Assembly: GCF_013046825.1 (NCBI RefSeq) | Contig: NZ_CP053187.1 | Coordinates: 2,328,001 to 2,392,000 of the forward strand | Length of the DNA stretch: 64,000 bases | Reading direction: 5' to 3' | DNA from: Turicibacter sanguinis | GTDB lineage: Bacteria; Bacillota_I; Bacilli_A; MOL361; Turicibacteraceae | Part shown: positions 1 to 64,000 of the stretch, one piece after another | Layout of the letters: each line of letters starts with the position of its first letter | Position numbering within the stretch: position 1 is the first letter of the stretch | The notes under the pieces: generated by a model | The model's input: only the letters and a program-made list of their open reading frames with translations | What the model was told of the DNA's origin: nothing | The model's database searches: none | Made by a program: the position numbers and the translations under genes

Positions 1-1
1 T

Positions 2-625
2 GTTGGTCCAACAGGTGCTGGAAAAACAACACTTGTTAACTTACTCATGCGATTTAATGAAATAAATGGTGGAGCGATTTATATTGATGGTACGCCAATT
101 AATCAATTAACCAGAGAGAACATTCATGATTTATTCTGTATGGTTTTACAAGACACTTGGTTATTTGAAGGATCAGTGAAAGAAAATTTAGTTTATAATC
201 AAGCGCATATTACGGATGAACAAATTGAAGAGGCTTGTAAAGCGGTGGGATTACACCATTTTATTCAAACGTTACATCATGGTTATGATACGATTTTAGA
301 TGATAAATTGAATCTATCAGCTGGACAAAAACAACAATTAACGATTGCACGAGCGATGCTGAAAAATTCACCGATGTTGATATTAGATGAAGCCACAAGT
401 TCCGTTGATACGAGAACAGAGCTTATTATTCAACAAGCAATGGATCAATTAATGGAAGGTAGAACCTCTTTCGTGATTGCACATCGATTATCAACGATTA
501 AAAATGCAGATGTGATTCTAGTTTTAAAAGATGGCGACATTTTAGAAAGTGGAAATCATGAATCGTTATTAGCTAAACAAGGATTCTACGCAGAATTATA
601 TAACAGTCAATTTGAACAAGCATAA
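2..625 (+). CDS. ABC transporter ATP-binding domain (3' part of gene)
   Basis: The gene enters from the left edge; only its nucleotide-binding domain is visible. The frame opens with a Walker A motif (GPTGAGKTT, nt 5-31), then a Q-loop (VLQDTWLFEGSV), a signature LSAGQ (nt 314-328), Walker B MLILDEATSSVD and the H-loop IAHRLSTI. The LSAGQ signature and the QDTWLFEGS context are typical of fused TMD-NBD multidrug/lipid exporters of the MsbA/YknV type, often heterodimeric, so a membrane domain probably lies upstream. It would hydrolyse ATP on the cytoplasmic face to drive export. The substrate cannot be deduced. An ATG at nt 47 is internal and is not the true start. Confidence 0.93.
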   Translation, partial: VGPTGAGKTTLVNLLMRFNEINGGAIYIDGTPINQLTRENIHDLFCMVLQDTWLFEGSVKENLVYNQAHITDEQIEEACKAVGLHHFIQTLHHGYDTILDDKLNLSAGQKQQLTIARAMLKNSPMLILDEATSSVDTRTELIIQQAMDQLMEGRTSFVIAHRLSTIKNADVILVLKDGDILESGNHESLLAKQGFYAELYNSQFEQA

Positions 626-796
626 AAGATGAGCCATCTCTAGAGTGACTTAAAACAACATCCTATCTAGTCAATTTAGGCTAGATAAGGTGTAAAGGGA
701 TATGCAAAGAAAGGGTTAAAAAATGTGATGGTTTGAGTTGTGAATTTTCGACATTTCATGGAAGAAATGTTAGAGAAAAAGCAGTCAATTTTTCAT

Positions 797-850
797 TAAA
801 TAAAGCAAAAGCACCTCGTTAATCTCCATGAGGTGCTTTTGCTTTATTTA
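797..850. terminator. Bidirectional intrinsic terminator
   Basis: A perfect stem of about 20 bp (arms 797-817 and 830-850; core GCAAAAGCACCTC) with a 12-nt loop and A/T-rich flanks on both sides. It serves the ABC gene from the left and the convergent regulator gene from the right, whose stop codon lies in the right arm. Confidence 0.85.
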
Positions 851-1507
851 GTTGTTAAATGAAATATCCGGTTTTTCTTGTTGAGCTTGATAGGGAATCA
901 TAGATTGATTGAAAGGCTTATTTAAAACATCGACCTTGACAATTTGAGTGATTGGAATTAGCATATAGTCTTCATGATAACAATATAAGCAAATTCCAAC
1001 CGGCTTTAAGACATAAGAGATAGGGATGACGGTTAGGCGTTTTTGTCTTATTTCCAAATCTATATAAGAGTTGGTTTGGATGGCATGGTCAAGTTGTTGA
1101 TAAAGCTCACCTTTTCGATCAAAGGGATTATCATCTAAATCAATGACGAAATAATGATTTAAGTGATTTAAGATTTGTGAACATCGCTTAGGTTCCATCA
1201 ATTGATACTTATCAATTAAAAAGGAATGACTAATGTTTTGACTGAACTGCTGTCCGATGTATAACGACGTAATTAATGACTCGTAGTCACTTTGTTTTAA
1301 AACTTGCTTCGCAATGATATAATTCTGATCGATTTCAATGCCACCATTTTTTCCTCGGGTGGATATAATCGGAATACCAAGAACACATAATTTGTCAATA
1401 TCACGTTGAATCGTCTTCGTTGAAACATCGAAAGTCTCCGCTAATTCTTTAATGGTTACTTTTGAGTGGCATTTTAATAAATAAAAGACGAGTTCTAATA
1501 ATCTCAT
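848..1507 (-). CDS. HTH/WYL-type transcriptional regulator (YafY/DeoR-like)
   Basis: 219 aa. Residues 1-60 form an HTH_11 winged helix (VTIKELAETFDVSTKTIQRDIDKL). The C-terminal part (about 145-205, VIPISYVLKPVGICLYCY...) has the strand pattern and Pro/aromatic residues of a degenerate WYL ligand-sensing domain. Family members are commonly near 300 aa, so this is a short version. It lies 26 bp downstream of the amidohydrolase gene on the same strand with its own AAAGG ribosome site, so the two are probably co-transcribed. It may regulate that gene, but this is inferred from position only. Confidence 0.8.
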   Translation of the reverse strand: MRLLELVFYLLKCHSKVTIKELAETFDVSTKTIQRDIDKLCVLGIPIISTRGKNGGIEIDQNYIIAKQVLKQSDYESLITSLYIGQQFSQNISHSFLIDKYQLMEPKRCSQILNHLNHYFVIDLDDNPFDRKGELYQQLDHAIQTNSYIDLEIRQKRLTVIPISYVLKPVGICLYCYHEDYMLIPITQIVKVDVLNKPFNQSMIPYQAQQEKPDISFNN

Positions 1508-1533
1508 TTTGTTACCTTTCTGATTGATTTTGA

Positions 1534-2721
1534 TTATTTAGCGTGATTTTTTAGCCACATGATAGCACAATAGGTATGCATCGCGGCTCCAGTCGCTAAG
1601 ATGTCTTCATTAAACACGACTTTTTCATTATGCATCGGTTCTCCATATGAAGGATCTTCTTGTTTTGTTCCAGCACCAAGCATCATATAAACACTTGGAA
1701 CTTCGTATGAATAAGAGGCGAAATCCTCCGATCCCATACCGCCACCTTCAAATAAGACTACAGCTTGTTCACCAACTAAGTCTTTGACATAAGTCGTGAC
1801 TTCTTTTGCTAAGTCTGTATCATTGGCTAATGGTGGAACTGAAGATAATTCAATAAGTTCTGCTTCTCCTCTAAACATTTTAGCAGTTGAGGTCACAATT
1901 TCGTTCATACGGTTAAAAATGAATTCACCGAGTTCTTTATTCAAACTTCTAATCGTTCCTTCCATGATCACTTCTCCTGGAATGATATTAGGAGCGTCTC
2001 CACCGGCAAATTTTCCGATGGTTAGAACAGCAGGTTGTGTTGGTGATACTTCACGAGCAATAATTTCTTGCAAAGAAATGTAAATATGAGCTGCAATATT
2101 AATCGGATCGACTCCAAGTTCAGGCATGGCTCCATGGCATCCTGTTCCTTTAACTACAATTCTAAAGCGATTGCATCCTGCAATACTTGTTCCAAGCCCA
2201 CATAAGACAACGTTTGAAGGAGAACCTGAGTGAACATGCATCGCCATGGCGGCATCAACCTTTGGATTTTCAAGGACTCCCGCTTCAAGCATTTTTTTAG
2301 CTCCTGTAAATCCTTCCTCATCTGGTTGGAACACTAGTTTAATTGTTCCTTCGATTTGATTTTGATTTTGTTTAAGTAATTTAGCAGCTCCAAGTAACAT
2401 TGCGGTGTGCATATCATGTCCACAAGAATGCATGCATCCATTTGTCGATTTAAAATCGCAACTTGTTTCTTCTTTCATAGGAAGTGCATCCATATCTGCT
2501 CGTAATAAGAAGGTTTTTCCTGGATTTGGTCCTGAAATTGTGGCAACAATTCCGCTCTCACAAATCTCTGTCGGTTCGTAACCAAACTCCATCAGTTTAT
2601 TCATGACAAACGCTTTTGTTTTTGGAAGTTCGGCACCTACTTCAGGATTTTCATGAATAAATCGTCTATATTCTATCAGTTCATCTTTTATTAATTGTGC
2701 TTGATTCATAAATTCATTCAT
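1534..2721 (-). CDS. M20D-family amidohydrolase (N-acyl-amino-acid/hippurate hydrolase type)
   Basis: 395 aa, full family length. Dinuclear metal ligands are visible: HSCGHDMH (C100, H102), the catalytic acid cluster FQPDEEG (D134-E136) and MHVHSG (H162, H164), plus a late PMHNEKV histidine. This is the M20D signature of enzymes that release amino acids or aromatic acids from N-acyl conjugates in the cytosol. GGAGGA lies 7 nt before the chosen ATG; a second ATG four codons in is less well placed. It heads a two-gene unit with the WYL-type regulator. The specific substrate (hippurate, N-acetyl amino acid or peptidoglycan-derived) cannot be told from sequence. Confidence 0.9.
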   Translation of the reverse strand: MNEFMNQAQLIKDELIEYRRFIHENPEVGAELPKTKAFVMNKLMEFGYEPTEICESGIVATISGPNPGKTFLLRADMDALPMKEETSCDFKSTNGCMHSCGHDMHTAMLLGAAKLLKQNQNQIEGTIKLVFQPDEEGFTGAKKMLEAGVLENPKVDAAMAMHVHSGSPSNVVLCGLGTSIAGCNRFRIVVKGTGCHGAMPELGVDPINIAAHIYISLQEIIAREVSPTQPAVLTIGKFAGGDAPNIIPGEVIMEGTIRSLNKELGEFIFNRMNEIVTSTAKMFRGEAELIELSSVPPLANDTDLAKEVTTYVKDLVGEQAVVLFEGGGMGSEDFASYSYEVPSVYMMLGAGTKQEDPSYGEPMHNEKVVFNEDILATGAAMHTYCAIMWLKNHAK

Positions 2722-2740
2722 TTAAGATTCCTCCAAGTTA

Positions 2741-2793
2741 GTTTATGTTTTATGTAAACAAATCATATCAAAAAAATAGGACATATAGGGTCC
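2741..2793 (-). promoter_or_regulatory. Inverted repeats upstream of amidohydrolase gene
   Basis: Just upstream of the ribosome site sits GTTTA-N9-TAAAC (2741-2759), and 20 bp further GGAC-N7-GTCC (2779-2793). Both are symmetric in an otherwise AT-rich leader and could be operators. No clear -35/-10 pair was found. Confidence 0.3.
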
Positions 2794-2832
2794 AATTCAA
2801 AATTATTTTTACCAATTTTTAAAAAAATATAA

Positions 2833-2865
2833 AAAAGATTAATTAAAAAAATAAATTAATCTTTT
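2833..2865 (-). terminator. Intrinsic terminator of SLC13-like permease
   Basis: 12-bp stem (arms 2833-2844 and 2854-2865, AAAAGATTAATT) with a 9-nt loop. It is followed on the minus strand by a U-rich tract. Confidence 0.65.
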
Positions 2866-2879
2866 CATTTAATATAGAA

Positions 2880-3977
2880 TTATAAGGATATTAAGAATAA
2901 TAGGGTCAGGATGAAGAGTAGAGACACATTATATAACGTAAATACTTTTAAATATTTTGCCGTTTGATTCGGATAGGTTTGAGCAAATAATTTATATGAA
3001 ATGACGCTAGCTAGTGAGGCAATTAGGGTTCCAAGTCCACCGATATTGACTCCGATGAGGAGTGATTTTGCATAAGGTGTGAAAGTTGAGAGTAAGATAG
3101 CGGCCGGTACATTACTAATGATTTGTGAGGAAAGAATCCCTGCCAAATAAGTTTTTGGCTCAGTTTGAAGCATTGCTTGCATCCAGTGTGTTAATGCAGG
3201 AATAGAAGAGATATTCCCGATAAAAACAAAGAAAGCAATAAAGGTTATGAGTAGTGCGTAATCTACCTTTTTGAATAGGGAACGGTCTGAAATTAGGACG
3301 AATAAAAGAGTCAAAATGAACGTCCATTCTACTTTTATGAGATGAAACACGGACATTAAAATGATGCCAAGTAAAAAAGAATAGGCTAATACCTTTTTAG
3401 GTTGTTCGATGTTTGTGCAAGATAATTCAGCTTGCAGAGGTTCTTTTTTATCCCTTAACACAATAACAAGTAGTAAGGCAAAGGACATAAGCCCGAGTGG
3501 AAAGGTTATTTTTAAAAATTCACTCGGTGATAAATGGTAATAAGAATATAAGTATAAGTTTTGTGGGTTTCCAATCGGGGTGAGGCTACTTCCGAGGTTT
3601 GCGGCGAGCGTTAATAAAACGATGAGTTTAATCGCGTCGAGGTGTGTTGATTTGACTAAGATGAGCGCTAACGGCACAAAGGTAATTAAGGCAACATCAT
3701 TTGTAATGATCATGGCCATGAAGAAGGTTAATAACATTAATCCAAGGGTCAGTTGTTTCGTATTTTGACAACGACTTAAGATGAGTGTTGAAATTTTGTC
3801 TAAGACATTGAGTTTTTTAAAAGCAGCGACGACAATCATCAAGTTAAAAAGTAACATTAAAACATTAAAATCGATATGTGAGGTGTGTAAACCTGTAAAA
3901 AAAGAGGATAGTAGTGCTAAACAGGAAGCAATCACGAGTACGATTTCTTTTTTAATCCAATTCTTTAGTGTATTCAA
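2880..3977 (-). CDS. SLC13/ArsB-like anion permease
   Basis: Polytopic membrane protein of about 365 aa with roughly 10-11 hydrophobic segments. The hallmark ITNDVALITFVPLALIL, followed by the LGSSLTPIGNPQN hairpin, and in the C-terminal half SNVPAAILLSTF, match the two inverted repeats of the YbiR/SLC13/ArsB superfamily of anion or dicarboxylate transporters. The frame stays open to a TTG at 3992, but that TTG overlaps a GGAGGG ribosome site. The TTG at 3977, 7 nt after the site, is the better start and gives MNTLKNWIKKE. It is monocistronic with its own terminator. The substrate is unknown. Confidence 0.82.
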   Translation of the reverse strand: MNTLKNWIKKEIVLVIASCLALLSSFFTGLHTSHIDFNVLMLLFNLMIVVAAFKKLNVLDKISTLILSRCQNTKQLTLGLMLLTFFMAMIITNDVALITFVPLALILVKSTHLDAIKLIVLLTLAANLGSSLTPIGNPQNLYLYSYYHLSPSEFLKITFPLGLMSFALLLVIVLRDKKEPLQAELSCTNIEQPKKVLAYSFLLGIILMSVFHLIKVEWTFILTLLFVLISDRSLFKKVDYALLITFIAFFVFIGNISSIPALTHWMQAMLQTEPKTYLAGILSSQIISNVPAAILLSTFTPYAKSLLIGVNIGGLGTLIASLASVISYKLFAQTYPNQTAKYLKVFTLYNVSLLFILTLLFLISL

Positions 3978-3992
3978 AATTATTCCCTCCAA

Positions 3993-4304
3993 ATTCTTTC
4001 AAACCTTAATTATACCATAATTAGCATTAACTGTTATAAGGCAATAGGTCTTAGATTTTCATTTTGTAACAGATAAATAAATTTTCAAGGAAAAATCCTT
4101 ACGGTCGGATCAGTTACGGATGAAAAAAGTTTTTTTAAGGTCACGCTAAAAGGATTGAAAAGACACAAGGAAAAGTTAAGTCAGACTTCTTAGATAAGAG
4201 GATTTTAAGTGCTACAACTATCTTAAATTAATTTAACCATTGACGATATTTTATGATAAACTAAATAAAGTGAACGAATTTACAATGAATACTGGAGTGT
4301 AAAA
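3993..4304 (+). other. Intergenic region with promoter for small conserved gene
   Basis: No coding frame of merit. A TTGACG at 4240-4245, 16 nt from TAAATA at 4262-4267, is a plausible sigma-A promoter for the gene at 4305. A 16-bp string at 4128-4143 (AGTTTTTTTAAGGTCA) is identical to part of the left end of the IS3 element at 6.4 kb and may be a solitary end remnant. Confidence 0.45.
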
Positions 4305-4607
4305 ATGACAGCATTAGAGAAAAAACTACAACAGGAAGTCATCAAAAACTGTGAAGTAGCAGAAAAAGAGTATGACTGCAAAATGACAAGATTTCTCCAA
4401 ACCATTGAACGATTTGGAATTGTGAGAACTGCACAAGAAATTTTAAGAAAAGGCAGAACATCAGACTGTTTTAATCAGTTAGCTGAAGCGGGACGCCTTG
4501 ATTTAACGATGGAGGCCACAATTATTAAAAGTGAATATTCTGAGTTATTCACGGATGAAGAAGTTAATGATTGTTATGCTTTATTATGTGAAAGGGGATA
4601 TTACTAA
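4305..4607 (+). CDS. Small conserved protein, unknown function
   Basis: 100 aa, soluble and helical. The central pattern RFLQTIERFGIVRTAQEIL...GRLDLTMEATII...LFTDEEVNDCYALL resembles a segment that I know as a recurring C-terminal module in bacterial proteins of many architectures (TIERFG-x-x-x-A...GRLDLSMEALVL...LFTDEEL). Here it stands alone. GGAGTG precedes the ATG and a strong terminator follows. I cannot assign a function. Confidence 0.75.
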   Translation: MTALEKKLQQEVIKNCEVAEKEYDCKMTRFLQTIERFGIVRTAQEILRKGRTSDCFNQLAEAGRLDLTMEATIIKSEYSELFTDEEVNDCYALLCERGYY

Positions 4608-4621
4608 ACATTGTCCTCATC

Positions 4622-4667
4622 AAAACAAAAAACCATTATCGATATGAAGATAATGGTTTTTTGTTTT
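4622..4667 (+). terminator. Intrinsic terminator
   Basis: 19-bp perfect stem (arms 4622-4640 and 4649-4667) with loop GATATGAA. The U-rich tail is embedded in the 3' arm. Confidence 0.85.
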
Positions 4668-4697
4668 GTTATTATTTAATAAATAGGATACTAAATA

Positions 4698-5594
4698 ATG
4701 ATGGATAATAGTTTAGGAAGTCATAAAATGTATCGTAAAAAAATCATCTTATTTTTTTTACTAATCTCCGTATCGAGTATGTTCTGTTTTCCTAATTTGA
4801 AGATAAGTCCATCGGCTCAAAAAGTTGAGGAACAGCAATTAAAAATGGCAACGATTACCTTTAATCAAGAGATGAAAGTGAGTGATCCTAATTATAACAG
4901 AGTATCGCTTGAACAAATCAAGGAAATTGCCAATTTAGATTCGGTTCAATCAGTAGAGTATCATTTAGGACTTGAGCTGTATAGTGAGAAGTTGAAACTT
5001 CCAAATGAACTCGCGAAAGAAGGAGACAAGGCTTGTTCTACCGTTCCTATCACTCAATTTATTACAAATGGTGTCACTCATACGCAAGTTGCTATCTTAA
5101 AGGAAGACATCATGATATTCAAAGAAGGGCGAAGTTTTATTGAGGATGAACTAAAGAAAACGACTTTTGAAAAAGTACCAGTCTTAATTTCAGAAGAGTT
5201 CGCAACCCTCAATTATTTAAGATTAGGTTCAGATTTTACATTAGATAACCGTGTTTATGTGATCCATTAAGAAATCTTGAAAAATTAGACTTAGAAAAAG
5301 TTTATGCCGAGGAGAATATAATGGCCAGCGAAACATATGAATTTGAAGTGATTGGTATTTTTTTACCAAATAAAAGTAATGAGATTCAAGCAAATGTATG
5401 ATCAGGAGTCTTGGTGGGCGAACTCCGAAATTGAATACCACGTTTTGTTCCAAAATCAAAAGGCTAGTATGCCATTATTTATTTTAAAAGATTGTGCAGA
5501 TTGGGAAAAATTTAAGAAAGAAGCGAATCAAATTTTGTTTCCTTACCATCAAATTGAGAGCGTGACGACACGAGAGATTTATAAGTTATTTTGA
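4698..5594 (+). pseudogene. Decayed FtsX/MacB-type ABC permease, N-terminal fragment
   Basis: The first frame (4698-5270) encodes a membrane anchor (KKIILFFLLISVSSMFCF) and a MacB-like periplasmic domain (EIANLDSVQSVEYH, EEFATLNYLRLGSDFTLDNRVYVI). Sense continues in a second frame (about 5268-5395: NLEKLDLEKVYAEE, TYEFEVIGIFLP), then in a third (5390-5594: SEIEYHVLFQNQ, PLFILKDCADWEKFKKEAN). Two frameshifts therefore break one ancestral extracellular domain. The C-terminal three-helix permease core of FtsX proteins is absent after 5594. The start could be the ATG at 4698, 4701 or 4728. It is not expected to make a functional permease. The assignment rests on pattern recognition, not alignment. 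Confidence 0.72.
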
Positions 5595-6018
5595 GGACGA
5601 AAGGCATGTAGACTAAAAACGTATCTTAATTCAGAATTGATTTCTGTTACAGATATGTTGTTTCTTTATAAATGGTACAGATGGTGCCCTCATAGCGTCC
5701 ACATCCTGTCAAGCCGGGGAGGGAGCTTGCGCAATCCGATTAGTAGAAACGGCCATCCCCATTAAGTTATCTAATGTATAATTTGTTTACACAAGGCTGG
5801 TTGAATGAGTTTTTTTAAAAATAAGTAACCCTACTTTTACATAATGAAAAAACTCATAATCCATTGATCTAATTTTGAACAAGTCTGTTAAGTTGATCAT
5901 GACATAGCTTAAGCTTCCTAATTCATTATTGGAATATTAGAAAATCTTATCTCACTAGTAGCATTCCTGAATATTTAAATACATAGAATTGTAGAGACAT
6001 TACTTTTTTAGGGGGAAT
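5595..6018 (+). other. Intergenic region with GC-rich, possibly SRP-RNA-like fragment
   Basis: Mostly AT-rich, but 5680-5762 is conspicuously GC-richer. The core at 5711-5760 holds AAGCCGGGGAGGGAGC, then GCAATCCG, then GGCC-A-TCCCC. This order resembles the 5' (helix 2-4) domain of Bacillus-type SRP RNA as I remember it (GCGGGGAGGUAGC...GCAAUCCG...GGCCGAAUCCC). The S-domain tetraloop is missing. The same DNA has 46 open codons (5641-5778, DGALIASTSCQAGEGACAI), which I cannot match to a family. Either reading implies a fragment. A promoter for 6019 is not evident. Confidence 0.3.
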
Positions 6019-6390
6019 ATGATGAATGATCAGAGATATGTTACGTTATCACTCGAACTACACTTATATTTTTTAAGAATCATGAAGGAACACTCACTTT
6101 TTTTGGAAGCTGGATTCACGCCACAAGACTCCGGACTTGCTTATGAAGCAGAACAGTATAAGTGTGAATTTGAAAAATTATTAGCCTATACCGTGGGTGT
6201 TAGTAATGGAATAATAAGACCCAACGTTCTAAATTCTGGCGAACTGATAACTGAATTCACATTCGGGACAGAGGCAAAGACTCAAATGTTTACTGGGATA
6301 GAAATAAACAGTAGTATAACTAATATAGAAGCAGGGTTATACAGTGGAACGAATCCTTTGGTTAGCCCTAATTTAGTAAACTATGGATAG
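6019..6390 (+). pseudogene. DUF2935-like protein truncated by IS3 insertion
   Basis: 123 codons. LELHLYFLRIMKEHSLFLEAG, FKLLAYT-type helices and EAKTQMFTGIEINSSIT...SPNLVNYG resemble the N-terminal half of DUF2935 proteins (ferritin-like helical bundle, usually near 260 aa). GGGGG precedes the ATG. The frame stops in TAG at 6388-6390, exactly at the left end of the IS3 element, so the stop is created by the insertion junction. The missing second half was not found beyond the element's right end, which implies an associated deletion. Family assignment is moderate; truncation is clear from length and position. Confidence 0.6.
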
Positions 6391-6463
6391 GTTACAATTA
6401 ATTAGACAGTTTTTTTAAGGTCATGTAGAATTATAAATAATATCAATCTAAAGGAGCTTTAAC

Positions 6464-6760
6464 ATGACCCAAACTAAAACTCGTAGACCACGCCGTACGT
6501 ATACAGATGAATTTAAAAACCAATTAGTCCAGCTTTATTTAAATGGGAAACGTAAATGTGATATTGTTCGTGAATACGATATCTCATCGTCTTTACTCGA
6601 TAAATGGATTAAACAGTCAACTTCTACAGGTTCTTTTAAGGAGAAAGATAACCGCTCAGAAGAAGAACAGGAGTTAATCCAACTTCGTAAAAAAGTTAAG
6701 CAATTGGAAATGGAAAATGATATTTTAAAGCAAGCCGCGCTGATCTTAGGACGAAGATAA
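6464..6760 (+). CDS. IS3-family transposase OrfA
   Basis: 98 aa. An N-terminal helix-turn-helix (YTDEFKNQLVQLYLNGKRKCDIVREYDISSSLL, split here only by reading) and a C-terminal leucine zipper (LIQLRKKVKQLEMENDILKQ) are the standard OrfA layout for binding the element's ends. AAGGAG precedes the ATG. A slippery T-TTA-AAG heptamer near its 3' end suggests that most transposase is made as an OrfAB fusion. Confidence 0.9.
   Translation: MTQTKTRRPRRTYTDEFKNQLVQLYLNGKRKCDIVREYDISSSLLDKWIKQSTSTGSFKEKDNRSEEEQELIQLRKKVKQLEMENDILKQAALILGRR
6724..6730 (+). promoter_or_regulatory. Candidate -1 programmed frameshift site (OrfA to OrfAB)
   Basis: The heptamer T TTA AAG lies in the OrfA frame as X XXY YYZ. 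The -1 frame, which is that of orfB, is open from 6721 with no stop before the DDE domain. IS3 elements classically make transposase by this kind of slip. A downstream stimulatory structure was not identified. Confidence 0.5.
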
Positions 6761-6762
6761 AT

Positions 6763-7596
6763 GTGATTAAAAACAATACACACAAATATTCAGTTTCAGC
6801 GATGTGCAAAGTCCTTAATGTGCCTCGTAGCACTTATTATTATGAGTCTAAACCGAAGAAAGATGAAACTCAACTGGTTACTGATATCATTGAGATTTTT
6901 CGTCGAAGCCGAAATAATTACGGGACTCGAAAAATTAAGCAAGAGTTAAAAAAGATGGGACAACAAGTTTCACGTCGTCGTATTAGTCGTATCATGAAAC
7001 AAGAAGGCCTTGTATCGAATTATACCGTTGCTCAATTTAAGCCGCATACAGCTAAATGTAACGAAGATAACACTGAAAATATCGTGGATCGTAACTTTGA
7101 TGAACAACCACATTTAAACGTTGTTGTCAGTGATTTAACGTACGTTCGTGTAAAAAATCGCTGGCACTATCTTTGTGTGCTTGTAGACCTGTTTAATCGT
7201 GAAATTATCGGTTATAGCTCTGGGCCTAATAAGGATGCAGAATTAGTTAAGAAGGCGTTCAGTACAGTCCAAACTAACCTAAGTCAAATCAAGATTTTCC
7301 ACACGGATCGAGGTAACGAATTTAAGAATAAAATCATTGATGAGATTTTAGAGGTATTTGAAATTGAACGCTCTTTAAGTATGAAGGGATGTCTCTATGA
7401 CAACGCTGTTGCAGAAGCGACCTATAAAGTAATCAAAACAGAATTTGTAAACCATCAGATATTTGAAACCCAAGAACAACTAGGTTATGAATTTGCCGAC
7501 TACGTTAACTGGTATAACAATCATAGGATCCACTCTTCACTGGGATATTTATCCCCAGTTGAATATCGTCAAAATACCCTTAAAAAAGTTGTTTAG
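6763..7596 (+). CDS. IS3-family transposase OrfB (DDE integrase domain)
   Basis: 277 aa from a GTG with no ribosome site of its own. An N-terminal HTH_21 segment (NYGTRKIKQELKKMGQQVSRRRI) precedes the rve catalytic core: first Asp in NVVVSDLTYV, second in IFHTDRGNEF, Glu in YDNAVAEATYKVIK, then the terminal WYNNHRIHSSLGYLSPVEY. All three catalytic residues are intact, so the element may be active. It is probably produced mainly as a frameshifted fusion with OrfA. Confidence 0.92.
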   Translation: MIKNNTHKYSVSAMCKVLNVPRSTYYYESKPKKDETQLVTDIIEIFRRSRNNYGTRKIKQELKKMGQQVSRRRISRIMKQEGLVSNYTVAQFKPHTAKCNEDNTENIVDRNFDEQPHLNVVVSDLTYVRVKNRWHYLCVLVDLFNREIIGYSSGPNKDAELVKKAFSTVQTNLSQIKIFHTDRGNEFKNKIIDEILEVFEIERSLSMKGCLYDNAVAEATYKVIKTEFVNHQIFETQEQLGYEFADYVNWYNNHRIHSSLGYLSPVEYRQNTLKKVV

Positions 7597-7609
7597 TTTA
7601 GTGTTGACA

Positions 7610-7693
7610 ATCCAGAGTTTACCATTTATGTTAGATGGAATTATGACAACTCTATCTGGCATTGTGGCTGTCTATAAAAATAGAAAAAAATAA
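7610..7693 (+). pseudogene. 3' fragment of a small membrane-protein gene
   Basis: Immediately outside the IS3 right end, 27 in-frame codons (IQSLPFMLDGIMTTLSGIVA then VYKNRKK) form a transmembrane helix with a basic tail and a stop. It looks like the C-terminal end of a short, perhaps holin-like, membrane protein whose front was removed with the DUF2935 half-gene. Too short for a family assignment. Confidence 0.4.
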
Positions 7694-8385
7694 TTATTAT
7701 TTAAATGAGATAACTTTTTTTATGGATAAAATTTAGTCTTATTATAATTGAATTAAATATTATAATGGGCTATGCTGAAGGTGAAGTAATCCTGTCAGAT
7801 AGATAATCAATAAAAATAGAATTTATGCGGCATGTGGTCTGACTTCAATCAGACTCATGCCGTATTTTGTTTGATTTCATTTATGTTTATAGTAATAAAT
7901 AGATTTAGCGATAGATACATTAAAACCTGTTTTATAACAAGCTTTAATTAGCCTCACGTATTATTTGATGAAATAGTAAATTCTAGTTGGTTAAAACATC
8001 CTATTCAATCCCGCATTTATCTGAGAAAATATAGTTTTTTAAAAGTAGATATTTGAAGAGAAAATAAAAAAAGGTTAATCTCAAGTTAGTAGTCATCGAC
8101 TATACTCAGATTAATCTTTTTATTTGTATTAAATTTTTTATAACAGTTGAAGTCGTAGGACTGATTCCTCTAGTGGATATGATGGCTGCAAGGCACAGGC
8201 GGTGGAGATAGGGCTCTTTGCAAAGAGAACTGATAAAAGTTAAAAGGAGATCTTACACTGTTTTTTGGGAGTGTTTTTTTGTTAAGCGCTTTTTAATTTT
8301 TAATATTTCTTAATTTTTTTTAACCGATTCTCTAATTTTTTGTTGTTAAGATAACTCTAGAGACAAAAAGGAGGATAACAGAGTT
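7694..8385 (+). other. Long intergenic region with two strong hairpins
   Basis: No credible gene. Hairpin 1 (7825-7865): a 10-bp outer stem ATGCGGCATG/CATGCCGTAT plus a 6-bp inner GTCTGA/TCAGAC, followed by TTTTGTTTG. Hairpin 2 (8069-8120): a 13-bp outer arm with an inner TAGTC-ATC-GACTA, followed by TTTTTATTTG. Both look like terminators with no gene in front, suggesting erased genes or small RNAs. A GC-richer patch lies at 8150-8230. The run-up to 8386 has TTTTTAATTTTTAA repeats that could bind a response regulator, but no clear promoter. Confidence 0.45.
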
Positions 8386-10482
8386 ATGAATGTGATAGCA
8401 GATAAAGTCTTGAAACATAAAAAGGCTGTATTATTATGCTTTATTATCTCGGCCATTGTGTGTTTGTTTTTAAAACAACAGGTTGTAGTGAATTATAATT
8501 TAGCTGATTATTTGCCTGATAATGCCCCTTCAACGCTTGCGCTTGAAGTGATGGATGATGCTTATACGACAAAAACCCCCAATGTACGTGTTTATATTCC
8601 ACATGTGAGTGTGGTCGAGGCATTAGCTTATAAAGAAACGTTAGCAAACGTTGAAGGCGTTGAGTCAATTGAATGGTTAGATGATTCTGAAGATGTGACA
8701 AAACCTCTAGAAACCCTAGAACCAGAGACGGTAGCTAAGTGGTATGTAGATAACGGGGCTCTTTATTCGTTAACAATTTCTGAAGAAGAGCCGGTGAAAG
8801 TGTTAGATGATATTCGTGCCATTATTGGAGATGAAGGAGCAATGACAGGAGAAGCGGTTACAACGGCTGCAGCTCAAGTTTCAACGGGAACTGAAATTCC
8901 GATGATTATGGGGTTTGTAATTCCGATGATCTTTGTCGTATTACTCGTGACGACAAGTTCATGGTTTGAGCCCGTTCTCTTTTTAGTGACAATTGGGATT
9001 TCGATTGCGTTAAATGCGGGAACCAATATCATCTTTGGGGAAATTTCATTCATTACGAATGCAACAAGTAATATTTTACAATTAGCAGTCTCGATGGATT
9101 ACGCCATCTTTTTATTGCATCGATTTGCAGAGTTTAGGGATGAGGGAATGTCTGTCCAAGATGCGATGCATCAAGCAATGATTAAAGCGGCATCTTCTAT
9201 CTTTTCAAGTGGATTGACGACCTTCTTTGGATTTATTGCCTTGACACTTATGAGTTTTAAAGTTGGCCCAGATATGGGAATCGTTTTAGCAAAAGGAATT
9301 ATTTTCAGTTTATTATCCGTGTTATTTTTCTTACCTGTTCTGGCGATGTATACGTATAAATGGATTGATAAAACACATCACCGTTCCTTTATGCCATCAT
9401 TTAATAAAATTGCAAAATTGGCAACTCGTGTTCGAACAGGAATCTTAGTGTTAGTTCTTGTATTAGTTGTTCCTTGTTTTTTAGCTCAGCAAAAAACAGA
9501 CTTTATGTATGGATCTTCAGGTATGAATACACCCGAGTCACAAGTGGGACAGGAAAAGGCTCTGATTAATGAAACATTTGGAGAAGCAAATACCTTTGCA
9601 TTAATGGTACCAAAAGGGCAATGGGGATTAGAAAAAGAACTGTCAGCTAACCTATCAACCCTTCCTGAAGTAACCTCTGTCTTATCCATCGTTGATGTCG
9701 TAGGATCAGAGATTCCTTTAGACTATTTACCAGAAGATGAGGCATCTAAATTAATTTCAGAAGATTATAGTCGCTTTATCATTACAGCAGCGGTAGATGA
9801 AGAATCGGAACAAACCTTTGAATTTGTGGCGAAGCTACGCGAGATTGCACATGAGTATTATGACGATGATTATTACCTAGCAGGTGGATCTGTTAGTACA
9901 TACGATATCAAAGAGACGGTAACTAATGATAACTTATGGGTCAATCTGTTAGCGATTGGTGCCATTGGGGTTGTGTTACTCGTGACATTTAAATCACTAT
10001 CTTTACCTGTCTTGTTATTATTGACAATCGAAGCGTCGATTTGGATTAATTTATCGGTTCCTTATTATAGTGGAACAAGTTTAAATTACATTGGCTATTT
10101 GGTCATTAATTCGGTTCAACTAGGGGCTACAGTGGACTATGCCATTTTATTTGCTGAAAGTTACCTACATCATCGACAATCTGTTTCTAAATATGAAGCG
10201 GCAACGCGTGCCATTACGGAAACAGCACCATCAATTTTAACATCAGGTGGAATTTTATGTATTGCAGGAGCAAATATTGGAATTATTTCAACAAATGTTG
10301 TGATTAGTCAATTAGGGGTGTTAATTGGACGTGGAGGATTTATTTCAGTTATTTTAGTGTTATTATTCTTACCAGCTTTACTGGTCTTATGCGATCCAAT
10401 CATTGAAAAAACAACCTTAAAGACAAAGTTTTATCGTGAACAAAAGAGTGGAGGAGTTAAACATGAAATCATCAATGCCTAA
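8386..10482 (+). CDS. MMPL/RND-superfamily transporter
   Basis: 698 aa with two homologous halves. Each half has one helix, a large extracellular domain, then five helices (about 12 in total). The conserved Asp-Tyr proton-relay motifs appear in both: SMDYAIFLLHRF (about residues 236-247) and ATVDYAILFAESY (about 582-594). The family exports lipids, surfactants or drugs using the proton gradient. GGAGGA precedes the ATG. The 3' end overlaps the next gene by 20 bp, and a two-component system follows, so the four genes look like a single stress-response or efflux locus. The substrate is unknown. Confidence 0.88.
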   Translation: MNVIADKVLKHKKAVLLCFIISAIVCLFLKQQVVVNYNLADYLPDNAPSTLALEVMDDAYTTKTPNVRVYIPHVSVVEALAYKETLANVEGVESIEWLDDSEDVTKPLETLEPETVAKWYVDNGALYSLTISEEEPVKVLDDIRAIIGDEGAMTGEAVTTAAAQVSTGTEIPMIMGFVIPMIFVVLLVTTSSWFEPVLFLVTIGISIALNAGTNIIFGEISFITNATSNILQLAVSMDYAIFLLHRFAEFRDEGMSVQDAMHQAMIKAASSIFSSGLTTFFGFIALTLMSFKVGPDMGIVLAKGIIFSLLSVLFFLPVLAMYTYKWIDKTHHRSFMPSFNKIAKLATRVRTGILVLVLVLVVPCFLAQQKTDFMYGSSGMNTPESQVGQEKALINETFGEANTFALMVPKGQWGLEKELSANLSTLPEVTSVLSIVDVVGSEIPLDYLPEDEASKLISEDYSRFIITAAVDEESEQTFEFVAKLREIAHEYYDDDYYLAGGSVSTYDIKETVTNDNLWVNLLAIGAIGVVLLVTFKSLSLPVLLLLTIEASIWINLSVPYYSGTSLNYIGYLVINSVQLGATVDYAILFAESYLHHRQSVSKYEAATRAITETAPSILTSGGILCIAGANIGIISTNVVISQLGVLIGRGGFISVILVLLFLPALLVLCDPIIEKTTLKTKFYREQKSGGVKHEIINA

Positions 10483-12589
10483 AATAGTATCAATGGTGAG
10501 TGCGAGTGCACTTATTATGAGTTCAACTCAAATTGGGGTATTGGCAAGTGTAAATATTCCAAAAGAAGAAGTCGTTTATATTAATTTAAACCAGAGCGGT
10601 AATGTTGAAAATATCTATGTCGTGAATGTATTTAATTCAGAAAGTAGAGGTCGTATCGTCGATTACGGACCTTATACCAGTGTTAGTAATTTAACGACAA
10701 CAGCTCCCATTACGTTAGCACAAGATAAAATTACGATTGATGATGTGAATGGACGTTTTTATTATCAAGGAGATTTGGAAACGACAGACATTCCTTGGTT
10801 ATTGAACATTAGTTATTATTTAAATGGTAAAAAAGTAGATGCTAATGAACTTGCAGGGGCAAATGGAGAAATCACAGTGAAATTAAGTGTGAAAGAAAAT
10901 ACAAAAGTCGATTCAGTTTTCTTTGAAAATTTTGCTCTTCAAACCACGATTGCATTTGATTCAACTTATACAACGCTTGTTAAGTCTGAGGGAGCAACCG
11001 TTGCCAATGTAGGAAGTAAAAAACAATTAGTCTATACCATGATGGCTGGAAATGAAAAAGAAATTGAGTTTACAGTGAATTCAACAGACTTTAGTATGGA
11101 TGGCATTCAAATTAATGGGATTCCATTAAATTTGAATATTGATAATCCAGACACAAGTGAGTTTACCGATCGTTTACTTGAACTTCAAGATGGAGTGGTA
11201 AAACTTGACGACGGTGCAACAGAACTGAAAGACGGAAGCTTTGATTTAAAAGATGGCACAGCAACATTAAAAGATGGGGTGAATACGTTAAAAGATGGTG
11301 CGACGTCTTTAAGTAAGGGAATGAATGAATTAGCGGCTGGAAGTTCTAGTCTTTACTCAGGGATTCAAACGTTAAAGGATGGGACTTCAAGACTACAAAA
11401 TGGATCTTTAGAATTAGCGACTGGGCTTGATACCTTGGTGAGTCAAAATTCTATGTTAACAGAAGGATCTCAAGCTGTGGTGAATGGAATTCATCAATTA
11501 CAAGAAGGAGCAGGAGCTTTATTAAGTGGAGTCGATCAATTCATTTTAGAGAGTGGGCAGATGGGAAATAGTCTATCACAGCTTCAAAATGGATCAGAAT
11601 CATTTAAAGGAGGACTTAATGATTTAGCAAGTAGTAGTCAGTCACTTGTCAATAGCTCAAATGAAATTGCAGCAGGGATTTCTCAAAGCGCAGGGGCTTT
11701 ACAACAACTTGCCGCATCATCACAATCAGAAGAAATGCAGGGATTACTAGCCGCGCTTAGTAGTAGTCAAGACACAAATGTTCAGGCACTAGTTTATGCT
11801 TATCAACAACAAGCAGGAATAATTGGCCAAATTTCTGCTGGAATGGACGGATTAAATGCCAATTATGGTGCATTTAATGAAGGGGTGAATCAAGTTGTTG
11901 GTGGAATTGGTTCTTTAAATGCGAATTATGATAGCATTCATTCTGGGATTGTAACATTAGTCTCTGGTGTATCAGGAATGCTCTCTTCAACAGGACCAAT
12001 GGCGACACTTCGCGAAGGAGTGCAGACATTAAATAATGGAGTCGCACAGTTAGCCACAGAGTACCAGATACTTCATCAAGGAATTTTAGCCTATACTGAT
12101 GGTGTGTCACAAGTAGGCGAAGGGGCTAAATCATTGGTAACAGGAGTGAATGGGTTAGCAAGTGGAACAACTAGTTTATCAGATGGAGCCAATACCTTAA
12201 AAGATGGCGTGAATCAACTACAAAGTGGAACAACAGAGCTTCAAAATGGAACGACTGAACTGTATAATGGAACGGTAAGTCTTGCTGATGGAGTGAACCA
12301 ACTAGTCGATGGAACAATTGAACTTTCAGATGGAACAGGACAAATGAGAGAAGAAACAACTGGAATTGATCAAGAAGTCAGTGATAAAGTGGATGAAATG
12401 ATTTCAGATATAATAGGTGGCGACTTTGAAATGAAATCTTTTGTGTCTGATAAAAATACGGAGGTTGAATCCGTTCAGTTTGTGATGAAAACAAATGCAA
12501 TCGCAAAAGATATAACCGTTGAAGTCCCTGTTGTCGAAGAAACTTCTCTTAATTTTTGGCAAAAACTTTTACACTTATTTGGATTTTAA
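10463..12589 (+). CDS. Secreted YhgE-like protein with L-x-x-G repeat coiled coil
   Basis: About 708 aa from the ATG at 10463, which follows GGAGGAG; an upstream TTG-type opening at 10436 lies inside the previous gene. Signal peptide: residues 1-28 (KIVSMVSASALIMSSTQIGV). Residues 30-225 form a predicted beta-rich domain. From about 230 to 640 run dozens of 7-11 residue repeats of the L-KDG-T/A-x-x-L type (ELKDGSFDLKDGTATLKDG), as in YhgE/Pip and phage-infection-protein ectodomains. No permease helices follow; the protein ends in NFWQKLLHLFGF. Overlap with the MMPL gene suggests an extracellular partner of that transporter. Role inferred. Confidence 0.75.
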   Translation: MKSSMPKIVSMVSASALIMSSTQIGVLASVNIPKEEVVYINLNQSGNVENIYVVNVFNSESRGRIVDYGPYTSVSNLTTTAPITLAQDKITIDDVNGRFYYQGDLETTDIPWLLNISYYLNGKKVDANELAGANGEITVKLSVKENTKVDSVFFENFALQTTIAFDSTYTTLVKSEGATVANVGSKKQLVYTMMAGNEKEIEFTVNSTDFSMDGIQINGIPLNLNIDNPDTSEFTDRLLELQDGVVKLDDGATELKDGSFDLKDGTATLKDGVNTLKDGATSLSKGMNELAAGSSSLYSGIQTLKDGTSRLQNGSLELATGLDTLVSQNSMLTEGSQAVVNGIHQLQEGAGALLSGVDQFILESGQMGNSLSQLQNGSESFKGGLNDLASSSQSLVNSSNEIAAGISQSAGALQQLAASSQSEEMQGLLAALSSSQDTNVQALVYAYQQQAGIIGQISAGMDGLNANYGAFNEGVNQVVGGIGSLNANYDSIHSGIVTLVSGVSGMLSSTGPMATLREGVQTLNNGVAQLATEYQILHQGILAYTDGVSQVGEGAKSLVTGVNGLASGTTSLSDGANTLKDGVNQLQSGTTELQNGTTELYNGTVSLADGVNQLVDGTIELSDGTGQMREETTGIDQEVSDKVDEMISDIIGGDFEMKSFVSDKNTEVESVQFVMKTNAIAKDITVEVPVVEETSLNFWQKLLHLFGF

Positions 12590-12614
12590 TCATTAAGAAC
12601 ATGTATAATAGGAA

Positions 12615-12638
12615 AGAGAAGCAATGATTGGCTTCTCT
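12615..12638 (+). terminator. Weak hairpin between repeat protein and response regulator
   Basis: 8-bp stem AGAGAAGC/GCTTCTCT with an 8-nt loop and a mixed CTCTTTATATT tail. It may attenuate read-through into the two-component genes. Confidence 0.45.
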
Positions 12639-12669
12639 CTCTTTATATTGAAGGGAAGGAGAATTGAAC

Positions 12670-13371
12670 ATGGATCGTATTTTAATTGTGGATGATGATC
12701 AAGCCATTGCATATTTAATTGCGGATGCTCTTGAAGATGAAGGATTTGAAATAATCATTTGTCATGATGGGAACGAAGCGTTAGAAAAGATAGAAGAATC
12801 ATGTGAGATTTCACTCATGATTTTAGATATTATGATGCCAAAGATGGATGGGCTTGAATTATGTCGCCGGGTACGTGATCAATTGAAAGCGCCTATTATC
12901 TTTGTCAGTGCAAAAAGCAGAACGCTTGATACCTTACTGGGGCTTGAAATGGGAGCAGACGATTATATCTGCAAACCTTTTGTTGTAGAGGAATTAGTTG
13001 CACGAGTCAAAGCACATTTAAGAAGAGAAAAACGACATCAAATGAATGCCATTGAATCCTTACAAGATGTTTTGCAGTTTGATCGTTTCAAATTATATCT
13101 AAATCGATATGAAGTCTTTAAAGACGAGGTTAATATTGATTTATCTCCTCGTGAGTTTCAATTATTTCAGTACTTCGTTGAAAATAGTGGCCGTGTGTTA
13201 AGTCGTGAACAAATTTTTGATGCGATATGGGGCGAAAATTATGGTGATATTGGAACAGTAGCGGTTAATATCAAAAATCTACGTCAAAAGTTAGACCCAG
13301 ATAATCAGTATATTAAAACCATTTGGGGAGTCGGGTATAAACTAGTTAAACCTGAAGGAGAAGGACGATGA
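12670..13371 (+). CDS. OmpR/PhoB-family response regulator
   Basis: 233 aa from ATG 12670, 8 nt after GAAGGAG; a TTG at 12664 is too close to the ribosome site. The receiver domain shows the acidic pocket D8-D10, phospho-acceptor D53 (ILDIMMPKMDG), S80 and K102 (CKPF). The C-terminal winged helix (residues 135-230) ends in the usual IKTIWGVGYKL. It overlaps the following kinase gene by ATGA and lies downstream of the MMPL and repeat-protein genes, which it may control. Confidence 0.93.
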   Translation: MDRILIVDDDQAIAYLIADALEDEGFEIIICHDGNEALEKIEESCEISLMILDIMMPKMDGLELCRRVRDQLKAPIIFVSAKSRTLDTLLGLEMGADDYICKPFVVEELVARVKAHLRREKRHQMNAIESLQDVLQFDRFKLYLNRYEVFKDEVNIDLSPREFQLFQYFVENSGRVLSREQIFDAIWGENYGDIGTVAVNIKNLRQKLDPDNQYIKTIWGVGYKLVKPEGEGR

Positions 13372-14654
13372 GTTTACGACAAAAAGGAGCCATCGTCATT
13401 TTTTTAATCTTTATTTTAAACTTTGGGACCCTTGTTTGGTATTATAATTTTTATTTATCCGATCAAGTATTAGTAGAAATTGAGGAAGCTCAACAAAGTG
13501 TGAATGCGACAACTTTTGAAATTTTATCTAAAATCCAAAGCAATCAGTCGATTGACGAGTATGGTTCTAAGTCCTTTCATAACGGTGATTGTTATCAAAT
13601 TGTGATTGAAAACTTAGAAGGGGAAACGCTATATGAAAATAAACCAACTATCAAGGGGAGTCTGGGTGTCCATGAATCTTCTATTTTTGAATATGAGGGC
13701 AGCTATTATTTACTAAAGGTAACAGGAATATTGTCTGTAGAAGATCCATTTGCAATTTCACCAGTTATGACCTTGCTTGATTTTGAACAATTTAATATTG
13801 TGATCAGTATTATCATTTTAACTACTTTACTATACTTATTTATTATCAAGCCAATTGAAGGTTTAAAACTAGATATGGATCAATATCAAAAGGGGATAAA
13901 GCCACGAAAAACAAATCGATGTGACGAAGTTGGAAAGCTTAAAAACCGATTTGTACATCTGGCAAATGAACTTGAAGATCAAAAGCTCCAACAAAGCCGT
14001 ATTATAGCCTCAATTTCACACGATATTAAAACACCGCTTACTTCAATCATGGGGTATGCAGAACGATTGAACAAAGGAAATTTAAGTGCAGAACGAATGA
14101 AACGATATACGGAGACCATCTATGACAAGTCAATGGTGATTAAGGAGCTTATTGATGAGTTTGATCATTACTTAAATTATAATTTGGGAAGTTCACTCCA
14201 TAAAAAGAAGATGAGTGTAAAGCAATTAGAGGAACATTTACGTCAAGATTATGAGTTAGAACTAAGTGAAATTGGCGTTGAGTTTAAGGTTGAAAATATG
14301 TGTCAGGATGAGGTTCTTGAGATTGATTATGGAAAAATCCGACGTGTATTTGGAAATATTATCGACAATAGCATCAAGCATATGAAGGAATCAACCATCA
14401 AGCGGATACAGATTAAGATTCAATCACAGGCAAAGGGGGTTTTGATTTCGATTGCTGATACAGGATGTGGGGTAAAAGAGACAGAATTGGAGCAGATTTT
14501 CAAGCCACTTTATACGTCAGATCAAAGTCGGAAGGTAGCAGGGCTTGGTTTATCTATTTGTCAAAGCATTATCGGTGCTCATGGAGGACGAATTTGGGCC
14601 ACAAATGGAAGGGAAAGTGGACTGGTGATTCATTTTACGCTAAATAAGTCCTAA
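13368..14654 (+). CDS. Membrane sensor histidine kinase
   Basis: 428 aa. Transmembrane segments at about residues 7-29 and 143-161 flank an extracellular sensor of about 110 residues. Then come a linker/HAMP-like stretch, the H-box ASISHDIKTPLT (H218), N-box GNIIDNSIKH (N330, N334), G1 IADTGCGV and G2 AGLGLSIC. All catalytic boxes are present. The start codon overlaps the stop of the response regulator gene (ATGA), so translation is coupled. The stimulus is not deducible; location next to an MMPL exporter suggests envelope or antimicrobial stress. Confidence 0.93.
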   Translation: MSLRQKGAIVIFLIFILNFGTLVWYYNFYLSDQVLVEIEEAQQSVNATTFEILSKIQSNQSIDEYGSKSFHNGDCYQIVIENLEGETLYENKPTIKGSLGVHESSIFEYEGSYYLLKVTGILSVEDPFAISPVMTLLDFEQFNIVISIIILTTLLYLFIIKPIEGLKLDMDQYQKGIKPRKTNRCDEVGKLKNRFVHLANELEDQKLQQSRIIASISHDIKTPLTSIMGYAERLNKGNLSAERMKRYTETIYDKSMVIKELIDEFDHYLNYNLGSSLHKKKMSVKQLEEHLRQDYELELSEIGVEFKVENMCQDEVLEIDYGKIRRVFGNIIDNSIKHMKESTIKRIQIKIQSQAKGVLISIADTGCGVKETELEQIFKPLYTSDQSRKVAGLGLSICQSIIGAHGGRIWATNGRESGLVIHFTLNKS

Positions 14655-14712
14655 ATCCTCTTAAAATCAGTTGACTGTTATGTGATACAATGATTTGAAA
14701 GGGGGAGTGTTA

Positions 14713-15573
14713 ATGTGGATATTATATGCGATAGGATCAGCCTTTTTTGCCGGTGTAACGTCCATTTTAGCTAAAATTGGAATACAACAAACAGATTCTA
14801 ATGTGGCGACAGCTATAAGGACTGTGATTGTTCTAGTGTTTTCTTGGTTTATGGTCTTTATCGTGGGCTCTTTTCAAACGATATCAGAGATTAGTCTAAA
14901 AACGTTACTATTTTTAATTTTATCGGGATTAGCAACTGGTGGATCATGGCTTTGTTATTTTAAAGCATTGCAACTGGGGGATGTCAATAAAGTGACGCCA
15001 ATTGATAAATCAAGTACAGTTTTAACGATGATTTTAGCATTCATTTTCTTAGGAGAAAGGTTAAGTATAACGAAGCTTCTAGGAATGATTGGAATCGGTG
15101 TTGGAACCTATTTAATGATTATGAAAAAGGAAGATATCCAAAAAGAGGTTAGTAATCGTCGTTGGATGTTTTATGCCATTTTATCGGCTATTTTGGCTAG
15201 TTTAACTGCAATCTTAGGAAAGGTTGGAATTATCGGTGTTGAATCAAATTTAGGAACCGCAATTCGAACCATTGTCGTGCTAATCATGGCATGGATTATC
15301 GTCTTCGTAACCCATAAACAACATGAGGTGAAGCATATTGATTCAAAAAGTTGGTTCTTTATTGTACTGTCTGGGATAACAACTGGCTTATCGTGGCTTT
15401 GTTATTACAAAGCACTGCAAGAAGGAGACGCAAGTCTCGTCGTTCCAATCGATAAATTAAGTATTCTGGTAACCATCGGATTTTCTTATATGTTTTTAAA
15501 GGAAAAGTTAACGAAAAAATCTGCAAGTGGGTTAGTCATCATGGTGGGTGGCACCTTCATTTTACTCATATAA
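14713..15573 (+). CDS. EamA-family (DMT) transporter
   Basis: 286 aa from the ATG at 14713, preceded by GGGGGAG; the frame opens at a TTG at 14695 that overlaps the ribosome site. Ten hydrophobic segments form two EamA repeats with near-identical signatures, GSWLCYFKALQLGD and LSWLCYYKALQEGD, followed by PIDK and FLGERL/FLKEKL. These proteins move small metabolites across the membrane; the substrate is unknown. An extended -10 (TGATACAAT) ends at 14691, so it probably has its own promoter after the kinase gene. Confidence 0.88.
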   Translation: MWILYAIGSAFFAGVTSILAKIGIQQTDSNVATAIRTVIVLVFSWFMVFIVGSFQTISEISLKTLLFLILSGLATGGSWLCYFKALQLGDVNKVTPIDKSSTVLTMILAFIFLGERLSITKLLGMIGIGVGTYLMIMKKEDIQKEVSNRRWMFYAILSAILASLTAILGKVGIIGVESNLGTAIRTIVVLIMAWIIVFVTHKQHEVKHIDSKSWFFIVLSGITTGLSWLCYYKALQEGDASLVVPIDKLSILVTIGFSYMFLKEKLTKKSASGLVIMVGGTFILLI

Positions 15574-15708
15574 AAAGGTGATCAAGGATTGGTATAAAAA
15601 TAAATCCTCGTCTGATCCACACATAGCTACTTGAAAGTTAATAATAGAAAAGTTCCTGTTTGTGGGCAACGCCAATGCTAAATCTATTGTTATTTTATAG
15701 ATTTCAAT

Positions 15709-15745
15709 TTGTTGTGGACGTAAGATTGTTGTATAATAATCTTAC
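15709..15745 (+). promoter_or_regulatory. Promoter with overlapping palindrome
   Basis: TTGTTG (15709-15714), 17-nt spacer, TATAAT (15732-15737). The inverted repeat GTAAGATT (15720-15727) / AATCTTAC (15738-15745) brackets the -10 box, as a repressor site would. Confidence 0.55.
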
Positions 15746-15775
15746 ATCTTGAATGAAGCGAAGTGAGGCCAAAAT

Positions 15776-16087
15776 ATGAAGACGCGTTATTATACTAATT
15801 TTGAATTTTATTATGATGAAGATACAATGGATCTACCACAATCCGTGCTAGAAAGTGAACAGTTGTCACCTGCAGCTAAAAATATTTATATTTTCTTTGT
15901 TTATTTGATTACGGAACAGGTCGAAGATATTTTAGGAACGTTACAAAATTTAGAAGAAGCCAAGCATGACTTAGAGCCAGGATTAGCCGAATTATTGGCT
16001 TGTGGGTTAATTATTAAAGAAGTTCAAAAAAATGAGGCGGGAGAAGAGGAGTTACATTATATTGTGACGAAAGAATTCCAAGCATAA
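15776..16087 (+). CDS. Small soluble protein, possibly winged-helix-like, unknown function
   Basis: 103 aa. After an aromatic N-terminus (YYTNFEFYYDEDT) come helices (LSPAAKNIYIFFVYLITEQ, LAELLACGLIIKE) and a beta hairpin (GEEELHYIVTKEF) arranged much as in a winged-helix domain. I cannot match a named family. AGTGAGG precedes the ATG. It stands alone between a promoter with an overlapping palindrome and a strong terminator, compatible with an autoregulated small regulator. That role is inference. Confidence 0.6.
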   Translation: MKTRYYTNFEFYYDEDTMDLPQSVLESEQLSPAAKNIYIFFVYLITEQVEDILGTLQNLEEAKHDLEPGLAELLACGLIIKEVQKNEAGEEELHYIVTKEFQA

Positions 16088-16119
16088 AAAGGGTATTTCT
16101 AGGTAGAAATACCCTTTTT
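16086..16119 (+). terminator. Intrinsic terminator
   Basis: 15-bp stem AAAAAGGGTATTTCT with loop AGGT and a T-run (arms 16086-16100 and 16105-16119). Confidence 0.88.
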
Positions 16120-16172
16120 TCTATGTATATAGGAACATGAAATAAATCATGAATATGATGGGAGGGTGTGAA

Positions 16173-17126
16173 ATGATGAGATGGGGAATCATTGCAACGT
16201 GGTATTTTTCAAAAGAGGGAGTTCGGTTGGCGGCGAATCTTTTAAGTGAGGGAAAAACAGCAGATGAAGCGGTTAAAGTAGCGATTAATGATGTAGAGAA
16301 TAATCCACGTTATAAATCGGTTGGATATGGGGGATTGCCAAACGAAGAAGGTGTTTGTGAGTTTGACGCAGGGTGGATGAATGGAAATACGTTGAGTTTT
16401 GGAGCTGTGGGAGCAGCTCGAGATATAAAAAATGTAATTGATGTAGTGAAGAAGTTATCGGATGAAGAGGTAAATGTTTTTTTAGTTGCAAATGGAGCAG
16501 AAAAATATGCGCATGTTGAAGGCTTTGAAAAGCGAAATATGTTAACGAAAAAAGCTAAAGATGAATTTTTAGCTCGTCAGTTGTTAATGAAAAATGTTGA
16601 CTTAACACCGTATGATGGACATGACACAGTGAGTATGGTTGGCGTTGATTCTAATCAGACAGTTATTTCAGCAACGTCAACAAGTGGTTTGTTTATGAAA
16701 AAAACAGGCCGAGTGGGGGATTCTCCAATTATTGGATCGGGGTATTATGCAGATAGTGAAGTAGGGGGAGCGGCAGCAACAGGACTTGGCGAAGAGATTA
16801 TGAAAGGATGCTTATCATATGAGGTGGTGAGGTTAATGGAAGAAGGTTGTAGTCCAATGGAAGCATGTGCCCAGGCACTGAAACGCTTTGAAAATAAACT
16901 GATGAGAAAGCGTGGGACAGTTAGTTCTATGAGTCTTATGGCAATGAATAGGGAAGGTCAGTGGGGAGTTGCAACAAATGTAGAGTTTACGTTTGTCGTG
17001 GCTACCCAGCAACACCCTTTAAAAACATATGTTGATCAAGTTCTAAATCAAAATTTAGTCATTGAAGAAGTAGAAGATGTGTCTAAATGGATGATGCAAG
17101 AGGAACATCAATTAGAGGGTGAATGA
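16173..17126 (+). CDS. Glycosylasparaginase / isoaspartyl peptidase-like Ntn hydrolase (asparaginase_2)
   Basis: 317 aa from ATG 16173 (GGAGGG 7 nt upstream; an ATG at 16149 lies before that site). The precursor cleaves itself before Thr152 in the motif DGHDTVSMV, making the N-terminal nucleophile. SVGYGGLPNEEG, ...FDAGWMNGNTLSFGAVGA and GDSPIIGSGYYAD are the substrate-pocket and oxyanion regions of the aspartylglucosaminidase family, which hydrolyses GlcNAc-Asn or beta-aspartyl peptides. No signal peptide, so cytoplasmic. In a gut bacterium, use on host glycopeptide fragments is a plausible inference. Confidence 0.88.
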   Translation: MMRWGIIATWYFSKEGVRLAANLLSEGKTADEAVKVAINDVENNPRYKSVGYGGLPNEEGVCEFDAGWMNGNTLSFGAVGAARDIKNVIDVVKKLSDEEVNVFLVANGAEKYAHVEGFEKRNMLTKKAKDEFLARQLLMKNVDLTPYDGHDTVSMVGVDSNQTVISATSTSGLFMKKTGRVGDSPIIGSGYYADSEVGGAAATGLGEEIMKGCLSYEVVRLMEEGCSPMEACAQALKRFENKLMRKRGTVSSMSLMAMNREGQWGVATNVEFTFVVATQQHPLKTYVDQVLNQNLVIEEVEDVSKWMMQEEHQLEGE

Positions 17127-17195
17127 ATTGAAACTAAGAAGTCACCTATCAAAAAAAAAGACATAGACTATTCTAGCAAGATTGGAGGGATAGAA

Positions 17196-17693
17196 ATGGA
17201 ATACTCTAATATTAGAATTGTTAATGTTGGAGCAGATGATGCACTCGGCTGGACAACGATTAATGAAGGACCGAATAGTATCCAAGTTCCAACAGGAACT
17301 CAGGATTCATGGAATGCTCAAAGTCAGCCTTTTAATTCGAATGTATGGCCAGGGCAAGTACTACCACCACCTAATATGCCACCTTATGGACCACCGATGA
17401 TGGGCCCATCTTATAATCAACCACCAAAACAAAGTGAAGCACCTAAGTCACCACCGCCAAATTTTACGCCACAACAAAGCCAGGCTAAACCATTTGCCAT
17501 TGATCCGGGTGGTATTGCAAATTGTCTATATCGATATGTCTATATTTGGCCAACAGGTAGCCATGGTCGTGGGTACTGGGTGTATTTCACTTATGTCGGA
17601 CATAAAAGTATTGCAGGGTTTAGATGGAATGGTCGGTACTGGGTGTATGGTGGAATCGATTTAAGAAGAATTGAATCTTTTCAGTGTTATTGA
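17196..17693 (+). CDS. Proline-rich protein with C-terminal aromatic beta domain, unknown function
   Basis: 165 aa in three parts. Residues 1-45 are a polar N-terminal domain. Residues 50-100 are Pro/Gln/Asn-rich (PPPNMPPYGPPMMGPSY). Residues 105-165 form a Trp/Tyr-rich globular tail (GGIANCLYRYVYIWPTG, GYWVYFTYVGHKSIAGFRW, ending SFQCY). I know similar tails from Bacillus and Clostridium hypothetical proteins but no function. There is no signal peptide. GGAGGG precedes the ATG. A surface or spore-coat role would fit the composition but is not shown. Confidence 0.65.
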   Translation: MEYSNIRIVNVGADDALGWTTINEGPNSIQVPTGTQDSWNAQSQPFNSNVWPGQVLPPPNMPPYGPPMMGPSYNQPPKQSEAPKSPPPNFTPQQSQAKPFAIDPGGIANCLYRYVYIWPTGSHGRGYWVYFTYVGHKSIAGFRWNGRYWVYGGIDLRRIESFQCY

Positions 17694-17696
17694 AAG

Positions 17697-17725
17697 AAGA
17701 CATGCTAAAAAAGCATGTCTTTTTT
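17697..17725 (+). terminator. Intrinsic terminator
   Basis: 10-bp stem AAGACATGCT/AGCATGTCTT with an AAAAA loop and a T-run. Confidence 0.8.
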
Positions 17726-17767
17726 AAATTTCATGGTAATATATAACAAAATAATGAGGGTAGTAAG

Positions 17768-18788
17768 ATGTTAATGAAACCGAAAAAATAAAACAAAGGA
17801 GATAAGTGACAACCATTAGTTTATCCTAGGGGGGAGGAGATGAGAATCTTTGTTGGAAGCTTTTTGAGATGAAAGCATCAAAGTGATTTTTAATTGTATC
17901 GGTGGTGATAATCTCATCAAATGATTACCGTATATATATAAGTCAAGATAAGTTTTTCACACTTGGAAAACTTTTAACTGGACTATAGTTAGCTCTAAGT
18001 ATCAAAAAGACTTCAGGACTGAGATTAATTTATAATAGTGAAATACATTTCTGTTTGTATATAGATTTTGAGATCATTAAAAAGAATCCTAAAATTTTGA
18101 TTGGTCATTCTGATACAACAATTGGTCACTTAATGTGTTTTAAGGCAGGTCTTTCTAGCTTTTATGGACCGAGTTTACTCGCAGAATTTGCAAAAAATGG
18201 TGGTATGTTTGAGTATGCGAAGAACTGCGTTCAGAAGATGTTATTTGAAACTGATGTAGGAGGTGAAATCAAGATGTCTTGGAATTTGGGTAGTGAATAC
18301 CTGCATTGTGACTATGAGTTATGTCATCAACGACGCTAAGTTGTGAAAAACGAAGGATCGAAGTGGTTGCAAGGAGGTGGGGGAATCACAGGACGATTGT
18401 TCGGAGCTTGCATTGAAGTGTTTGAGATGGCAAAAGGGATGAGTCTTTGGCCTAAAATTGGAAAGAGGTGATGTTATTTTTTGAGATGTCTGAGAATCAA
18501 TTGTACCCAAGTGTTATCAAGTATGGGCTTCGAAATGATGGGGCAATGGGGAGTTTGCAACAAGTAAGAGGGATTTTGTTTGGGAAGCCGTACGATGAGA
18601 AGGATGAGTATGAGGTGGTCATTTATCAGGTCGTGATTGAGGAGCTTGGCTTACGTGATTGAATGATGGGTTACGATTTGAATTTTGGTCATAACTCATC
18701 GATGATGATTTTATCTTATGGCGGATTAGTAGAAATTGATGCCGATTGACAAAAAAAATTACTGTTAGAAGCATCTGTTCGAGTTTAA
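17768..18788 (+). pseudogene. Ruined LD-carboxypeptidase (MccF/LdcA, peptidase S66) gene
   Basis: Fragments in order match an S66 peptidase: LMKPKK / NKGDK / VTTISLS / GGGDENL (17768-17858), IKVIFNCIGGDN...LPY (17871-17936), IDFEIIKKNPKILIGHSDTT, LSSFYGPSLLAEFAKNGGMF (18061-18210), GRLFGACIEVFEMAKG, MLFFEMSENQLYPS, IRGILFGKPYDEKDEYE, and a terminal LSYGGLVEIDAD. Several TAA/TGA/TAG stops, frameshifts and an internal deletion of about 40 codons are present, and a 121-bp repeat element sits between LPY and IDF. The ancestral enzyme recycles peptidoglycan tetrapeptides or inactivates microcin-like compounds. It is non-functional. Confidence 0.85.
17931..18063 (+). mobile_element. MITE-like 121-bp element, copy 1, inserted in LD-carboxypeptidase pseudogene
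   Basis: A non-coding element (17937-18057) flanked by TATATA on each side (17931-17936 and 18058-18063). Removing the element and one TATATA joins ...TTACCG-TATATA-GATTTTGAG, which restores L-P-Y-I-D-F-E of the S66 family, so this is an insertion rather than divergence. The left part can fold: AGTC(A)AG/CTGGACT outer arms and AAGTTTT/AAAACTT inner arms. The second copy at 19.7 kb is the same length and about 90% identical by eye. Confidence 0.75.
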
Positions 18789-18885
18789 ATTTCGACATTT
18801 ATAAGAGGTTTTGAGTTTAAAATAGGTTATTTTTTATTTGTGTACGTTTTCACAAGGTTTCATTGAATATTTTTTCACAAAATCA

Positions 18886-18914
18886 TTGTTCATTAATTCA
18901 CAACATGCTATAAT
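18886..18914 (+). promoter_or_regulatory. Promoter with extended -10
   Basis: TTGTTC (18886-18891), 17-nt spacer, TGC-TATAAT (18906-18914), about 50 nt before the ATG at 18965. Confidence 0.65.
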
Positions 18915-18964
18915 AAGTTCATCAAGGAAAGAAAAAATGAAATGTGCGAAAGGGGTTTTCTAGC

Positions 18965-19243
18965 ATGAGAACTGAGAAAGAATTTATCAACTATATCACT
19001 GAGTGTCCAACAAACGTAAAAATTAGAGGGAATCGTCAAAATATCATTTTAACTTGTGAAGAAACAGAAGTAAAATTCCCGGTAGTTGATCATATTTATA
19101 CACGATTTGTGTGCTCTTTATCACATGCAGAAGTACTATCAACAGGACGTTTAGAAGAATTGAGTGAGCAAGTTTTACAAGCATTAGCAAACGCTGTAAC
19201 AGGACGCCGTGAATCTAGTTTTGACATTACATTTGAAGCATAA
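18965..19243 (+). CDS. Small soluble protein, unknown function
   Basis: 92 aa from the ATG at 18965, preceded by AAAGGGG; a GTG at 18944 in the same frame is a weaker option. Sequence features: an N-terminal RTEKEFINYITECP, beta strands (NIILTCEETEVKFPVVDHIY) and a helical C-terminus (RLEELSEQVLQALANAVTG then RRESSFDITFEA). No family recognised. It is transcribed from its own strong promoter and ends in a terminator. The next small gene has a loosely similar C-terminal layout. Confidence 0.6.
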   Translation: MRTEKEFINYITECPTNVKIRGNRQNIILTCEETEVKFPVVDHIYTRFVCSLSHAEVLSTGRLEELSEQVLQALANAVTGRRESSFDITFEA

Positions 19244-19257
19244 AAATAAAATAAAGG

Positions 19258-19295
19258 AAGAAGAGCAGATGGAGTTAAGGGCTCTTCTTTTTCTT
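19258..19295 (+). terminator. Intrinsic terminator
   Basis: 9-bp stem AAGAAGAGC/GCTCTTCTT (19258-19266, 19281-19289) followed by TTTCTTG. Confidence 0.7.
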
Positions 19296-19367
19296 GTTTA
19301 TCTCATCATTTTTTTATGAAAAACAGGGGATAATAAATTATAAAAAATGGAAATTTAGAGTGAGTGA

Positions 19368-19622
19368 TTGAAAGAAATTTATGGTTTAGTTGCGGTTGAT
19401 TTTGTCTGTTTATTTGAGATGTATAAATCATCTGAATCACTGATAAAGAATGATTATTTAACGGCGGAGTCTGTTGAATTCTTATTAAATCATGAGGACA
19501 TAGTGAAGATTCAAGCGTTATTGTTGAATGGCGTAGCAACAGGTTTAAGAAATGCTAATTTTAAGGTGAAATCAGTGAAAAATGGATTTGGAATTTTTTT
19601 TAATATTGACTTTTTCGATTGA
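19368..19622 (+). CDS. Small hypothetical protein (TTG start)
   Basis: 84 aa from a TTG with a modest GAGTGAG ribosome site 3-4 nt upstream. It is mixed alpha/beta: EIYGLVAVDFVCLFEMYKS, ESVEFLLNHEDIVKIQALLL, NGVATGLRNANFKVKSV. The stretch ALLLNGVATGLRNANF recalls ALANAVTGRRESSF of the preceding small gene, hinting at a distant duplication. No family recognised. The poor start region makes it uncertain that it is expressed. Confidence 0.45.
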   Translation: MKEIYGLVAVDFVCLFEMYKSSESLIKNDYLTAESVEFLLNHEDIVKIQALLLNGVATGLRNANFKVKSVKNGFGIFFNIDFFD

Positions 19623-19665
19623 AACGTTTGTCATGAATGTTGATTTTTTTATCGAAAGTAAAGCT

Positions 19666-19798
19666 TATATATATAAGTCCAGATAAGTTTTTCACACTTG
19701 GAAAACTTTTAACTGGACTATAGTGACGCCTAAGGATCAAAAAGACTTTAGTACTGAGACTCATTTATAATAGTGAAATACATTTCTGTTTCTATATA
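19666..19798 (+). mobile_element. MITE-like 121-bp element, copy 2
   Basis: Same structure as copy 1: TATATA (19666-19671), 121-bp body (19672-19792), TATATA (19793-19798). Here the outer hairpin arms are perfect (AGTCCAG/CTGGACT) with inner AAGTTTT/AAAACTT. The shared string GATAAGTTTTTCACACTTGG is identical in both copies; differences cluster in the middle third. It lies in non-coding DNA 0.18 kb upstream of the proS promoter. Confidence 0.75.
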
Positions 19799-19980
19799 GT
19801 AATCCATTTAACATCAGTAGAGCAGATTGAAAACAAGGGATTGTGAACTTTTAGATGAGAGTAAAACAGATGAATGTAAAGCTGACTGACCTAAGTAGTC
19901 AATATGGCATGAGAGGTATTGTTTTTTGGGTTTAAAATCGATTAAATTTAACAAAAAATATATTTTTTGAAAAAACACTA

Positions 19981-20009
19981 TTGACGAATGTAAAATTATT
20001 GGATAAGAT
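19981..20009 (+). promoter_or_regulatory. Promoter of T-box/proS transcript
   Basis: TTGACG (19981-19986), 17-nt spacer, TAAGAT (20004-20009). The transcript would start just before the T-box leader. Between this and the gene ending at 19622 I see only the repeat element and AT-rich DNA. Confidence 0.7.
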
Positions 20010-20054
20010 TTAGACAAATATTCGCGTTGAAAAGGAATAGTAAAGACTTCCCTT

Positions 20055-20266
20055 TTTTGTAGAGAGAGAATGGTTGGTGAAAATTCTCAAAAAGGTGTCT
20101 TGAACCAGCCTTGGAGCCCTGTACCGAAAACTTGAAGTAGGCTACAGCGATTCATCTCGTTATCGATGAAAAAGATGTGATCATAGTGCCATGGAATATG
20201 ATCATAATTAGGGTGGTACCGCCGATTTTGGCCCCTTGCAGAGGGAGCAAATCGGTGGTTTTTTTG
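20055..20266 (+). promoter_or_regulatory. T-box riboswitch controlling proS
   Basis: Stem I features (AGAGAGAATGGTTGGTGAAA, a specifier-loop region near CCCTGTACCGAAAA) are followed by the diagnostic T-box AGGGTGGTACCGC at about 20209-20221. An intrinsic terminator follows: CCGATTT/AAATCGG arms at 20222-20228 and 20249-20255 with the T-run GGTTTTTTT. Uncharged tRNA-Pro would pair with the T-box bulge, stabilise the antiterminator and let proS be transcribed. The specifier codon (CCN) could not be fixed with certainty by eye. Confidence 0.92.
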
Positions 20267-20365
20267 TATACAGAAATCACTGATGAACCCCTCACACTGT
20301 ATAGCTCATCATGAAACAAAGGTTATGAGTCAATAGAATGTAAACTGTGTAGGGAGGAAGTTAAC

Positions 20366-21796
20366 ATGAGTAAAAAACTTGTTCAAGCCATTACAGCGAT
20401 TGATGAAGATTTCGCACAGTGGTATACGGATGTTGTTAAAAAAGCTGAATTAGTTGACTATTCGAGTGTGAAAGGATGTATGATTATTCGCCCATATGGT
20501 TATGCCATTTGGGAAAATATTCAACAGTATCTAGATCAAAAGTTCAAAGAAACAGGACATGAAAATGTGTACATGCCGATGTTAATTCCAGAATCGCTAC
20601 TTCAAAAAGAGGCAGATCATGTTGAAGGGTTTGCTCCAGAAGTCGCATGGGTGACACACGGTGGAAATGAAAAATTATCAGAACGATTAGTTGTTCGTCC
20701 AACATCTGAAACGTTATTCTGTGATCATTATTCAAAAATTATTCAAAGTTATAATGATTTACCGAAGAAATATAATCAATGGTGTTCTGTTGTTCGTTGG
20801 GAGAAGACAACACGTCCATTCTTACGTACAACTGAGTTTTTATGGCAAGAGGGGCATACCGTACATGCTACAGCTGAGGAAGCAGAGGAAGAAACATTAC
20901 TGATGCTCAATACGTATGCCAAAATGTGTGAAGAATTTTTAGCAATTCCAGTGCTTAAAGGTCAAAAAACAGAAAAAGAAAAATTTGCGGGTGCACAGGC
21001 GACGTATACGATTGAAAGTTTAATGCATGATGGAAAGGCTCTTCAAAGTGGAACGTCACATAACTTTGGAACGGGTTTTGCAAAAGCTTTTGATATTAAA
21101 TACAGTGATAAAAATTCAAAGATGCAATATGCGCATCAAACTTCATGGGGTGTGACGACTCGTTTAATCGGAGCTATTATTATGGTGCATGGGGATAGTA
21201 GTGGACTTGTACTACCTCCACGTGTCGCTCCAACACAAGTGATGATTATTCCAATTGCAGCCCATAAAGAGGGGGTTATAGAAAAGGCATGTGAGCTTCA
21301 AACACGTCTAGCAAGTGTTGCTCGTGTCAAGTGTGATACATCGGATAAAACACCAGGATGGAAGTTTAGTGAGTATGAGATGAAGGGAATTCCAGTTCGC
21401 GTTGAAATCGGACCAAAAGATATTGAAAATAATCAGGCGGTCTTAGTTCGTCGTGATACACGTGAAAAAATCATCGTATCATTAGATGATCTTGAAACAA
21501 AAGTGGTGGAATTATTAGAAGACATTCAACAAAGTTTGTTTGCAAAAGCATTAGCTAAACGTGAAGAGATGACCTTTATAGCGACAAACATGGAGGAGTT
21601 AAGAAATAATGCAGATAATCACCCAGGATTCACGAAAGCCATGTGGTGTGAAGATCAAGCATGTGAAGATAAAATTAAAGAAGAGGTTGGATTTACGTCA
21701 CGATGTATGCCGTTTGTTCAAGAGCAGATAAGTGACAGTTGCGTTTGCTGCGGGAAAAAGGCAACGAAACTTGTATACTGGGCAAAAGCTTATTAA
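20366..21796 (+). CDS. proS: Prolyl-tRNA synthetase, archaeal/eukaryal-type (ProS type 3)
   Basis: 476 aa, the short form lacking the bacterial INS editing domain. Class II core: motif 2 [34 protein letters not shown] and motif 3 [16 protein letters not shown]. The anticodon-binding domain starts near [10 protein letters not shown]. The C-terminal extension carries the Cys-rich end ([11 protein letters not shown]...[18 protein letters not shown]) typical of this subtype and ends with the conserved terminal Tyr. GGGAGG precedes the ATG. It ligates proline to tRNA-Pro in the cytosol and is regulated by the T-box leader just upstream. Confidence 0.96.
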
Positions 21797-21956
21797 GATT
21801 TATAAAAAAAACAAGTGGCAAAACGTCATAAATTTAGTTGGTAGGATGTAAGACAAATAAATTCATCAAAAAAATAAAAAAAACATTCCAAAGTAGCATA
21901 TTTTTTAAAGCTCATACTTATAATGTGATATCAAATCATTAAAGGAGCTTTAGGCG

Positions 21957-22145
21957 ATGAAAAAATTTGAATACCGATTAGAACAAATAGACGTAGATAT
22001 TAAAAGTGTCCTTAATCAGGAACAAACCAAAACTCAGGAAATATTAAATCAAAAATTAAATGAATTAGGAAAAGAAGGTTGGAGACTTTGCGGTGTGAAT
22101 GGATCATGGTATTATTTCACTCGTGAAATGACCGCCTATATATAA
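21957..22145 (+). CDS. DUF4177-like small protein
   Basis: 62 aa. The N-terminal strand KFEYRLEQIDVD and the LNELGKEGWRLCGVNGSWYYFTRE block match the DUF4177 pattern (LN-x-LG-x-EGWEL...F-x-R), a short alpha/beta domain of unknown function. AAAGGAG precedes the ATG, TATAAT lies at 21919-21924, and a strong terminator follows, so it is a stand-alone gene. Confidence 0.7.
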   Translation: MKKFEYRLEQIDVDIKSVLNQEQTKTQEILNQKLNELGKEGWRLCGVNGSWYYFTREMTAYI

Positions 22146-22150
22146 TAAGG

Positions 22151-22190
22151 AAAAAAAGATGATAGATTGCGGGATCTATCATCTTTTTTT
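22151..22190 (+). terminator. Intrinsic terminator
   Basis: 17-bp stem (AAAAAAAGATGATAGAT / ATCTATCATCTTTTTTT, loop TGCGGG) with a T-run. Confidence 0.9.
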
Positions 22191-22228
22191 TTGTTAGTCA
22201 AAAAGAGAAAATAATTTTGATTGTTTTA

Positions 22229-22330
22229 TGAATGAATTTGAATGAATTTTAACACTTAAAGGTCCAAAATGATAGTTGAAAGCTGTATCATTTTCGGTCG
22301 ATGAATGATTACGAAAGGTTTTTGAATGAA
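22229..22330 (+). promoter_or_regulatory. Putative operator cluster of fru operon: TGAATGAA repeats and cre-like site
   Basis: TGAATGAA occurs at 22229-22236, 22239-22246 and 22323-22330, with further ATGAATG variants between, as spaced direct repeats that a DeoR-type repressor could use. TGAAAGCTGTATCA (22277-22290) matches the CcpA cre consensus with one mismatch and lies in a 9-bp inverted repeat AAAATGATA/TATCATTTT. The rest of the region 22146-22465 is non-coding. Confidence 0.45.
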
Positions 22331-22355
22331 AATGAATGTTTGTGAAGAAAAATGA

Positions 22356-22384
22356 TTGACTTATGTAATCGTTTTAAATATAAT
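22356..22384 (+). promoter_or_regulatory. Promoter of fruRKA
   Basis: TTGACT (22356-22361), 17-nt spacer, TATAAT (22379-22384); near-consensus sigma-A promoter. Confidence 0.8.
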
Positions 22385-22465
22385 AGGGTTGTAAACAACT
22401 TCAATAAAATAAATTCTTAAATAGATTTAGATAAATATGGGTAAGTTAATAACTGAGGTGAAAAA

Positions 22466-23212
22466 GTGATTACGGAAGAGAGACATCAACTCATTATAAC
22501 TGAATTAAAACAAAAAGGCTCGGTCAAAGTTTCAGACCTGGTTGAAAGATTTAATATCTCAGAATCAACAATTCGACGAGATTTAGTTTTTCTAGAAAAT
22601 TTAAATTATTTAAAACGCGTTCATGGTGGGGCAGTTAATGTTAAAAATAAATTTGTTGAAAGTAGTTATAATGAAAAAGCTGCACAAAACAGTCATGAAA
22701 AAGACGCCATTGCCAAATACGCTGCCGCGCTTGTTGAAGATGGTGATAGCATTTATATTGACTCTGGAACGACGACGTTTGAGATGATTAAATATTTAGC
22801 TGGAAAAAAAATCATGGTCGTCACAAATGGATTATCTAATGTTGAATCATTAATTGAGTATGACATCCCGTGTTTTGTTTTAGGCGGTAAAGTCAAGCGA
22901 AATACTAAAGCGGTCGTAGGGTATGAAGCGATTACGACATTAAATCGTTATTGTTTTGATAAATGCTTTATGGGTGCTAATGGGGTTCACTCTATGCATG
23001 GATTTACAACACCTGATCCAGAAGAAGCCATGATTAAAGAAAATGCCATTAAGGCTTCAAATGATATCTTCGTTTTAGCAGACGGAAGTAAATTTGGAGA
23101 AGTCAGTTTTACGCGTTTTGCAGAATTGAATGATGCAACGATTATTACAAATTTAGAAGACGATTTAAATCGTTATCATGAAAAAACAACAGTGAAGGTA
23201 GTGAAACAATGA
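22466..23212 (+). CDS. fruR: DeoR-family regulator of fructose operon
   Basis: 248 aa from GTG (GAGGTG ribosome site). The N-terminal DeoR HTH (VKVSDLVERFNISESTIRRD) continues LKRVHGGAV. The sugar-phosphate-binding domain shows DSGTTTFEMIKYL, VTNGL and the terminal DGSKFG. It is the first gene of the fruR-fruK-fruA operon, overlapping fruK by ATGA. By family precedent it represses the operon and responds to fructose 1-phosphate; direct repeats upstream are candidate operators. Confidence 0.9.
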   Translation: MITEERHQLIITELKQKGSVKVSDLVERFNISESTIRRDLVFLENLNYLKRVHGGAVNVKNKFVESSYNEKAAQNSHEKDAIAKYAAALVEDGDSIYIDSGTTTFEMIKYLAGKKIMVVTNGLSNVESLIEYDIPCFVLGGKVKRNTKAVVGYEAITTLNRYCFDKCFMGANGVHSMHGFTTPDPEEAMIKENAIKASNDIFVLADGSKFGEVSFTRFAELNDATIITNLEDDLNRYHEKTTVKVVKQ

Positions 23213-24129
23213 TTTATACAGTTACATTAAATCCGTCCATTGATTATGTCGTGACGATGGATCAGTTAAATGAAGGCTCTGTCAATCGTGTGAGTACTGA
23301 AAACTTATATGCGGGTGGAAAAGGAATCAATGTCTCACAAATTTTAAATCAACATGGGGTTGATAATGTTGCCTTAGGATTTATTAGTGGATTTACAGGA
23401 GTGTTTATTCAAGAGAGTCTCCATTCAAAAGGAATTAAAACGGATTTTATTCATTTAAAAGAAGGCTTCTCACGTATTAATATGAAAGTGAAAACAATCG
23501 TAGATGAAACTGAAATTAATGGAGTTGGGCCTGCGATTTCTAAAGAAGATATTGCCAACTTGTATGCGCAATTCGATGGTTTAACAGCAGAAGATGTTTT
23601 AGTGTTAGCAGGAAGTATCCCGGGAACATTGCCTGATAATTTCTATGAAGAAATTATGAAGCATTTGGAAAACAAGGGGGTCAAAATTGTAGTTGATGCC
23701 ACGAAAAACTTATTGCTCAATGTTTTAAAATATCGTCCCTTCTTAATTAAACCAAATCATCATGAAATTGCGGAAATGTTTAATGTTGAAATTAAAAGTA
23801 TTGATGAGCTACTGGTTTATGGACGTAAGTTGAAAGAAATGGGTGCTCAAAATGTCTTAATTTCGATGGGTGGAGACGGCGCAGTTTTAATCACAGAAAA
23901 TGATGATGTGTTTCAAAGTAATGTTCCAAAGGGAACAGTTAAAAACTCTGTTGGAGCAGGAGATTCAATGGTTGCTGGATTTATGGCGGGTTATTTAAAC
24001 TCTCATAGCTATGAAAAGGCCCTACAATTAGGGGCAGCGAGTGGAAGTGCAACTGCCTTTTCTTCAGATGTCGCAACAAAAGAATATATTGATCAGTTAG
24101 TAGATCAAATTACCGTTAAACCATTATAA
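23209..24129 (+). CDS. fruK: 1-Phosphofructokinase
   Basis: 306 aa PfkB-family kinase. It begins MIYTVTLNPSIDYVV, has GGKGINVSQIL for sugar-phosphate binding, and ends with the catalytic signature NSVGAGDSMVAGFMAGY holding the base Asp. It phosphorylates fructose 1-phosphate from the PTS to fructose 1,6-bisphosphate with ATP. The start overlaps the fruR stop, and fruA follows after 15 bp. Confidence 0.95.
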   Translation: MIYTVTLNPSIDYVVTMDQLNEGSVNRVSTENLYAGGKGINVSQILNQHGVDNVALGFISGFTGVFIQESLHSKGIKTDFIHLKEGFSRINMKVKTIVDETEINGVGPAISKEDIANLYAQFDGLTAEDVLVLAGSIPGTLPDNFYEEIMKHLENKGVKIVVDATKNLLLNVLKYRPFLIKPNHHEIAEMFNVEIKSIDELLVYGRKLKEMGAQNVLISMGGDGAVLITENDDVFQSNVPKGTVKNSVGAGDSMVAGFMAGYLNSHSYEKALQLGAASGSATAFSSDVATKEYIDQLVDQITVKPL

Positions 24130-24144
24130 TAGGAGGCTTTAAAA

Positions 24145-26046
24145 ATGAGAATTACTGACTTATTAAATAAGCAATCAATTAGTTTAAATTTAAAAGCAAC
24201 TAATAAAATGTCAGCGATTGATGAATTAGTTGATTTAGTCAATGCAAGTGGCAATTTAAATAATAAAGAAGAGTATAAGCAAGGTATTATTGCTCGTGAA
24301 GAGCAAAGTACAACAGGTATTGGGGAGGGAATTGCAATCCCTCATGCCAAAACGAAAGCGGTTAAAAAAGCATGTTTAGCAGCAGCCGTTAGTAAAGCAG
24401 GAGTGGACTATGAATCATTTGACGGAAGCTTAGCTCACTTATTCTTCATGATTGCAGCACCAGATGGAGCGAATAATACTCACTTAGAAGTATTATCACG
24501 TTTATCAACAATATTAATGGATGAAACATTCCGTCAAGATTTAATGAATGCCACATCAGTGGATCAATTTTTATCTTTAATTGATGCGAAGGAAACAGAA
24601 AAATTCCCTGAAGAAGAAGTGGTTGAAGAGGTGAAAACGCCAACATCAGCAAAAGATTCAAAATACCCTCGAGTGTTAGCGGTAACAGCCTGTCCAACTG
24701 GAATTGCTCATACCTTTATGGCTGCTGAAAGTTTAAATAAAAAAGGAGCTGAAATGGGAATTTCAATTAAAGTTGAAACAAACGGATCAGCAGGAGCTAA
24801 AAATGTTTTAACGAAAGAAGAAATTGAAAACTGTGACGCAATCATTGTAGCGGCTGATAAAAAAGTAGAAATGGCACGCTTTAATGGTAAAAAAGTGATT
24901 CAAACAAAAGTGGCGGATGGAATTCATAAATCAGAAGAATTAATCACGCGTGCCATTAATGGCGATGCGCCAGTTTATCATAGTGCAGAAGGCGCACAAG
25001 AAGTGGAAGAATCAAACGAAAGCCTTGGTCGTCAATTATATAAACACTTAATGAATGGTGTGTCAAACATGTTACCATTCGTTGTAGCAGGTGGTATTTT
25101 AATTGCTTTAGCATTCCTATTTGATGATCGCTCAATTGATCCAAGTAATTTTGGTTCAAATACGCCGTTTGCAGCTTTCTTTAAATCAGTAGGAGATGCA
25201 GCATTTGGATTCTTATTACCTGTTTTAGCTGGATTTATTGCCGTTAGTATCGCAGACCGTCCAGCGATGGTTGTCGGATTTGTTGGTGGATTCTTAGCAA
25301 ACGCTGGTGGGGCAGGATTCTTAGGTGCGTTACTAGCAGGGTTTATTGCCGGATATTTAGTATTATTACTTCGAAAAGTATTATCATTCTTACCACAATC
25401 ACTTGAAGGAATTAAACCGGTGCTATTATATCCTTTATTAGGAACACTGTTAATTGGGATTGTGATGACATTTATTGTTAATCCACCAGTAGCCTTTTTA
25501 AATAATGGATTAACTAACTTCTTAAATAGTTTAGGAACAAGTTCAGCTATCTTATTAGGAATTGTTGTTGCTGGTATGATGGCAATCGATATGGGAGGAC
25601 CATTCAATAAAGCGGCTTATGTCTTTGGGATTGCATCTTTAAATTCAGGAAATGAAGCGGTTATGGCAGCTGTAATGGCAGGTGGGATGGTTCCACCGTT
25701 AGCAATTGCGTTAGCGACAACTTTCTTTAAACACCGTTTTACAAAACAAGAACAAGATGCTGGTAAAGTTAACTATATTATGGGATTATCATTTATCACA
25801 GAAGGAGCTATTCCATTTGCAGCAGCCGATCCACTAAAAGTCATTCCATCTTGTGTGATTGGATCAGCAGTAGCGGGAGCGTTAACAATGGTGTTTAATT
25901 GTACATTACCTGCACCTCATGGTGGAATCTTCGTCTTCCCAGTAGTAGGAAACTGGCCAATGTACTTAGTAGCTATTTTAATTGGATCTGTTGTGGGAGC
26001 CTTAATCTTAGCCTTCCTAAAACGTTCAGTAAAACAAGAAGCTTAA
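24145..26046 (+). CDS. fruA: Fructose-specific PTS transporter, EIIABC
   Basis: 633 aa fusion in the order A-B-C. The IIA domain (1-150) has phospho-His67 in GIAIPHAKT. The IIB domain (about 172-270) has phospho-Cys183 in TACPTGIAHTFMA. The IIC domain (about 290-633) has eight or more membrane segments, with the substrate motif GGPFNKAAYVF and GAIPFAAADP. It imports fructose as fructose 1-phosphate for FruK. AGGAGG precedes the ATG and a strong terminator closes the operon. Confidence 0.96.
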   Translation: MRITDLLNKQSISLNLKATNKMSAIDELVDLVNASGNLNNKEEYKQGIIAREEQSTTGIGEGIAIPHAKTKAVKKACLAAAVSKAGVDYESFDGSLAHLFFMIAAPDGANNTHLEVLSRLSTILMDETFRQDLMNATSVDQFLSLIDAKETEKFPEEEVVEEVKTPTSAKDSKYPRVLAVTACPTGIAHTFMAAESLNKKGAEMGISIKVETNGSAGAKNVLTKEEIENCDAIIVAADKKVEMARFNGKKVIQTKVADGIHKSEELITRAINGDAPVYHSAEGAQEVEESNESLGRQLYKHLMNGVSNMLPFVVAGGILIALAFLFDDRSIDPSNFGSNTPFAAFFKSVGDAAFGFLLPVLAGFIAVSIADRPAMVVGFVGGFLANAGGAGFLGALLAGFIAGYLVLLLRKVLSFLPQSLEGIKPVLLYPLLGTLLIGIVMTFIVNPPVAFLNNGLTNFLNSLGTSSAILLGIVVAGMMAIDMGGPFNKAAYVFGIASLNSGNEAVMAAVMAGGMVPPLAIALATTFFKHRFTKQEQDAGKVNYIMGLSFITEGAIPFAAADPLKVIPSCVIGSAVAGALTMVFNCTLPAPHGGIFVFPVVGNWPMYLVAILIGSVVGALILAFLKRSVKQEA

Positions 26047-26068
26047 GAGTAATCTGAATAACATACAA

Positions 26069-26103
26069 AAAAAACCATAAGGATTTTAACCTTATGGTTT
26101 TTT
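26069..26103. terminator. Terminator between fruA and convergent prenyltransferase gene
   Basis: 14-bp stem AAAAAACCATAAGG with loop ATTTTAA; A/T runs on both sides allow use in both directions. Confidence 0.85.
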
Positions 26104-26140
26104 ATTTACCTAATGAAACCGAGTGCTTGAGGGACACTCG

Positions 26141-27085
26141 TTAAATGATAATCGCTATTAAAATGCTTGAAAGATAGACAACATTAATGAGGATAAAAAT
26201 TTTGACGCTTAAACTAAACGTATGCTGTTTTGAGGGAGCATCAACAAATTGTTTAATATGGTGAAGGACCGGTTTGAGTGTCACTAAAGTGACTAATGAA
26301 ACGAAAGGTAGAACACCAATCATCACACCAAAGATAATTGAAAAATATCCAAAAATATAAAGTGCAAAGAATAAAAGTAGGGCACGCTCTTTTCCAATAC
26401 AAATCGGTAAGGTATAGCGTTGATTTATTAAATCATCATCCATATCGCAAATGTTATTTGCTAACATAATATTAGAAATTCCCATTATCAATGGAATCGA
26501 CACAATGACTAAAACTAACAATTGAGACACATTCATGAATAATTCAATATGTGTACTCTCATGATGAAAGCTAATAAACTCTTGATCGTAGATATGGATA
26601 TACATACTAATAAAAGTCAGAATTAATCCCATCGTAATCCCTGAAAAAATTTCGCCAAAAGGAGTTCTTGAAATGGGAAGAGGACCAAAAGAATAACCAA
26701 TCCCAATAATAAAGCAAATGATTCCAAGAAAAAGAACGAAGGCATTCGTCTGGCTAACGAGTAACAGTCCAAAACAACCAGATAAACAAAGCATGAAAAT
26801 AATCAACCGTTTAATTTGTTTAGGTGCTAATTGATCACCAACGATGGGATTATGGATTTCATAACCATAACCTTCTTTTTTTATGGCCTGTTTGTAGTCC
26901 ATGTAATTATTAATCATCGTGGTGGTCATATCAAAAATAATCATTGAGATAAACATAATGACGGCATTCTTGATAGAAAAAACATGATAACGGTAGTAGA
27001 CATATAATGACCCAAATAAAAAGGGGATAATACTGGCCACTTTAGTTTGGATTTCAATTAATTTTAAAAAGCTTGAAAAATTCAT
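26141..27085 (-). CDS. UbiA-family prenyltransferase (MenA-like)
   Basis: 314 aa with about nine membrane segments. Two Asp-rich prenyl-diphosphate-binding motifs are visible: INNYMDYKQA (about 58-67) and NNICDMDDDLINQR (about 208-221). The layout resembles MenA, which attaches a prenyl chain to 1,4-dihydroxy-2-naphthoate, but no other menaquinone genes are in the window and UbiA relatives are diverse, so the acceptor is uncertain. GAGGAGG precedes the ATG. It is a single gene, convergent with fruA. Confidence 0.82.
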   Translation of the reverse strand: MNFSSFLKLIEIQTKVASIIPFLFGSLYVYYRYHVFSIKNAVIMFISMIIFDMTTTMINNYMDYKQAIKKEGYGYEIHNPIVGDQLAPKQIKRLIIFMLCLSGCFGLLLVSQTNAFVLFLGIICFIIGIGYSFGPLPISRTPFGEIFSGITMGLILTFISMYIHIYDQEFISFHHESTHIELFMNVSQLLVLVIVSIPLIMGISNIMLANNICDMDDDLINQRYTLPICIGKERALLLFFALYIFGYFSIIFGVMIGVLPFVSLVTLVTLKPVLHHIKQFVDAPSKQHTFSLSVKIFILINVVYLSSILIAIII

Positions 27086-27259
27086 AAATCCTCCTCATCT
27101 TCTCTAATTCACTCACTTATTATATAAAACTTCATAAAGTTAAACAAGTTAAATTACTTGAGGCTCCTACCTGTCATGGCTTATTGGTTTGTAAGGGGAA
27201 AAATGTACAGGCGTTTTGGAAGAAAATATCATATGGTATAACAAAAAGGAGGGGGAAAT

Positions 27260-27859
27260 ATGGGACAATTAATTCCTAAAATTATTCATCAAATTTGGCT
27301 TGGAAAGCGTCCGATTCCAACTCAAATTCAGTCATATATGCAGTCATGGAAAACATATCACCCTGATTGGCAATTTATCCTATGGACAGATGAGAATTTG
27401 ATTCCTTTACAAAATCAAGATCTTTATAATCAGGTAGAGGATCTAAGACAAAAAGCGGATATTGTCCGTTACGAAGTGTTATATCAATATGGCGGAGTCT
27501 ATGTTGACATTGATATGGAATGCTTTAAAAACATTGAACCTTTATTACAAGAGGGTGAATTTTTCGTAGGCACCGAAGATGATTTCTATTTATCAAATGA
27601 GTTGATGGCTGTGACGAAAAAACATGATTTAATCAAAGAGTTACTAGATGGGTTAAAATATTCGCTATCTAATGATGAGAATAAAAGCATCGATGAGCAA
27701 ACTGGCCCTATTTTTATGACCAAATACCTACTTTGGATGCCTCAGGTAACAGTTGCTGAGCAACAACTGTTATATCCAACACCCGAACAACTAAAAAAAG
27801 CAGATTCACCTTTTTATACCGTCCATCGTGCTAAGTGTTGTAAACAGCTGTTCAAATAA
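27260..27859 (+). CDS. DXD glycosyltransferase (Gly_transf_sug / OCH1-like)
   Basis: 199 aa, short for the family (usually 230-260). The N-terminal IPKIIHQIWLGKRPIP and the donor-site block ADIVRYEVLYQYGGVYVDID, with the metal-binding DXD, are diagnostic of GT32-type sugar transferases used in capsule, teichoic-acid or glycolipid decoration. No membrane segment or signal. AGGAGGGGG precedes the ATG. It is not in a polysaccharide cluster here. Confidence 0.85.
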   Translation: MGQLIPKIIHQIWLGKRPIPTQIQSYMQSWKTYHPDWQFILWTDENLIPLQNQDLYNQVEDLRQKADIVRYEVLYQYGGVYVDIDMECFKNIEPLLQEGEFFVGTEDDFYLSNELMAVTKKHDLIKELLDGLKYSLSNDENKSIDEQTGPIFMTKYLLWMPQVTVAEQQLLYPTPEQLKKADSPFYTVHRAKCCKQLFK

Positions 27860-27962
27860 AAAAGATAGATAAAAAAACCTTGATTGCTTATAATAAATCT
27901 GATAGGCTATAGACGAAATAACTGATTATTTAGTGGTTAAAAGAGAAAGGGTTGACCGGTTT

Positions 27963-28823
27963 ATGAAACGAAATCAAGGTGTTTTACTCACAATCTTATC
28001 TGCCTTTCTTTTTGGATTCACCCCAATCTTAGCTAAATGGACCTATAGTGGTGGAAGTAACGCAATTAGTTTGACCTTTTATCGAGCCCTTTTTTCTTTA
28101 CCTGTGCTATATGGTATCTTGAAATATAGAAAAGTCTCATTAAAAGTGACAAAGTCACAATGGATTCATTTGCTAATTGTCGGAATTTTAGGGCAGACAG
28201 TTACAACAATCACGCTTTATGCGACGTATGACTATTTATCAGTTGGAATGGCGACAACACTACATTTTGTTTATCCTGCATTTGTTGTGTTAGCAGCTGT
28301 TCTATATTTTAAAGAAAAGTGGACACGAGCTAAAGTCATCTCAATCATACTGGCTATGATTGGAATGTTATGTTTTATTGATTTAAGTGGTCATATTAGT
28401 TTGTATGGTGTTTTCTTAGCGTTGGTATCAGGAATGACTTACGCCTTCTTCATTTTATATATTGATAAAAGTGGCCTTAAAGAGTTAGATTCGTTTAAAC
28501 TGACTTTTTATATTAACTTAGTGGTATCTGCTGCGGTGTTCGTTTATGGGATGGGAACTCATTCTTTAATGATTAATTTAACGCCCATCGCCTGGGGATT
28601 AACATTAATCATTTCATTATTAGTATCAGTGTTCGCCGTTGCTTTACTGCAAATCGGAATTAAATTAATTGGAAGCACCAAAGCATCGATTCTTTGTTTA
28701 TTTGAACCCATCACAAGCGTTGTATTTGGACTCATTTTATTACACGAAGATTTAACAATTTTAAAGTTAACAGGTTGTATTTTAATTTTGTTATCTGCAT
28801 ATGCCATTTCTAAAGAAAAATAA
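27963..28823 (+). CDS. EamA-family (DMT) transporter
   Basis: About 286 aa from ATG 27963 (GAAAGGG upstream); the same frame opens at GTG 27933, which has no ribosome site. Ten membrane segments in two EamA repeats: GFTPILAKWTYSGG, YPAFVVLAAVLYFKEKWT, then LFEPITSVVFGLILLHEDLT. A metabolite exporter of unknown substrate. It is a different subgroup from the EamA gene at 14.7 kb: this one has the YdcZ/RhaT-like EPITSVVFG end. Confidence 0.87.
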   Translation: MKRNQGVLLTILSAFLFGFTPILAKWTYSGGSNAISLTFYRALFSLPVLYGILKYRKVSLKVTKSQWIHLLIVGILGQTVTTITLYATYDYLSVGMATTLHFVYPAFVVLAAVLYFKEKWTRAKVISIILAMIGMLCFIDLSGHISLYGVFLALVSGMTYAFFILYIDKSGLKELDSFKLTFYINLVVSAAVFVYGMGTHSLMINLTPIAWGLTLIISLLVSVFAVALLQIGIKLIGSTKASILCLFEPITSVVFGLILLHEDLTILKLTGCILILLSAYAISKEK

Positions 28824-28851
28824 CTCATCAACCATGTCGAATTACGCGATT

Positions 28852-28879
28852 AAAAACCCGCGTTTGACGTGGTTTTTTT
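28852..28879 (+). terminator. Intrinsic terminator
   Basis: CCGCG-TTTGA-CGTGG core with A5/T7 flanks. Confidence 0.65.
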
Positions 28880-28963
28880 GAATTTTATAGACAGAGATAG
28901 ACAACATCTTTAAAATTCATATGTTAAAATGGAATAACTGTCGAGTGAGAGGAGAAGATGAAG

Positions 28964-29539
28964 ATGGGGAAAAATCCTAAAGAATGGACGACTTTTTTAA
29001 CTGGATTTAATATCGGAACTTTTTTATCTTTAATTTCTTTAGTTGAAGTTTTAATGACACGTTCGTCATTTAAAGAATATTGTATTATTTTAGCTGTTAT
29101 TTTAGTTAATGGGACAATTATTGGGGTGGTGCTACAATATTTATTAATTCATATTCATTTAACGAAAAATATGGGGAGAGCCTTTTATTATGCAGGCGAT
29201 GAAATTCCCAAACGTTTACTTGAAATGAGAAATCATAAATTAGAAAAAACGCTCGAGTTAATGGTGGGGATTCAGACACGAGTAAAACTAAATTTAATCA
29301 TTTTAATTATGTTAGTGTTATTACTCATTTTATCATTATTATTACCCATTATTTATTGCTATCGCTTTGAGTCGGATATGTTTTTATTTAACATTGGCTG
29401 GTCATGTATTTTATTGATGTTCATGTCGCGATTAGTCTTAATTATGACGAAAAATAGTCGTTATATTCAATTCAAGATTAATCATTTATTAGATGTTCAT
29501 GAGTTTAATAATATTCAATTGAAAAAAGAAGAATTATAA
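28964..29539 (+). CDS. Four-helix membrane protein, unknown function
   Basis: About 191 aa. The ATG at 28964 (MGKNPKEW) is 9 nt from GGAG; an ATG at 28958 is too close. Two hydrophobic helices (about 10-60), a cytoplasmic amphipathic helix (AGDEIPKRLLEMRNHKLEKT), then two more helices (about 105-165) and a charged tail. No family recognised. It stands alone with its own terminator, 100 bp before the ClC gene. Confidence 0.6.
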   Translation: MGKNPKEWTTFLTGFNIGTFLSLISLVEVLMTRSSFKEYCIILAVILVNGTIIGVVLQYLLIHIHLTKNMGRAFYYAGDEIPKRLLEMRNHKLEKTLELMVGIQTRVKLNLIILIMLVLLLILSLLLPIIYCYRFESDMFLFNIGWSCILLMFMSRLVLIMTKNSRYIQFKINHLLDVHEFNNIQLKKEEL

Positions 29540-29540
29540 C

Positions 29541-29568
29541 AAGAGATCGAAGTCGGATCTCTTTTTTG
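29541..29568 (+). terminator. Intrinsic terminator
   Basis: 8-bp stem AAGAGATC/GATCTCTT, short loop, T-run. Confidence 0.75.
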
Positions 29569-29639
29569 TTATGAAAAATTCATAAAATGTTATTAAATGT
29601 TAAAACTAGAATTAATAATAAATAAAAGGTGGAGTTGAA

Positions 29640-30881
29640 ATGGATTCATTCAAAAAATTAGGCTTACAACTCGTTAAATGGATCCTATTGAGTCTTTTAA
29701 TGGGAGTCATGATTGGTGTGATGGTAGGTGGATTTAAACAAATCTTAAGTACAGCTAATCACTATCGGAGCACTCATGAGAAGTTAGTCTTTGGTTTACC
29801 TGTTGCAGGAGTAGTTATCAGTTTTTTATACGTGAAAGTTAGACGAAATGCGTATTCAGGAGAGAATTTACTAAAATCAGAAGTTCAACAAGCTGCGAAG
29901 AATATTCCGCTTTCCATGATTCCGGCTGTTGTGATTGGATCTTTGGTGACAACTTTTTTTGGAGGATCAGCAGGGAAAGAAGCAGCGGGAGTTGCGATCG
30001 GTGGGATAACAGGTGATTTTTTATCAAGAAAATTTCATTTAAGTGATGAGGAGCAACGGACATTAGTTGTTGCAGGTGTTGGAAGTGGCTTTGGCGTCCT
30101 TTATAATACACCATTAGCCGGAGCTATTTTAGGAATGGAATTAGTTTTAAAGGGAAAGTTTCATTACGAAGCATTACTTCCTGCTTTTTTAACAAGTGTT
30201 ATTTCAAGTGAGGTTGCGAAACAAATTGGAGATGAACTCATTACTTATCCCTCTTTAGAGCTTGGAGCTCTTGATTTGACTTTAATTTTAAAATTAGTTG
30301 GAATGGGGCTGTTATTTGGACTGGTGGCCATGATGTTTAATGGGGCTTTAGACCTAGCCCCTAAAATTTATTCTAGGTGGATTAAGAGCCCCTATATTAA
30401 AGGCATGGTAGGGGGCGTGCTAACAATTATTCTTTTTTGGATGGCTGGGGATAATTATAATGGGTTAGGACAGTCACATATCGCTTTAGCCTTTGAGGAA
30501 CCCGTTAGTCTCATTGAGTTTATTTGGAAGATTATTTTTACAGCTGTTGCCCTAGGGTCTGTTTTTCAAGGGGGACGTGGAAATCCAACCTTTTTTGTTG
30601 GAGCAACATTTGGGAGTGCCATTGCAACATTTTTTAAATTACCTGTTGCTTCAGTTGCAGCACTTGGGATGATTGGAGTTTTTTGCGGCGCAACAGCCTT
30701 ACCGTTAACTGGAATTATGATGGCGATTGAATATTTTGGATCTTCACATGTTATGGCGATTATTATAGTCATGATTATTTCATACAGTATTTCTGGTTTT
30801 TATGATTTATTGACTCATTCAAAGCTTGCTAAAGGAAAAAAAGAGATTTTTGAAGGGCAGGTAGAATCAAATGGAAATTAA
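29640..30881 (+). CDS. ClC-family chloride channel/antiporter
   Basis: 413 aa, multi-helix. The family anion-pathway motifs are present in altered form: GGSAGKEAAGVAIGG (canonical GxGxE region; the Glu is followed by AA instead of GP), GSGFGVLYNTPLAGAILGME and GRGNPTFFVGATFG, where canonical GxFxP is N-P-T-F. It belongs to the short bacterial ClC group without CBS domains. It likely moves chloride or fluoride with or against protons; the motif differences leave the ion uncertain. GGTGGAG precedes the ATG. Confidence 0.88.
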   Translation: MDSFKKLGLQLVKWILLSLLMGVMIGVMVGGFKQILSTANHYRSTHEKLVFGLPVAGVVISFLYVKVRRNAYSGENLLKSEVQQAAKNIPLSMIPAVVIGSLVTTFFGGSAGKEAAGVAIGGITGDFLSRKFHLSDEEQRTLVVAGVGSGFGVLYNTPLAGAILGMELVLKGKFHYEALLPAFLTSVISSEVAKQIGDELITYPSLELGALDLTLILKLVGMGLLFGLVAMMFNGALDLAPKIYSRWIKSPYIKGMVGGVLTIILFWMAGDNYNGLGQSHIALAFEEPVSLIEFIWKIIFTAVALGSVFQGGRGNPTFFVGATFGSAIATFFKLPVASVAALGMIGVFCGATALPLTGIMMAIEYFGSSHVMAIIIVMIISYSISGFYDLLTHSKLAKGKKEIFEGQVESNGN

Positions 30882-30908
30882 AAGAAGTATGCGTTGCATA
30901 CTTCTTTT
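30880..30908. terminator. Bidirectional terminator between clc and exonuclease III gene
   Basis: 13-bp stem AAAAGAAGTATGC, GTT loop. The 26 bp separating two convergent stop codons is almost entirely this hairpin. Confidence 0.85.
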
Positions 30909-31664
30909 TTATTTCTTCAATTGTAATCCAACTGGACAGTGATCAGATCCTAAAACATCAGGATAAATTCTCGCATCTTCAAGTCTTGATTCTAATGCTT
31001 TTGAGGTAATAAAGTAATCAATACGCCATCCAACGTTTTTTGCACGTGCGCCTGCACGATAAGACCACCAACTATAACAATTTTCTTTTGTTGGATAAAA
31101 ATAACGGAATGTATCGATAAACCCACTATTTAATAGTTTCGTCATTTCATTACGTTCCTCGATTGTGAATCCAGCGTTTTTTGTATTTGTTTTAGGATTT
31201 TTTAAATCGATTTGTTGATGGGCTACATTCAAATCACCGCAAACAATGACTGGTTTTAAAACATCTAATCCTATCAAATAATTTCTAAAAGCTTCTTCCC
31301 ATGTCAAGCGATAATCGAGTCGTGCCAACTCATTTTGAGAATTAGGTGTATAGACCGTTACCAAATAAAAATCATTATATTCGAGGGTAATGACACGACC
31401 TTCTTGATCATGTTCTGCAATATTAAGGCCGTAAGTCACCTGTAATGGCTCATGTTTTGTAAAAATAGCCGTTCCTGAATAACCTTTCTTCACGGCATAA
31501 TTCCAATATTGATAATAGCCATCTAATTGCAAATCAATTTGACCTTCTTGTAATTTTGTTTCTTGTACACATAAAAAATCAGGTTGCTCTGCTTCGACAA
31601 AATCTAAAAATCCTTTTTTCACACAAGCACGCAATCCATTTACATTCCATGAAATAAATTTCAT
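30909..31664 (-). CDS. xth: Exodeoxyribonuclease III (ExoA/Xth)
   Basis: 251 aa from ATG 31664, 9 nt after AAGGAGG; the ATG at 31673 abuts the ribosome site. Mg2+/catalytic motifs of the EEP fold: [51 protein letters not shown] and [12 protein letters not shown]. It cleaves 5' to abasic sites in base-excision repair. The internal NVGWRIDYF and SDHCP triad residues are intact. Confidence 0.95.
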
Positions 31665-31758
31665 TACCTGCATCCTCCTTAATTACTAATAGATTATCGC
31701 AAAATGAAATAAATGTCTACTTTTGTGCTGATATCGAAGGTATAAATAGGAGGCTATC

Positions 31759-33039
31759 TCATTTTTGATGGCGCTTCGAAATTTTAGTAGGGAAGATGAC
31801 TGTAAACGTTGTTTCATCATTTGGAATACTTTTCACTGAAATTTGCCCATGATGCTGGCTAACAATTGTTTTAGCAATAGAAAGACCTAATCCATAGCCA
31901 CCTGTATCACGAGCACGTGATTCATCAGCACGGTAAAAACGCTCAAAAATCTTATCAAGATGCTCAGGTGGAATCCCAACACCTTTATTTTTGACAGCTA
32001 AAATAAATTGTTCATGCTCTTTCTTTAAAGAAAGCATAATTTGAGTTTGAGTTGGTGAATGTTTCAATGCATTATCAAGTAAAATAATGGCTACTTGTGC
32101 AATTCGTTCTTCTTCGCCTGTAAACATTAAGTCCGGTTCAATATCTAAAACTAATTCTTTCCCAGACTCAAAGAACACCGATTCAAGCGGTAACGCGGCA
32201 TTAATAATGGCTTCGCTTAAATCAAAAGAAGCTGATTTTAATAACACTTCATTACTATCAATTTTCGCTAAATAGAGTAAGTCGCTAACAAGTTTTGACA
32301 TTCGTTCCGTATCAGATTTAATGTGATCAATCCATTTTCGTTGTTCATTAATGGTTTGATGTTGATTCGCTAAAATGACATCTGTCGTTGTATGGATGAC
32401 TGTTAAGGGAGTTTTTAATTCATGGGAAGCATCGGCGACAAATTGTTGCTGTTTTTGCCAAGCTAAAGCCACTGGTTTAATTGCCCAAGACGCTAAATAA
32501 AAACTAATGACAGCTAAAACAATTAATGTAATACATCCAATAAAAATTAAGACAAGTGCAAGTTGCGTCAAGGTCGTCATTTCAGAAGAACGATCTAAGA
32601 AAACAAAGAGTGTTCCTTCAGGACGCGTAATTTTTAAATAGCGAAAAGGAAGGGAGTTAATTGTAACTTTTCCCGTTTCAGTCGAACGATTGTATAAATC
32701 TTCAACAATAGATTCCACTCCCGATAAATCAGTATCAGACTCTAAATTTGAGGTAATGGTTAAAGTTTGAGTCGTGTTATCAATTGAAGCTGTAAAATGA
32801 TTACGCATCAGACCTTCATTGAGTGGAAAGGGGCCTTTGCGATCTAAATTATATCCCCCCTTCGGTGGAAATTTTTGTGAAATGCTTGTATTTTGGGCGA
32901 TTTGTTCCATCAAGACCATTGCTTGAGACACATTCGTTTTGTACATTAAATAATACGTCCCGCCAAAAATAGCAAGAAAAATCGACATCAGAATGGATAG
33001 ATTAATCAAAATAAATCGCTTCTTAAGTTTTTTTAACAT
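31759..33039 (-). CDS. Membrane sensor histidine kinase
   Basis: 426 aa. Helices at about 9-32 and 158-185 enclose an extracellular sensor of about 125 residues (KGGYNLDRKGPF...). The H-box is ADASHELKTPLTVI (H206), N-box LLDNALKHS, G1 VKNKGVGIP and G2 GYGLGLSIAKTIV. In G1 the usual first Asp is replaced by Asn-Lys (VKNKGVGI), a variant seen in some kinases. The gene overlaps the response regulator by 7 bp and is divergent from the VTC-DUF4956-CotH operon, its likely target. Confidence 0.92.
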   Translation of the reverse strand: MLKKLKKRFILINLSILMSIFLAIFGGTYYLMYKTNVSQAMVLMEQIAQNTSISQKFPPKGGYNLDRKGPFPLNEGLMRNHFTASIDNTTQTLTITSNLESDTDLSGVESIVEDLYNRSTETGKVTINSLPFRYLKITRPEGTLFVFLDRSSEMTTLTQLALVLIFIGCITLIVLAVISFYLASWAIKPVALAWQKQQQFVADASHELKTPLTVIHTTTDVILANQHQTINEQRKWIDHIKSDTERMSKLVSDLLYLAKIDSNEVLLKSASFDLSEAIINAALPLESVFFESGKELVLDIEPDLMFTGEEERIAQVAIILLDNALKHSPTQTQIMLSLKKEHEQFILAVKNKGVGIPPEHLDKIFERFYRADESRARDTGGYGLGLSIAKTIVSQHHGQISVKSIPNDETTFTVIFPTKISKRHQK

Positions 33040-33713
33040 GATTCATTGACTCCTAAACAATATCCAACGCCTCTGACCGTTCGAATGATTACATTTGATT
33101 TAATAAAAGATAATTTTTTTCGAAGAAAAGAAATATAAACTTCAACGTTATTGTATTCAACATCTGCGTCAAATCCCCATACCTTTTCGATTAATAGTTC
33201 TTTAGTTACAATTTGATTACCATTTGAAAATAAATAATTTAAAATGTTAAATTCTTTTAACCCAAGTTTTACTGATTTGACTCCACAAGATAGCTCATAA
33301 GTGGATAAGTTAAGTTCAGCATCATGAAAACGTAGGGTATCCGTTGTGATTTCACCTTGTCGACGAAGAAGAACGCGAATTCTCGCTAATAGCTCTTCGG
33401 TCGCAAAGGGTTTGGTTAAGTAATCGTCAGCTCCTAAATCAAGTCCACGGACTTTATCTGCAATTTCATCTTTTGCAGTTAAAAATAAAATCGGCGTTTT
33501 AATTTTATCCTGACGACACATCTTTAAGATATCAAATCCATTTAACTTAGGTAACATAATATCTAAAATAATTAAATCATAAATACCTGTTAAGGCATAA
33601 TCAAGACCTGATTGTCCATCGTGAAACACATCCACATCATATTTGTTTGTTTTTAATATTTGGCTAATCGCTTCTGCTAAGCGAATCTCATCTTCTACAA
33701 CTAAGATTCTCAT
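33033..33713 (-). CDS. OmpR/PhoB-family response regulator
   Basis: 226 aa from ATG 33713 (GAGGTG 7 nt upstream; a GTG at 33722 lies in the ribosome site). Receiver: E7/D8, phospho-acceptor D51 (ILDIMLPKLNG), T79 and K101 (TKPF). The winged-helix domain ends IRTVRGVGYCL. Its gene faces the VTC operon across 205 bp that contain an 11-bp-spaced TTAAGA direct repeat, the usual geometry for OmpR-family binding, so control of that operon is likely. Confidence 0.93.
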   Translation of the reverse strand: MRILVVEDEIRLAEAISQILKTNKYDVDVFHDGQSGLDYALTGIYDLIILDIMLPKLNGFDILKMCRQDKIKTPILFLTAKDEIADKVRGLDLGADDYLTKPFATEELLARIRVLLRRQGEITTDTLRFHDAELNLSTYELSCGVKSVKLGLKEFNILNYLFSNGNQIVTKELLIEKVWGFDADVEYNNVEVYISFLRKKLSFIKSNVIIRTVRGVGYCLGVNESC

Positions 33714-33854
33714 ATTTATCACCTCATACGTTTAATGTTATCAAGCGAAACTTAAAACATTCTGAAATTTGACGGCTATTTCTTTATTATAAGGATAACA
33801 AATTTTGTTAAAAAGGAAAACCAAGTAAAATATAATTAATTAATTATTAAATTT

Positions 33855-33886
33855 TTAAGATTATGTTAAGAAATGGAATTTATAAT
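33855..33886 (+). promoter_or_regulatory. Putative response-regulator-activated promoter of VTC operon
   Basis: TTAAGA at 33855-33860 and again at 33866-33871 (11-bp period) occupy the -35 region of a promoter with TATAAT at 33881-33886 and no good -35 hexamer. This is the standard arrangement for activation by a dimeric OmpR-type regulator. Confidence 0.55.
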
Positions 33887-33918
33887 AGCTCTAGTCAGCT
33901 ATTTAGGAGGTGAGTCAG

Positions 33919-34596
33919 ATGAAGTTTAGACATGAAATTAAACATTACATTAATTACGGCGATTATTTACTGCTTCGAAATCGTTTGAAATTTTTACTGC
34001 GATGTGATCATCATGCAAACGAGCTCGGAGAATATAAAATTCGAAGTATCTACTTTGATAACTATCATGATAAAGCTTTACAAGAAAAGTTAATGGGGAT
34101 TAATAATCGAGAAAAGTTTAGAATTCGATATTATAACGATGATGTCAGTTTTATTCGGTTGGAGAAAAAATCAAAGGTGAACGGTTTATGTGCCAAAGTG
34201 AGTGCTCCATTGAGTGATGAGCAAGCTCAATCAATTATGGATGGAGAGTTTGAGTTTTTAAAAAATTCCCCACACGCTTTGCATCAAGAACTTTATTATA
34301 AGATGAAAACCGAGCTACTCAGACCTAAAACTATCGTGGATTATACCAGAGAGGCTTATATTCACGACGTGGGAAACGTTCGGATCACGTTTGATAAAAG
34401 AATTAGAACTGGAATCACTTCAATTGATGCCCTAAATCCGTTGCTGCCAACTGTTGAAGGGCTGGATTCAAATCTCATCATACTAGAAGTTAAATTTGAT
34501 GAATTTTTACCGGAGTTTATTTCAGATGTTTTACAAAACAATTATAGTCGATCAACATCCGTTTCAAAGTATGCGGTTTGCCGGATTTATGGTTAA
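33919..34596 (+). CDS. VTC-domain protein (polyphosphate polymerase-like)
   Basis: 225 aa from ATG 33919, 8 nt after AGGAGG. The VTC tunnel fold shows its basic and acidic residues: FRHEIKHYINYGDY, YKIRSIYFDN, REKFRIRYYND, FIRLEKKSKVNG, and the late ILEVKFDEFLPEFI with a closing SVSKYAVCR. Yeast Vtc4 relatives make polyphosphate from ATP; bacterial copies are commonly linked to DUF4956 and CotH genes, as here. It lacks SPX or membrane parts, which the next gene could supply. Confidence 0.85.
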   Translation: MKFRHEIKHYINYGDYLLLRNRLKFLLRCDHHANELGEYKIRSIYFDNYHDKALQEKLMGINNREKFRIRYYNDDVSFIRLEKKSKVNGLCAKVSAPLSDEQAQSIMDGEFEFLKNSPHALHQELYYKMKTELLRPKTIVDYTREAYIHDVGNVRITFDKRIRTGITSIDALNPLLPTVEGLDSNLIILEVKFDEFLPEFISDVLQNNYSRSTSVSKYAVCRIYG

Positions 34597-34617
34597 TGAC
34601 TTTAGGAGGGAAATGTT

Positions 34618-35304
34618 ATGTTTGCAACACTAAATTTTAGCGATATTTTTAAATCAAGTTTTATGGAGAATATCTCAGCGTTTTCAGTATTAGATACAAT
34701 CATTGCTTTGACCTTAGCCTTTGTAATCGGGCTCTTTATTATGGCTGTTTATAAAAAAACATTTAAAGGAGTCATGTATTCTCATAGTTTTTGTGTGTCA
34801 TTACTTGCATTAAACTTAATTACAACCTTAATTATTTTAGCGATTACATCAAACGTTATTTTATCACTCGGGATGGTCGGGGCGTTATCAATCGTTCGTT
34901 TTAGAAGCGCCATTAAAGAACCGCTCGATATTGCCTTTTTATTTTGGTCAATTAGTGCTGGAATTGTGATTGGAGCAGGATTAATTCCATTAGCGGTCTT
35001 CGGATCATTATTTATTGGAATCATCTTAGTTTTATTCATCAATCGCCAAACAACTGATAATCCTTATTTATTAGTGTTATCGTGCCTAAATGATGAGAGT
35101 GAAAAAGAAGCATTAAAAACAGTCAATGCTTATGTAAAAAAACATGTCATCAAATCTAAAACAGTCTCAGCTCAAAATGGAATCGAAGTGACAGTTGAAA
35201 TTCGTTTGAAAGAAATGGAAACAAAATTTGTAAACGAAATCAGTCAAATTAGTGGCGTAAAAAATGCCGTGTTAGTTTCTTATAATGGTGATTATTTAGG
35301 ATAA
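34618..35304 (+). CDS. DUF4956 membrane protein
   Basis: 228 aa. Four helices in residues 20-145, including the conserved LSLGMVGALSIVRFRSAIKE (residues about 82-101) with the RFR-x-x-IK-x-P motif, then a soluble C-terminal domain of about 80 residues (VTVEIRLKEMETKF). The family co-occurs with VTC and CotH proteins and probably partners them at the membrane. AGGAGG precedes the ATG, 21 bp after the VTC gene. Confidence 0.85.
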   Translation: MFATLNFSDIFKSSFMENISAFSVLDTIIALTLAFVIGLFIMAVYKKTFKGVMYSHSFCVSLLALNLITTLIILAITSNVILSLGMVGALSIVRFRSAIKEPLDIAFLFWSISAGIVIGAGLIPLAVFGSLFIGIILVLFINRQTTDNPYLLVLSCLNDESEKEALKTVNAYVKKHVIKSKTVSAQNGIEVTVEIRLKEMETKFVNEISQISGVKNAVLVSYNGDYLG

Positions 35305-35333
35305 ATGATATTAAACAAGTAAGGAGGTGATGG

Positions 35334-37499
35334 TTGTTGCGTAATGAGAAAAGTCTCAATCGTTTAACGGTTCTATTAGTGTGTGGAATGGTTTTATTGA
35401 CTGGACTCTTAATGTGGATATCGAACCATGAAACCATATCAGCCAGTTTAACTAAAGTGGCACAACCCGCCTATGTTGAAAAAATTTTTAACGCAGACGA
35501 AGTGTTAGAGATAGATATTCAAATATCAGAAGAAAATTGGAATTCAATGATTGAAAATGCTATATCAGAACAATATGTGATGGCTGATATCGTCATTAAT
35601 GGTGAAGTATTTGAATCTGTAGGCATTAGACCGAAAGGAAATTCATCTTTAAGTATGGTAGCAAGTGATGATAGCACGGATCGATTTAGCTTTAAAGTTG
35701 ATTTTTCAGAATACGTTGACGGACAAAGCCTATACGGATTAGATAAACTGGCACTCAATAACATGATTGGTGACGCAACCTATATGAAAGAATATTTATC
35801 ATACGATATGTTTAGTGCCATGGGGATTGCGACTCCCGGATATTGTTATGCTAATATCAAAATTAATGGTGAACCATGGGGGTTATATCTTGCACTTGAG
35901 GTCATGGAGGAAAGTTTTGTCCAACGTTATTTTGGGACGATTTCCGGAAGTTTATATAAACCTGAAAGTGATTCAATGAACATGGGCAACAAAGAAGACA
36001 AGCAAGAGATGATGATCGGAGGCAATCCATTTAATGAAAATTCACAAATGATGTTTGGTGAAAAATCTTCTCGAGAAGGAAAAACAGACGAGGTAACCGC
36101 TCAGGAAGAAAGGGTTACATCAGATAAAATGATGCCATCAGGTAACGGAGAAATGCCAGAGGGAATGCCATCAGGTAATGGAGAACTACTAGAGGGAATG
36201 ACACCACCGAATGGAAATGAAATGAGAGAAAACAATCCAATGGGAGGCATGTCTTCTTCAGGAAGTAATTTAGTTTATATCGATGACGAGATATCAAGTT
36301 ACAGTGCTATTTTTGAAAATAGTGTTTTAAAAGGAACAACCGAAGATGCTTATCACAAAGTCATCGAGATGATGAAAAACTTAAATGACGGGACAAATTT
36401 AGAACAATATTTAGATATCGAAGAAATTCTACGATATTTTGCCGTCAATACGTTCTTAGTAAACTTAGATAGTTATGCAGGAAGTATGAAGCATAATTAT
36501 TATTTATATGAACAAGACGGCGTATTTCAAATTTTACCTTGGGATTTTAATTTATCATTTGGTGCTTTTAATATCAATGATAGTAGTAAAGTTATTAACT
36601 TCCCGATTGATGAACCTGTAACAGATACGATGGCAAATAGTCCGTTAATTTCAAAATTACTAGAAGTCGACGAATATAAAGACATGTATCATGAGTATTT
36701 ACAAGAATTAATTGATGGATATATCGAAAGTGGAAAATATGAGGCGACGATCAAAAAATTAGATGAGCTAATTGATGATTACGTTGCAAATGATGCAACA
36801 GCTTTTTATAGTCATGATGAATATCTTGCCTCTATTCCTCAATTACTTGTATTTGGAACCGATCGAACAAAAAGTATTAAAGCTCAGCTTGCAGGGGAAC
36901 AACCTAGTGATACTTATGGAAACATTGAAACACACTTAGATTTAGATGCTCTTGGAAGTCAAAATGGGGCAGGTGGTCCAAAGGGGATGAGGGAATTCCA
37001 GTCATCAACTGAAAATGAAAGCAATCAAGTAGACTTAAACAAACCATCGATAGAGGATAACAATCATTTAAGTCAACCAAATGATTCAATATCTACTCCT
37101 AATTCAACCTCTTCAAATCAGATAAATACCAAACCAATGAATCCAGGAGAGGGGCTGATTGACTCGATCAGTGAGGAGCTAAAAACTGTGATAGCGTCAC
37201 TTGATATGACTCAAATTCAACAAGTTGTGGCCCAATTATCAGGGAAGACAGAAGAAACCTTAACAGAGGAAGATTTAAATTTACTAAAAGAATTAGGAAT
37301 TGATGAAGCGTTAATTCCAATGATTTTGGAACTGGTTGAAAATTTTAGTTCATTTAGAATGGGCGGGGGAAATCAACTAAATACGAGCTCACCTTCAAAT
37401 GAATCTCAACAATTAATCGTAGCGATTGGATGTTTAGTATTTGTTTTACCAGCGCTTTGGTTTGTTTCACATTATAAAAAACGTAAATTTAGAAGTTAA
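35334..37499 (+). CDS. CotH-kinase-domain surface protein
   Basis: 721 aa from a TTG (35334 or 35337) after AAGGAGG. N-terminal helix (residues 9-28), extracellular CotH domain, C-terminal helix (LIVAIGCLVFVLPALWFVSH) with basic tail, so anchored at both ends. CotH signatures: VGIRPKGNSSLS, DATYMKEYLSYDMFSAMG, INGEPWGLYLALEVMEE and the catalytic-type ILPWDFNLSFG. Residues about 215-320 are a Met/Gly/Asn/Pro-rich insert (MPSGNGEMPEGMPSGNG), and 555-610 is a Ser/Asn/Pro linker. CotH kinases phosphorylate spore-coat proteins; the surface substrate here is unknown. Confidence 0.87.
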   Translation: MLRNEKSLNRLTVLLVCGMVLLTGLLMWISNHETISASLTKVAQPAYVEKIFNADEVLEIDIQISEENWNSMIENAISEQYVMADIVINGEVFESVGIRPKGNSSLSMVASDDSTDRFSFKVDFSEYVDGQSLYGLDKLALNNMIGDATYMKEYLSYDMFSAMGIATPGYCYANIKINGEPWGLYLALEVMEESFVQRYFGTISGSLYKPESDSMNMGNKEDKQEMMIGGNPFNENSQMMFGEKSSREGKTDEVTAQEERVTSDKMMPSGNGEMPEGMPSGNGELLEGMTPPNGNEMRENNPMGGMSSSGSNLVYIDDEISSYSAIFENSVLKGTTEDAYHKVIEMMKNLNDGTNLEQYLDIEEILRYFAVNTFLVNLDSYAGSMKHNYYLYEQDGVFQILPWDFNLSFGAFNINDSSKVINFPIDEPVTDTMANSPLISKLLEVDEYKDMYHEYLQELIDGYIESGKYEATIKKLDELIDDYVANDATAFYSHDEYLASIPQLLVFGTDRTKSIKAQLAGEQPSDTYGNIETHLDLDALGSQNGAGGPKGMREFQSSTENESNQVDLNKPSIEDNNHLSQPNDSISTPNSTSSNQINTKPMNPGEGLIDSISEELKTVIASLDMTQIQQVVAQLSGKTEETLTEEDLNLLKELGIDEALIPMILELVENFSSFRMGGGNQLNTSSPSNESQQLIVAIGCLVFVLPALWFVSHYKKRKFRS

Positions 37500-37528
37500 A
37501 GCATAGGATTTTTCTTATGCTTTTTTTA
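37498..37528 (+). terminator. Intrinsic terminator of VTC-DUF4956-CotH operon
   Basis: AAGCATA/TATGCTT stem with an A/T loop and seven T's. Confidence 0.7.
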
Positions 37529-37687
37529 ATTAAGTAAATTAACAGATAAGTCATAAAAATTAGGGACTTTGCATATTTTAATAGGAAAGAAATAATGGCT
37601 AGTTTATGATAGAGTACATAATTGAGCTTAAAAAGGGATATGATTAAAAATAGAGAACGATTACATTGATCTGTAGGAGGGGTGACG

Positions 37688-39001
37688 ATGGATTTCCAGA
37701 CACAGCATTGTCTATTTAAAAGTATAAAAAATCGTAGTGGCCATCCTGTAGATTTAATGGGGGCAGAGCCTTTAAATGACGGGATGGAAGCCAATCAAGA
37801 ATCTTTATTTTTTAGTGTGCATGTGATATCAAGTGATGAGTTAATAGGATTTATTTCACTGCAATTAATGTCAGATTATATGTCCTATGAAATGGCCTTA
37901 CAATTATTTAATCAAAATATTGAGGATCCAGTCATCATAGAAATTTTCGATGAAGTCATAGCGTTTGCTTTTGATATGTTGAAGACGCCTTGTATTAAAA
38001 CAAAAGTTTCAAGTTTAAATGTTGGAATGGTCAATCTCCTTCACCAAGTAGGTTTTAAGCTAGAAGAAAAATTTGAGCATCAGGGTGAAGTGATCTCTCT
38101 ATATTTGATTAAAAATCATACACTCATTCAATCGACTCAAATGCGACAACCCTCTGTAGTCACGGCTCAAATTTTAGCATTTGCCAAAGAACGGTCGAAT
38201 ATTCGAGCGATTGCTCAGTCAGGGCTTCGATTAGATAGAAATGCCCCTATTGACTTAATGAGAGATTATCACTTTGATTTATTTATTTTAGATAAAGAAA
38301 TTGAAAGTTATAAAATGAATCAAGATTGGATTCAACAATTTGGAGAAACCGTGATTACCAGGATGACAGACTTAGCAGAAAGTTCCTATTTATTTCAAAT
38401 TCAATATCAAGATGGTGTCCGATTAGATTTGCAATTTGTATGTCTCAGTCACTATTTAAAAACCATCTACTCAGATTCTTTAATCAAGATTTTATTAGAT
38501 AAAGATGGCGTCATCCCCCCACTAGATGAACCGAATGACAGTTCTCATTATGTTGAAAAGCCAAGTTATGAACAATTTTATGAAGTTTTAAATCGGTTAT
38601 GGTGGTCTCAAATTGAAGTTGCAAAAGCAGTGTATCGAGATGAACTTCCATTGGCAAAAGGTGTTTACGATGGCATCATGATGCCCTTGATTATAGAACT
38701 ATTATCTTGGAAAATTGGACTTCAATATGGTTGGGCAGTTGACATTGGGAGAGAGGGTCGATGGATTAAACGTTTTTTAAGTGAAAATATTTATTCTGAG
38801 TTTATTCATCTTTATCCGACAAAAGGGTATCTTTCAATATGGGAGAAGCTATTTTGTATCGGACCTTTTGCAAATAAAATTGCCTTAGAAATTAGTCGAG
38901 AGTTAAACTATCCATATTCGGAGCAAGAGGTTCAACGGGTGACCAAGTTTTTACACCGAATTAATTCACTACCCGATAATGCAACTGATTTTAATCGATA
39001 A
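37688..39001 (+). CDS. GNAT acetyltransferase-like / ANT(6) adenylyltransferase-like fusion protein
   Basis: 437 aa from ATG 37688, 7 nt after AGGAGG (a GTG at 37682 is closer). Residues 1-145 have the end of a RimJ/RimL-type GNAT fold (ELIGFISLQLMSD, SLNVGMVNLLHQVGFKLEEK). Residues 155-437 follow AadK/ANT(6) along their full length (ILLDKDGV, FYEVLNRLWWSQIEVAKAVYR, KGYLSIWEKLF). Compared with AadK as I remember it, the catalytic GSR-x-N...DYD region reads SGLRLDRNAPIDLMRDYH: the GS serine is Leu180 and the second Asp of DYD is His195. Adenylyl transfer may thus be lost or altered. Streptomycin modification should not be assumed. Confidence 0.75.
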   Translation: MDFQTQHCLFKSIKNRSGHPVDLMGAEPLNDGMEANQESLFFSVHVISSDELIGFISLQLMSDYMSYEMALQLFNQNIEDPVIIEIFDEVIAFAFDMLKTPCIKTKVSSLNVGMVNLLHQVGFKLEEKFEHQGEVISLYLIKNHTLIQSTQMRQPSVVTAQILAFAKERSNIRAIAQSGLRLDRNAPIDLMRDYHFDLFILDKEIESYKMNQDWIQQFGETVITRMTDLAESSYLFQIQYQDGVRLDLQFVCLSHYLKTIYSDSLIKILLDKDGVIPPLDEPNDSSHYVEKPSYEQFYEVLNRLWWSQIEVAKAVYRDELPLAKGVYDGIMMPLIIELLSWKIGLQYGWAVDIGREGRWIKRFLSENIYSEFIHLYPTKGYLSIWEKLFCIGPFANKIALEISRELNYPYSEQEVQRVTKFLHRINSLPDNATDFNR

Positions 39002-39190
39002 AATTCGCCAGTTGTTTCAACTGTTTTGTTGAATTTAGTGCACGAAAATTAAGTGGAGGATATGAGCAATATACTGAAAGTGATGAAGTAGTTTGAAAAA
39101 AGTATATTGTTTCAATAAAGGATGTTATAATAAGAGTAAAGAGGATATGGGGTTATTTGAACAATAAAAACAAAATGGGAGGATGAGTGG

Positions 39191-39412
39191 ATGCAATTCA
39201 TACTACTGATACTTTTAATCGCCTTGATCATTGCTGCATTTGTTTCCTACTTGTTGATGGTAACTTTAATTAAGATGATTTATTTAACAAAAGGAGTAGC
39301 GCTCTTAGTCGTTTGTAGTCTAGGTCTTCTGCTATTTATGATGATTGGATTTATCATCTATTGGGTGATGAATGGGATTAGTTATTTAAAAGAAATAAAG
39401 CTTAAATTGTGA
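39191..39412 (+). CDS. Small two-helix membrane protein
   Basis: 73 aa, almost entirely two transmembrane helices (residues 3-30 and 35-62) with a short charged tail (YLKEIKLKL). GGGAGGATG precedes the ATG and a perfect terminator begins at the stop codon. No family recognised. Confidence 0.65.
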   Translation: MQFILLILLIALIIAAFVSYLLMVTLIKMIYLTKGVALLVVCSLGLLLFMMIGFIIYWVMNGISYLKEIKLKL

Positions 39413-39441
39413 TCGTAAGATGGAGTCTTACGATTTTTTTA
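39412..39441 (+). terminator. Intrinsic terminator
   Basis: 9-bp stem ATCGTAAGA/TCTTACGAT, TGGAG loop, T7. Confidence 0.88.
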
Positions 39442-39808
39442 TGAATTGAGAGAAAACTAAGAAAACACATCGTAGGAGGTATATTTTGCAACAGAATAAT
39501 CAATAAATCTGACCAGATACTTTTGAGAAATGTCAGGCAAAAGAGCCCTTTGAATAATTATCTCTCATAAGTGTGAAAGAAGACAGCAGTTTAAAAGACT
39601 TTCAATAAAAGGGATGTTATTAATTTCATTTTAGGGGACGATGCTATTTTTATGTACATAGTGAATAGGAGGCAGTTTTAATTGAGTTAAGTTGTTAAAT
39701 CAGGATTAGGAATAGAATCGTCAAGAAATTGTATATTTTTACGCGAATAGGTTTGAACCTCGTGCATATAATCTAACAAGATATGATGTGTCATGGAGGA
39801 GAGAAAAG
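39442..39808 (+). other. Intergenic region, no gene seen
   Basis: No open frame with a ribosome site, no strong hairpin and no convincing promoter. Two AGGAGG-like strings (about 39475 and 39667) are not followed by usable frames, possibly traces of lost small genes. Confidence 0.5.
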
Positions 39809-40855
39809 ATGAAGCAAAGAAAAAAACGCTATTGGATTGGGGGTATTGTTTTATTACTCATTGTCGTAATCATTCCATTTGGTTTAAGTGTCTTCATATA
39901 TGAACAAAATTTTGGGGGGCGTTATACAACGCCAGATGAGTTGAAATATGAAGTTAAGGAATTCGAAGGATTAGTTCAAACGCCAGCCTTCTTTGAATCT
40001 AATAAACAACAATTATTGGCTGGTTATATTTATACACAAGAAGAAACAAGTTTTCCAAACGGTGTGATTATTTTGGCACATGGACTTGGTGGTGGACACA
40101 ATAGCTATTTACCTGAAATTCAGTTTATGACTCAAAATGGATACACAGTGTTTGCTTATGATGGAACCGGAACAGATGAAAGTGAAGGAAGTAGTATGAA
40201 AGGATTGCCTCAGGCAATCATTGATTTAGATTACGCGATCAATTATGTGAAAAACGATGAACAGTTTGATTGTCTCCCAATTATGTTGTACGGTCATAGT
40301 ATGGGTGGCTATGCTGTTATGGCTGTATTAAATGAGCATGAGGATATAACAGCAGTTGTTGAGCGCTCTGGATTTGATGAATCTATTGATATGATTGTGG
40401 AAGCGGGAGGCCAAATGATGGGGAAGGGAATTAAATTATTAACACCCTATGTCAGATTTTATGAATATCTGAAGTTCGGTCATTATGCAACGTTGAGTGG
40501 GGTAGAAGGACTTGGTACAACAAAAGCCAAAGTCATGTTGATGCATAGTGAAGATGATGAAGTAGTGAGTTATCAACAAAATTTCGCACAGTATAAACAT
40601 TTATTTGGAGCGAATACGAACTTTACGTTTGTGAGTTATGAAGGACGAGGGCATGATGTAGTGACAAATATTGAGTTAAAACAATCGATTGAGAAAGAAA
40701 TTAAAGCCATTTACGGAAGCCTAGAATCTGTTCCCAAAGAGCAATTAATGGCGTATAATGGAGTGTTATATGATATTGATCAACGACTTGATTCCGTTGT
40801 CATGCGACAAATTATTGAATTTTATAACCAATCTGTTGTAAAAGAATATGAATAA
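39809..40855 (+). CDS. Membrane-anchored alpha/beta hydrolase
   Basis: 348 aa from ATG 39809, after GGAGGAG; a GTG at 39788 in frame precedes that site. N-terminal anchor helix (residues 9-28), then an alpha/beta hydrolase domain: oxyanion LAHGLGGGHNSY, nucleophile elbow LYGHSMGGYAVM, acid in MHSEDDEVVSY and histidine in EGRGHDVV. Serine-hydrolase of the Abhydrolase_6/BAAT group; substrate unknown. Active site outside the membrane by topology. Confidence 0.86.
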   Translation: MKQRKKRYWIGGIVLLLIVVIIPFGLSVFIYEQNFGGRYTTPDELKYEVKEFEGLVQTPAFFESNKQQLLAGYIYTQEETSFPNGVIILAHGLGGGHNSYLPEIQFMTQNGYTVFAYDGTGTDESEGSSMKGLPQAIIDLDYAINYVKNDEQFDCLPIMLYGHSMGGYAVMAVLNEHEDITAVVERSGFDESIDMIVEAGGQMMGKGIKLLTPYVRFYEYLKFGHYATLSGVEGLGTTKAKVMLMHSEDDEVVSYQQNFAQYKHLFGANTNFTFVSYEGRGHDVVTNIELKQSIEKEIKAIYGSLESVPKEQLMAYNGVLYDIDQRLDSVVMRQIIEFYNQSVVKEYE

Positions 40856-40858
40856 GTT

Positions 40859-40900
40859 CAAAACCAGCCAAATTTCTTAAATAAAGGCTGGTTTTCTTTT
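40859..40900 (+). terminator. Intrinsic terminator
   Basis: 9-10 bp stem AAACCAGCC/GGCTGGTTT with a T-rich tail. Confidence 0.8.
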
Positions 40901-40961
40901 TGAAAGGAGAAAAACCGCCATTAATTTAAAAATGTTGTCGAAGGATTAAGTCTGCACAGCA

Positions 40962-40990
40962 TTGAAATATTTGCAAGAGATGTGTAAGAT
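40962..40990 (+). promoter_or_regulatory. Promoter
   Basis: TTGAAA (40962-40967), 17-nt spacer, TAAGAT (40985-40990), 37 bp before the next start codon. Confidence 0.65.
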
Positions 40991-41026
40991 TAAGGCAAGA
41001 AAGATCTTTTTTAAAGGTGGGGGAAT

Positions 41027-42118
41027 ATGAAATTAACCATTCAAAAAGGTAGTTTAGGATTAGGGCTTGTCCTTTTATGGGTTGGCGTCTTAAACACGGG
41101 GACAGACTCCTTGTTTTATAATAGTTTGCTATTTCCTATCGTAGGAGCTTTTCTTAGGATTGGAACTGTATTACCAGTTTTGAAGATGCTAGTTTATTTA
41201 ATGAGTACTTTATTCGCATTGTTATTGGGGTGGGAATTAATTCAGTCTGGGATTTATAGCGGGATGATTAGTTTTTCTATTTTTATGACAATGACGTATG
41301 CGGCATTAATCGGAATAGGGGCTTTGATTTTAAGTTATTTCAGGTGTTTATTCAATCAGACGGTGAATTGGAAAAAACGTTCCGTCTTAGGTGTAATGGG
41401 GACTTTTTTGTTACTATGGATTTTAGCCGGAGCTAATTCATTAATTGGAAATCCAATCGATGCCAATAAAGCAACGAAAGCGATTGAGGGATATGTTGAA
41501 CATCAATATCCTAAAGAAGATTTGAAAGTGAAAGAAGCGACGTATGTTTTTGAAACTGCTTCGTATCAATCGCTAATCTACCATGAGGAAAATGAAGATT
41601 TAAATTTTTCAGTGAGCTATCAAAATGGTGAGATTGTGGATGATACGTATGAAAGTCATGTGTTGAGTTATTTTAATACATTAAAGCGATTATCAGCACA
41701 GTATTCTATTTTGGTGAATGAGTTACTTAATGAGAAGTTCCACCTTAAAGAGAATCAGTCATTTGTTTATTATGACTTTGATGCAGTCGATTATATGTCA
41801 AAGATCCTAGAACTCGGGATGGAATTTGATGAAACTTTGCCTATTTCAGCACAAATTACGTTACAGTTTACACTTGAAACCCAAAGTATAGATGAACTTA
41901 GTGATTTCATCGTAAGTGTTTTTGAGGTGTTAGAAGAGAAAGGATATCATTTTGATGTTTATCATTTGAAAGCTCAAAATCAAAAAGAGTGTATTTGGAT
42001 TGAAAGTATAACTCCAAATGATATTTTAAGTGGTCAACTCGCGGCTCGAATCGAGGCTGGTCTCGCTAATGTTTCAAGTTATGGAATTAAAACGAATAAA
42101 AGTTCAAATAAATTTTAA
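41027..42118 (+). CDS. Membrane protein with C-terminal extracytoplasmic domain, unknown
   Basis: 363 aa. Four hydrophobic helices in residues 8-140 are followed by a soluble domain of about 220 residues (VEHQYPKEDLKVKEATYVFE, NFSVSYQNGEIVDDTYES). The latter resembles PepSY/YfjL-type beta-sheet domains in style, but I do not recognise a family. GGTGGGGG precedes the ATG. It is a single gene between a promoter and a terminator with a 21-T tail. Confidence 0.65.
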   Translation: MKLTIQKGSLGLGLVLLWVGVLNTGTDSLFYNSLLFPIVGAFLRIGTVLPVLKMLVYLMSTLFALLLGWELIQSGIYSGMISFSIFMTMTYAALIGIGALILSYFRCLFNQTVNWKKRSVLGVMGTFLLLWILAGANSLIGNPIDANKATKAIEGYVEHQYPKEDLKVKEATYVFETASYQSLIYHEENEDLNFSVSYQNGEIVDDTYESHVLSYFNTLKRLSAQYSILVNELLNEKFHLKENQSFVYYDFDAVDYMSKILELGMEFDETLPISAQITLQFTLETQSIDELSDFIVSVFEVLEEKGYHFDVYHLKAQNQKECIWIESITPNDILSGQLAARIEAGLANVSSYGIKTNKSSNKF

Positions 42119-42160
42119 AACACCAACTGAAAATGGGTGTTTTTTTTTTTTTTTTTTTTT
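42119..42160 (+). terminator. Terminator with 21-T homopolymer
   Basis: AACACC/GGTGTT stem followed by an uninterrupted run of 21 T (42140-42160). Confidence 0.75.
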
Positions 42161-42221
42161 ACTAAAATTATGATAGGATTCGATTTGAATTATAAAATAT
42201 ACCAATTTGAGGAGAAAATAA

Positions 42222-43332
42222 TGAGAACAAATCATCAAAAGACATCAAGAGTTATCATGATGTCATTAGCGATTTTGATTGAATTATTACTTCAATTATT
42301 AGTAGGGAATATCGACCACTATTCAGTTGGATTAGTGTGCCTAATACGGTCATTGAACAGGCATGTCTTTATTTAAAAATAGTCGGTGCTTTTATCTAAG
42401 TTCAAGGATGATACATGACATTCACTGCTATTTTACGAAGTTATTCATGACTCAAAGAAGTGATGATTTCAGCTATCGTGATGAATCTTATCAATATTCT
42501 AGGAAATGCCATCTTAATTAATGGGGTATTCGGTTTTCCACAACTTGGAATTCTCCGGGCTGCCATTTCAACAAAATGTGAGTAAAGTTATTGGTTTATT
42601 GATTGTTATCTATTTATTTATAAAAAAATTGATGAACACATCTCATTGAAGACTGTAAAACCGTTTCCAACTGATGTTTTTAAAAAGTTATGAGTGGTCG
42701 GGCTACCGGTAGGTGCCCAAGAATTTTCCTATAATTTATCTCAGAGGGTTATTTTAAAATTTATTAATTTATTTGGTACTGCAGTCATTGCGACAAAGGT
42801 TTATTGTAGCATGCTAGCTAGCGTTGCCTACGTTTATTCAATTGCTATCTCCCAAGCCAGTCAAATCGTTGTGGGGTATTTAGTGGGAGCGCATCAGTTT
42901 GACGATGTAGAAAAGCGTGTCTGGTCAACCTGTTTGATTTCAATTGTCATTTCACTGTCTATTACTTTTATGGTTTATTTAAATAGTGATGCCATCTTTT
43001 CACTGTTTACAAAGGATGCACTCCTTATTACGCTTGGCAAACCACTTATTTTTGTTGAATTTTTCTTAGAAATAGGACGTGCGATTAAAATGACCATGAC
43101 CAAATGCTTAGTAGCAACCGGTGATGTTAAGTTTGCCGTAATTATTAGTTTAATTGGATGTTAGTTAATTGCTGTAGGATTTGGTTATTATATCGGGGTT
43201 TTACTAAATTATGGATTAGTTGGAATTTGGATTGCCATGGCTATTGATGAATGTTTGAGAGCCTTCGTTTTTGTGATCCGATTTAAGTTAGGGACGTGGA
43301 ACAGTAAAGCCTTAGTTGAAATGTCAGAATAA
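42222..43332 (+). pseudogene. Decayed MATE-family efflux gene
   Basis: The front (42222-42375: MRTNHQKTSRVIMMSLAILI) is joined by deletion to middle and late parts of a MATE transporter in shifting frames: CLYLKIVGAF, NLINILGNAILINGVFG, VVGLPVGAQEFSYNLSQRVI, then the longest piece 42694-43164 and a tail GLVGIWIAMAIDECLRAFVFVIRFK. Several stops and frameshifts are present. Only about 370 codons of a normal 450 remain. An intact but distinct MATE gene lies at 48151. Confidence 0.85.
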
Positions 43333-43339
43333 AAAAAGA

Positions 43340-44825
43340 GGTTCTTTGTCAAATAGTGTTGCTGATTAATTTGTAACCTATTATAATGAACGACCGAATT
43401 GAAATCCTAGTAGCTATGCTGCTAGGATTTTTCTTTTGGGTTTAGTTAGATTTTGAATCATAAGAATTCTTGATTTGAAATGATAGAAGCTGCGATATCC
43501 AAACGCGATACGTTTGATGACTTTAATTTTATTATTGATTCCTTCAATAGGACCATTAGTATAGGGAGTAGTCAGAGTATTGTAGATATAAGAAGTATAG
43601 GTTTTAAAGGTTTGAAAAGATGTTTGAAGTTCGGGTGAAATCATTGGATGTTCTGTTTCAAGTAAGTGATTAAATCGATTCACATTTTTCGATTGAATGG
43701 CGAATAGTAAATCTTGATAAAGCTCATAAGTTGCTTTTAATTCAGGTGATAAATCGAGAAGGAAGTTTAAGATATCTATTTCACGCATCGGTTGCTTAAA
43801 ACAATAAACAGATCGATAAGTTGTGGTATCGAGTAGGGTATGTGATTTTAAAAATAGTCGCCAGTAACGTTTGAATTTACGACCATGTTTTTTGAATTTT
43901 TTCATTAATCGAATACGTGTTTTATTGAGTGCACGGGAGATATGTTGAACGAGGTGAAACTTATCAAGGACAATTTTGGCATGAGGAAAAAGCTCCTTAA
44001 TCAAACTGATATAAGGGGCGTACATATCAGTGACAATATGTTTCACACGCGCACGAGCTTCTTTTGTGTATCGCTTGAAATAAGTCTGAAGAGAGGTTAA
44101 GCGTCGATCTTCAATGATATCAATAATCTGCTTGGTATCTGCATCACAAAAGATAAAAGACATATGACCCTCAGCCGATTTTACCGATTTAAATTCATCA
44201 AAACAAAGATTTTCAGGTAGATCATTAAAGTTCAAAGTTTGAGATTCATAAAAGCTATGAATGATCCGATTAACGGTTGAATGAGAAACTTGATGGCGAC
44301 GGGCAATATCGCACTCTGAAATTTTATTTTGAGCTTCTAAAGCAATCGCGTGTTTCGTATTGTAAGAAATATAACAGTTCTTTTCAACAATAGATGTTTT
44401 TAATGTAAAGGTGGATTGACAATGCCCACAATAATAACGCTGTTTCTTTAAAACTAAATAGGTATCATGGAGTGATACTTTTGGAATGATAATTCGAGAA
44501 GTTTTAAACCCATGCTTTTTAAAATTGGAATCAAAAAGAGTTCCACAGTGTTCACAATGAGTGGGTTGGTAAGATAAGATTCCCTTAAAAACAAAGCTAG
44601 TGATCCCATTTAATTTAACTTCTTCAAAATAATCTTCAGGAAAGATGATATTTTTATCTTTAATATTTAAAAATTTTCTAGTAGAATATGAGTCAGACAT
44701 CAAAAATTATCCTTTCAATATTGTTTTAGCCGATAACATTGTAACAGGATAGAGACTTGATGTCTCTTTTTTTGATGCCATAAAAAAGGCGCTGCTTAGT
44801 TAGCAACACCAAATATTATAGAACC
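43340..44825 (-). mobile_element. ISL3-family insertion sequence with 8-bp target duplication
   Basis: Inverted ends match over about 30 bp: left GGTTCTTTGTCAAATAGTGT then TGCTGATTAA; right (complement) GGTTCTATAATATTTGGTGT then TGCTAACTAA. The 8 bp flanking each side are identical, AAAAAAGA (43332-43339 and 44826-44833), the duplication size known for ISL3. The element separates the MATE pseudogene's stop codon from its terminator. It looks complete and recent. Confidence 0.93.
43414..44703 (-). CDS. ISL3-family transposase
   Basis: 429 aa, full length. N-terminal zinc-finger-like CxxC pairs (THCEHCGTLF, YYCGHCQSTF), HTH (SECDIARRHQVSHSTVNRI), and the DDE_Tnp_ISL3 domain with acidic residues in NLCFDEFKSVK, IVTDMYAPYI and TNGPIEGINNKIKVIKR. 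No frame disruptions. It is transcribed leftward and starts 120 bp inside the right end. Confidence 0.95.
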   Translation of the reverse strand: MMSDSYSTRKFLNIKDKNIIFPEDYFEEVKLNGITSFVFKGILSYQPTHCEHCGTLFDSNFKKHGFKTSRIIIPKVSLHDTYLVLKKQRYYCGHCQSTFTLKTSIVEKNCYISYNTKHAIALEAQNKISECDIARRHQVSHSTVNRIIHSFYESQTLNFNDLPENLCFDEFKSVKSAEGHMSFIFCDADTKQIIDIIEDRRLTSLQTYFKRYTKEARARVKHIVTDMYAPYISLIKELFPHAKIVLDKFHLVQHISRALNKTRIRLMKKFKKHGRKFKRYWRLFLKSHTLLDTTTYRSVYCFKQPMREIDILNFLLDLSPELKATYELYQDLLFAIQSKNVNRFNHLLETEHPMISPELQTSFQTFKTYTSYIYNTLTTPYTNGPIEGINNKIKVIKRIAFGYRSFYHFKSRILMIQNLTKPKRKILAA

Positions 44826-44855
44826 AAAAAAGAGAGCCTAAGCTCTCTTTTTTTA
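44826..44855. terminator. Terminator displaced by ISL3 insertion
   Basis: AGAGAGC-CTAA-GCTCTCT with A6 and T7 flanks. Its first bases are the right copy of the 8-bp target duplication. It now serves mainly the DUF445 gene on the minus strand. Confidence 0.75.
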
Positions 44856-45455
44856 TAGATACATCAGTATAATTCCTTGAACGAGTCCGATGACACCACC
44901 TAAAATAAACCCAAGAATTTCAATATGTTTTAATTCTTTTTTAGCTACTTGCAAAATAATGCGTTCGAGTTCACGTAAGTCTAGTGCCATGATATTATCT
45001 TCCACAATTTTAGCAATGTTAACACGCAGTTCAATCATGTCTTTAATATTCACAATAATATCGGTCAAGCCATTGTTCACTTCTGTTTCAATTAATTCAT
45101 CAAGTGGACCTTGAATCATCCCTTTGAAGGGAAACGGAATGATGTTTAATTTTTCATCAATGACTGCTTTAATTTTGCGTTTTACGAAAAATCGAATTTG
45201 GGTTAAATCCTCTTCTGTGACTGCTTCATCCATCAGTTCACGAATTGAAATTAACTCATTTGCGACGACTTCCCCAATGTTTTTAGCAATTTCTTTTTTG
45301 CGTTTTGGAATTAATCCGACTATCGTAAAACGAGTCAGCGGAATTTTAATTGGCTTGATGGGGCGAAATAAGAGCTTGATTGCAAAAATATTTGTTATCC
45401 ATCCAATTAAGGCTCCAACAACCGTTAATAAAAGAACGGTAAAAAAATGATTCAT
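44853..45455 (-). CDS. DUF445 family membrane protein (YheB-like)
   Basis: 200 aa. Starts with helix FFTVLLLTVVGALIGWITN and the motif NIFAIKLLFRPIKPI...GLIPKRKKEIAKNIGEVVANEL that defines DUF445. A long amphipathic middle and a C-terminal helix (EILGFILGGVIGLVQGIILM) follow. Relatives are often twice as long; this is the short form. AGAGGAGG precedes the ATG. Function unknown; the family is linked to envelope maintenance. Confidence 0.85.
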   Translation of the reverse strand: MNHFFTVLLLTVVGALIGWITNIFAIKLLFRPIKPIKIPLTRFTIVGLIPKRKKEIAKNIGEVVANELISIRELMDEAVTEEDLTQIRFFVKRKIKAVIDEKLNIIPFPFKGMIQGPLDELIETEVNNGLTDIIVNIKDMIELRVNIAKIVEDNIMALDLRELERIILQVAKKELKHIEILGFILGGVIGLVQGIILMYL

Positions 45456-45622
45456 GATGAAAACCTCCTCTGTATATCAAGTCATCTAATTTTTATTTTG
45501 TTTGATGAAATCTTGGATTTAAGACTTACTTTGCTAGAAGAATAAAAATAAGTTTATCAAACTTCATTTGAGATGTAAATGATAAAGTGTGACATTTATC
45601 GATAACTAAAGACAGGTATAGC

Positions 45623-45652
45623 TTGCATTTAATGGAAGATTTCTTCTATAAT
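45623..45652 (+). promoter_or_regulatory. Promoter
   Basis: TTGCAT (45623-45628), 18-nt spacer, TATAAT (45647-45652). Confidence 0.65.
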
Positions 45653-45714
45653 GAGTGCAGATCATTAGAAACCAAAGATGTTTAGTTTTAAGTAAAGAAA
45701 GGGAAATTATACGT

Positions 45715-45915
45715 ATGAAAAAATATGAATCATTTTTAGTTGGAGTTTGCGTAGGAGGAGTCATGGGAGCTTTCATCACAAAAAAATGGATGGACTCAAA
45801 GTCAAGCGTCAATGTTAAACATCAGGATGTCACACCGCAAAAAGAGGAAATTGATTTAGACGAGTTAACTGATGAACTTGAACGTCTATCACAGCGTGTA
45901 GATGCTTTACAATAG
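45715..45915 (+). CDS. Small YtxH-like membrane-anchored protein
   Basis: 66 aa from ATG 45715 (AAAGGGAA upstream); the frame is open further back to 45655 without a better start. One helix near the N-terminus (SFLVGVCVGGVMGAFITKKW), then an acidic coiled coil (EIDLDELTDELERLSQRVDA). The glycine-rich helix followed by a charged coil is the YtxH/gas-vesicle-like layout. First of three similar small genes. Confidence 0.65.
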   Translation: MKKYESFLVGVCVGGVMGAFITKKWMDSKSSVNVKHQDVTPQKEEIDLDELTDELERLSQRVDALQ

Positions 45916-45952
45916 GAAAATGAGTAAATTTTATAGAATGTGTCAAATAGGG

Positions 45953-45981
45953 TTGAAACCTTTAATTTACAAGGTTATAAT
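45953..45981 (+). promoter_or_regulatory. Promoter
   Basis: TTGAAA (45953-45958), 17-nt spacer, TATAAT (45976-45981). Confidence 0.75.
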
Positions 45982-46025
45982 TACAAACAATACTAGTATT
46001 TAGTAAATAAAGGGAGTTATATGAT

Positions 46026-46322
46026 ATGCAGCTAAATGATTGGTTAATGCTAACCTCGATTGCCTGTGTCATTGTTGCAACGATTAGCGCTGTTTATCTC
46101 TTATCTCGACTTCGTCAAGCCATTAATACTCAAACGGAACAAATTAAAACATGTAATCAAAAGATGAAAGAAGTACCGTCAGAGTTGAAGCGAGAAATGA
46201 ATACAACGGTTCAGGAGTTTAAACAAAAAATTAAAATGGGATGGAAGATTGTTGCTTTCATTCGAAGAAGACGTCAAAAAAGAAAACTTAAAAGATTACA
46301 GAAACAGGGGATGAGAGGATGA
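46026..46322 (+). CDS. Small membrane protein with basic tail
   Basis: 98 aa. One helix (WLMLTSIACVIVATISAVYL), a coiled-coil middle (INTQTEQIKTCNQKMKEVPS) and a strongly basic end (RRRRQKRKLKRLQKQ) that could bind nucleic acid or phospholipid. AAAGGGAG precedes the ATG. It overlaps the next gene by ATGA, so both are translationally coupled. Function unknown. Confidence 0.65.
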   Translation: MQLNDWLMLTSIACVIVATISAVYLLSRLRQAINTQTEQIKTCNQKMKEVPSELKREMNTTVQEFKQKIKMGWKIVAFIRRRRQKRKLKRLQKQGMRG

Positions 46323-46732
46323 AAAAACGTTATATTTTTGGATTAGGTGCCTTAGTAGGTGGAGTCGCAGCTTTATTATTAACGCCTAAATCAGGAAAAG
46401 AGATGCAAGCTCAGTTACTTCAAAATGTTGAAGATTTACAACAAAAAGTAAAAGAGTTTGATCAAGATGCCTTTAAAGAAAAATGTAAAGAACAACTTGA
46501 AGAGATTAGAGCATCAATCAATGAATTTGACTGGAGCCATAGCGTGCAACAACTTGAGGAAAAAGTATCTCAATTAACAGGACGTTTACAAGAATTAAAA
46601 ACGGTGATAGAAGATCATCAAGTTGAAGAAATGCCTTCTCTTCGTTTGCATGATGAATTAGAGGACATTGAAATGTTAGAGACGTTACAAACACTAGAAG
46701 ATTTAGAAGAAGTTGAAGCTTCAGAAAAATAA
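46319..46732 (+). CDS. YtxH-domain protein
   Basis: 137 aa. The N-terminal YtxH motif YIFGLGALVGGVAALLLTPK then SGKEM, followed by long acidic coiled coils (ENVEDLQQKVKEFDQDAFKE; VSQLTGRLQELKTVIEDHQ). YtxH proteins are general-stress-associated and anchored by a Gly-rich helix. Coupled to the upstream small membrane protein. Confidence 0.8.
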   Translation: MKKRYIFGLGALVGGVAALLLTPKSGKEMQAQLLQNVEDLQQKVKEFDQDAFKEKCKEQLEEIRASINEFDWSHSVQQLEEKVSQLTGRLQELKTVIEDHQVEEMPSLRLHDELEDIEMLETLQTLEDLEEVEASEK

Positions 46733-46774
46733 TTAAAAAACACATGCACGAGAGCGTGCATGTGTTTTTTAATT
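46731..46774. terminator. Bidirectional terminator
   Basis: 20-bp perfect stem (arms 46731-46750 and 46755-46774; core CACATGCACG) with an AGAG loop, between convergent genes. Confidence 0.92.
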
Positions 46775-47266
46775 GCTAATGATCGCTACGATATACCCTA
46801 TTGATAGGGTCACAAAATTCCAAATGAGAATTCCACCTGTTGAATATATGGCATATTTTGTCAACGGAATTTTGAAGATACCAGACATTAATGAAATGAA
46901 TGTTCGAACCGTTGGCACAACTCGGCCAATCAAACACATCAGAGGACCGAATCGGTGACTAAGCTCAGTGGCTTTATCTAGACTTTTTTGAGTAGAAGGA
47001 AATTTTTGATAGAAAAAATCGTAAAGTGCTCCTCCAAATTTATAAGAAACCGCATAATAAGCCAGACAGGCTAAAATAGCTGCTAAGACACTGATTAGAT
47101 AAATGAAGAAAAAGCTATATGAGCTCGTGTAAATAGAAAATCCGATGGCAGGCATAATGACGATGGCAGGGATCCCCGTTAAATTTAATCCTTCTAAAAA
47201 AATAAGCAAAAAGATTAAATAAGGGCCGAATAAATCGAGTTTTTCTAAAATTTCAGTGGTAAACAT
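46769..47266 (-). CDS. DedA-family membrane protein
   Basis: 165 aa. Hydrophobic throughout with the DedA/SNARE-associated signature: re-entrant GPYLIFLLIFLEGLNLTGIP, FSIYTSSY, and RFGPLMCLIGRVVPTVRTFI with the conserved RxxPxxR-like Arg residues, then FKIPLTKYAIYSTGGILIWN. The family flips or scrambles lipid carriers such as undecaprenyl phosphate. Shorter than typical DedA (near 200 aa). GAGGAG precedes the ATG. Confidence 0.85.
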   Translation of the reverse strand: MFTTEILEKLDLFGPYLIFLLIFLEGLNLTGIPAIVIMPAIGFSIYTSSYSFFFIYLISVLAAILACLAYYAVSYKFGGALYDFFYQKFPSTQKSLDKATELSHRFGPLMCLIGRVVPTVRTFISLMSGIFKIPLTKYAIYSTGGILIWNFVTLSIGYIVAIISN

Positions 47267-47377
47267 TTGATTCTCCTCAATAATAAAGATATGGGTTGAT
47301 TATAACATATTTCCTATTATTTATCACTTAAAGAATAGAAATCCAACAAGTCACCATATTAAAAGAGCGTATCTTCA

Positions 47378-47440
47378 TTGACAAATAAGTTAAAAAACTA
47401 TAATATATTCCTGATTGGGAATATTCTGATATGGGAATAT
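47378..47440 (+). promoter_or_regulatory. Promoter and ArsR-type operator
   Basis: TTGACA (47378-47383), 17-nt spacer, TAATAT (47401-47406). The inverted repeat ATATTCC-N6-GGAATAT (47405-47424) overlaps the -10, and a further half-site GGGAATAT lies at 47433-47440. This is where an ArsR repressor would block transcription. Confidence 0.75.
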
Positions 47441-47455
47441 AAAGGAGATTAAGCC

Positions 47456-47734
47456 ATGTATGTTGAAATATTAAAGGCGTTAGCAGATGAAAAAAGGTTG
47501 CAGATTATGTGTCTGTTATTTCATGGTGCGCGCTGTGTTTGTGAAATTGAACCCGCTTTAAAATGTTCTCAATCTTCAACCTCGAAACATTTAATTAAAT
47601 TAAAACAAGCAGGGTTAATTGAAAGTCAAAAAAAAGGACAGTGGGTGCACTACTATATCCCAGAGAGTGTGTTTTCCAAGTATCCTTTTTTAAAATCACT
47701 AATTGAAGAAGTCGAACAGTTGAGGAGTAGATAA
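47456..47734 (+). CDS. arsR: ArsR-family metalloregulator
   Basis: 92 aa. Winged helix with recognition segment SQSSTSKHLIKLKQAGLIES. The alpha-3 metal-sensing site is CVCEIEPALKC: Cys-x-Cys, as in As(III)-responsive ArsR (CVCDL type), plus a third Cys. AAAGGAG precedes the ATG. It should repress its own operon by binding the palindrome over the promoter and release it on arsenite or antimonite. Confidence 0.92.
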   Translation: MYVEILKALADEKRLQIMCLLFHGARCVCEIEPALKCSQSSTSKHLIKLKQAGLIESQKKGQWVHYYIPESVFSKYPFLKSLIEEVEQLRSR

Positions 47735-47736
47735 AA

Positions 47737-48135
47737 ATGAAAAAAGTAGCTTTTGTATGTGTTCATAATTCATGTCGGTCACAAATGGCTGAAGCTTTTG
47801 GACGTGTGATGGGATTAAATGTCTTTGAATCTTATTCAGCAGGAACAGAACAGCGTGACGTGATCAATCAAGATGCCGTGAAAATCATGAAAGAAATTGG
47901 CATAGATATGGAATTGAATCAAAGACCAAAATTATTAAGTGATATCCCACAAGTTGATATTGTCATTACGATGGGATGCAATGTGTCTTGTCCAAATTTA
48001 CCTTGTACTCATCGAGAAGATTGGGGAATTGAGGACCCGACAGGAGAATCTGAGGAGGTCTTTCGTCAAACCCGTGATGTTATTTTTCAAAAAATGGAGC
48101 ACTTAGTAAATCGTTTAAAACATAACGAAATTTAA
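47737..48135 (+). CDS. arsC: Arsenate reductase, thioredoxin-coupled (LMW-PTP fold)
   Basis: 132 aa. P-loop C8-x5-R14 (CVHNSCRSQ) with C13, and acid D100 in GIEDPTG. Resolving cysteines: TMGCNVSCPNLPC (C81, C85, C90), so the usual Cys82/Cys89 pair of B. subtilis ArsC has three candidates here. It reduces arsenate to arsenite. It starts 2 bp after arsR, with its ribosome site inside arsR. No ArsB or Acr3 pump follows; a MATE gene takes that position. Confidence 0.93.
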   Translation: MKKVAFVCVHNSCRSQMAEAFGRVMGLNVFESYSAGTEQRDVINQDAVKIMKEIGIDMELNQRPKLLSDIPQVDIVITMGCNVSCPNLPCTHREDWGIEDPTGESEEVFRQTRDVIFQKMEHLVNRLKHNEI

Positions 48136-48150
48136 TGAGGAGGCCAAACG

Positions 48151-49491
48151 GTGAAAAAAGTGGATTTAACGGAAGGGAAAGTATTGACCGTCCTATTAGC
48201 GTTGGCATTGCCCATTATGGGAAGTTCTGTTTTGCAATTGACGTATAGTTTAGTGGACATGTTACTAGTGGGGCGTTTAGGAAGCGATGCGGTGGCTAGT
48301 ATTGGGACATCTAGTTTTTTAATTGGAATTGGAACGGCTATTAATACTTGCGTGGTCATCGGAACAGGAATTAAAGTTTCACATGCCCTTGGAAAAAAGG
48401 ATGAACAAGAACAACAGGATTATATAAATGCTGGTTTTCGGTTAAACTTCTTAATAGGGATTATTTTTGCCATGATTTTGATTTTTACTGGAAAAGCTTT
48501 TATTTCATTTTTGGATGTTGAGAATGCTTATGTAGAAGTTGAGGGATACAAGTACTTACTTGTTAGTGCCCCAATGGTGTTCTTTTCTTTCTTTAATTTT
48601 TGGTATACGCGTCTTTATAATAGCTTTGGGCAAAATAAGGCAGCGTTGAAGATTAGCGCTTTAGGTGTGCTTCTCAATATTGTTTTAGATCCGATTTTTA
48701 TCTATACACTGAAATTAGGCGTAATGGGTGCTGGATTAGCAACCTTAATTGCGAATGCCTTCATGAGTGGTTTGTTTTTTAAACAATCTCGTACGTTAAT
48801 CAAACTAGATTACAAATTGAAAATAAAGCAATCGGTTTATTGGGATATTATTTCATTAGGTCTACCAATGTCAACTCAACGTATCTTATTTACGCTTGTA
48901 AGTATAGTCTTGGCGAAAATGATTGCAGTTTTTGGAACAAATGCCATTGCCGCACAAAAAATAGGCTTACAAATTGAGTCTATCACCTATATGGTCATTA
49001 GTGGATTAAATGGAGCTATTGCAAGTTTTGTCGGTCAAAATTATGGGGCAAAAGCTTATGAACGTATTCAATCGGGGATGAAGGTAGCCATGTGTTTGGG
49101 TGTCGGATATTCCTTATTAACGACGATGGTATTTCTATTCATTCCTGATAGTCTAGCCTCATTATTTGTCAGTGAACAGCAAACCATTCAAATGACAGCT
49201 GATTATTTAAAATTAGTTGGATTAACACAACTTTTTATGGCGGTTGAAATTATTTGTAATGGTGCATTTGTTGGAATGGGATTACCTAAAATTCCCGCTA
49301 TGATTGGGATTAGTTTTACATTATTAAGAATTCCGATGGCTTATTTTTTCATACAGTGGATTGGAGTTAATGGAATTTGGATGAGTATTAGTTTGAGCAT
49401 GTTATTTAAAGGAATTGTTGCATTTAGGATTTATTGTAAAAAAGAAAAGGAAGGTAATTGGTATGTTAATGCAGCTAAAGTCACTCCTTAA
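48151..49491 (+). CDS. MATE-family efflux transporter
   Basis: 446 aa, 12 helices, from GTG after GAGGAGG. The MATE N-lobe MGSSVLQLTYSLVDMLLVGR and C-lobe GLPMSTQRILFTLVSIVL show the usual pseudo-symmetry; IAAQKIGLQIES and NYGAKAYERI are family motifs. It exports cationic compounds with Na+ or H+. Placed between arsC and gshF, whose start it overlaps by 29 bp, it may export an arsenic- or glutathione-conjugated product. That is inference. Confidence 0.9.
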   Translation: MKKVDLTEGKVLTVLLALALPIMGSSVLQLTYSLVDMLLVGRLGSDAVASIGTSSFLIGIGTAINTCVVIGTGIKVSHALGKKDEQEQQDYINAGFRLNFLIGIIFAMILIFTGKAFISFLDVENAYVEVEGYKYLLVSAPMVFFSFFNFWYTRLYNSFGQNKAALKISALGVLLNIVLDPIFIYTLKLGVMGAGLATLIANAFMSGLFFKQSRTLIKLDYKLKIKQSVYWDIISLGLPMSTQRILFTLVSIVLAKMIAVFGTNAIAAQKIGLQIESITYMVISGLNGAIASFVGQNYGAKAYERIQSGMKVAMCLGVGYSLLTTMVFLFIPDSLASLFVSEQQTIQMTADYLKLVGLTQLFMAVEIICNGAFVGMGLPKIPAMIGISFTLLRIPMAYFFIQWIGVNGIWMSISLSMLFKGIVAFRIYCKKEKEGNWYVNAAKVTP

Positions 49492-51772
49492 TTCTCGGGA
49501 GTTAATGGAAGGAAAATTTGGAATAGAACGTGAATGTTTACGTGTAAATCCAGATGGATCGTTGGCCCTTAGCCCACATCCAACTGCCTTTGGGGAAAAG
49601 CAATTTAATCCCTACATTACAACAGACTTTTCAGAAAGCCAAATTGAAATGATTACACCAACATTTAAAACATTAGAAGAGGCTCATCAGTTTTTAAGTA
49701 CGCTTTATGATATTGTGAGTGTTGAGGTTGGAGACGAATTATTATGGCCTCAATCAATGCCATGTTTTATTAAACCAAATCAAGAAATTCCGATTGCGAT
49801 GTTTAGCGATAGTGAAGAAGGTCAAAAGTTAATGACTTATCGCGAATCTCTCCTAAAAAAATATGGTGGTAAACGCCAACTTATCTCGGGATTACATTAT
49901 AACTTTTCTTTTAGTGAATCACTATTGGTGAAGTTGTTTGGCGCACAACATGATTATTCGGATTTTCGCTTGTTTAAAGATGCAATCTATTTAAAAGTAG
50001 TTCGAAATTATATTAGATATCGTTGGTTATTAATATATTTATTAGGGGCATCACCCATTGTTGATGAGAGTTATTGTAGTGAATGTAGTGTTTCATCCAA
50101 TGAAGTGGCTCCAAAAAGTTTTTCTCGATCAGGGGCGATTTCGTTTCGAAATAGCTTATGTGGGTATCAAAATAAAAAACCAATTTACGTTGATTATACC
50201 TCTGCTAAGACGTATGTCAACTCATTAAAGGCTTATATTGAAGCGGGTGAAATTTCAAGTTTTAAAGAATTTTATAGTCCGATACGTCTAAAAGCAATCC
50301 GACCGAATCAATTACTAGAGTCACTTATTGAAGATGGGATTGAGTATTTAGAAATTCGCTCAATTGATTTAAATCCATTTGCAAAAGAAGGGATTACGTT
50401 AAATGATTTACATTTTATTCAGTTATTTGTGCTCTTCTTATTAGATGAAGAAGAGTCAAATGATCCTAATTGGCAAGAAGAAGCTAATGAAAATGAAAGA
50501 AGAGTCGCTGTTTCAGGTTTAGACGAGAAGTTAATGTTACTTTATAATGGAAATGAAGAGAGCCTAAAAACGTTAGCGACGCGTATCCTTAAGAAAATAA
50601 GTCTAATCAACGACACGTATGATTTAAATCAAACGTCGATTTTAAATCGAAAACAAGACGAAATCAAAAATCCTAATTTAACCTTATCTGCGAAGATGAT
50701 GAAAATGGTTCAGGAGACAGATTATTTAAGCGCAAATTTAGAATTAGCCAGAACGTATAAACAAGAAGCGAGTGACGCACCATTTCAATTGCCTGGTTTT
50801 GAAGATTTAGAGTTATCGACTCAAATTTTGATGAAAGAGGCTATTAAACGAGGCGTAAAATTTGAAGTGTTAGATCGAGCGGAAAATTTTATTAAATTAT
50901 CTAATGGGGAGCACTGTGAGTTCGTCAAACAAGCAACGAAAACGTCCTTAGATAGTTATATTACGATTTTAGCCATGGAAAATAAACAGGTAACAAAAGA
51001 AATTTTAAGAGATCATCATCTGAATGTTCCAACGGGTGCATTGTACGAAAGCATAGAAAAAGCCCAGTCAGATTATAAATGTTATCAAAATCGAGCTATT
51101 GTCATTAAACCCAAATCGACCAATTTTGGAATTGGAATCAGTATTTTTGAAGAGGGAGTCAGTGAATTAGAGTATTATAGAGCTTTAAAAGAAGCTTTTT
51201 CACATGATAAAGAAGTCATCGTTGAGGAGTTCGTTTCAGGGAAAGAATATCGATTTTTGGTGATTGAAAATGAGGTGATTGGAATTTTACATCGAGTTCC
51301 AGCCAATGTAATTGGAGATGGGGTTCATTCAATTACCGAGTTGATTGAGTTGAAAAATAAAAATCCACTTCGAGGGTATAAGTATCGACGTCCCCTTGAA
51401 AAAATTCAATTAGATGAAATTGCTATTCGTTTTTTATACGAACAAGGATACACACCAGATACGATCTTACCGATGAATGTGCAAGTCTTTTTACGAGAAA
51501 ATTCGAATATCTCCACGGGTGGCGATAGTATTGATATGACTGATGATATTCATGATTATTTTAAAAAGATCGCCTGTGAAGCAACGAAGGCAATCGGTGC
51601 TAAAATTTGTGGGGTTGATATGATGATTGAAGATTTTCAAAATCCTGCCTCAGCTTACTCAATTATTGAATTGAATTTTAATCCAGCGATTCACATTCAC
51701 ACGTATCCATTTATTGGTCAAAAACGTGAAGCGGCTTTGGCAATATTAAAAGCTCTTTCGTTAGTTCAATAA
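49463..51772 (+). CDS. gshF: Bifunctional glutamate-cysteine ligase / glutathione synthetase (GshF/GshAB)
   Basis: 769 aa from ATG 49463 (GGAAGG 8 nt upstream, inside the MATE gene). The N-terminal gamma-GCS part (about 1-470) starts FGIERECLRVNPDGSLALSP and includes ISGLHYNFSFS and YLEIRSIDLNPF. The C-terminal ATP-grasp part (about 490-769) has VIKPKSTNFGIGISIF, VEEFVSGKEYRFLVI and IIELNFNPAIHIH. One polypeptide makes glutathione from Glu, Cys and Gly. Overlap with the arsenic operon suggests glutathione supply for metalloid stress. Confidence 0.95.
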   Translation: MLMQLKSLLNSRELMEGKFGIERECLRVNPDGSLALSPHPTAFGEKQFNPYITTDFSESQIEMITPTFKTLEEAHQFLSTLYDIVSVEVGDELLWPQSMPCFIKPNQEIPIAMFSDSEEGQKLMTYRESLLKKYGGKRQLISGLHYNFSFSESLLVKLFGAQHDYSDFRLFKDAIYLKVVRNYIRYRWLLIYLLGASPIVDESYCSECSVSSNEVAPKSFSRSGAISFRNSLCGYQNKKPIYVDYTSAKTYVNSLKAYIEAGEISSFKEFYSPIRLKAIRPNQLLESLIEDGIEYLEIRSIDLNPFAKEGITLNDLHFIQLFVLFLLDEEESNDPNWQEEANENERRVAVSGLDEKLMLLYNGNEESLKTLATRILKKISLINDTYDLNQTSILNRKQDEIKNPNLTLSAKMMKMVQETDYLSANLELARTYKQEASDAPFQLPGFEDLELSTQILMKEAIKRGVKFEVLDRAENFIKLSNGEHCEFVKQATKTSLDSYITILAMENKQVTKEILRDHHLNVPTGALYESIEKAQSDYKCYQNRAIVIKPKSTNFGIGISIFEEGVSELEYYRALKEAFSHDKEVIVEEFVSGKEYRFLVIENEVIGILHRVPANVIGDGVHSITELIELKNKNPLRGYKYRRPLEKIQLDEIAIRFLYEQGYTPDTILPMNVQVFLRENSNISTGGDSIDMTDDIHDYFKKIACEATKAIGAKICGVDMMIEDFQNPASAYSIIELNFNPAIHIHTYPFIGQKREAALAILKALSLVQ

Positions 51773-51802
51773 AAAAAAACAGATTGAATTCAATCTGTTT
51801 TT
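51773..51802. terminator. Bidirectional terminator
   Basis: Self-complementary AACAGATTG-AATT-CAATCTGTT flanked by A and T runs, between the convergent gshF and the next gene. Confidence 0.88.
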
Positions 51803-52651
51803 TTATTGTGTCACTTCTTCGATTTCAGATAAGATTCCACTTAGTTCTAAAATAAGTTCATCTAACTCAACGTATTTAGTTGAAATCGCATCTTCTGTCG
51901 CTTTTTGTTGGCGTTTTGTCTTTTTAAATGCCTCAAGGTTAGAGTCATTTGATTGAATACTTTGGCTAAATTGGGTCATAAGGTCGTTTACCTTTGAAAG
52001 CTTCAAGCTAAGTTTTGTTTGAGTCATTCCTGATTTTAAAAATCTAGAAGCTGTTTCAATCCATCCCGAGGTTTCTTGAACCTGAAGTTCTTCATTTAAT
52101 TGACTTAATGTATCGTTGAGTAAATGGTCATAGTCGGATTGGTTAGGATTTTCAACAAAAGTTGAAATCGCATGGATACAGTTCGTGATTGCGAGTAACG
52201 GAAGATCAATATTTTCTGTTTCAAGTGATTGAATTTCATTTTTAATGGTTTCAAGAGGCTCTAAATATGTTTTTTCAAGTGATTCAGTATAGGCACTACT
52301 TTCTTCAATTAAAATATTTTTTTGTATTTTTAAAATTTCCAATTCGTCTTGCGCATTTTCGACTTCTTGTCTCACTTCTTCTAAATGATCTTGCAAGATT
52401 TGTTGTTGTGAGGTAGCACCAGCTAGTGTTGGAATTGATTCATCAGGGATTAAAGGACTATAAGAAATCGGTTGACCAAAATCATCTAACTTAATGGTGA
52501 ATAAAGCGCGATTATTCATGCGATTAGCAATGAGTGAGATGTCTTTTTCTTCTAGTAAGTGAAGAGTAGGAGAGGATATTAAAAGGGGAAGGCCCAAGGC
52601 GATAACACCAGACACTAATAATAGTTTAATTAATATTTGTTTAGGTTTCAT
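51803..52651 (-). CDS. Membrane-anchored coiled-coil protein, unknown
   Basis: 282 aa from ATG 52651, 6 nt after GGAGGA. One N-terminal helix (ILIKLLLVSGVIALGLPLL, residues 5-24), then a largely helical extracytoplasmic region with coiled coils at about 80-150 (LEEVRQEVENAQDELEILKI) and 210-282 (FKKTKRQQKATEDAIS). No family recognised. Monocistronic. Confidence 0.65.
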   Translation of the reverse strand: MKPKQILIKLLLVSGVIALGLPLLISSPTLHLLEEKDISLIANRMNNRALFTIKLDDFGQPISYSPLIPDESIPTLAGATSQQQILQDHLEEVRQEVENAQDELEILKIQKNILIEESSAYTESLEKTYLEPLETIKNEIQSLETENIDLPLLAITNCIHAISTFVENPNQSDYDHLLNDTLSQLNEELQVQETSGWIETASRFLKSGMTQTKLSLKLSKVNDLMTQFSQSIQSNDSNLEAFKKTKRQQKATEDAISTKYVELDELILELSGILSEIEEVTQ

Positions 52652-52663
52652 AAAATCCTCCAT

Positions 52664-53013
52664 GTCTAAGTCTAAATGATTTTCTTATATTATGGACGAT
52701 TATAAAAATTTATAACAGAAAATATAAAAAATAGTAAAATTTAACGTTTTCAATATAGTTAACGACGAAAATCAAATTTAATGAAAGTTTAGAGTCTTAA
52801 GATGCTTCATACCAAGAAATAGGCATATCAGAGAGAAGGGTGCAGCTGTATCAATAGGAAGGTCATTTTTTAGTGAGAGACTAATTAACCTAATTTGTCT
52901 TTTATATGTTGAATTGGAAAATATTGAAAGGGTGTCGAATATTGAAGAAAAAACAATTATTTTCTATAATAAAAAAGTCTACTTTGGAATGTAAGTAGAA
53001 AAGAGGTAAAAAA
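52664..53013 (+). other. Intergenic region with promoter
   Basis: Non-coding. TTGAAG (52943-52948), 17-nt spacer, TATAAT (52966-52971) makes a good promoter for the gene at 53014. The left two thirds show nothing beyond AT-rich sequence. Confidence 0.6.
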
Positions 53014-54180
53014 ATGAGTCAACACACAAAGAAGAAGGTTAAAGCAGTTAGTTTAGAAACCTTTGTGTTTTTAGCTATTCTTCTATTTGGCTTTGGTTAT
53101 ATTGCAAGTCAAATGGGAGTCGGAATTATGTTTGAAGTCATCATGAATACGGCCCATGATTTATTGTTAAATACGGTCTTTTTCATTATGGCATTAGCCG
53201 TATTGGCAGGTGCTTTAAGTGCTTTATTATCAGAGTTTGGTGTTATTGCCTTGATCAATAAATTATTATCTGTTTTTATTAAACCATTGTATGGATTACC
53301 AGGTGCTAGTATTATTGGGGCAATTGCCACGTATTTGTCAGATAACCCTGCCATTATCTCCTTTGCAAAAGATAAGGAATTTCAAAAGTATTTCAAAGAT
53401 TATCAAATTCCCGCATTGTGTAATTTAGGAACTGCTTTTGGAATGGGGTTAATTGTGACAACCTTTATGATGTCACTTGGAACAGACTATATTTTGCCTG
53501 CTTTAATTGGAAATTTAGGAGCAATCGTTGGAAGTATTGTGAGTGTTCGATTAATGATTCACTTTACCAAAAAATATTATCATCATAACTCTTCAACATT
53601 AGAGACCATTCCTCAAAGTCAAGATTTAACACAGTATCGTGAAATTCGTGATGGAAATTTATTTCAACGTGTCTTAGATGCCATGTTAGAAGGAGGAAAA
53701 GCAGGTGTTGAAATGGGAATGTCTATTATTCCAGGCGTTTTAATTATCTGTACACTTGTGATGCTTTTAACGTTTGGTCCATCTATCGATCCGGTAACGG
53801 GGGCATCAGTTTATACAGGCGCAGCTTATGAAGGGGTTGCTTTATTACCTGCACTGGGTGAAAAATTGATGTTTATTCTAAATCCGATTTTTGGATTTAC
53901 AGACTCACAGGCTATTGCCTTTCCAATTACATCTCTTGGAGCTGTAGGAGCTGCGATGTCACTCGTTCCACGATTTATTCAAGAACAAGTCATTACACCA
54001 AATGATATTGCTGTTTTTACAGCAATGGGGATGTGCTGGAGTGGTTACCTAAGTACACATGTTGGAATGATGGATGCTTTGGGTGTTCGAAAATTAAGTA
54101 GTAAAGCCATCTTATCTCATACTATTGGAGGGATTTGTGCCGGGATGGTAGCGCATTTTATCTATTTACTAGTCGTTTAA
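53014..54180 (+). CDS. Nucleoside-recognition (gate) domain membrane protein, CD0519/CD1768-like
   Basis: 388 aa with about 9-10 helices. Two Gate-type repeats: ALSALLSEFGVIALINKLLS...LPGASIIGAIATYLSDNPAII, and GGKAGVEMGMSIIPGVLIICTLV...GFTDSQAIAFPITSLGAVGAAM. The SDNP and FTDSQ motifs sit where concentrative nucleoside transporters bind substrate. I recall similar Clostridioides proteins without known function. GAGG precedes the ATG. A transporter role is likely; the substrate is unknown. Confidence 0.8.
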   Translation: MSQHTKKKVKAVSLETFVFLAILLFGFGYIASQMGVGIMFEVIMNTAHDLLLNTVFFIMALAVLAGALSALLSEFGVIALINKLLSVFIKPLYGLPGASIIGAIATYLSDNPAIISFAKDKEFQKYFKDYQIPALCNLGTAFGMGLIVTTFMMSLGTDYILPALIGNLGAIVGSIVSVRLMIHFTKKYYHHNSSTLETIPQSQDLTQYREIRDGNLFQRVLDAMLEGGKAGVEMGMSIIPGVLIICTLVMLLTFGPSIDPVTGASVYTGAAYEGVALLPALGEKLMFILNPIFGFTDSQAIAFPITSLGAVGAAMSLVPRFIQEQVITPNDIAVFTAMGMCWSGYLSTHVGMMDALGVRKLSSKAILSHTIGGICAGMVAHFIYLLVV

Positions 54181-54196
54181 ATATCCTAGAAGAGTG

Positions 54197-54230
54197 AAAC
54201 CTATCTCAAATTTTGAGATAGGTTTTTTAT
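54197..54230 (+). terminator. Intrinsic terminator
   Basis: 13-bp stem AAACCTATCTCAA/TTGAGATAGGTTT with a T-run. Confidence 0.88.
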
Positions 54231-54345
54231 TTGAAAAGATAATTCAAAAAAATAGAACAGTGGTATAATAAAAATAGAAATTAAGCTTAAAATAAAAATT
54301 AATTAGGATTAGAAACAGGTAGAGAATAGTCGGAGGTGTAGTCTG

Positions 54346-55128
54346 TTGAAAGTGATGACATTTAATTTACGTTCTGATTCTATTTTTGATGGGAAAAATA
54401 GATGGCATAAACGTAATCACATTGTATTTGATGTAATAAAAAAGTATAACTGCGATATCATTGGTTTGCAAGAAGTGACCAATAAAATGTATAAAGATAT
54501 AGAAGAACAATTAAGTGATTATTATATCATTGGACAGCCACGATGCAAACGTTTCTTTGTGGAGCATAATAACATATTAATATCAAAACGACATGAAATT
54601 TTAGAAGAAGAGACCTTTTGGTTATCGAATCAACCTAAAAAAGTAGGGAGCTCGATTTGGTATTCAGTGTTTCCACGAATTTGTACAACAGCCAAAGTTA
54701 GACTAGATAGTGGGGAGTTGGTTCGCATTTACAACACGCATTTAGATGTTTATTTATCTCCCGCCCGCGGATATGGATTAAAAAAAATTAGTGAATACAT
54801 CGAAAGACAGCAAGAGATAGATCAAATTCCAGTAGTTTTAATGGGGGATTTTAATGCAACCCCCAATCATCGTATCATTAAGACTTTTACTGAAGGTGAA
54901 TTGAGTCATAAACGATTTGTTGCTGTTCAAGAGTATGATAAGTCGATTTATAATAAACCAACGATGGGGCGATTTAAAGATTCTGAAAAAGGGATGCATT
55001 TAGATTATATTTTCGTGTCAGAGGAATGTGCTGTATTACATGCTGAAATTATTAAGGATAATGTCAATGGACAATATCCATCAGATCATTATCCATTATT
55101 AGCTCATGTTCATGTTACACTTTCTTGA
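54346..55128 (+). CDS. Endonuclease/exonuclease/phosphatase (EEP) family protein
   Basis: 260 aa from TTG 54346, 9 nt after GGAGG. EEP catalytic motifs: MTFNLRSDS, DIIGLQEVT, YNTHLDVYL, VLMGDFNATP, HLDYIFVS and the terminal PSDHYPLLAHV. Fold shared with sphingomyelinases, DNase I and inositol phosphatases. No signal peptide, so intracellular. An extended -10 TGG-TATAAT lies at 54261-54269. The substrate cannot be told. Confidence 0.9.
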   Translation: MKVMTFNLRSDSIFDGKNRWHKRNHIVFDVIKKYNCDIIGLQEVTNKMYKDIEEQLSDYYIIGQPRCKRFFVEHNNILISKRHEILEEETFWLSNQPKKVGSSIWYSVFPRICTTAKVRLDSGELVRIYNTHLDVYLSPARGYGLKKISEYIERQQEIDQIPVVLMGDFNATPNHRIIKTFTEGELSHKRFVAVQEYDKSIYNKPTMGRFKDSEKGMHLDYIFVSEECAVLHAEIIKDNVNGQYPSDHYPLLAHVHVTLS

Positions 55129-55190
55129 AAAAAATTTTTTCGACATAAAAAAGACACAAATCGACATTAAAAATATGTGATAATGAATAT

Positions 55191-55329
55191 GTCTTGAAAA
55201 ATAAGACACTACCCTAATTTAATTGTTATGAAGTTCCCCCAAAATACTTCATAACATATTCTCTCTTTTCATCCCAATATTTATAAATCATCCCCTGTTT
55301 TTGAGGTTCCTTGTGAACCTCCTTTTTTT
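55191..55329 (+). ncRNA. Tandem small RNA, copy 1 of 3 (UCCC-motif sRNA candidate)
   Basis: Predicted transcript of about 139 nt. Extended -10 TGT-GATAAT (55176-55184); the start is placed 7 nt on. (1) 5' hairpin GTCTTG/TAAGAC (55191-55196, 55202-55207): the G-C closing pair of copies 2 and 3 is a G-U here, so pairing is kept. (2) Unpaired ACTACCCTAATT. (3) Hairpin GTTATGAAGT/ACTTCATAAC (55225-55234, 55246-55255) with an 11-nt loop exposing TCCCCC. (4) Pyrimidine-rich linker with CATCCC and CATCCCC. (5) Terminator GAGGTTC/GAACCTC (55303-55309, 55315-55321) and T7. No coding frame. The exposed UCCC motifs could pair with ribosome sites. Family not recognised. Confidence 0.82.
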
Positions 55330-55509
55330 GTTTTTTACAAGAAATAAACTGAAAAATTTTAAAAACTGATGGCTAAATTAAACACGTCTTGGAAAGATAA
55401 AAATAAAGTCTAATAAGTATTTTTTAAAATTCGACAAAAAACTCCAAATAGTAACAAAAGAACACAAAAAAGACACGTTTTTAGAAGATTAATATGCGAT
55501 AATGAGTAT

Positions 55510-55649
55510 GTCTTGAAGAACAAGACACTACCCTAATTTAATTGTTATGAAGTTCCCCCAAAATACTTCATAACATATTCTCTCTTTTCATCCCAATATT
55601 TATAAATCATCCCCTGTTTTAGGAGGTTCCTTGTGAACCTCCTTTTTAT
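55510..55649 (+). ncRNA. Tandem small RNA, copy 2 of 3
   Basis: Own promoter TGC-GATAAT (55495-55503). 5' hairpin GTCTTG-AAGAA-CAAGAC, C-loop hairpin arms 55544-55553 and 55565-55574, CATCCC and CATCCCC linker. The terminator has a longer 9-bp stem AGGAGGTTC/GAACCTCCT (55621-55629, 55635-55643). The body is nearly identical to copy 3. The DNA between copies 1 and 2 (about 180 bp) is dissimilar apart from an A-rich block before each promoter. Confidence 0.82.
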
Positions 55650-55932
55650 TTTGTTTTAGATCATGAATCAATACAATTGAAGAGGGCTTGCTGAGCCGAA
55701 GGATGCGAAATTGTGTTGTTGAATGCTAGGTATCGTCTGATAGCGAGTGACGAAATTAACTGATAGTGATATTCATTTATTAAGAAACTTTTAAAAAATC
55801 GCTGGAAAAGTGTTCTGATGGGCTTGTTTATTTCCTAAAATAAAATCTGAATACAGTCAAAAATCGTCAAAAAACTTCAAAAAAACACAGAAAGAACACA
55901 AAAATGACGTTTGAATATGTGATAATGAATAT

Positions 55933-56071
55933 GTCTTGAAGAACAAGACACTACCCTAATTTAATTGTTATGAAGTTCCCCCAAATACTTCATAACATAT
56001 TCTCTCTTTTCATCCCAATATTTATAAATCATCCCCTGTTTTATGAGGTTCCTTGTGAACCTCCTTTTTTT
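55933..56071 (+). ncRNA. Tandem small RNA, copy 3 of 3
   Basis: Own promoter TGT-GATAAT (55918-55926). Same order of parts: 5' hairpin (55933-55949), C-loop hairpin (55967-55976, 55987-55996; loop one A shorter, stem unchanged), UCCC linker, terminator (56045-56051, 56057-56063) and T7. It ends about 58 nt before the preQ1 aptamer of the que operon. The 284-bp spacer before it contains no gene; a GC-richer patch at 55680-55760 was not identified. Confidence 0.82.
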
Positions 56072-56128
56072 ATTTTTTATTTATTGTAAATTTAAGGTTT
56101 TTATGTTATAAATAGTATATTCAAATAA

Positions 56129-56170
56129 AGACAGTTCATTCAGACCATCCTGTCTCTAAACAAAACTAGG
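56129..56170 (+). promoter_or_regulatory. preQ1-I riboswitch aptamer
   Basis: P1 stem AGACAG (56129-56134) / CTGTCT (56150-56155) with the loop TTCATTCAGACCATC. An A-rich tail CTAAACAAAACTAGG follows, the part that folds back as a pseudoknot in type-I preQ1 aptamers (compare UUAACAAAACAAGG of the Thermoanaerobacter element). Location directly upstream of queD-queE-folE-queC-queF, whose product pathway makes preQ1, fits exactly. Confidence 0.85.
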
Positions 56171-56191
56171 CTCAAATAGAATGATGATATT

Positions 56192-56214
56192 GGGCGCTTT
56201 TGCGCCCTTTTTTT
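56192..56214 (+). terminator. Riboswitch-linked terminator
   Basis: GGGCGC-TTTT-GCGCCC followed by T7, 22 nt after the aptamer; the probable expression platform in the preQ1-bound state. Confidence 0.85.
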
Positions 56215-56227
56215 CTGTAAAAATCAG

Positions 56228-56278
56228 AAAGCTTCCTTTTATGTGCCGAGTTTTGCGCAAGAAGGAAGCTTTTTTTTA
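56228..56278 (+). terminator. Second leader terminator before queD
   Basis: AAAGCTTCCTT (56228-56238) / AAGGAAGCTTT (56262-56272) with a 23-nt loop and a T-run, 19 bp before the queD ATG. A second hairpin-plus-U-run between the riboswitch and the first gene is unusual. Confidence 0.7.
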
Positions 56279-56296
56279 TTGTTGAGGAGAGATTAT

Positions 56297-56725
56297 ATGT
56301 TTACTTTAAAAAGTGAAATTGAATTTGATGCAGCACATTACTTAAGTGATTATGAAGGGAAATGTCACAATATTCATGGGCATCGGTACCGAGTTGTCAT
56401 CAAAGTGTCGGCAGACTCACTGCATGAAACGGGACAATGTCGTGGGATGGTGGATGATTTTTCAACTATCAAGCAAGCCTTAAAGAAAATTCATGATTTA
56501 TTTGATCACCGATTAATTCTTGAAGAGAATGAAGAGGGAAAAGAGCTTGCTAAAAAAATAGCAGAGACAAAGCTAGGCTTTGAAATATATTTTGTTCCAT
56601 ATCGTCCAACAGCAGAGGAAATGTCGCGTGATATTTATCAGAGATTACAAAATCTAGGAATAAAGGTAACCGAAGTAGAGTTATTTGAAACGCCTAAAAA
56701 TAGTTGTATTTATACGGAGGTTTAA
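56297..56725 (+). CDS. queD: 6-Carboxy-5,6,7,8-tetrahydropterin synthase
   Basis: 142 aa from ATG 56297 (GAGGAGAG upstream); the frame extends back through the terminator but not plausibly as protein. Zinc ligands H14 (FDAAHYL), H27 and H29 (HNIHGHRY), catalytic C23. Converts dihydroneopterin triphosphate to CPH4 in queuosine precursor synthesis. First gene of the que operon under the preQ1 riboswitch. Confidence 0.93.
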   Translation: MFTLKSEIEFDAAHYLSDYEGKCHNIHGHRYRVVIKVSADSLHETGQCRGMVDDFSTIKQALKKIHDLFDHRLILEENEEGKELAKKIAETKLGFEIYFVPYRPTAEEMSRDIYQRLQNLGIKVTEVELFETPKNSCIYTEV

Positions 56726-56726
56726 G

Positions 56727-57395
56727 ATGTATCAAGTCATTGAAAAGTTTATTTCCATTGATGGTGAGGGGCCATGTGCGGGACAGTTGGCTGCCTTTAT
56801 TCGATTTAAAAATTGTAATTTAAGATGTGATTGGTGTGATACGTGCTATTCATATGATGGAAGTGTTGAAGGGGAAAATTTAAGTCCGCTAGAGATTTAT
56901 CACTTTGTTAAGGAAAATAAAGTGAATCACGTGACTTTGACAGGGGGAGAGCCGCTGATTCAACCACAGATAGAAGTTTTGATAGGGATTTTAGCAGCCG
57001 ATAAAGAGTTAACTATTCACATTGAAACCAATGGGTCTGTGAATATCCAGAGATTTAAGAAAAAGTTTTCAAAGTCTAATGTTGTTTTTATCTTAGATTA
57101 TAAATTACCAAATAGCTTAATGCAATCAAGGATGGATGATGAAAACTTTAAATGGGTGACAAAGACAGATGTTTATAAATTTGTAATTGCAAGTCAAGAA
57201 GATTTAAAAGTTGCACATGAAGTGATTAGAGAACAGGGTCTATTAGAACGTTGTCTAGTTTATTTTAGTCCGGTAGTGGATTATATTAACCCAAGTTTGA
57301 TTGTTGACTATATGAAAGATCATCAATTAAATGACGTGAGATTACAGTTACAATTGCATAAATATATTTGGCCAAAAGAAATGAGAGGTGTTTAA
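56727..57395 (+). CDS. queE: 7-Carboxy-7-deazaguanine synthase (radical SAM)
   Basis: 222 aa from ATG 56727, one base after the queD stop, with GGAGG inside que[12 protein letters not shown], then the cluster motif C30-x3-C34-x2-C37 ([12 protein letters not shown]) and [10 protein letters not shown]. It rearranges CPH4 to CDG using S-adenosylmethionine and a 4Fe-4S cluster. Confidence 0.93.
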
Positions 57396-57396
57396 G

Positions 57397-57990
57397 ATGA
57401 AGCGACAAATTGATACGAAACTGATTGAGCGCAGTATTAGAGATATTTTAGTTGCTCTTGGGGATGATCCAGAAAGAGAAGGATTAAAAGAAACTCCAAA
57501 ACGTGTTGCTAAAATGTTTGAGGAAGTCTTTGAGGGGATGACGTTATCTAATGACGAAATTGCAGAGTTTTTTGGAACAACTTTTGAAGATGAAGCGCTC
57601 GATGAATGTCAAAATAACTTTGTCATCATTAAAGATATTCCAATTTTTAGTTATTGTGAGCATCATTTAGCCTTAATGTATAACATGCTTGTTACAGTGG
57701 CATATTTGCCGAAAGAAAAAATAATCGGCTTAAGTAAGGTAGCGCGAATTGCAGATATGGTTGGTCGTCGATTGCAGTTACAAGAGCGTATTGGTGAGGA
57801 AATCGCCGAAATCGTTGAAAAAGTAACAGAAAGTGAGGCGATTTGTGTTTTGATTAGTGGCGAACATAGTTGTATGACTGCAAGGGGGATTAAAAAACAG
57901 GGAACGACAACCACCACAGTGACTTATCGTGGAAAGCGAATGGGGGAAGAATCAGACTTGAGACAAGAGTGTTTATTATTAATGAAATAA
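57397..57990 (+). CDS. folE: GTP cyclohydrolase I
   Basis: 197 aa from ATG 57397. FolE signatures: [20 protein letters not shown], zinc site SYCEHHL and [16 protein letters not shown]. Converts GTP to dihydroneopterin triphosphate, the entry substrate of the QueD branch as well as folate. Its place inside the que operon points to dedicated supply for deazaguanine synthesis. Confidence 0.95.
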
Positions 57991-58004
57991 AGGAGAGAAT
58001 AAAA

Positions 58005-58664
58005 ATGAAACAGGATAAAGCGGTACTTGTTTTTAGCGGTGGTCAAGATTCAACCACATGCTTATATTGGGCACTTGAAACATTTAAAGAAGTGATTGCT
58101 GTTACGTTTGATTATGGACAACGTCATCATTTAGAACTAGAGTGTGCTAAAGCGATTTGTCAGGAACTTGGTGTTGAACATCATGTGTTAGATATGTCTT
58201 TATTAAATCAATTAGCACCCAATGCTTTAACACGAGATGAGATTAAGATTGAGTTAGGTGAAGAGGGGCAGTTACCCTCAACTTTTGTACCAGGCCGTAA
58301 TTTACTATTTTTAAGCTTTGCTGGAGTCTTAGCAAAGGTTAAAGGGGCTAAACATATTATTACAGGTGTCTGTGAAACTGATTTTTCTGGCTATCCAGAT
58401 TGTCGAGATGTTTTTATCAAGTCATTAAATGTGACATTAAATTTAAGTATGGATGATGATTTTGTGATTCATACCCCACTCATGTGGTTGAATAAAGCAC
58501 AGACTTGGGAGCTAGCAGACAAACTTGGAAAATTTGAGTATATACGAGAAAAAACTTTAACTTGCTACAATGGTATCATTGGAGATGGATGTGGTGAATG
58601 TCCAGCTTGTGTTTTAAGAAGGCGAGGACTAGAAAGTTATTTAACAACTAAAGGAGAGATTTAG
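58005..58664 (+). CDS. queC: 7-Cyano-7-deazaguanine synthase
   Basis: 219 aa from ATG 58005 (AAAGGAGAG upstream; the frame is open from 57969 without a better site). PP-loop FSGGQDSTT (S11-S16), and C-terminal zinc site [16 protein letters not shown]. Makes preQ0 from CDG and ammonia with ATP. Confidence 0.95.
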
Positions 58665-59162
58665 ATGTCAGGAAGAAAACAAGAAGAATTAAGCGAGATT
58701 ACCTTACTTGGAAATCAAGGGACAACTTATACATATAGTTATGACCCTGAAATACTAGAAGTGTTTAATAATAAACATCCTAAGAATGATTACTTTGTGA
58801 AATTTAATTGTCCAGAGTTCACAAGTTTATGTCCGATTACAGGTCAACCTGATTTTGCCACGATTTATATCAGCTATATTCCTGGAGAAAAGATGGTTGA
58901 GAGTAAATCGTTAAAATTGTATTTATTTAGCTTTAGAAATCATGGGGATTTTCATGAAGATTGTATGAATATTATCATGGAAGATTTAATTAAATTGATG
59001 GATCCGAAATATATTGAGGTTTGGGGAAAATTCACACCTCGTGGTGGAATTAGTATTGATCCTTACTGTAATTATGGACGTCCTGGAACAAAATTTGAAG
59101 AAATGGCTCAATATCGTCTGATGAACCACGATTTATATCCAGAAAAAGTAGATAATCGTTAA
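58665..59162 (+). CDS. queF: NADPH-dependent preQ0 reductase
   Basis: 165 aa, the short homomeric type. Active site [14 protein letters not shown] (C56, D63) and the QueF box [12 protein letters not shown]. It reduces preQ0 to preQ1, the ligand of the upstream riboswitch, closing the feedback loop. It starts immediately after queC. No tgt or queA in the window. Confidence 0.95.
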
Positions 59163-59252
59163 CTCAAATATCGCCTTTCATCCGACTATGTTTCCCTTTA
59201 AAAATGTGGTAGAATATGTCACATCAAAGGAATCGAGGAGGAGGAAAATACA

Positions 59253-60752
59253 ATGACGAAACAAGAAGCCATTCATTTTTTACAAGAACATTTAAAATCG
59301 ATGAAATATTTGGAATCAGCGATGGGGGTACTCTCTTGGGATATGGAAGTCATGGCTCCAGTCAAAGGGATTGAGTATCGAAGTGAGGTACTTGGATATT
59401 TATCGGTTGAGCATCATAAGTTAGCGACAGATACACGTATTGGTTGTGCGCTAAATGCTCTAGAAAATGAAAGTGATTTAATGCAAGTCGAGCAGAAATT
59501 AGTTGATTTTTTTAAAGATTCATTTGAAAAAAATACAAAAATTCCCGAATCATTACAACGCGATCTAACGGTAGCAACCTCTAAAGGAGGCCAATACTGG
59601 AAACAAGCGAAGGAAAAACAAGATTATAGTATCTTTAAACCGTACTTGCAAAAAGTCATTGATTTAGTTATTAAACAGGCAGAGTGTGTGGGGTATGAAG
59701 GACATATCTATAATGCGTGTCTAGATGATTTTGAAAAGGGAATGACGGTAGAGGAGTTGGATCGTATTTTTCCACCGCTACGAGATGGCTTAGTTAAGTT
59801 ATTAAATCAAATTAAAGAAAGCCGTGTGTGTATTAAACTACATCCAAGTGGGGAGTTTGATAAAGCAAGACAAGAAAAATTGACGAATCAAGTCTTAGAC
59901 ATGATGGGATATGATTATCATGAAGCAGGTCGAATCGATGAAACTGAACACCCATTCACGACCTCTCTAGGAATCGGAGACACTCGAATTACAACACATT
60001 ATTATGAAGATAATCTTGAGAGTGGTTTATTTAGTTCGATTCACGAAGGTGGACATGCAATTTATGATCAAAATATGCCACATGAACTTTCCGATTATGG
60101 TTTAGATGAGGCGCCATCTATGGGAATTCATGAATCTCAATCTCGTTTTTACGAAAACATCATTGGGCGCAGTTTGCCATTTTGGAAAGGTTATTATAAA
60201 AAATTGCAAGAATTATTTCCTGAGTATGGTTGGACCACCCTTGAAGAGTTCTATGGAATGATTAATGCTGTCAAACCTTCTTTAATTCGAACAGAAGCTG
60301 ATGAAGTCACGTATTCATTACATGTCATTATTCGTTACGAAATCGAAAAATTAATGATGAGTGGAGAAGTCACAGTGGATGAACTTCCTGCTCTTTGGAA
60401 TCAAAAGTATGAAGAATATTTAGGAATTACGCCAACAAATGATTCAGAAGGTGTCATGCAAGATGTTCACTGGTCAGAAGCATTAATTGGATACTTCCCA
60501 AGTTACGCACTCGGAAATTTATATGGTGCACAATTTTATCATCAAATGAAAAAAGAGATTCCTAACGTTGAAGAACAATTAGAAGCGGGAGATTTAAGTC
60601 AAGTCTTTATGTGGTTAAAAGAGAAAATTCATTCACAAGGAAATCTGTATTCACCAAGCGAACTGGTAGAAAAAGTGACGGGTGAGAAGTTGAATCCGAT
60701 GTATTTTCTCGATTATTTAAATGAAAAGTATTCAAAGATTTATAAATTATAA
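59253..60752 (+). CDS. M32-family metallocarboxypeptidase
   Basis: 499 aa, full length. HEGGHAIYDQ gives H264-E265-x2-H268; downstream ESQSRFYENIIGR supplies the third ligand region; late GNLYGAQFYHQM is a family motif. A cytosolic zinc (or cobalt) carboxypeptidase removing C-terminal residues. GAGGAGGAGG precedes the ATG. Single gene. Confidence 0.93.
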   Translation: MTKQEAIHFLQEHLKSMKYLESAMGVLSWDMEVMAPVKGIEYRSEVLGYLSVEHHKLATDTRIGCALNALENESDLMQVEQKLVDFFKDSFEKNTKIPESLQRDLTVATSKGGQYWKQAKEKQDYSIFKPYLQKVIDLVIKQAECVGYEGHIYNACLDDFEKGMTVEELDRIFPPLRDGLVKLLNQIKESRVCIKLHPSGEFDKARQEKLTNQVLDMMGYDYHEAGRIDETEHPFTTSLGIGDTRITTHYYEDNLESGLFSSIHEGGHAIYDQNMPHELSDYGLDEAPSMGIHESQSRFYENIIGRSLPFWKGYYKKLQELFPEYGWTTLEEFYGMINAVKPSLIRTEADEVTYSLHVIIRYEIEKLMMSGEVTVDELPALWNQKYEEYLGITPTNDSEGVMQDVHWSEALIGYFPSYALGNLYGAQFYHQMKKEIPNVEEQLEAGDLSQVFMWLKEKIHSQGNLYSPSELVEKVTGEKLNPMYFLDYLNEKYSKIYKL

Positions 60753-60775
60753 TTAAATCGTCTTTTGTTGCATAT

Positions 60776-60817
60776 ACTCCAATGATGAGCCTTTTGACTT
60801 ATGATTGGAGTTTTTTT
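60776..60817 (+). terminator. Intrinsic terminator
   Basis: 8-bp stem ACTCCAAT/ATTGGAGT, 20-nt loop, T-run. Confidence 0.7.
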
Positions 60818-60831
60818 GTTGAGGTGATCAG

Positions 60832-61323
60832 ATGAAATTGAAAGTTGAGAAAATGACAGAACAAGATGCATTTCAAATTTTTGTCTGGAAATATAGTGAG
60901 CCTTATGATTGGTATAACTTAGAAGGCGATGAAGCCTGTATCCATGAATTTTTAGAAGATTCGTATTATGTCGTGAAAGATCAAGAACATGGATTAGTTG
61001 GATTTTTTTGTTATGGACCATCGGCACAAGTTACAAGTGGGAAATTGTTAGGTTTTTATGCGGATGAGACTTATCTTGATATCGGACTGGGAATGAATCC
61101 ACTTCTTTGTGGAAAAGGATATGGAGCCTCCTTTTTAGAGTTAGGGATGCAATATGCCAAAGAAATACTAGGAGCCAAAAAGTTTAGATTGACGGTTGCT
61201 GATTTTAATGAACGAGGAATTAAAGTGTATCAAAAAGTTGGTTTTTATGAAGTAGGAACGTTTGAAGCAAGAAATAGAGTGGAGCAAATTCGCTTTAAGG
61301 TCATGTGTAAATCAAATAATTAA
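60832..61323 (+). CDS. GNAT-family N-acetyltransferase
   Basis: 163 aa. Acetyl-CoA site in GLGMNPLLCGKGYGASFLEL and the following RLTVADFNERGIKVYQKVGF. Substrate unknown; RimI-like layout but with a long N-terminal WYNLEGDEACIHEFL segment. GTTGAGGTG precedes the ATG. Confidence 0.87.
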   Translation: MKLKVEKMTEQDAFQIFVWKYSEPYDWYNLEGDEACIHEFLEDSYYVVKDQEHGLVGFFCYGPSAQVTSGKLLGFYADETYLDIGLGMNPLLCGKGYGASFLELGMQYAKEILGAKKFRLTVADFNERGIKVYQKVGFYEVGTFEARNRVEQIRFKVMCKSNN

Positions 61324-61509
61324 TCATTTAATAAAGTTTAATAAAAAAATGAACCTAAAAATTTGAAAAAACATTGAAATTAGATCGGAAATTTAGTTCG
61401 CAGATTACATGAGAAAATAACGTGTCATAAGAATAAATTTAGGAATGAATTTAAATAGGATTTAGTTCTCTATTCCGAACAAAATTATGAAGTTAGAATA
61501 ATGTAATAA

Positions 61510-61542
61510 AAAACTCAAGTGAGGGTCTCACTTGAGTTTTGA
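61510..61542. terminator. Terminator of HAD-phosphatase gene
   Basis: 13-bp stem AAAACTCAAGTGA / TCACTTGAGTTTT, loop GGGTC. It also ends the weak space after the GNAT gene; 61324-61509 is otherwise AT-rich and empty. Confidence 0.85.
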
Positions 61543-62340
61543 TTTAAAGATGAACTCATTAATGGCTTCACAAACGCCATTTTCATTGTGACTTTTTGCG
61601 ATATAGTTACCGTGTGAAAACATATCTTCATTGGCATTTGCCATCACGAAGCTATATTTAGCAACTTTAAGCATTTCAATATCATTGTAATAATCACCAA
61701 AGACCATGGTTTCGTCTTGATTAATGTGTAATAAGGATTGGATTTTAGACAAGGCATTTCCCTTGTTGACTTCAAGGTTGGTAATATCGAGCCAAATATC
61801 TCCCGAGAGAGTCACCTTAAAATGTGAACCAAATCGGTTGTTTAAAATGGGATAACTGTTTTGCAACGGATGGTTTAAATCACAAATACAGATGCGGTGA
61901 ATGGGATCGTGGATGTCTTGAAGATTAGAGACCACCTGGATATTAGAGAAGTAGTGCGCTAATATCTCTTCAAATTCGTTTTCGCATGGTGTTGCATACA
62001 TTCCATTTGGACCAGATAAAATAACCTTGATATGGGTAATGGATTCACATTGCAGCAAGATGTCATCAATCGCTTTTTTTTCTAATAAGCTCATCTGTCG
62101 TTGATGATGTCGGCTCACCACAAACGCTCCGTTGTCACAAATGAAATCAAGATAAGGTGTGGCTTCTTTAAAAAAGTCTTTTAAATCATAATAAGATCGC
62201 CCACTTGCAATGACGAAGCAAATATTTTTTTGTAAGAGGCGATTTAATAAATCGATAAATCCATCTGGAAGCTGTCCCGCTTCGTTTAATAGTGTTCCAT
62301 CCATATCTGTCGCAATTAATTTAATTATGAAAGGTCCCAC
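61528..62340 (-). CDS. HAD-superfamily Cof-type phosphatase
   Basis: About 270 aa. Motif I IATDMDGTLLNE, motif II FVIASGRS, motif III region LEVNKGNALSKI and motif IV GDYYNDIEMLKVAKYSF are intact. The cap domain is of the Cof type (sugar-phosphate or nucleotide substrates). The 5' end is odd: the frame opens at a GTG (62340) with no ribosome site, and homologues begin right at the residues KLIATDMDGT encoded at about 62322, where no ATG/GTG/TTG exists. A rearranged or mutated start is likely. Confidence 0.82.
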   Translation of the reverse strand: MGPFIIKLIATDMDGTLLNEAGQLPDGFIDLLNRLLQKNICFVIASGRSYYDLKDFFKEATPYLDFICDNGAFVVSRHHQRQMSLLEKKAIDDILLQCESITHIKVILSGPNGMYATPCENEFEEILAHYFSNIQVVSNLQDIHDPIHRICICDLNHPLQNSYPILNNRFGSHFKVTLSGDIWLDITNLEVNKGNALSKIQSLLHINQDETMVFGDYYNDIEMLKVAKYSFVMANANEDMFSHGNYIAKSHNENGVCEAINEFIFKSKLK

Positions 62341-62974
62341 CAGTACTGATCATGTTTATGTGCCTATTGTAGGGGATGACATGATTTTAAACAAGTAGAA
62401 GGATGATGAAATGAATAAATTGTTTCAGTTTTTCAAACGTCATTTGCGATTAAATAAAGCATCCAATCCGGATATTTAATGGTGAGGGACGTTTTAAATA
62501 TTCAGGGAATCAATAGGCTTATTTTAATGTTAGCTATTTTTATTGAATTCATTGGTTAAAACTTGAATCCAACTGTCACGATTATTGGGGCATGTTGAGG
62601 TAGAATCATTGACGAAAGAATTTTGTGCTCTTTATCCCGAGATTAAATGGTTTTCAATCACATAAAGTACCCTTTATCACTCGATAACCTCCGGGGAAAA
62701 GATGTCATCTTGTCATTTATTCAGGCACAGTCTACTTTGACATAGGAGGATCGAGCTAAAATTTTATCCTCGTTAAAAAGTCGGACAAATCACGGGAAGC
62801 TCAGGTTATATGTAAAAAATAGTAAAAAATAAACTAAAAAATAAAATAGTTTTATTCATGTAAAAAAATGTCGTATTTTGACTAAAAGTGATTCTAAAAA
62901 AACACTTGGAAAAAATATATATAAATGGTAATATTGTCACGTGAAAAGTAATAGATTGAAGGAAGATGTGATGA
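62341..62974 (+). other. Intergenic region with gene debris and mgsA promoter
   Basis: 62411-62800 reads as broken coding sequence in changing plus-strand frames (MNKLFQFFKRHLRLNK; then RLILMLAIFIEFIG with stops), suggesting a lost small membrane protein; no family named. TTGGAA (62906-62911), 17-nt spacer, TAATAT (62929-62934) is a clear promoter for mgsA. Confidence 0.45.
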
Positions 62975-63394
62975 ATGACCATGAAATTAAATGTAGCCTT
63001 AATTGCACACGACCGAATGAAGGATCAAATGGTAAACTTTTGTTACGCCTATGAACACATTTTAGAAAACTATGGCTTATATGCAACGGGAACAACAGGT
63101 GGAAGAATTGAAGCGGGGACAAATTTGAAAGTGAATAAACTGGCATCGGGTCCACTTGGGGGAGATCAACAAATCGGTTCTTTAATTGTGACGGAAGCGA
63201 TTGATCTTGTTATTTTTTTAAGAGACCCATTAACACCGCAACCCCATGAAACCGATATTCAAGCACTGATTAGATTGTGTGATGTTCACTATGTACCGAT
63301 TGCGACTAATTTAGCTTCAGCAGAAATCTTTGTTAAGGCGTTAAATCAGGGGGATTTAGACTGGCGAACTTTAAGAAAAATACACGGTTCGTGA
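62975..63394 (+). CDS. mgsA: Methylglyoxal synthase
   Basis: 139 aa, full length. Phosphate-binding ATGTTGGRI, catalytic region [11 protein letters not shown] and [15 protein letters not shown], then [20 protein letters not shown]. Converts dihydroxyacetone phosphate to methylglyoxal, a bypass relieving sugar-phosphate stress. GGAAG precedes the ATG at 62975; a second in-frame ATG is two codons on. Confidence 0.95.
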
Positions 63395-63416
63395 AATAAA
63401 TTTAGGGGGATGTTAA

Positions 63417-63878
63417 ATGTTACAAATTGTAAGTGTCAAACAAAGTCCAGTAGGAACACAAGAAGCGTTAGATTATATTCATCGTGTTTGGAATGGAAAT
63501 AATCAAGCATCAAATTTTTTTGATATGATTACAAAAGTATCTCTTGGGGATGAAGAGATGGGAAATTTCTATGTGCTACTTCAAGATAATGAGGTTATTG
63601 GATGTTGTGGATTAGTCACACATGACGTGGTAACCAGTCGTAATTTTTATCCATGGGTGACGTCTTTGTATATTGATGAGGCATATCGAGGACGTAATTA
63701 TGGGCAGTTGTTATTAAATCATGTTGGACATCAAGCACAGTTGATGGGATATCAAAAATTATATTTAACAACAGGTAAAACGGACTATTATCGCCGAAAC
63801 GGGTGGCAGGAACTTGATCAGTATATTAGTCGTAAAAAAACACACGTTTATTATAAAGTGCTTCAAGAACAAAAATAA
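63417..63878 (+). CDS. GNAT-family N-acetyltransferase
   Basis: 153 aa. VIGCCGLVTHDVV strand-turn, acetyl-CoA loop SLYIDEAYRGRNYGQLLLNH, then LYLTTGKTDYYRRNGWQEL. Substrate unknown. AGGGGG precedes the ATG; probably co-transcribed with mgsA 22 bp upstream. Confidence 0.88.
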   Translation: MLQIVSVKQSPVGTQEALDYIHRVWNGNNQASNFFDMITKVSLGDEEMGNFYVLLQDNEVIGCCGLVTHDVVTSRNFYPWVTSLYIDEAYRGRNYGQLLLNHVGHQAQLMGYQKLYLTTGKTDYYRRNGWQELDQYISRKKTHVYYKVLQEQK

Positions 63879-63893
63879 TTATATTTTTTTTAC

Positions 63894-63929
63894 AAAAACA
63901 GGAAACCGGTTACTGGTTTCCTGTTTTTT
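63894..63929 (+). terminator. Intrinsic terminator
   Basis: 14-bp stem AAAAACAGGAAACC / GGTTTCCTGTTTTT, 7-nt loop. The remaining 71 bp to the window end show no gene. Confidence 0.9.
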
Positions 63930-64000
63930 ATTGACTTTTAGTAAAAGAAAAGAAACCACAATAAAGCGATAGAATCAAACAAACAAGAGATGATGCAGCC

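Follow-up and report, generated by a model that had tools for sequence, protein, structure and literature searches.

Three small RNA (sRNA) genes of approximately 140 nt each, arranged head to tail in Turicibacter sanguinis, constitute, as judged by comparative evidence, a real and new sRNA family of an already known kind of working. We consider it probable (roughly 65%) that they belong to a regulator-controlled set of C-rich antisense sRNAs that would block translation initiation. Three tandem sRNA genes had been proposed in an initial annotation of the window, i.e., the whole 64,000-nt stretch of DNA analyzed here. This observation is confirmed, and its interpretation as regulatory RNAs is supported as far as sequence goes. 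Gene anatomy, structure, conservation, and the promoter box were read from the nucleotide sequences of the copies and their homologues.

Anatomy and Genomic Context of the Tandem sRNA Genes

The three copies follow each other with start-to-start distances of 319 and 423 nt in the complete source genome of 3.0 Mb and can be aligned almost without gaps across the transcript (Table 1). As claimed initially, the bodies are near-identical (95-97% identity to copy 2 in BLASTN), whereas the spacers of about 179 and 283 nt are dissimilar to each other. In each copy, an extended -10 element is followed by a 5' hairpin and by another hairpin (hairpin 2), the loop of which is C5; a long C-rich stretch that is unpaired then leads to the terminator. 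The extended -10 element TGN-GATAAT was recovered for all three copies, with the -10 at 55179-55184, 55498-55503, and 55921-55926, and the first stem begins 6 nt after the -10. Likewise, every copy possesses its own terminator, consisting of a GAGGTTC/GAACCTC hairpin and a T-run. Terminator-like sites are more frequent in the region (6) than in shuffled sequences (0.6), and 3 of these 6 sites are the terminators of the sRNA copies.

The array is flanked by an endonuclease/exonuclease/phosphatase-type gene (54346-55128) on one side and a queD-type gene on the other, both names being our assignments from reading the translations. It is intergenic and situated upstream of the queD-type gene, which starts at about 56298 (likely ATG) and opens a queuosine operon. 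The leader of this operon (56120-56220 of the window) contains GACAGTTCATTCAGACCATCCTGTCTCTAAACAAAACTAGG followed by a terminator-like hairpin and is near-identical in two other species; by eye it resembles a preQ1-I riboswitch, and a permissive Rfam search reported none. Elsewhere in the window, a T-box leader (RF00230, 135.7 bits) is located at 20018-20239.

Table 1. Predicted features of the three tandem sRNA genes; positions refer to the window.
Copy	Feature	Start	End	Strand	Remarks
1	11-bp direct repeat GACAT-N6-GACAC, putative response-regulator box	55142	55157	+	
1	Extended -10 TGT-GATAAT	55176	55184	+	
1	Predicted small RNA	55190	55329	+	Ends estimated from -10 and T-run
1	Hairpin 2 with C5 loop	55224	55256	+	
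1	Intrinsic terminator	55303	55329	+	
2	11-bp direct repeat AACAC-N6-GACAC, putative response-regulator box	55461	55476	+	
2	Extended -10 TGC-GATAAT	55495	55503	+	
2	Predicted small RNA	55509	55648	+	
2	5' hairpin	55509	55527	+	
2	Hairpin 2 with C5 loop	55543	55575	+	Compensatory changes among homologues
2	Unpaired CTCTCTTTTCATCCCAATA	55580	55598	+	Identical in sister genus
2	Unpaired CATCCCC, candidate anti-SD/anti-AUG motif	55608	55614	+	Putative function
2	Intrinsic terminator	55621	55648	+	
3	11-bp direct repeat AACAC-N6-AACAC, putative response-regulator box	55884	55899	+	
3	Extended -10 TGT-GATAAT	55918	55926	+	
3	Predicted small RNA	55932	56071	+	
3	Hairpin 2 with C5 loop	55966	55997	+	
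3	Intrinsic terminator	56045	56071	+	

Secondary Structure and Unpaired C-Rich Stretches

Folding of copies 1, 2, and 3 resulted in z-scores of -5.2, -6.0, and -5.8, respectively, relative to dinucleotide shuffles, with none of 200 shuffles being as good. Differences between the copies had been described as respecting the structure. For the 5' stem, alignment and folding verified a G-U pair in copy 1 and G-C in copies 2 and 3, and length changes are indeed situated in the loop of hairpin 2 and just before the terminator. Stem preservation extends to the homologues, in which the 5' hairpin and hairpin 2 are kept paired by compensatory changes. Standard pairs occupy 99.5% of the alignment cells, and 4 pairs change on both sides (10 cells), as counted in a model-fitted alignment that is biased towards structure. 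None of 500 shuffles reaches the covariation score of the homologues, and shifting the pairing partners by one column reduces pairing to a third. For hairpin 2, the compensatory changes TACGAAGTT/AACTTCGTA, TATGAAGTT/AACTTCATA, and TATAAAGTT/AACTTTATA are visible by eye.

Four C-rich unpaired motifs, which were not part of the earlier reading, were recognized in the tandem RNA, where unpaired G is nearly absent; the unpaired part before the terminator comprises 20-21 C and 1-2 G in the three copies of the window. Most copies, as well as the homologue of the sister genus, share an unchanged unpaired CTCTCTTTTCATCCCAATA, and CATCCC or CATCCCC is located 3' of it. Being conserved and predicted to be unpaired, CAUCCC and CAUCCCC represent candidate anti-Shine-Dalgarno (anti-SD)/anti-AUG sequences. 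The hairpin loops keep C tracts although loop length varies. The terminator loop is not C-rich.

Distribution and Copy Number

Based on BLASTN and a covariance model built from 18 copies, the gene was identified in all 5 Turicibacter genomes examined and in one genome of a sister genus. No match was obtained in 389 other genomes of the class, searched with strict filters by which weak matches are lost. Copy numbers in the Turicibacter genomes are 3, 3, 3, 7, and, for an assembly that is broken at the array, at least 3; the sister genus contains a single copy. For some species, the copies of one genome are identical or nearly so, while sequences differ between species, which points to recent duplication or concerted evolution. 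Some copies of the species with 7 copies (2585-4435 of the extracted locus) are visibly diverged, and a carboxypeptidase-type gene takes the place of the queuosine operon downstream of the array. Further copies were found neither elsewhere in the source genome nor in the plasmids or phages searched. The exact 19-mer occurs in 2 Turicibacter records and 5 scattered unrelated organisms of the genome collection, which is near chance expectation.

Promoter Box and a Second C-Rich RNA

The TG of the extended -10 element is present in 19 of 19 homologous promoters. Nearly all of them contain a direct repeat, RACAC-N6-RACAC, which ends 20-21 nt before the -10 and is absent from the initial annotation. 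Outside the array, the best genome match to box and -10 is located at 10530-10571. It belongs to a putative second RNA gene of approximately 200 nt with the same promoter layout (about 10530-10795 of the genome, outside the window), which likewise had not been noticed before. This RNA is otherwise unrelated to the tandem RNA and is composed of a hairpin with a loop of 7 or 8 C, the unpaired TTTCATTATTGTTTTTCATTCC...ACATCCCCTCATC, a central hairpin, TTCCCC, and a terminator with a C6 loop. It occurs in 5 of 5 Turicibacter genomes and, as recognized by its promoter, in the sister genus; next to it, ssb- and M16-peptidase-type genes are situated in both the source genome and the sister-genus genome. 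Double changes that keep the pairing were observed for 12 of the 35 predicted pairs (six sequences). That a second C-rich RNA is preceded by the same unusual promoter points to joint control of these regulatory RNAs as one set.

Considering both RNA families, 22 of 25 promoters have a pair of RACA motifs with a period of exactly 11 bp and an unchanged distance to the -10; the promoters are not independent cases due to shared descent within each of the two otherwise unrelated families. The box is degenerate in 3 of the 25. Shuffled sequences contain a mean of 0.12 and never more than 2 RACA pairs with this period, and other periods give 0-2. In six genomes, the combined pattern of box and -10 has 13 matches, of which 10 belong to the two RNA families; the reversed pattern has no match. 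Direct repeats at 11 bp are bound by the OmpR-type regulator CiaR (TTTAAG-N5-TTTAAG; PMC3091779), and, judged by its period, the repeat described here is probably bound by a response regulator of the OmpR/PhoB type. The source genome encodes 18 OmpR-type DNA-binding domains; no convincing box was observed near its OmpR-type regulator genes. A site similar to the sRNA box and its spacing, AACACAAAAAGAACAT-N21-TATAGT, is located on the minus strand near position 884880 of the genome, just upstream of a spoVG-type gene, possibly by chance.

Comparison with Known sRNA Families

In agreement with the initial annotation, which recognized no named family, no Rfam family matches the tandem RNA at gathering or permissive thresholds. 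Membership in the LhrC family was rejected, as neither a sequence nor a covariance-model match was obtained at either threshold. The same applies to the csRNAs, with no Rfam match to a named sRNA family, and to RsaE/RoxS (RF01820), to which the tandem RNA gave no match. The CiaR box TTTAAG-N5-TTTAAG is absent from 54900-56300. Weak matches only were obtained for the second RNA in Rfam. One of them, between its terminator region and RsaE/RoxS, remains below threshold, with 32.9 bits against a gathering score of 79; it covers two neighboring terminators and probably arose by chance. No description of a Turicibacter sRNA was found in the literature searched.

The proposed likeness to LhrC and the csRNAs holds as an analogy (multiple copies, own promoters, C-rich anti-SD motifs, and a probable response-regulator box) and fails as homology. 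LhrC is induced by cell-envelope stress in a LisR-dependent manner. LhrC1-5 of Listeria monocytogenes are G-poor and contain redundant CU-rich motifs. Three UCCC-containing sites are distributed over a loop, a stretch without pairing, and the terminator loop, and each site is able to bind a target at its SD region (PMC4132741). Similarly, the Turicibacter RNA occurs in several near-identical copies (3 here, 3-7 in relatives), the tandem RNA is G-poor with redundant C-rich motifs in a loop and unpaired stretches, and two-component control of the set is predicted from the box. In contrast to LhrC, the tandem RNA has an additional 5' hairpin and lacks a C-rich terminator loop, which is present in the second RNA.

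The csRNAs of streptococci are multicopy and CiaR-dependent, with a response-regulator direct repeat of 11-bp period; the unpaired sequence that separates their hairpins includes anti-SD and anti-AUG (CAU) elements, and related RNA types share the regulator (PMC3091779, PMC8186281); CAU beside a C-rich SD-binding motif was proposed to act as anti-AUG (PMC3091779). Multiple copies, the 11-bp direct repeat, and the unpaired anti-SD/anti-AUG sequence are found in the Turicibacter RNAs as well, with pairing being predicted here. However, their box is RACAC-N6-RACAC and is located 20-21 nt before the -10, compared to 10 nt for the CiaR box. Among the sRNAs of Firmicutes, RsaE/RoxS also is C-rich and pairs with SD regions, as proposed for the Turicibacter RNAs. 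Binding of the SD by UCCC motifs is well established for sRNAs of low-GC bacteria (PMC4132741). LhrC and the csRNAs are nearest by way of working, and a relationship by descent is not claimed.

Proposed Mechanism and Alternative Explanations

Transcription, the regulator and its class, activation, and pairing with mRNAs are those parts of the following model that we infer. The three units would be genes for one multicopy trans-acting sRNA of approximately 140 nt that is restricted to Turicibacter and the sister genus; transcription of each copy would start from a separate extended -10 promoter and stop at a separate terminator. An OmpR/PhoB-type response regulator probably binds RACAC-N6-RACAC at the site expected for a -35 element, approximately 20 nt before the -10, and would activate all copies together with the second C-rich RNA near 10,530. 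These G-poor RNAs would expose C-rich motifs in loops and unpaired stretches, and pairing of these motifs with G-rich SD/AUG regions would block translation of target mRNAs. Several copies with several motifs each may provide dose and redundancy. More tentatively, one might envisage a regulon mainly of RNA, in which a single response regulator has its box chiefly before C-rich sRNA genes and the redundant C-tract loops jointly either slow down translation initiation on a broad scale or titrate a protein.

Pairing of the C-rich segments with the genes of the window was predicted to be stronger for start regions (-12.5 kcal/mol) than for coding regions (-7.8 kcal/mol). Shuffled segments of the same composition pair as well with start regions, and this preference therefore gives no indication of specific pairing. 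Complement patterns are more common in the source genome than reversed controls (82 vs 29 and 112 vs 39), an excess that can be explained by composition. Complement searches revealed no conserved start-site target among the loci inspected.

With regard to control, the main rival explanation assigns the promoters to Spo0A or another sporulation-linked regulator and the RNAs to the entry into sporulation or stationary phase. It draws on TTGTCGAA, which we take to be a Spo0A box: in each of the 5 Turicibacter genomes, the promoter of the second RNA carries this element in the interval that separates the 11-bp repeat from the -10. It also draws on TTCGACA or close variants upstream of many tandem copies. 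However, the RACAC repeat of 11-bp period, which nearly all promoters share, is without the CG core of the Spo0A box, and TTCGACA is missing or located at varying distance in many copies, which makes this assignment unlikely. The sister genus carries ATCGACA at the position of TTGTCGAA.

Concerning the mechanism, the main rival to mRNA pairing is a sponge, i.e., multicopy sRNAs that titrate an RNA-binding protein via repeated C-rich motifs. CsrB-type RNAs titrate protein through GGA loops, and comparable behavior would fit the finding that both RNAs, although otherwise unrelated, repeatedly contain C-tract loops and unpaired C-rich motifs, the C tracts held in loops of varying length, and the lack of a specific mRNA target in our searches. 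We regard a sponge as unlikely: the unpaired stretches remain unchanged across about 19 nt, which is much longer than a short protein motif requires, C-rich SD-binding motifs have precedent in low-GC bacterial sRNAs (PMC4132741), and no candidate protein is known. Far less probable, and already disfavored, is the assumption that the array represents leader or attenuator RNAs of the neighbors, small peptide genes, or a mobile repeat instead of independent regulatory RNAs. The position of the whole array in one intergenic region upstream of the queD-type gene would be in its favor, but no gene follows immediately after the terminators of copies 1 and 2, and the downstream gene is not the same between species. 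As stated in the initial annotation, no reading frame is conserved: none is open across the homologues, and an antisense ORF of 21 codons, present in copies 1 and 2, is disrupted in some of them by loss of the frame or the start. With no frame conserved on either strand, peptide coding was rejected. The restriction of all copies to the array, as observed for the source genome and the plasmids and phages searched, speaks against a mobile repeat.

Turicibacter is a common gut genus. Two RNA families behind one recognizable promoter box would offer a direct handle on a signaling pathway together with its RNA output, and they apparently add an independent example to the multicopy C-rich sRNAs of Listeria and streptococci.
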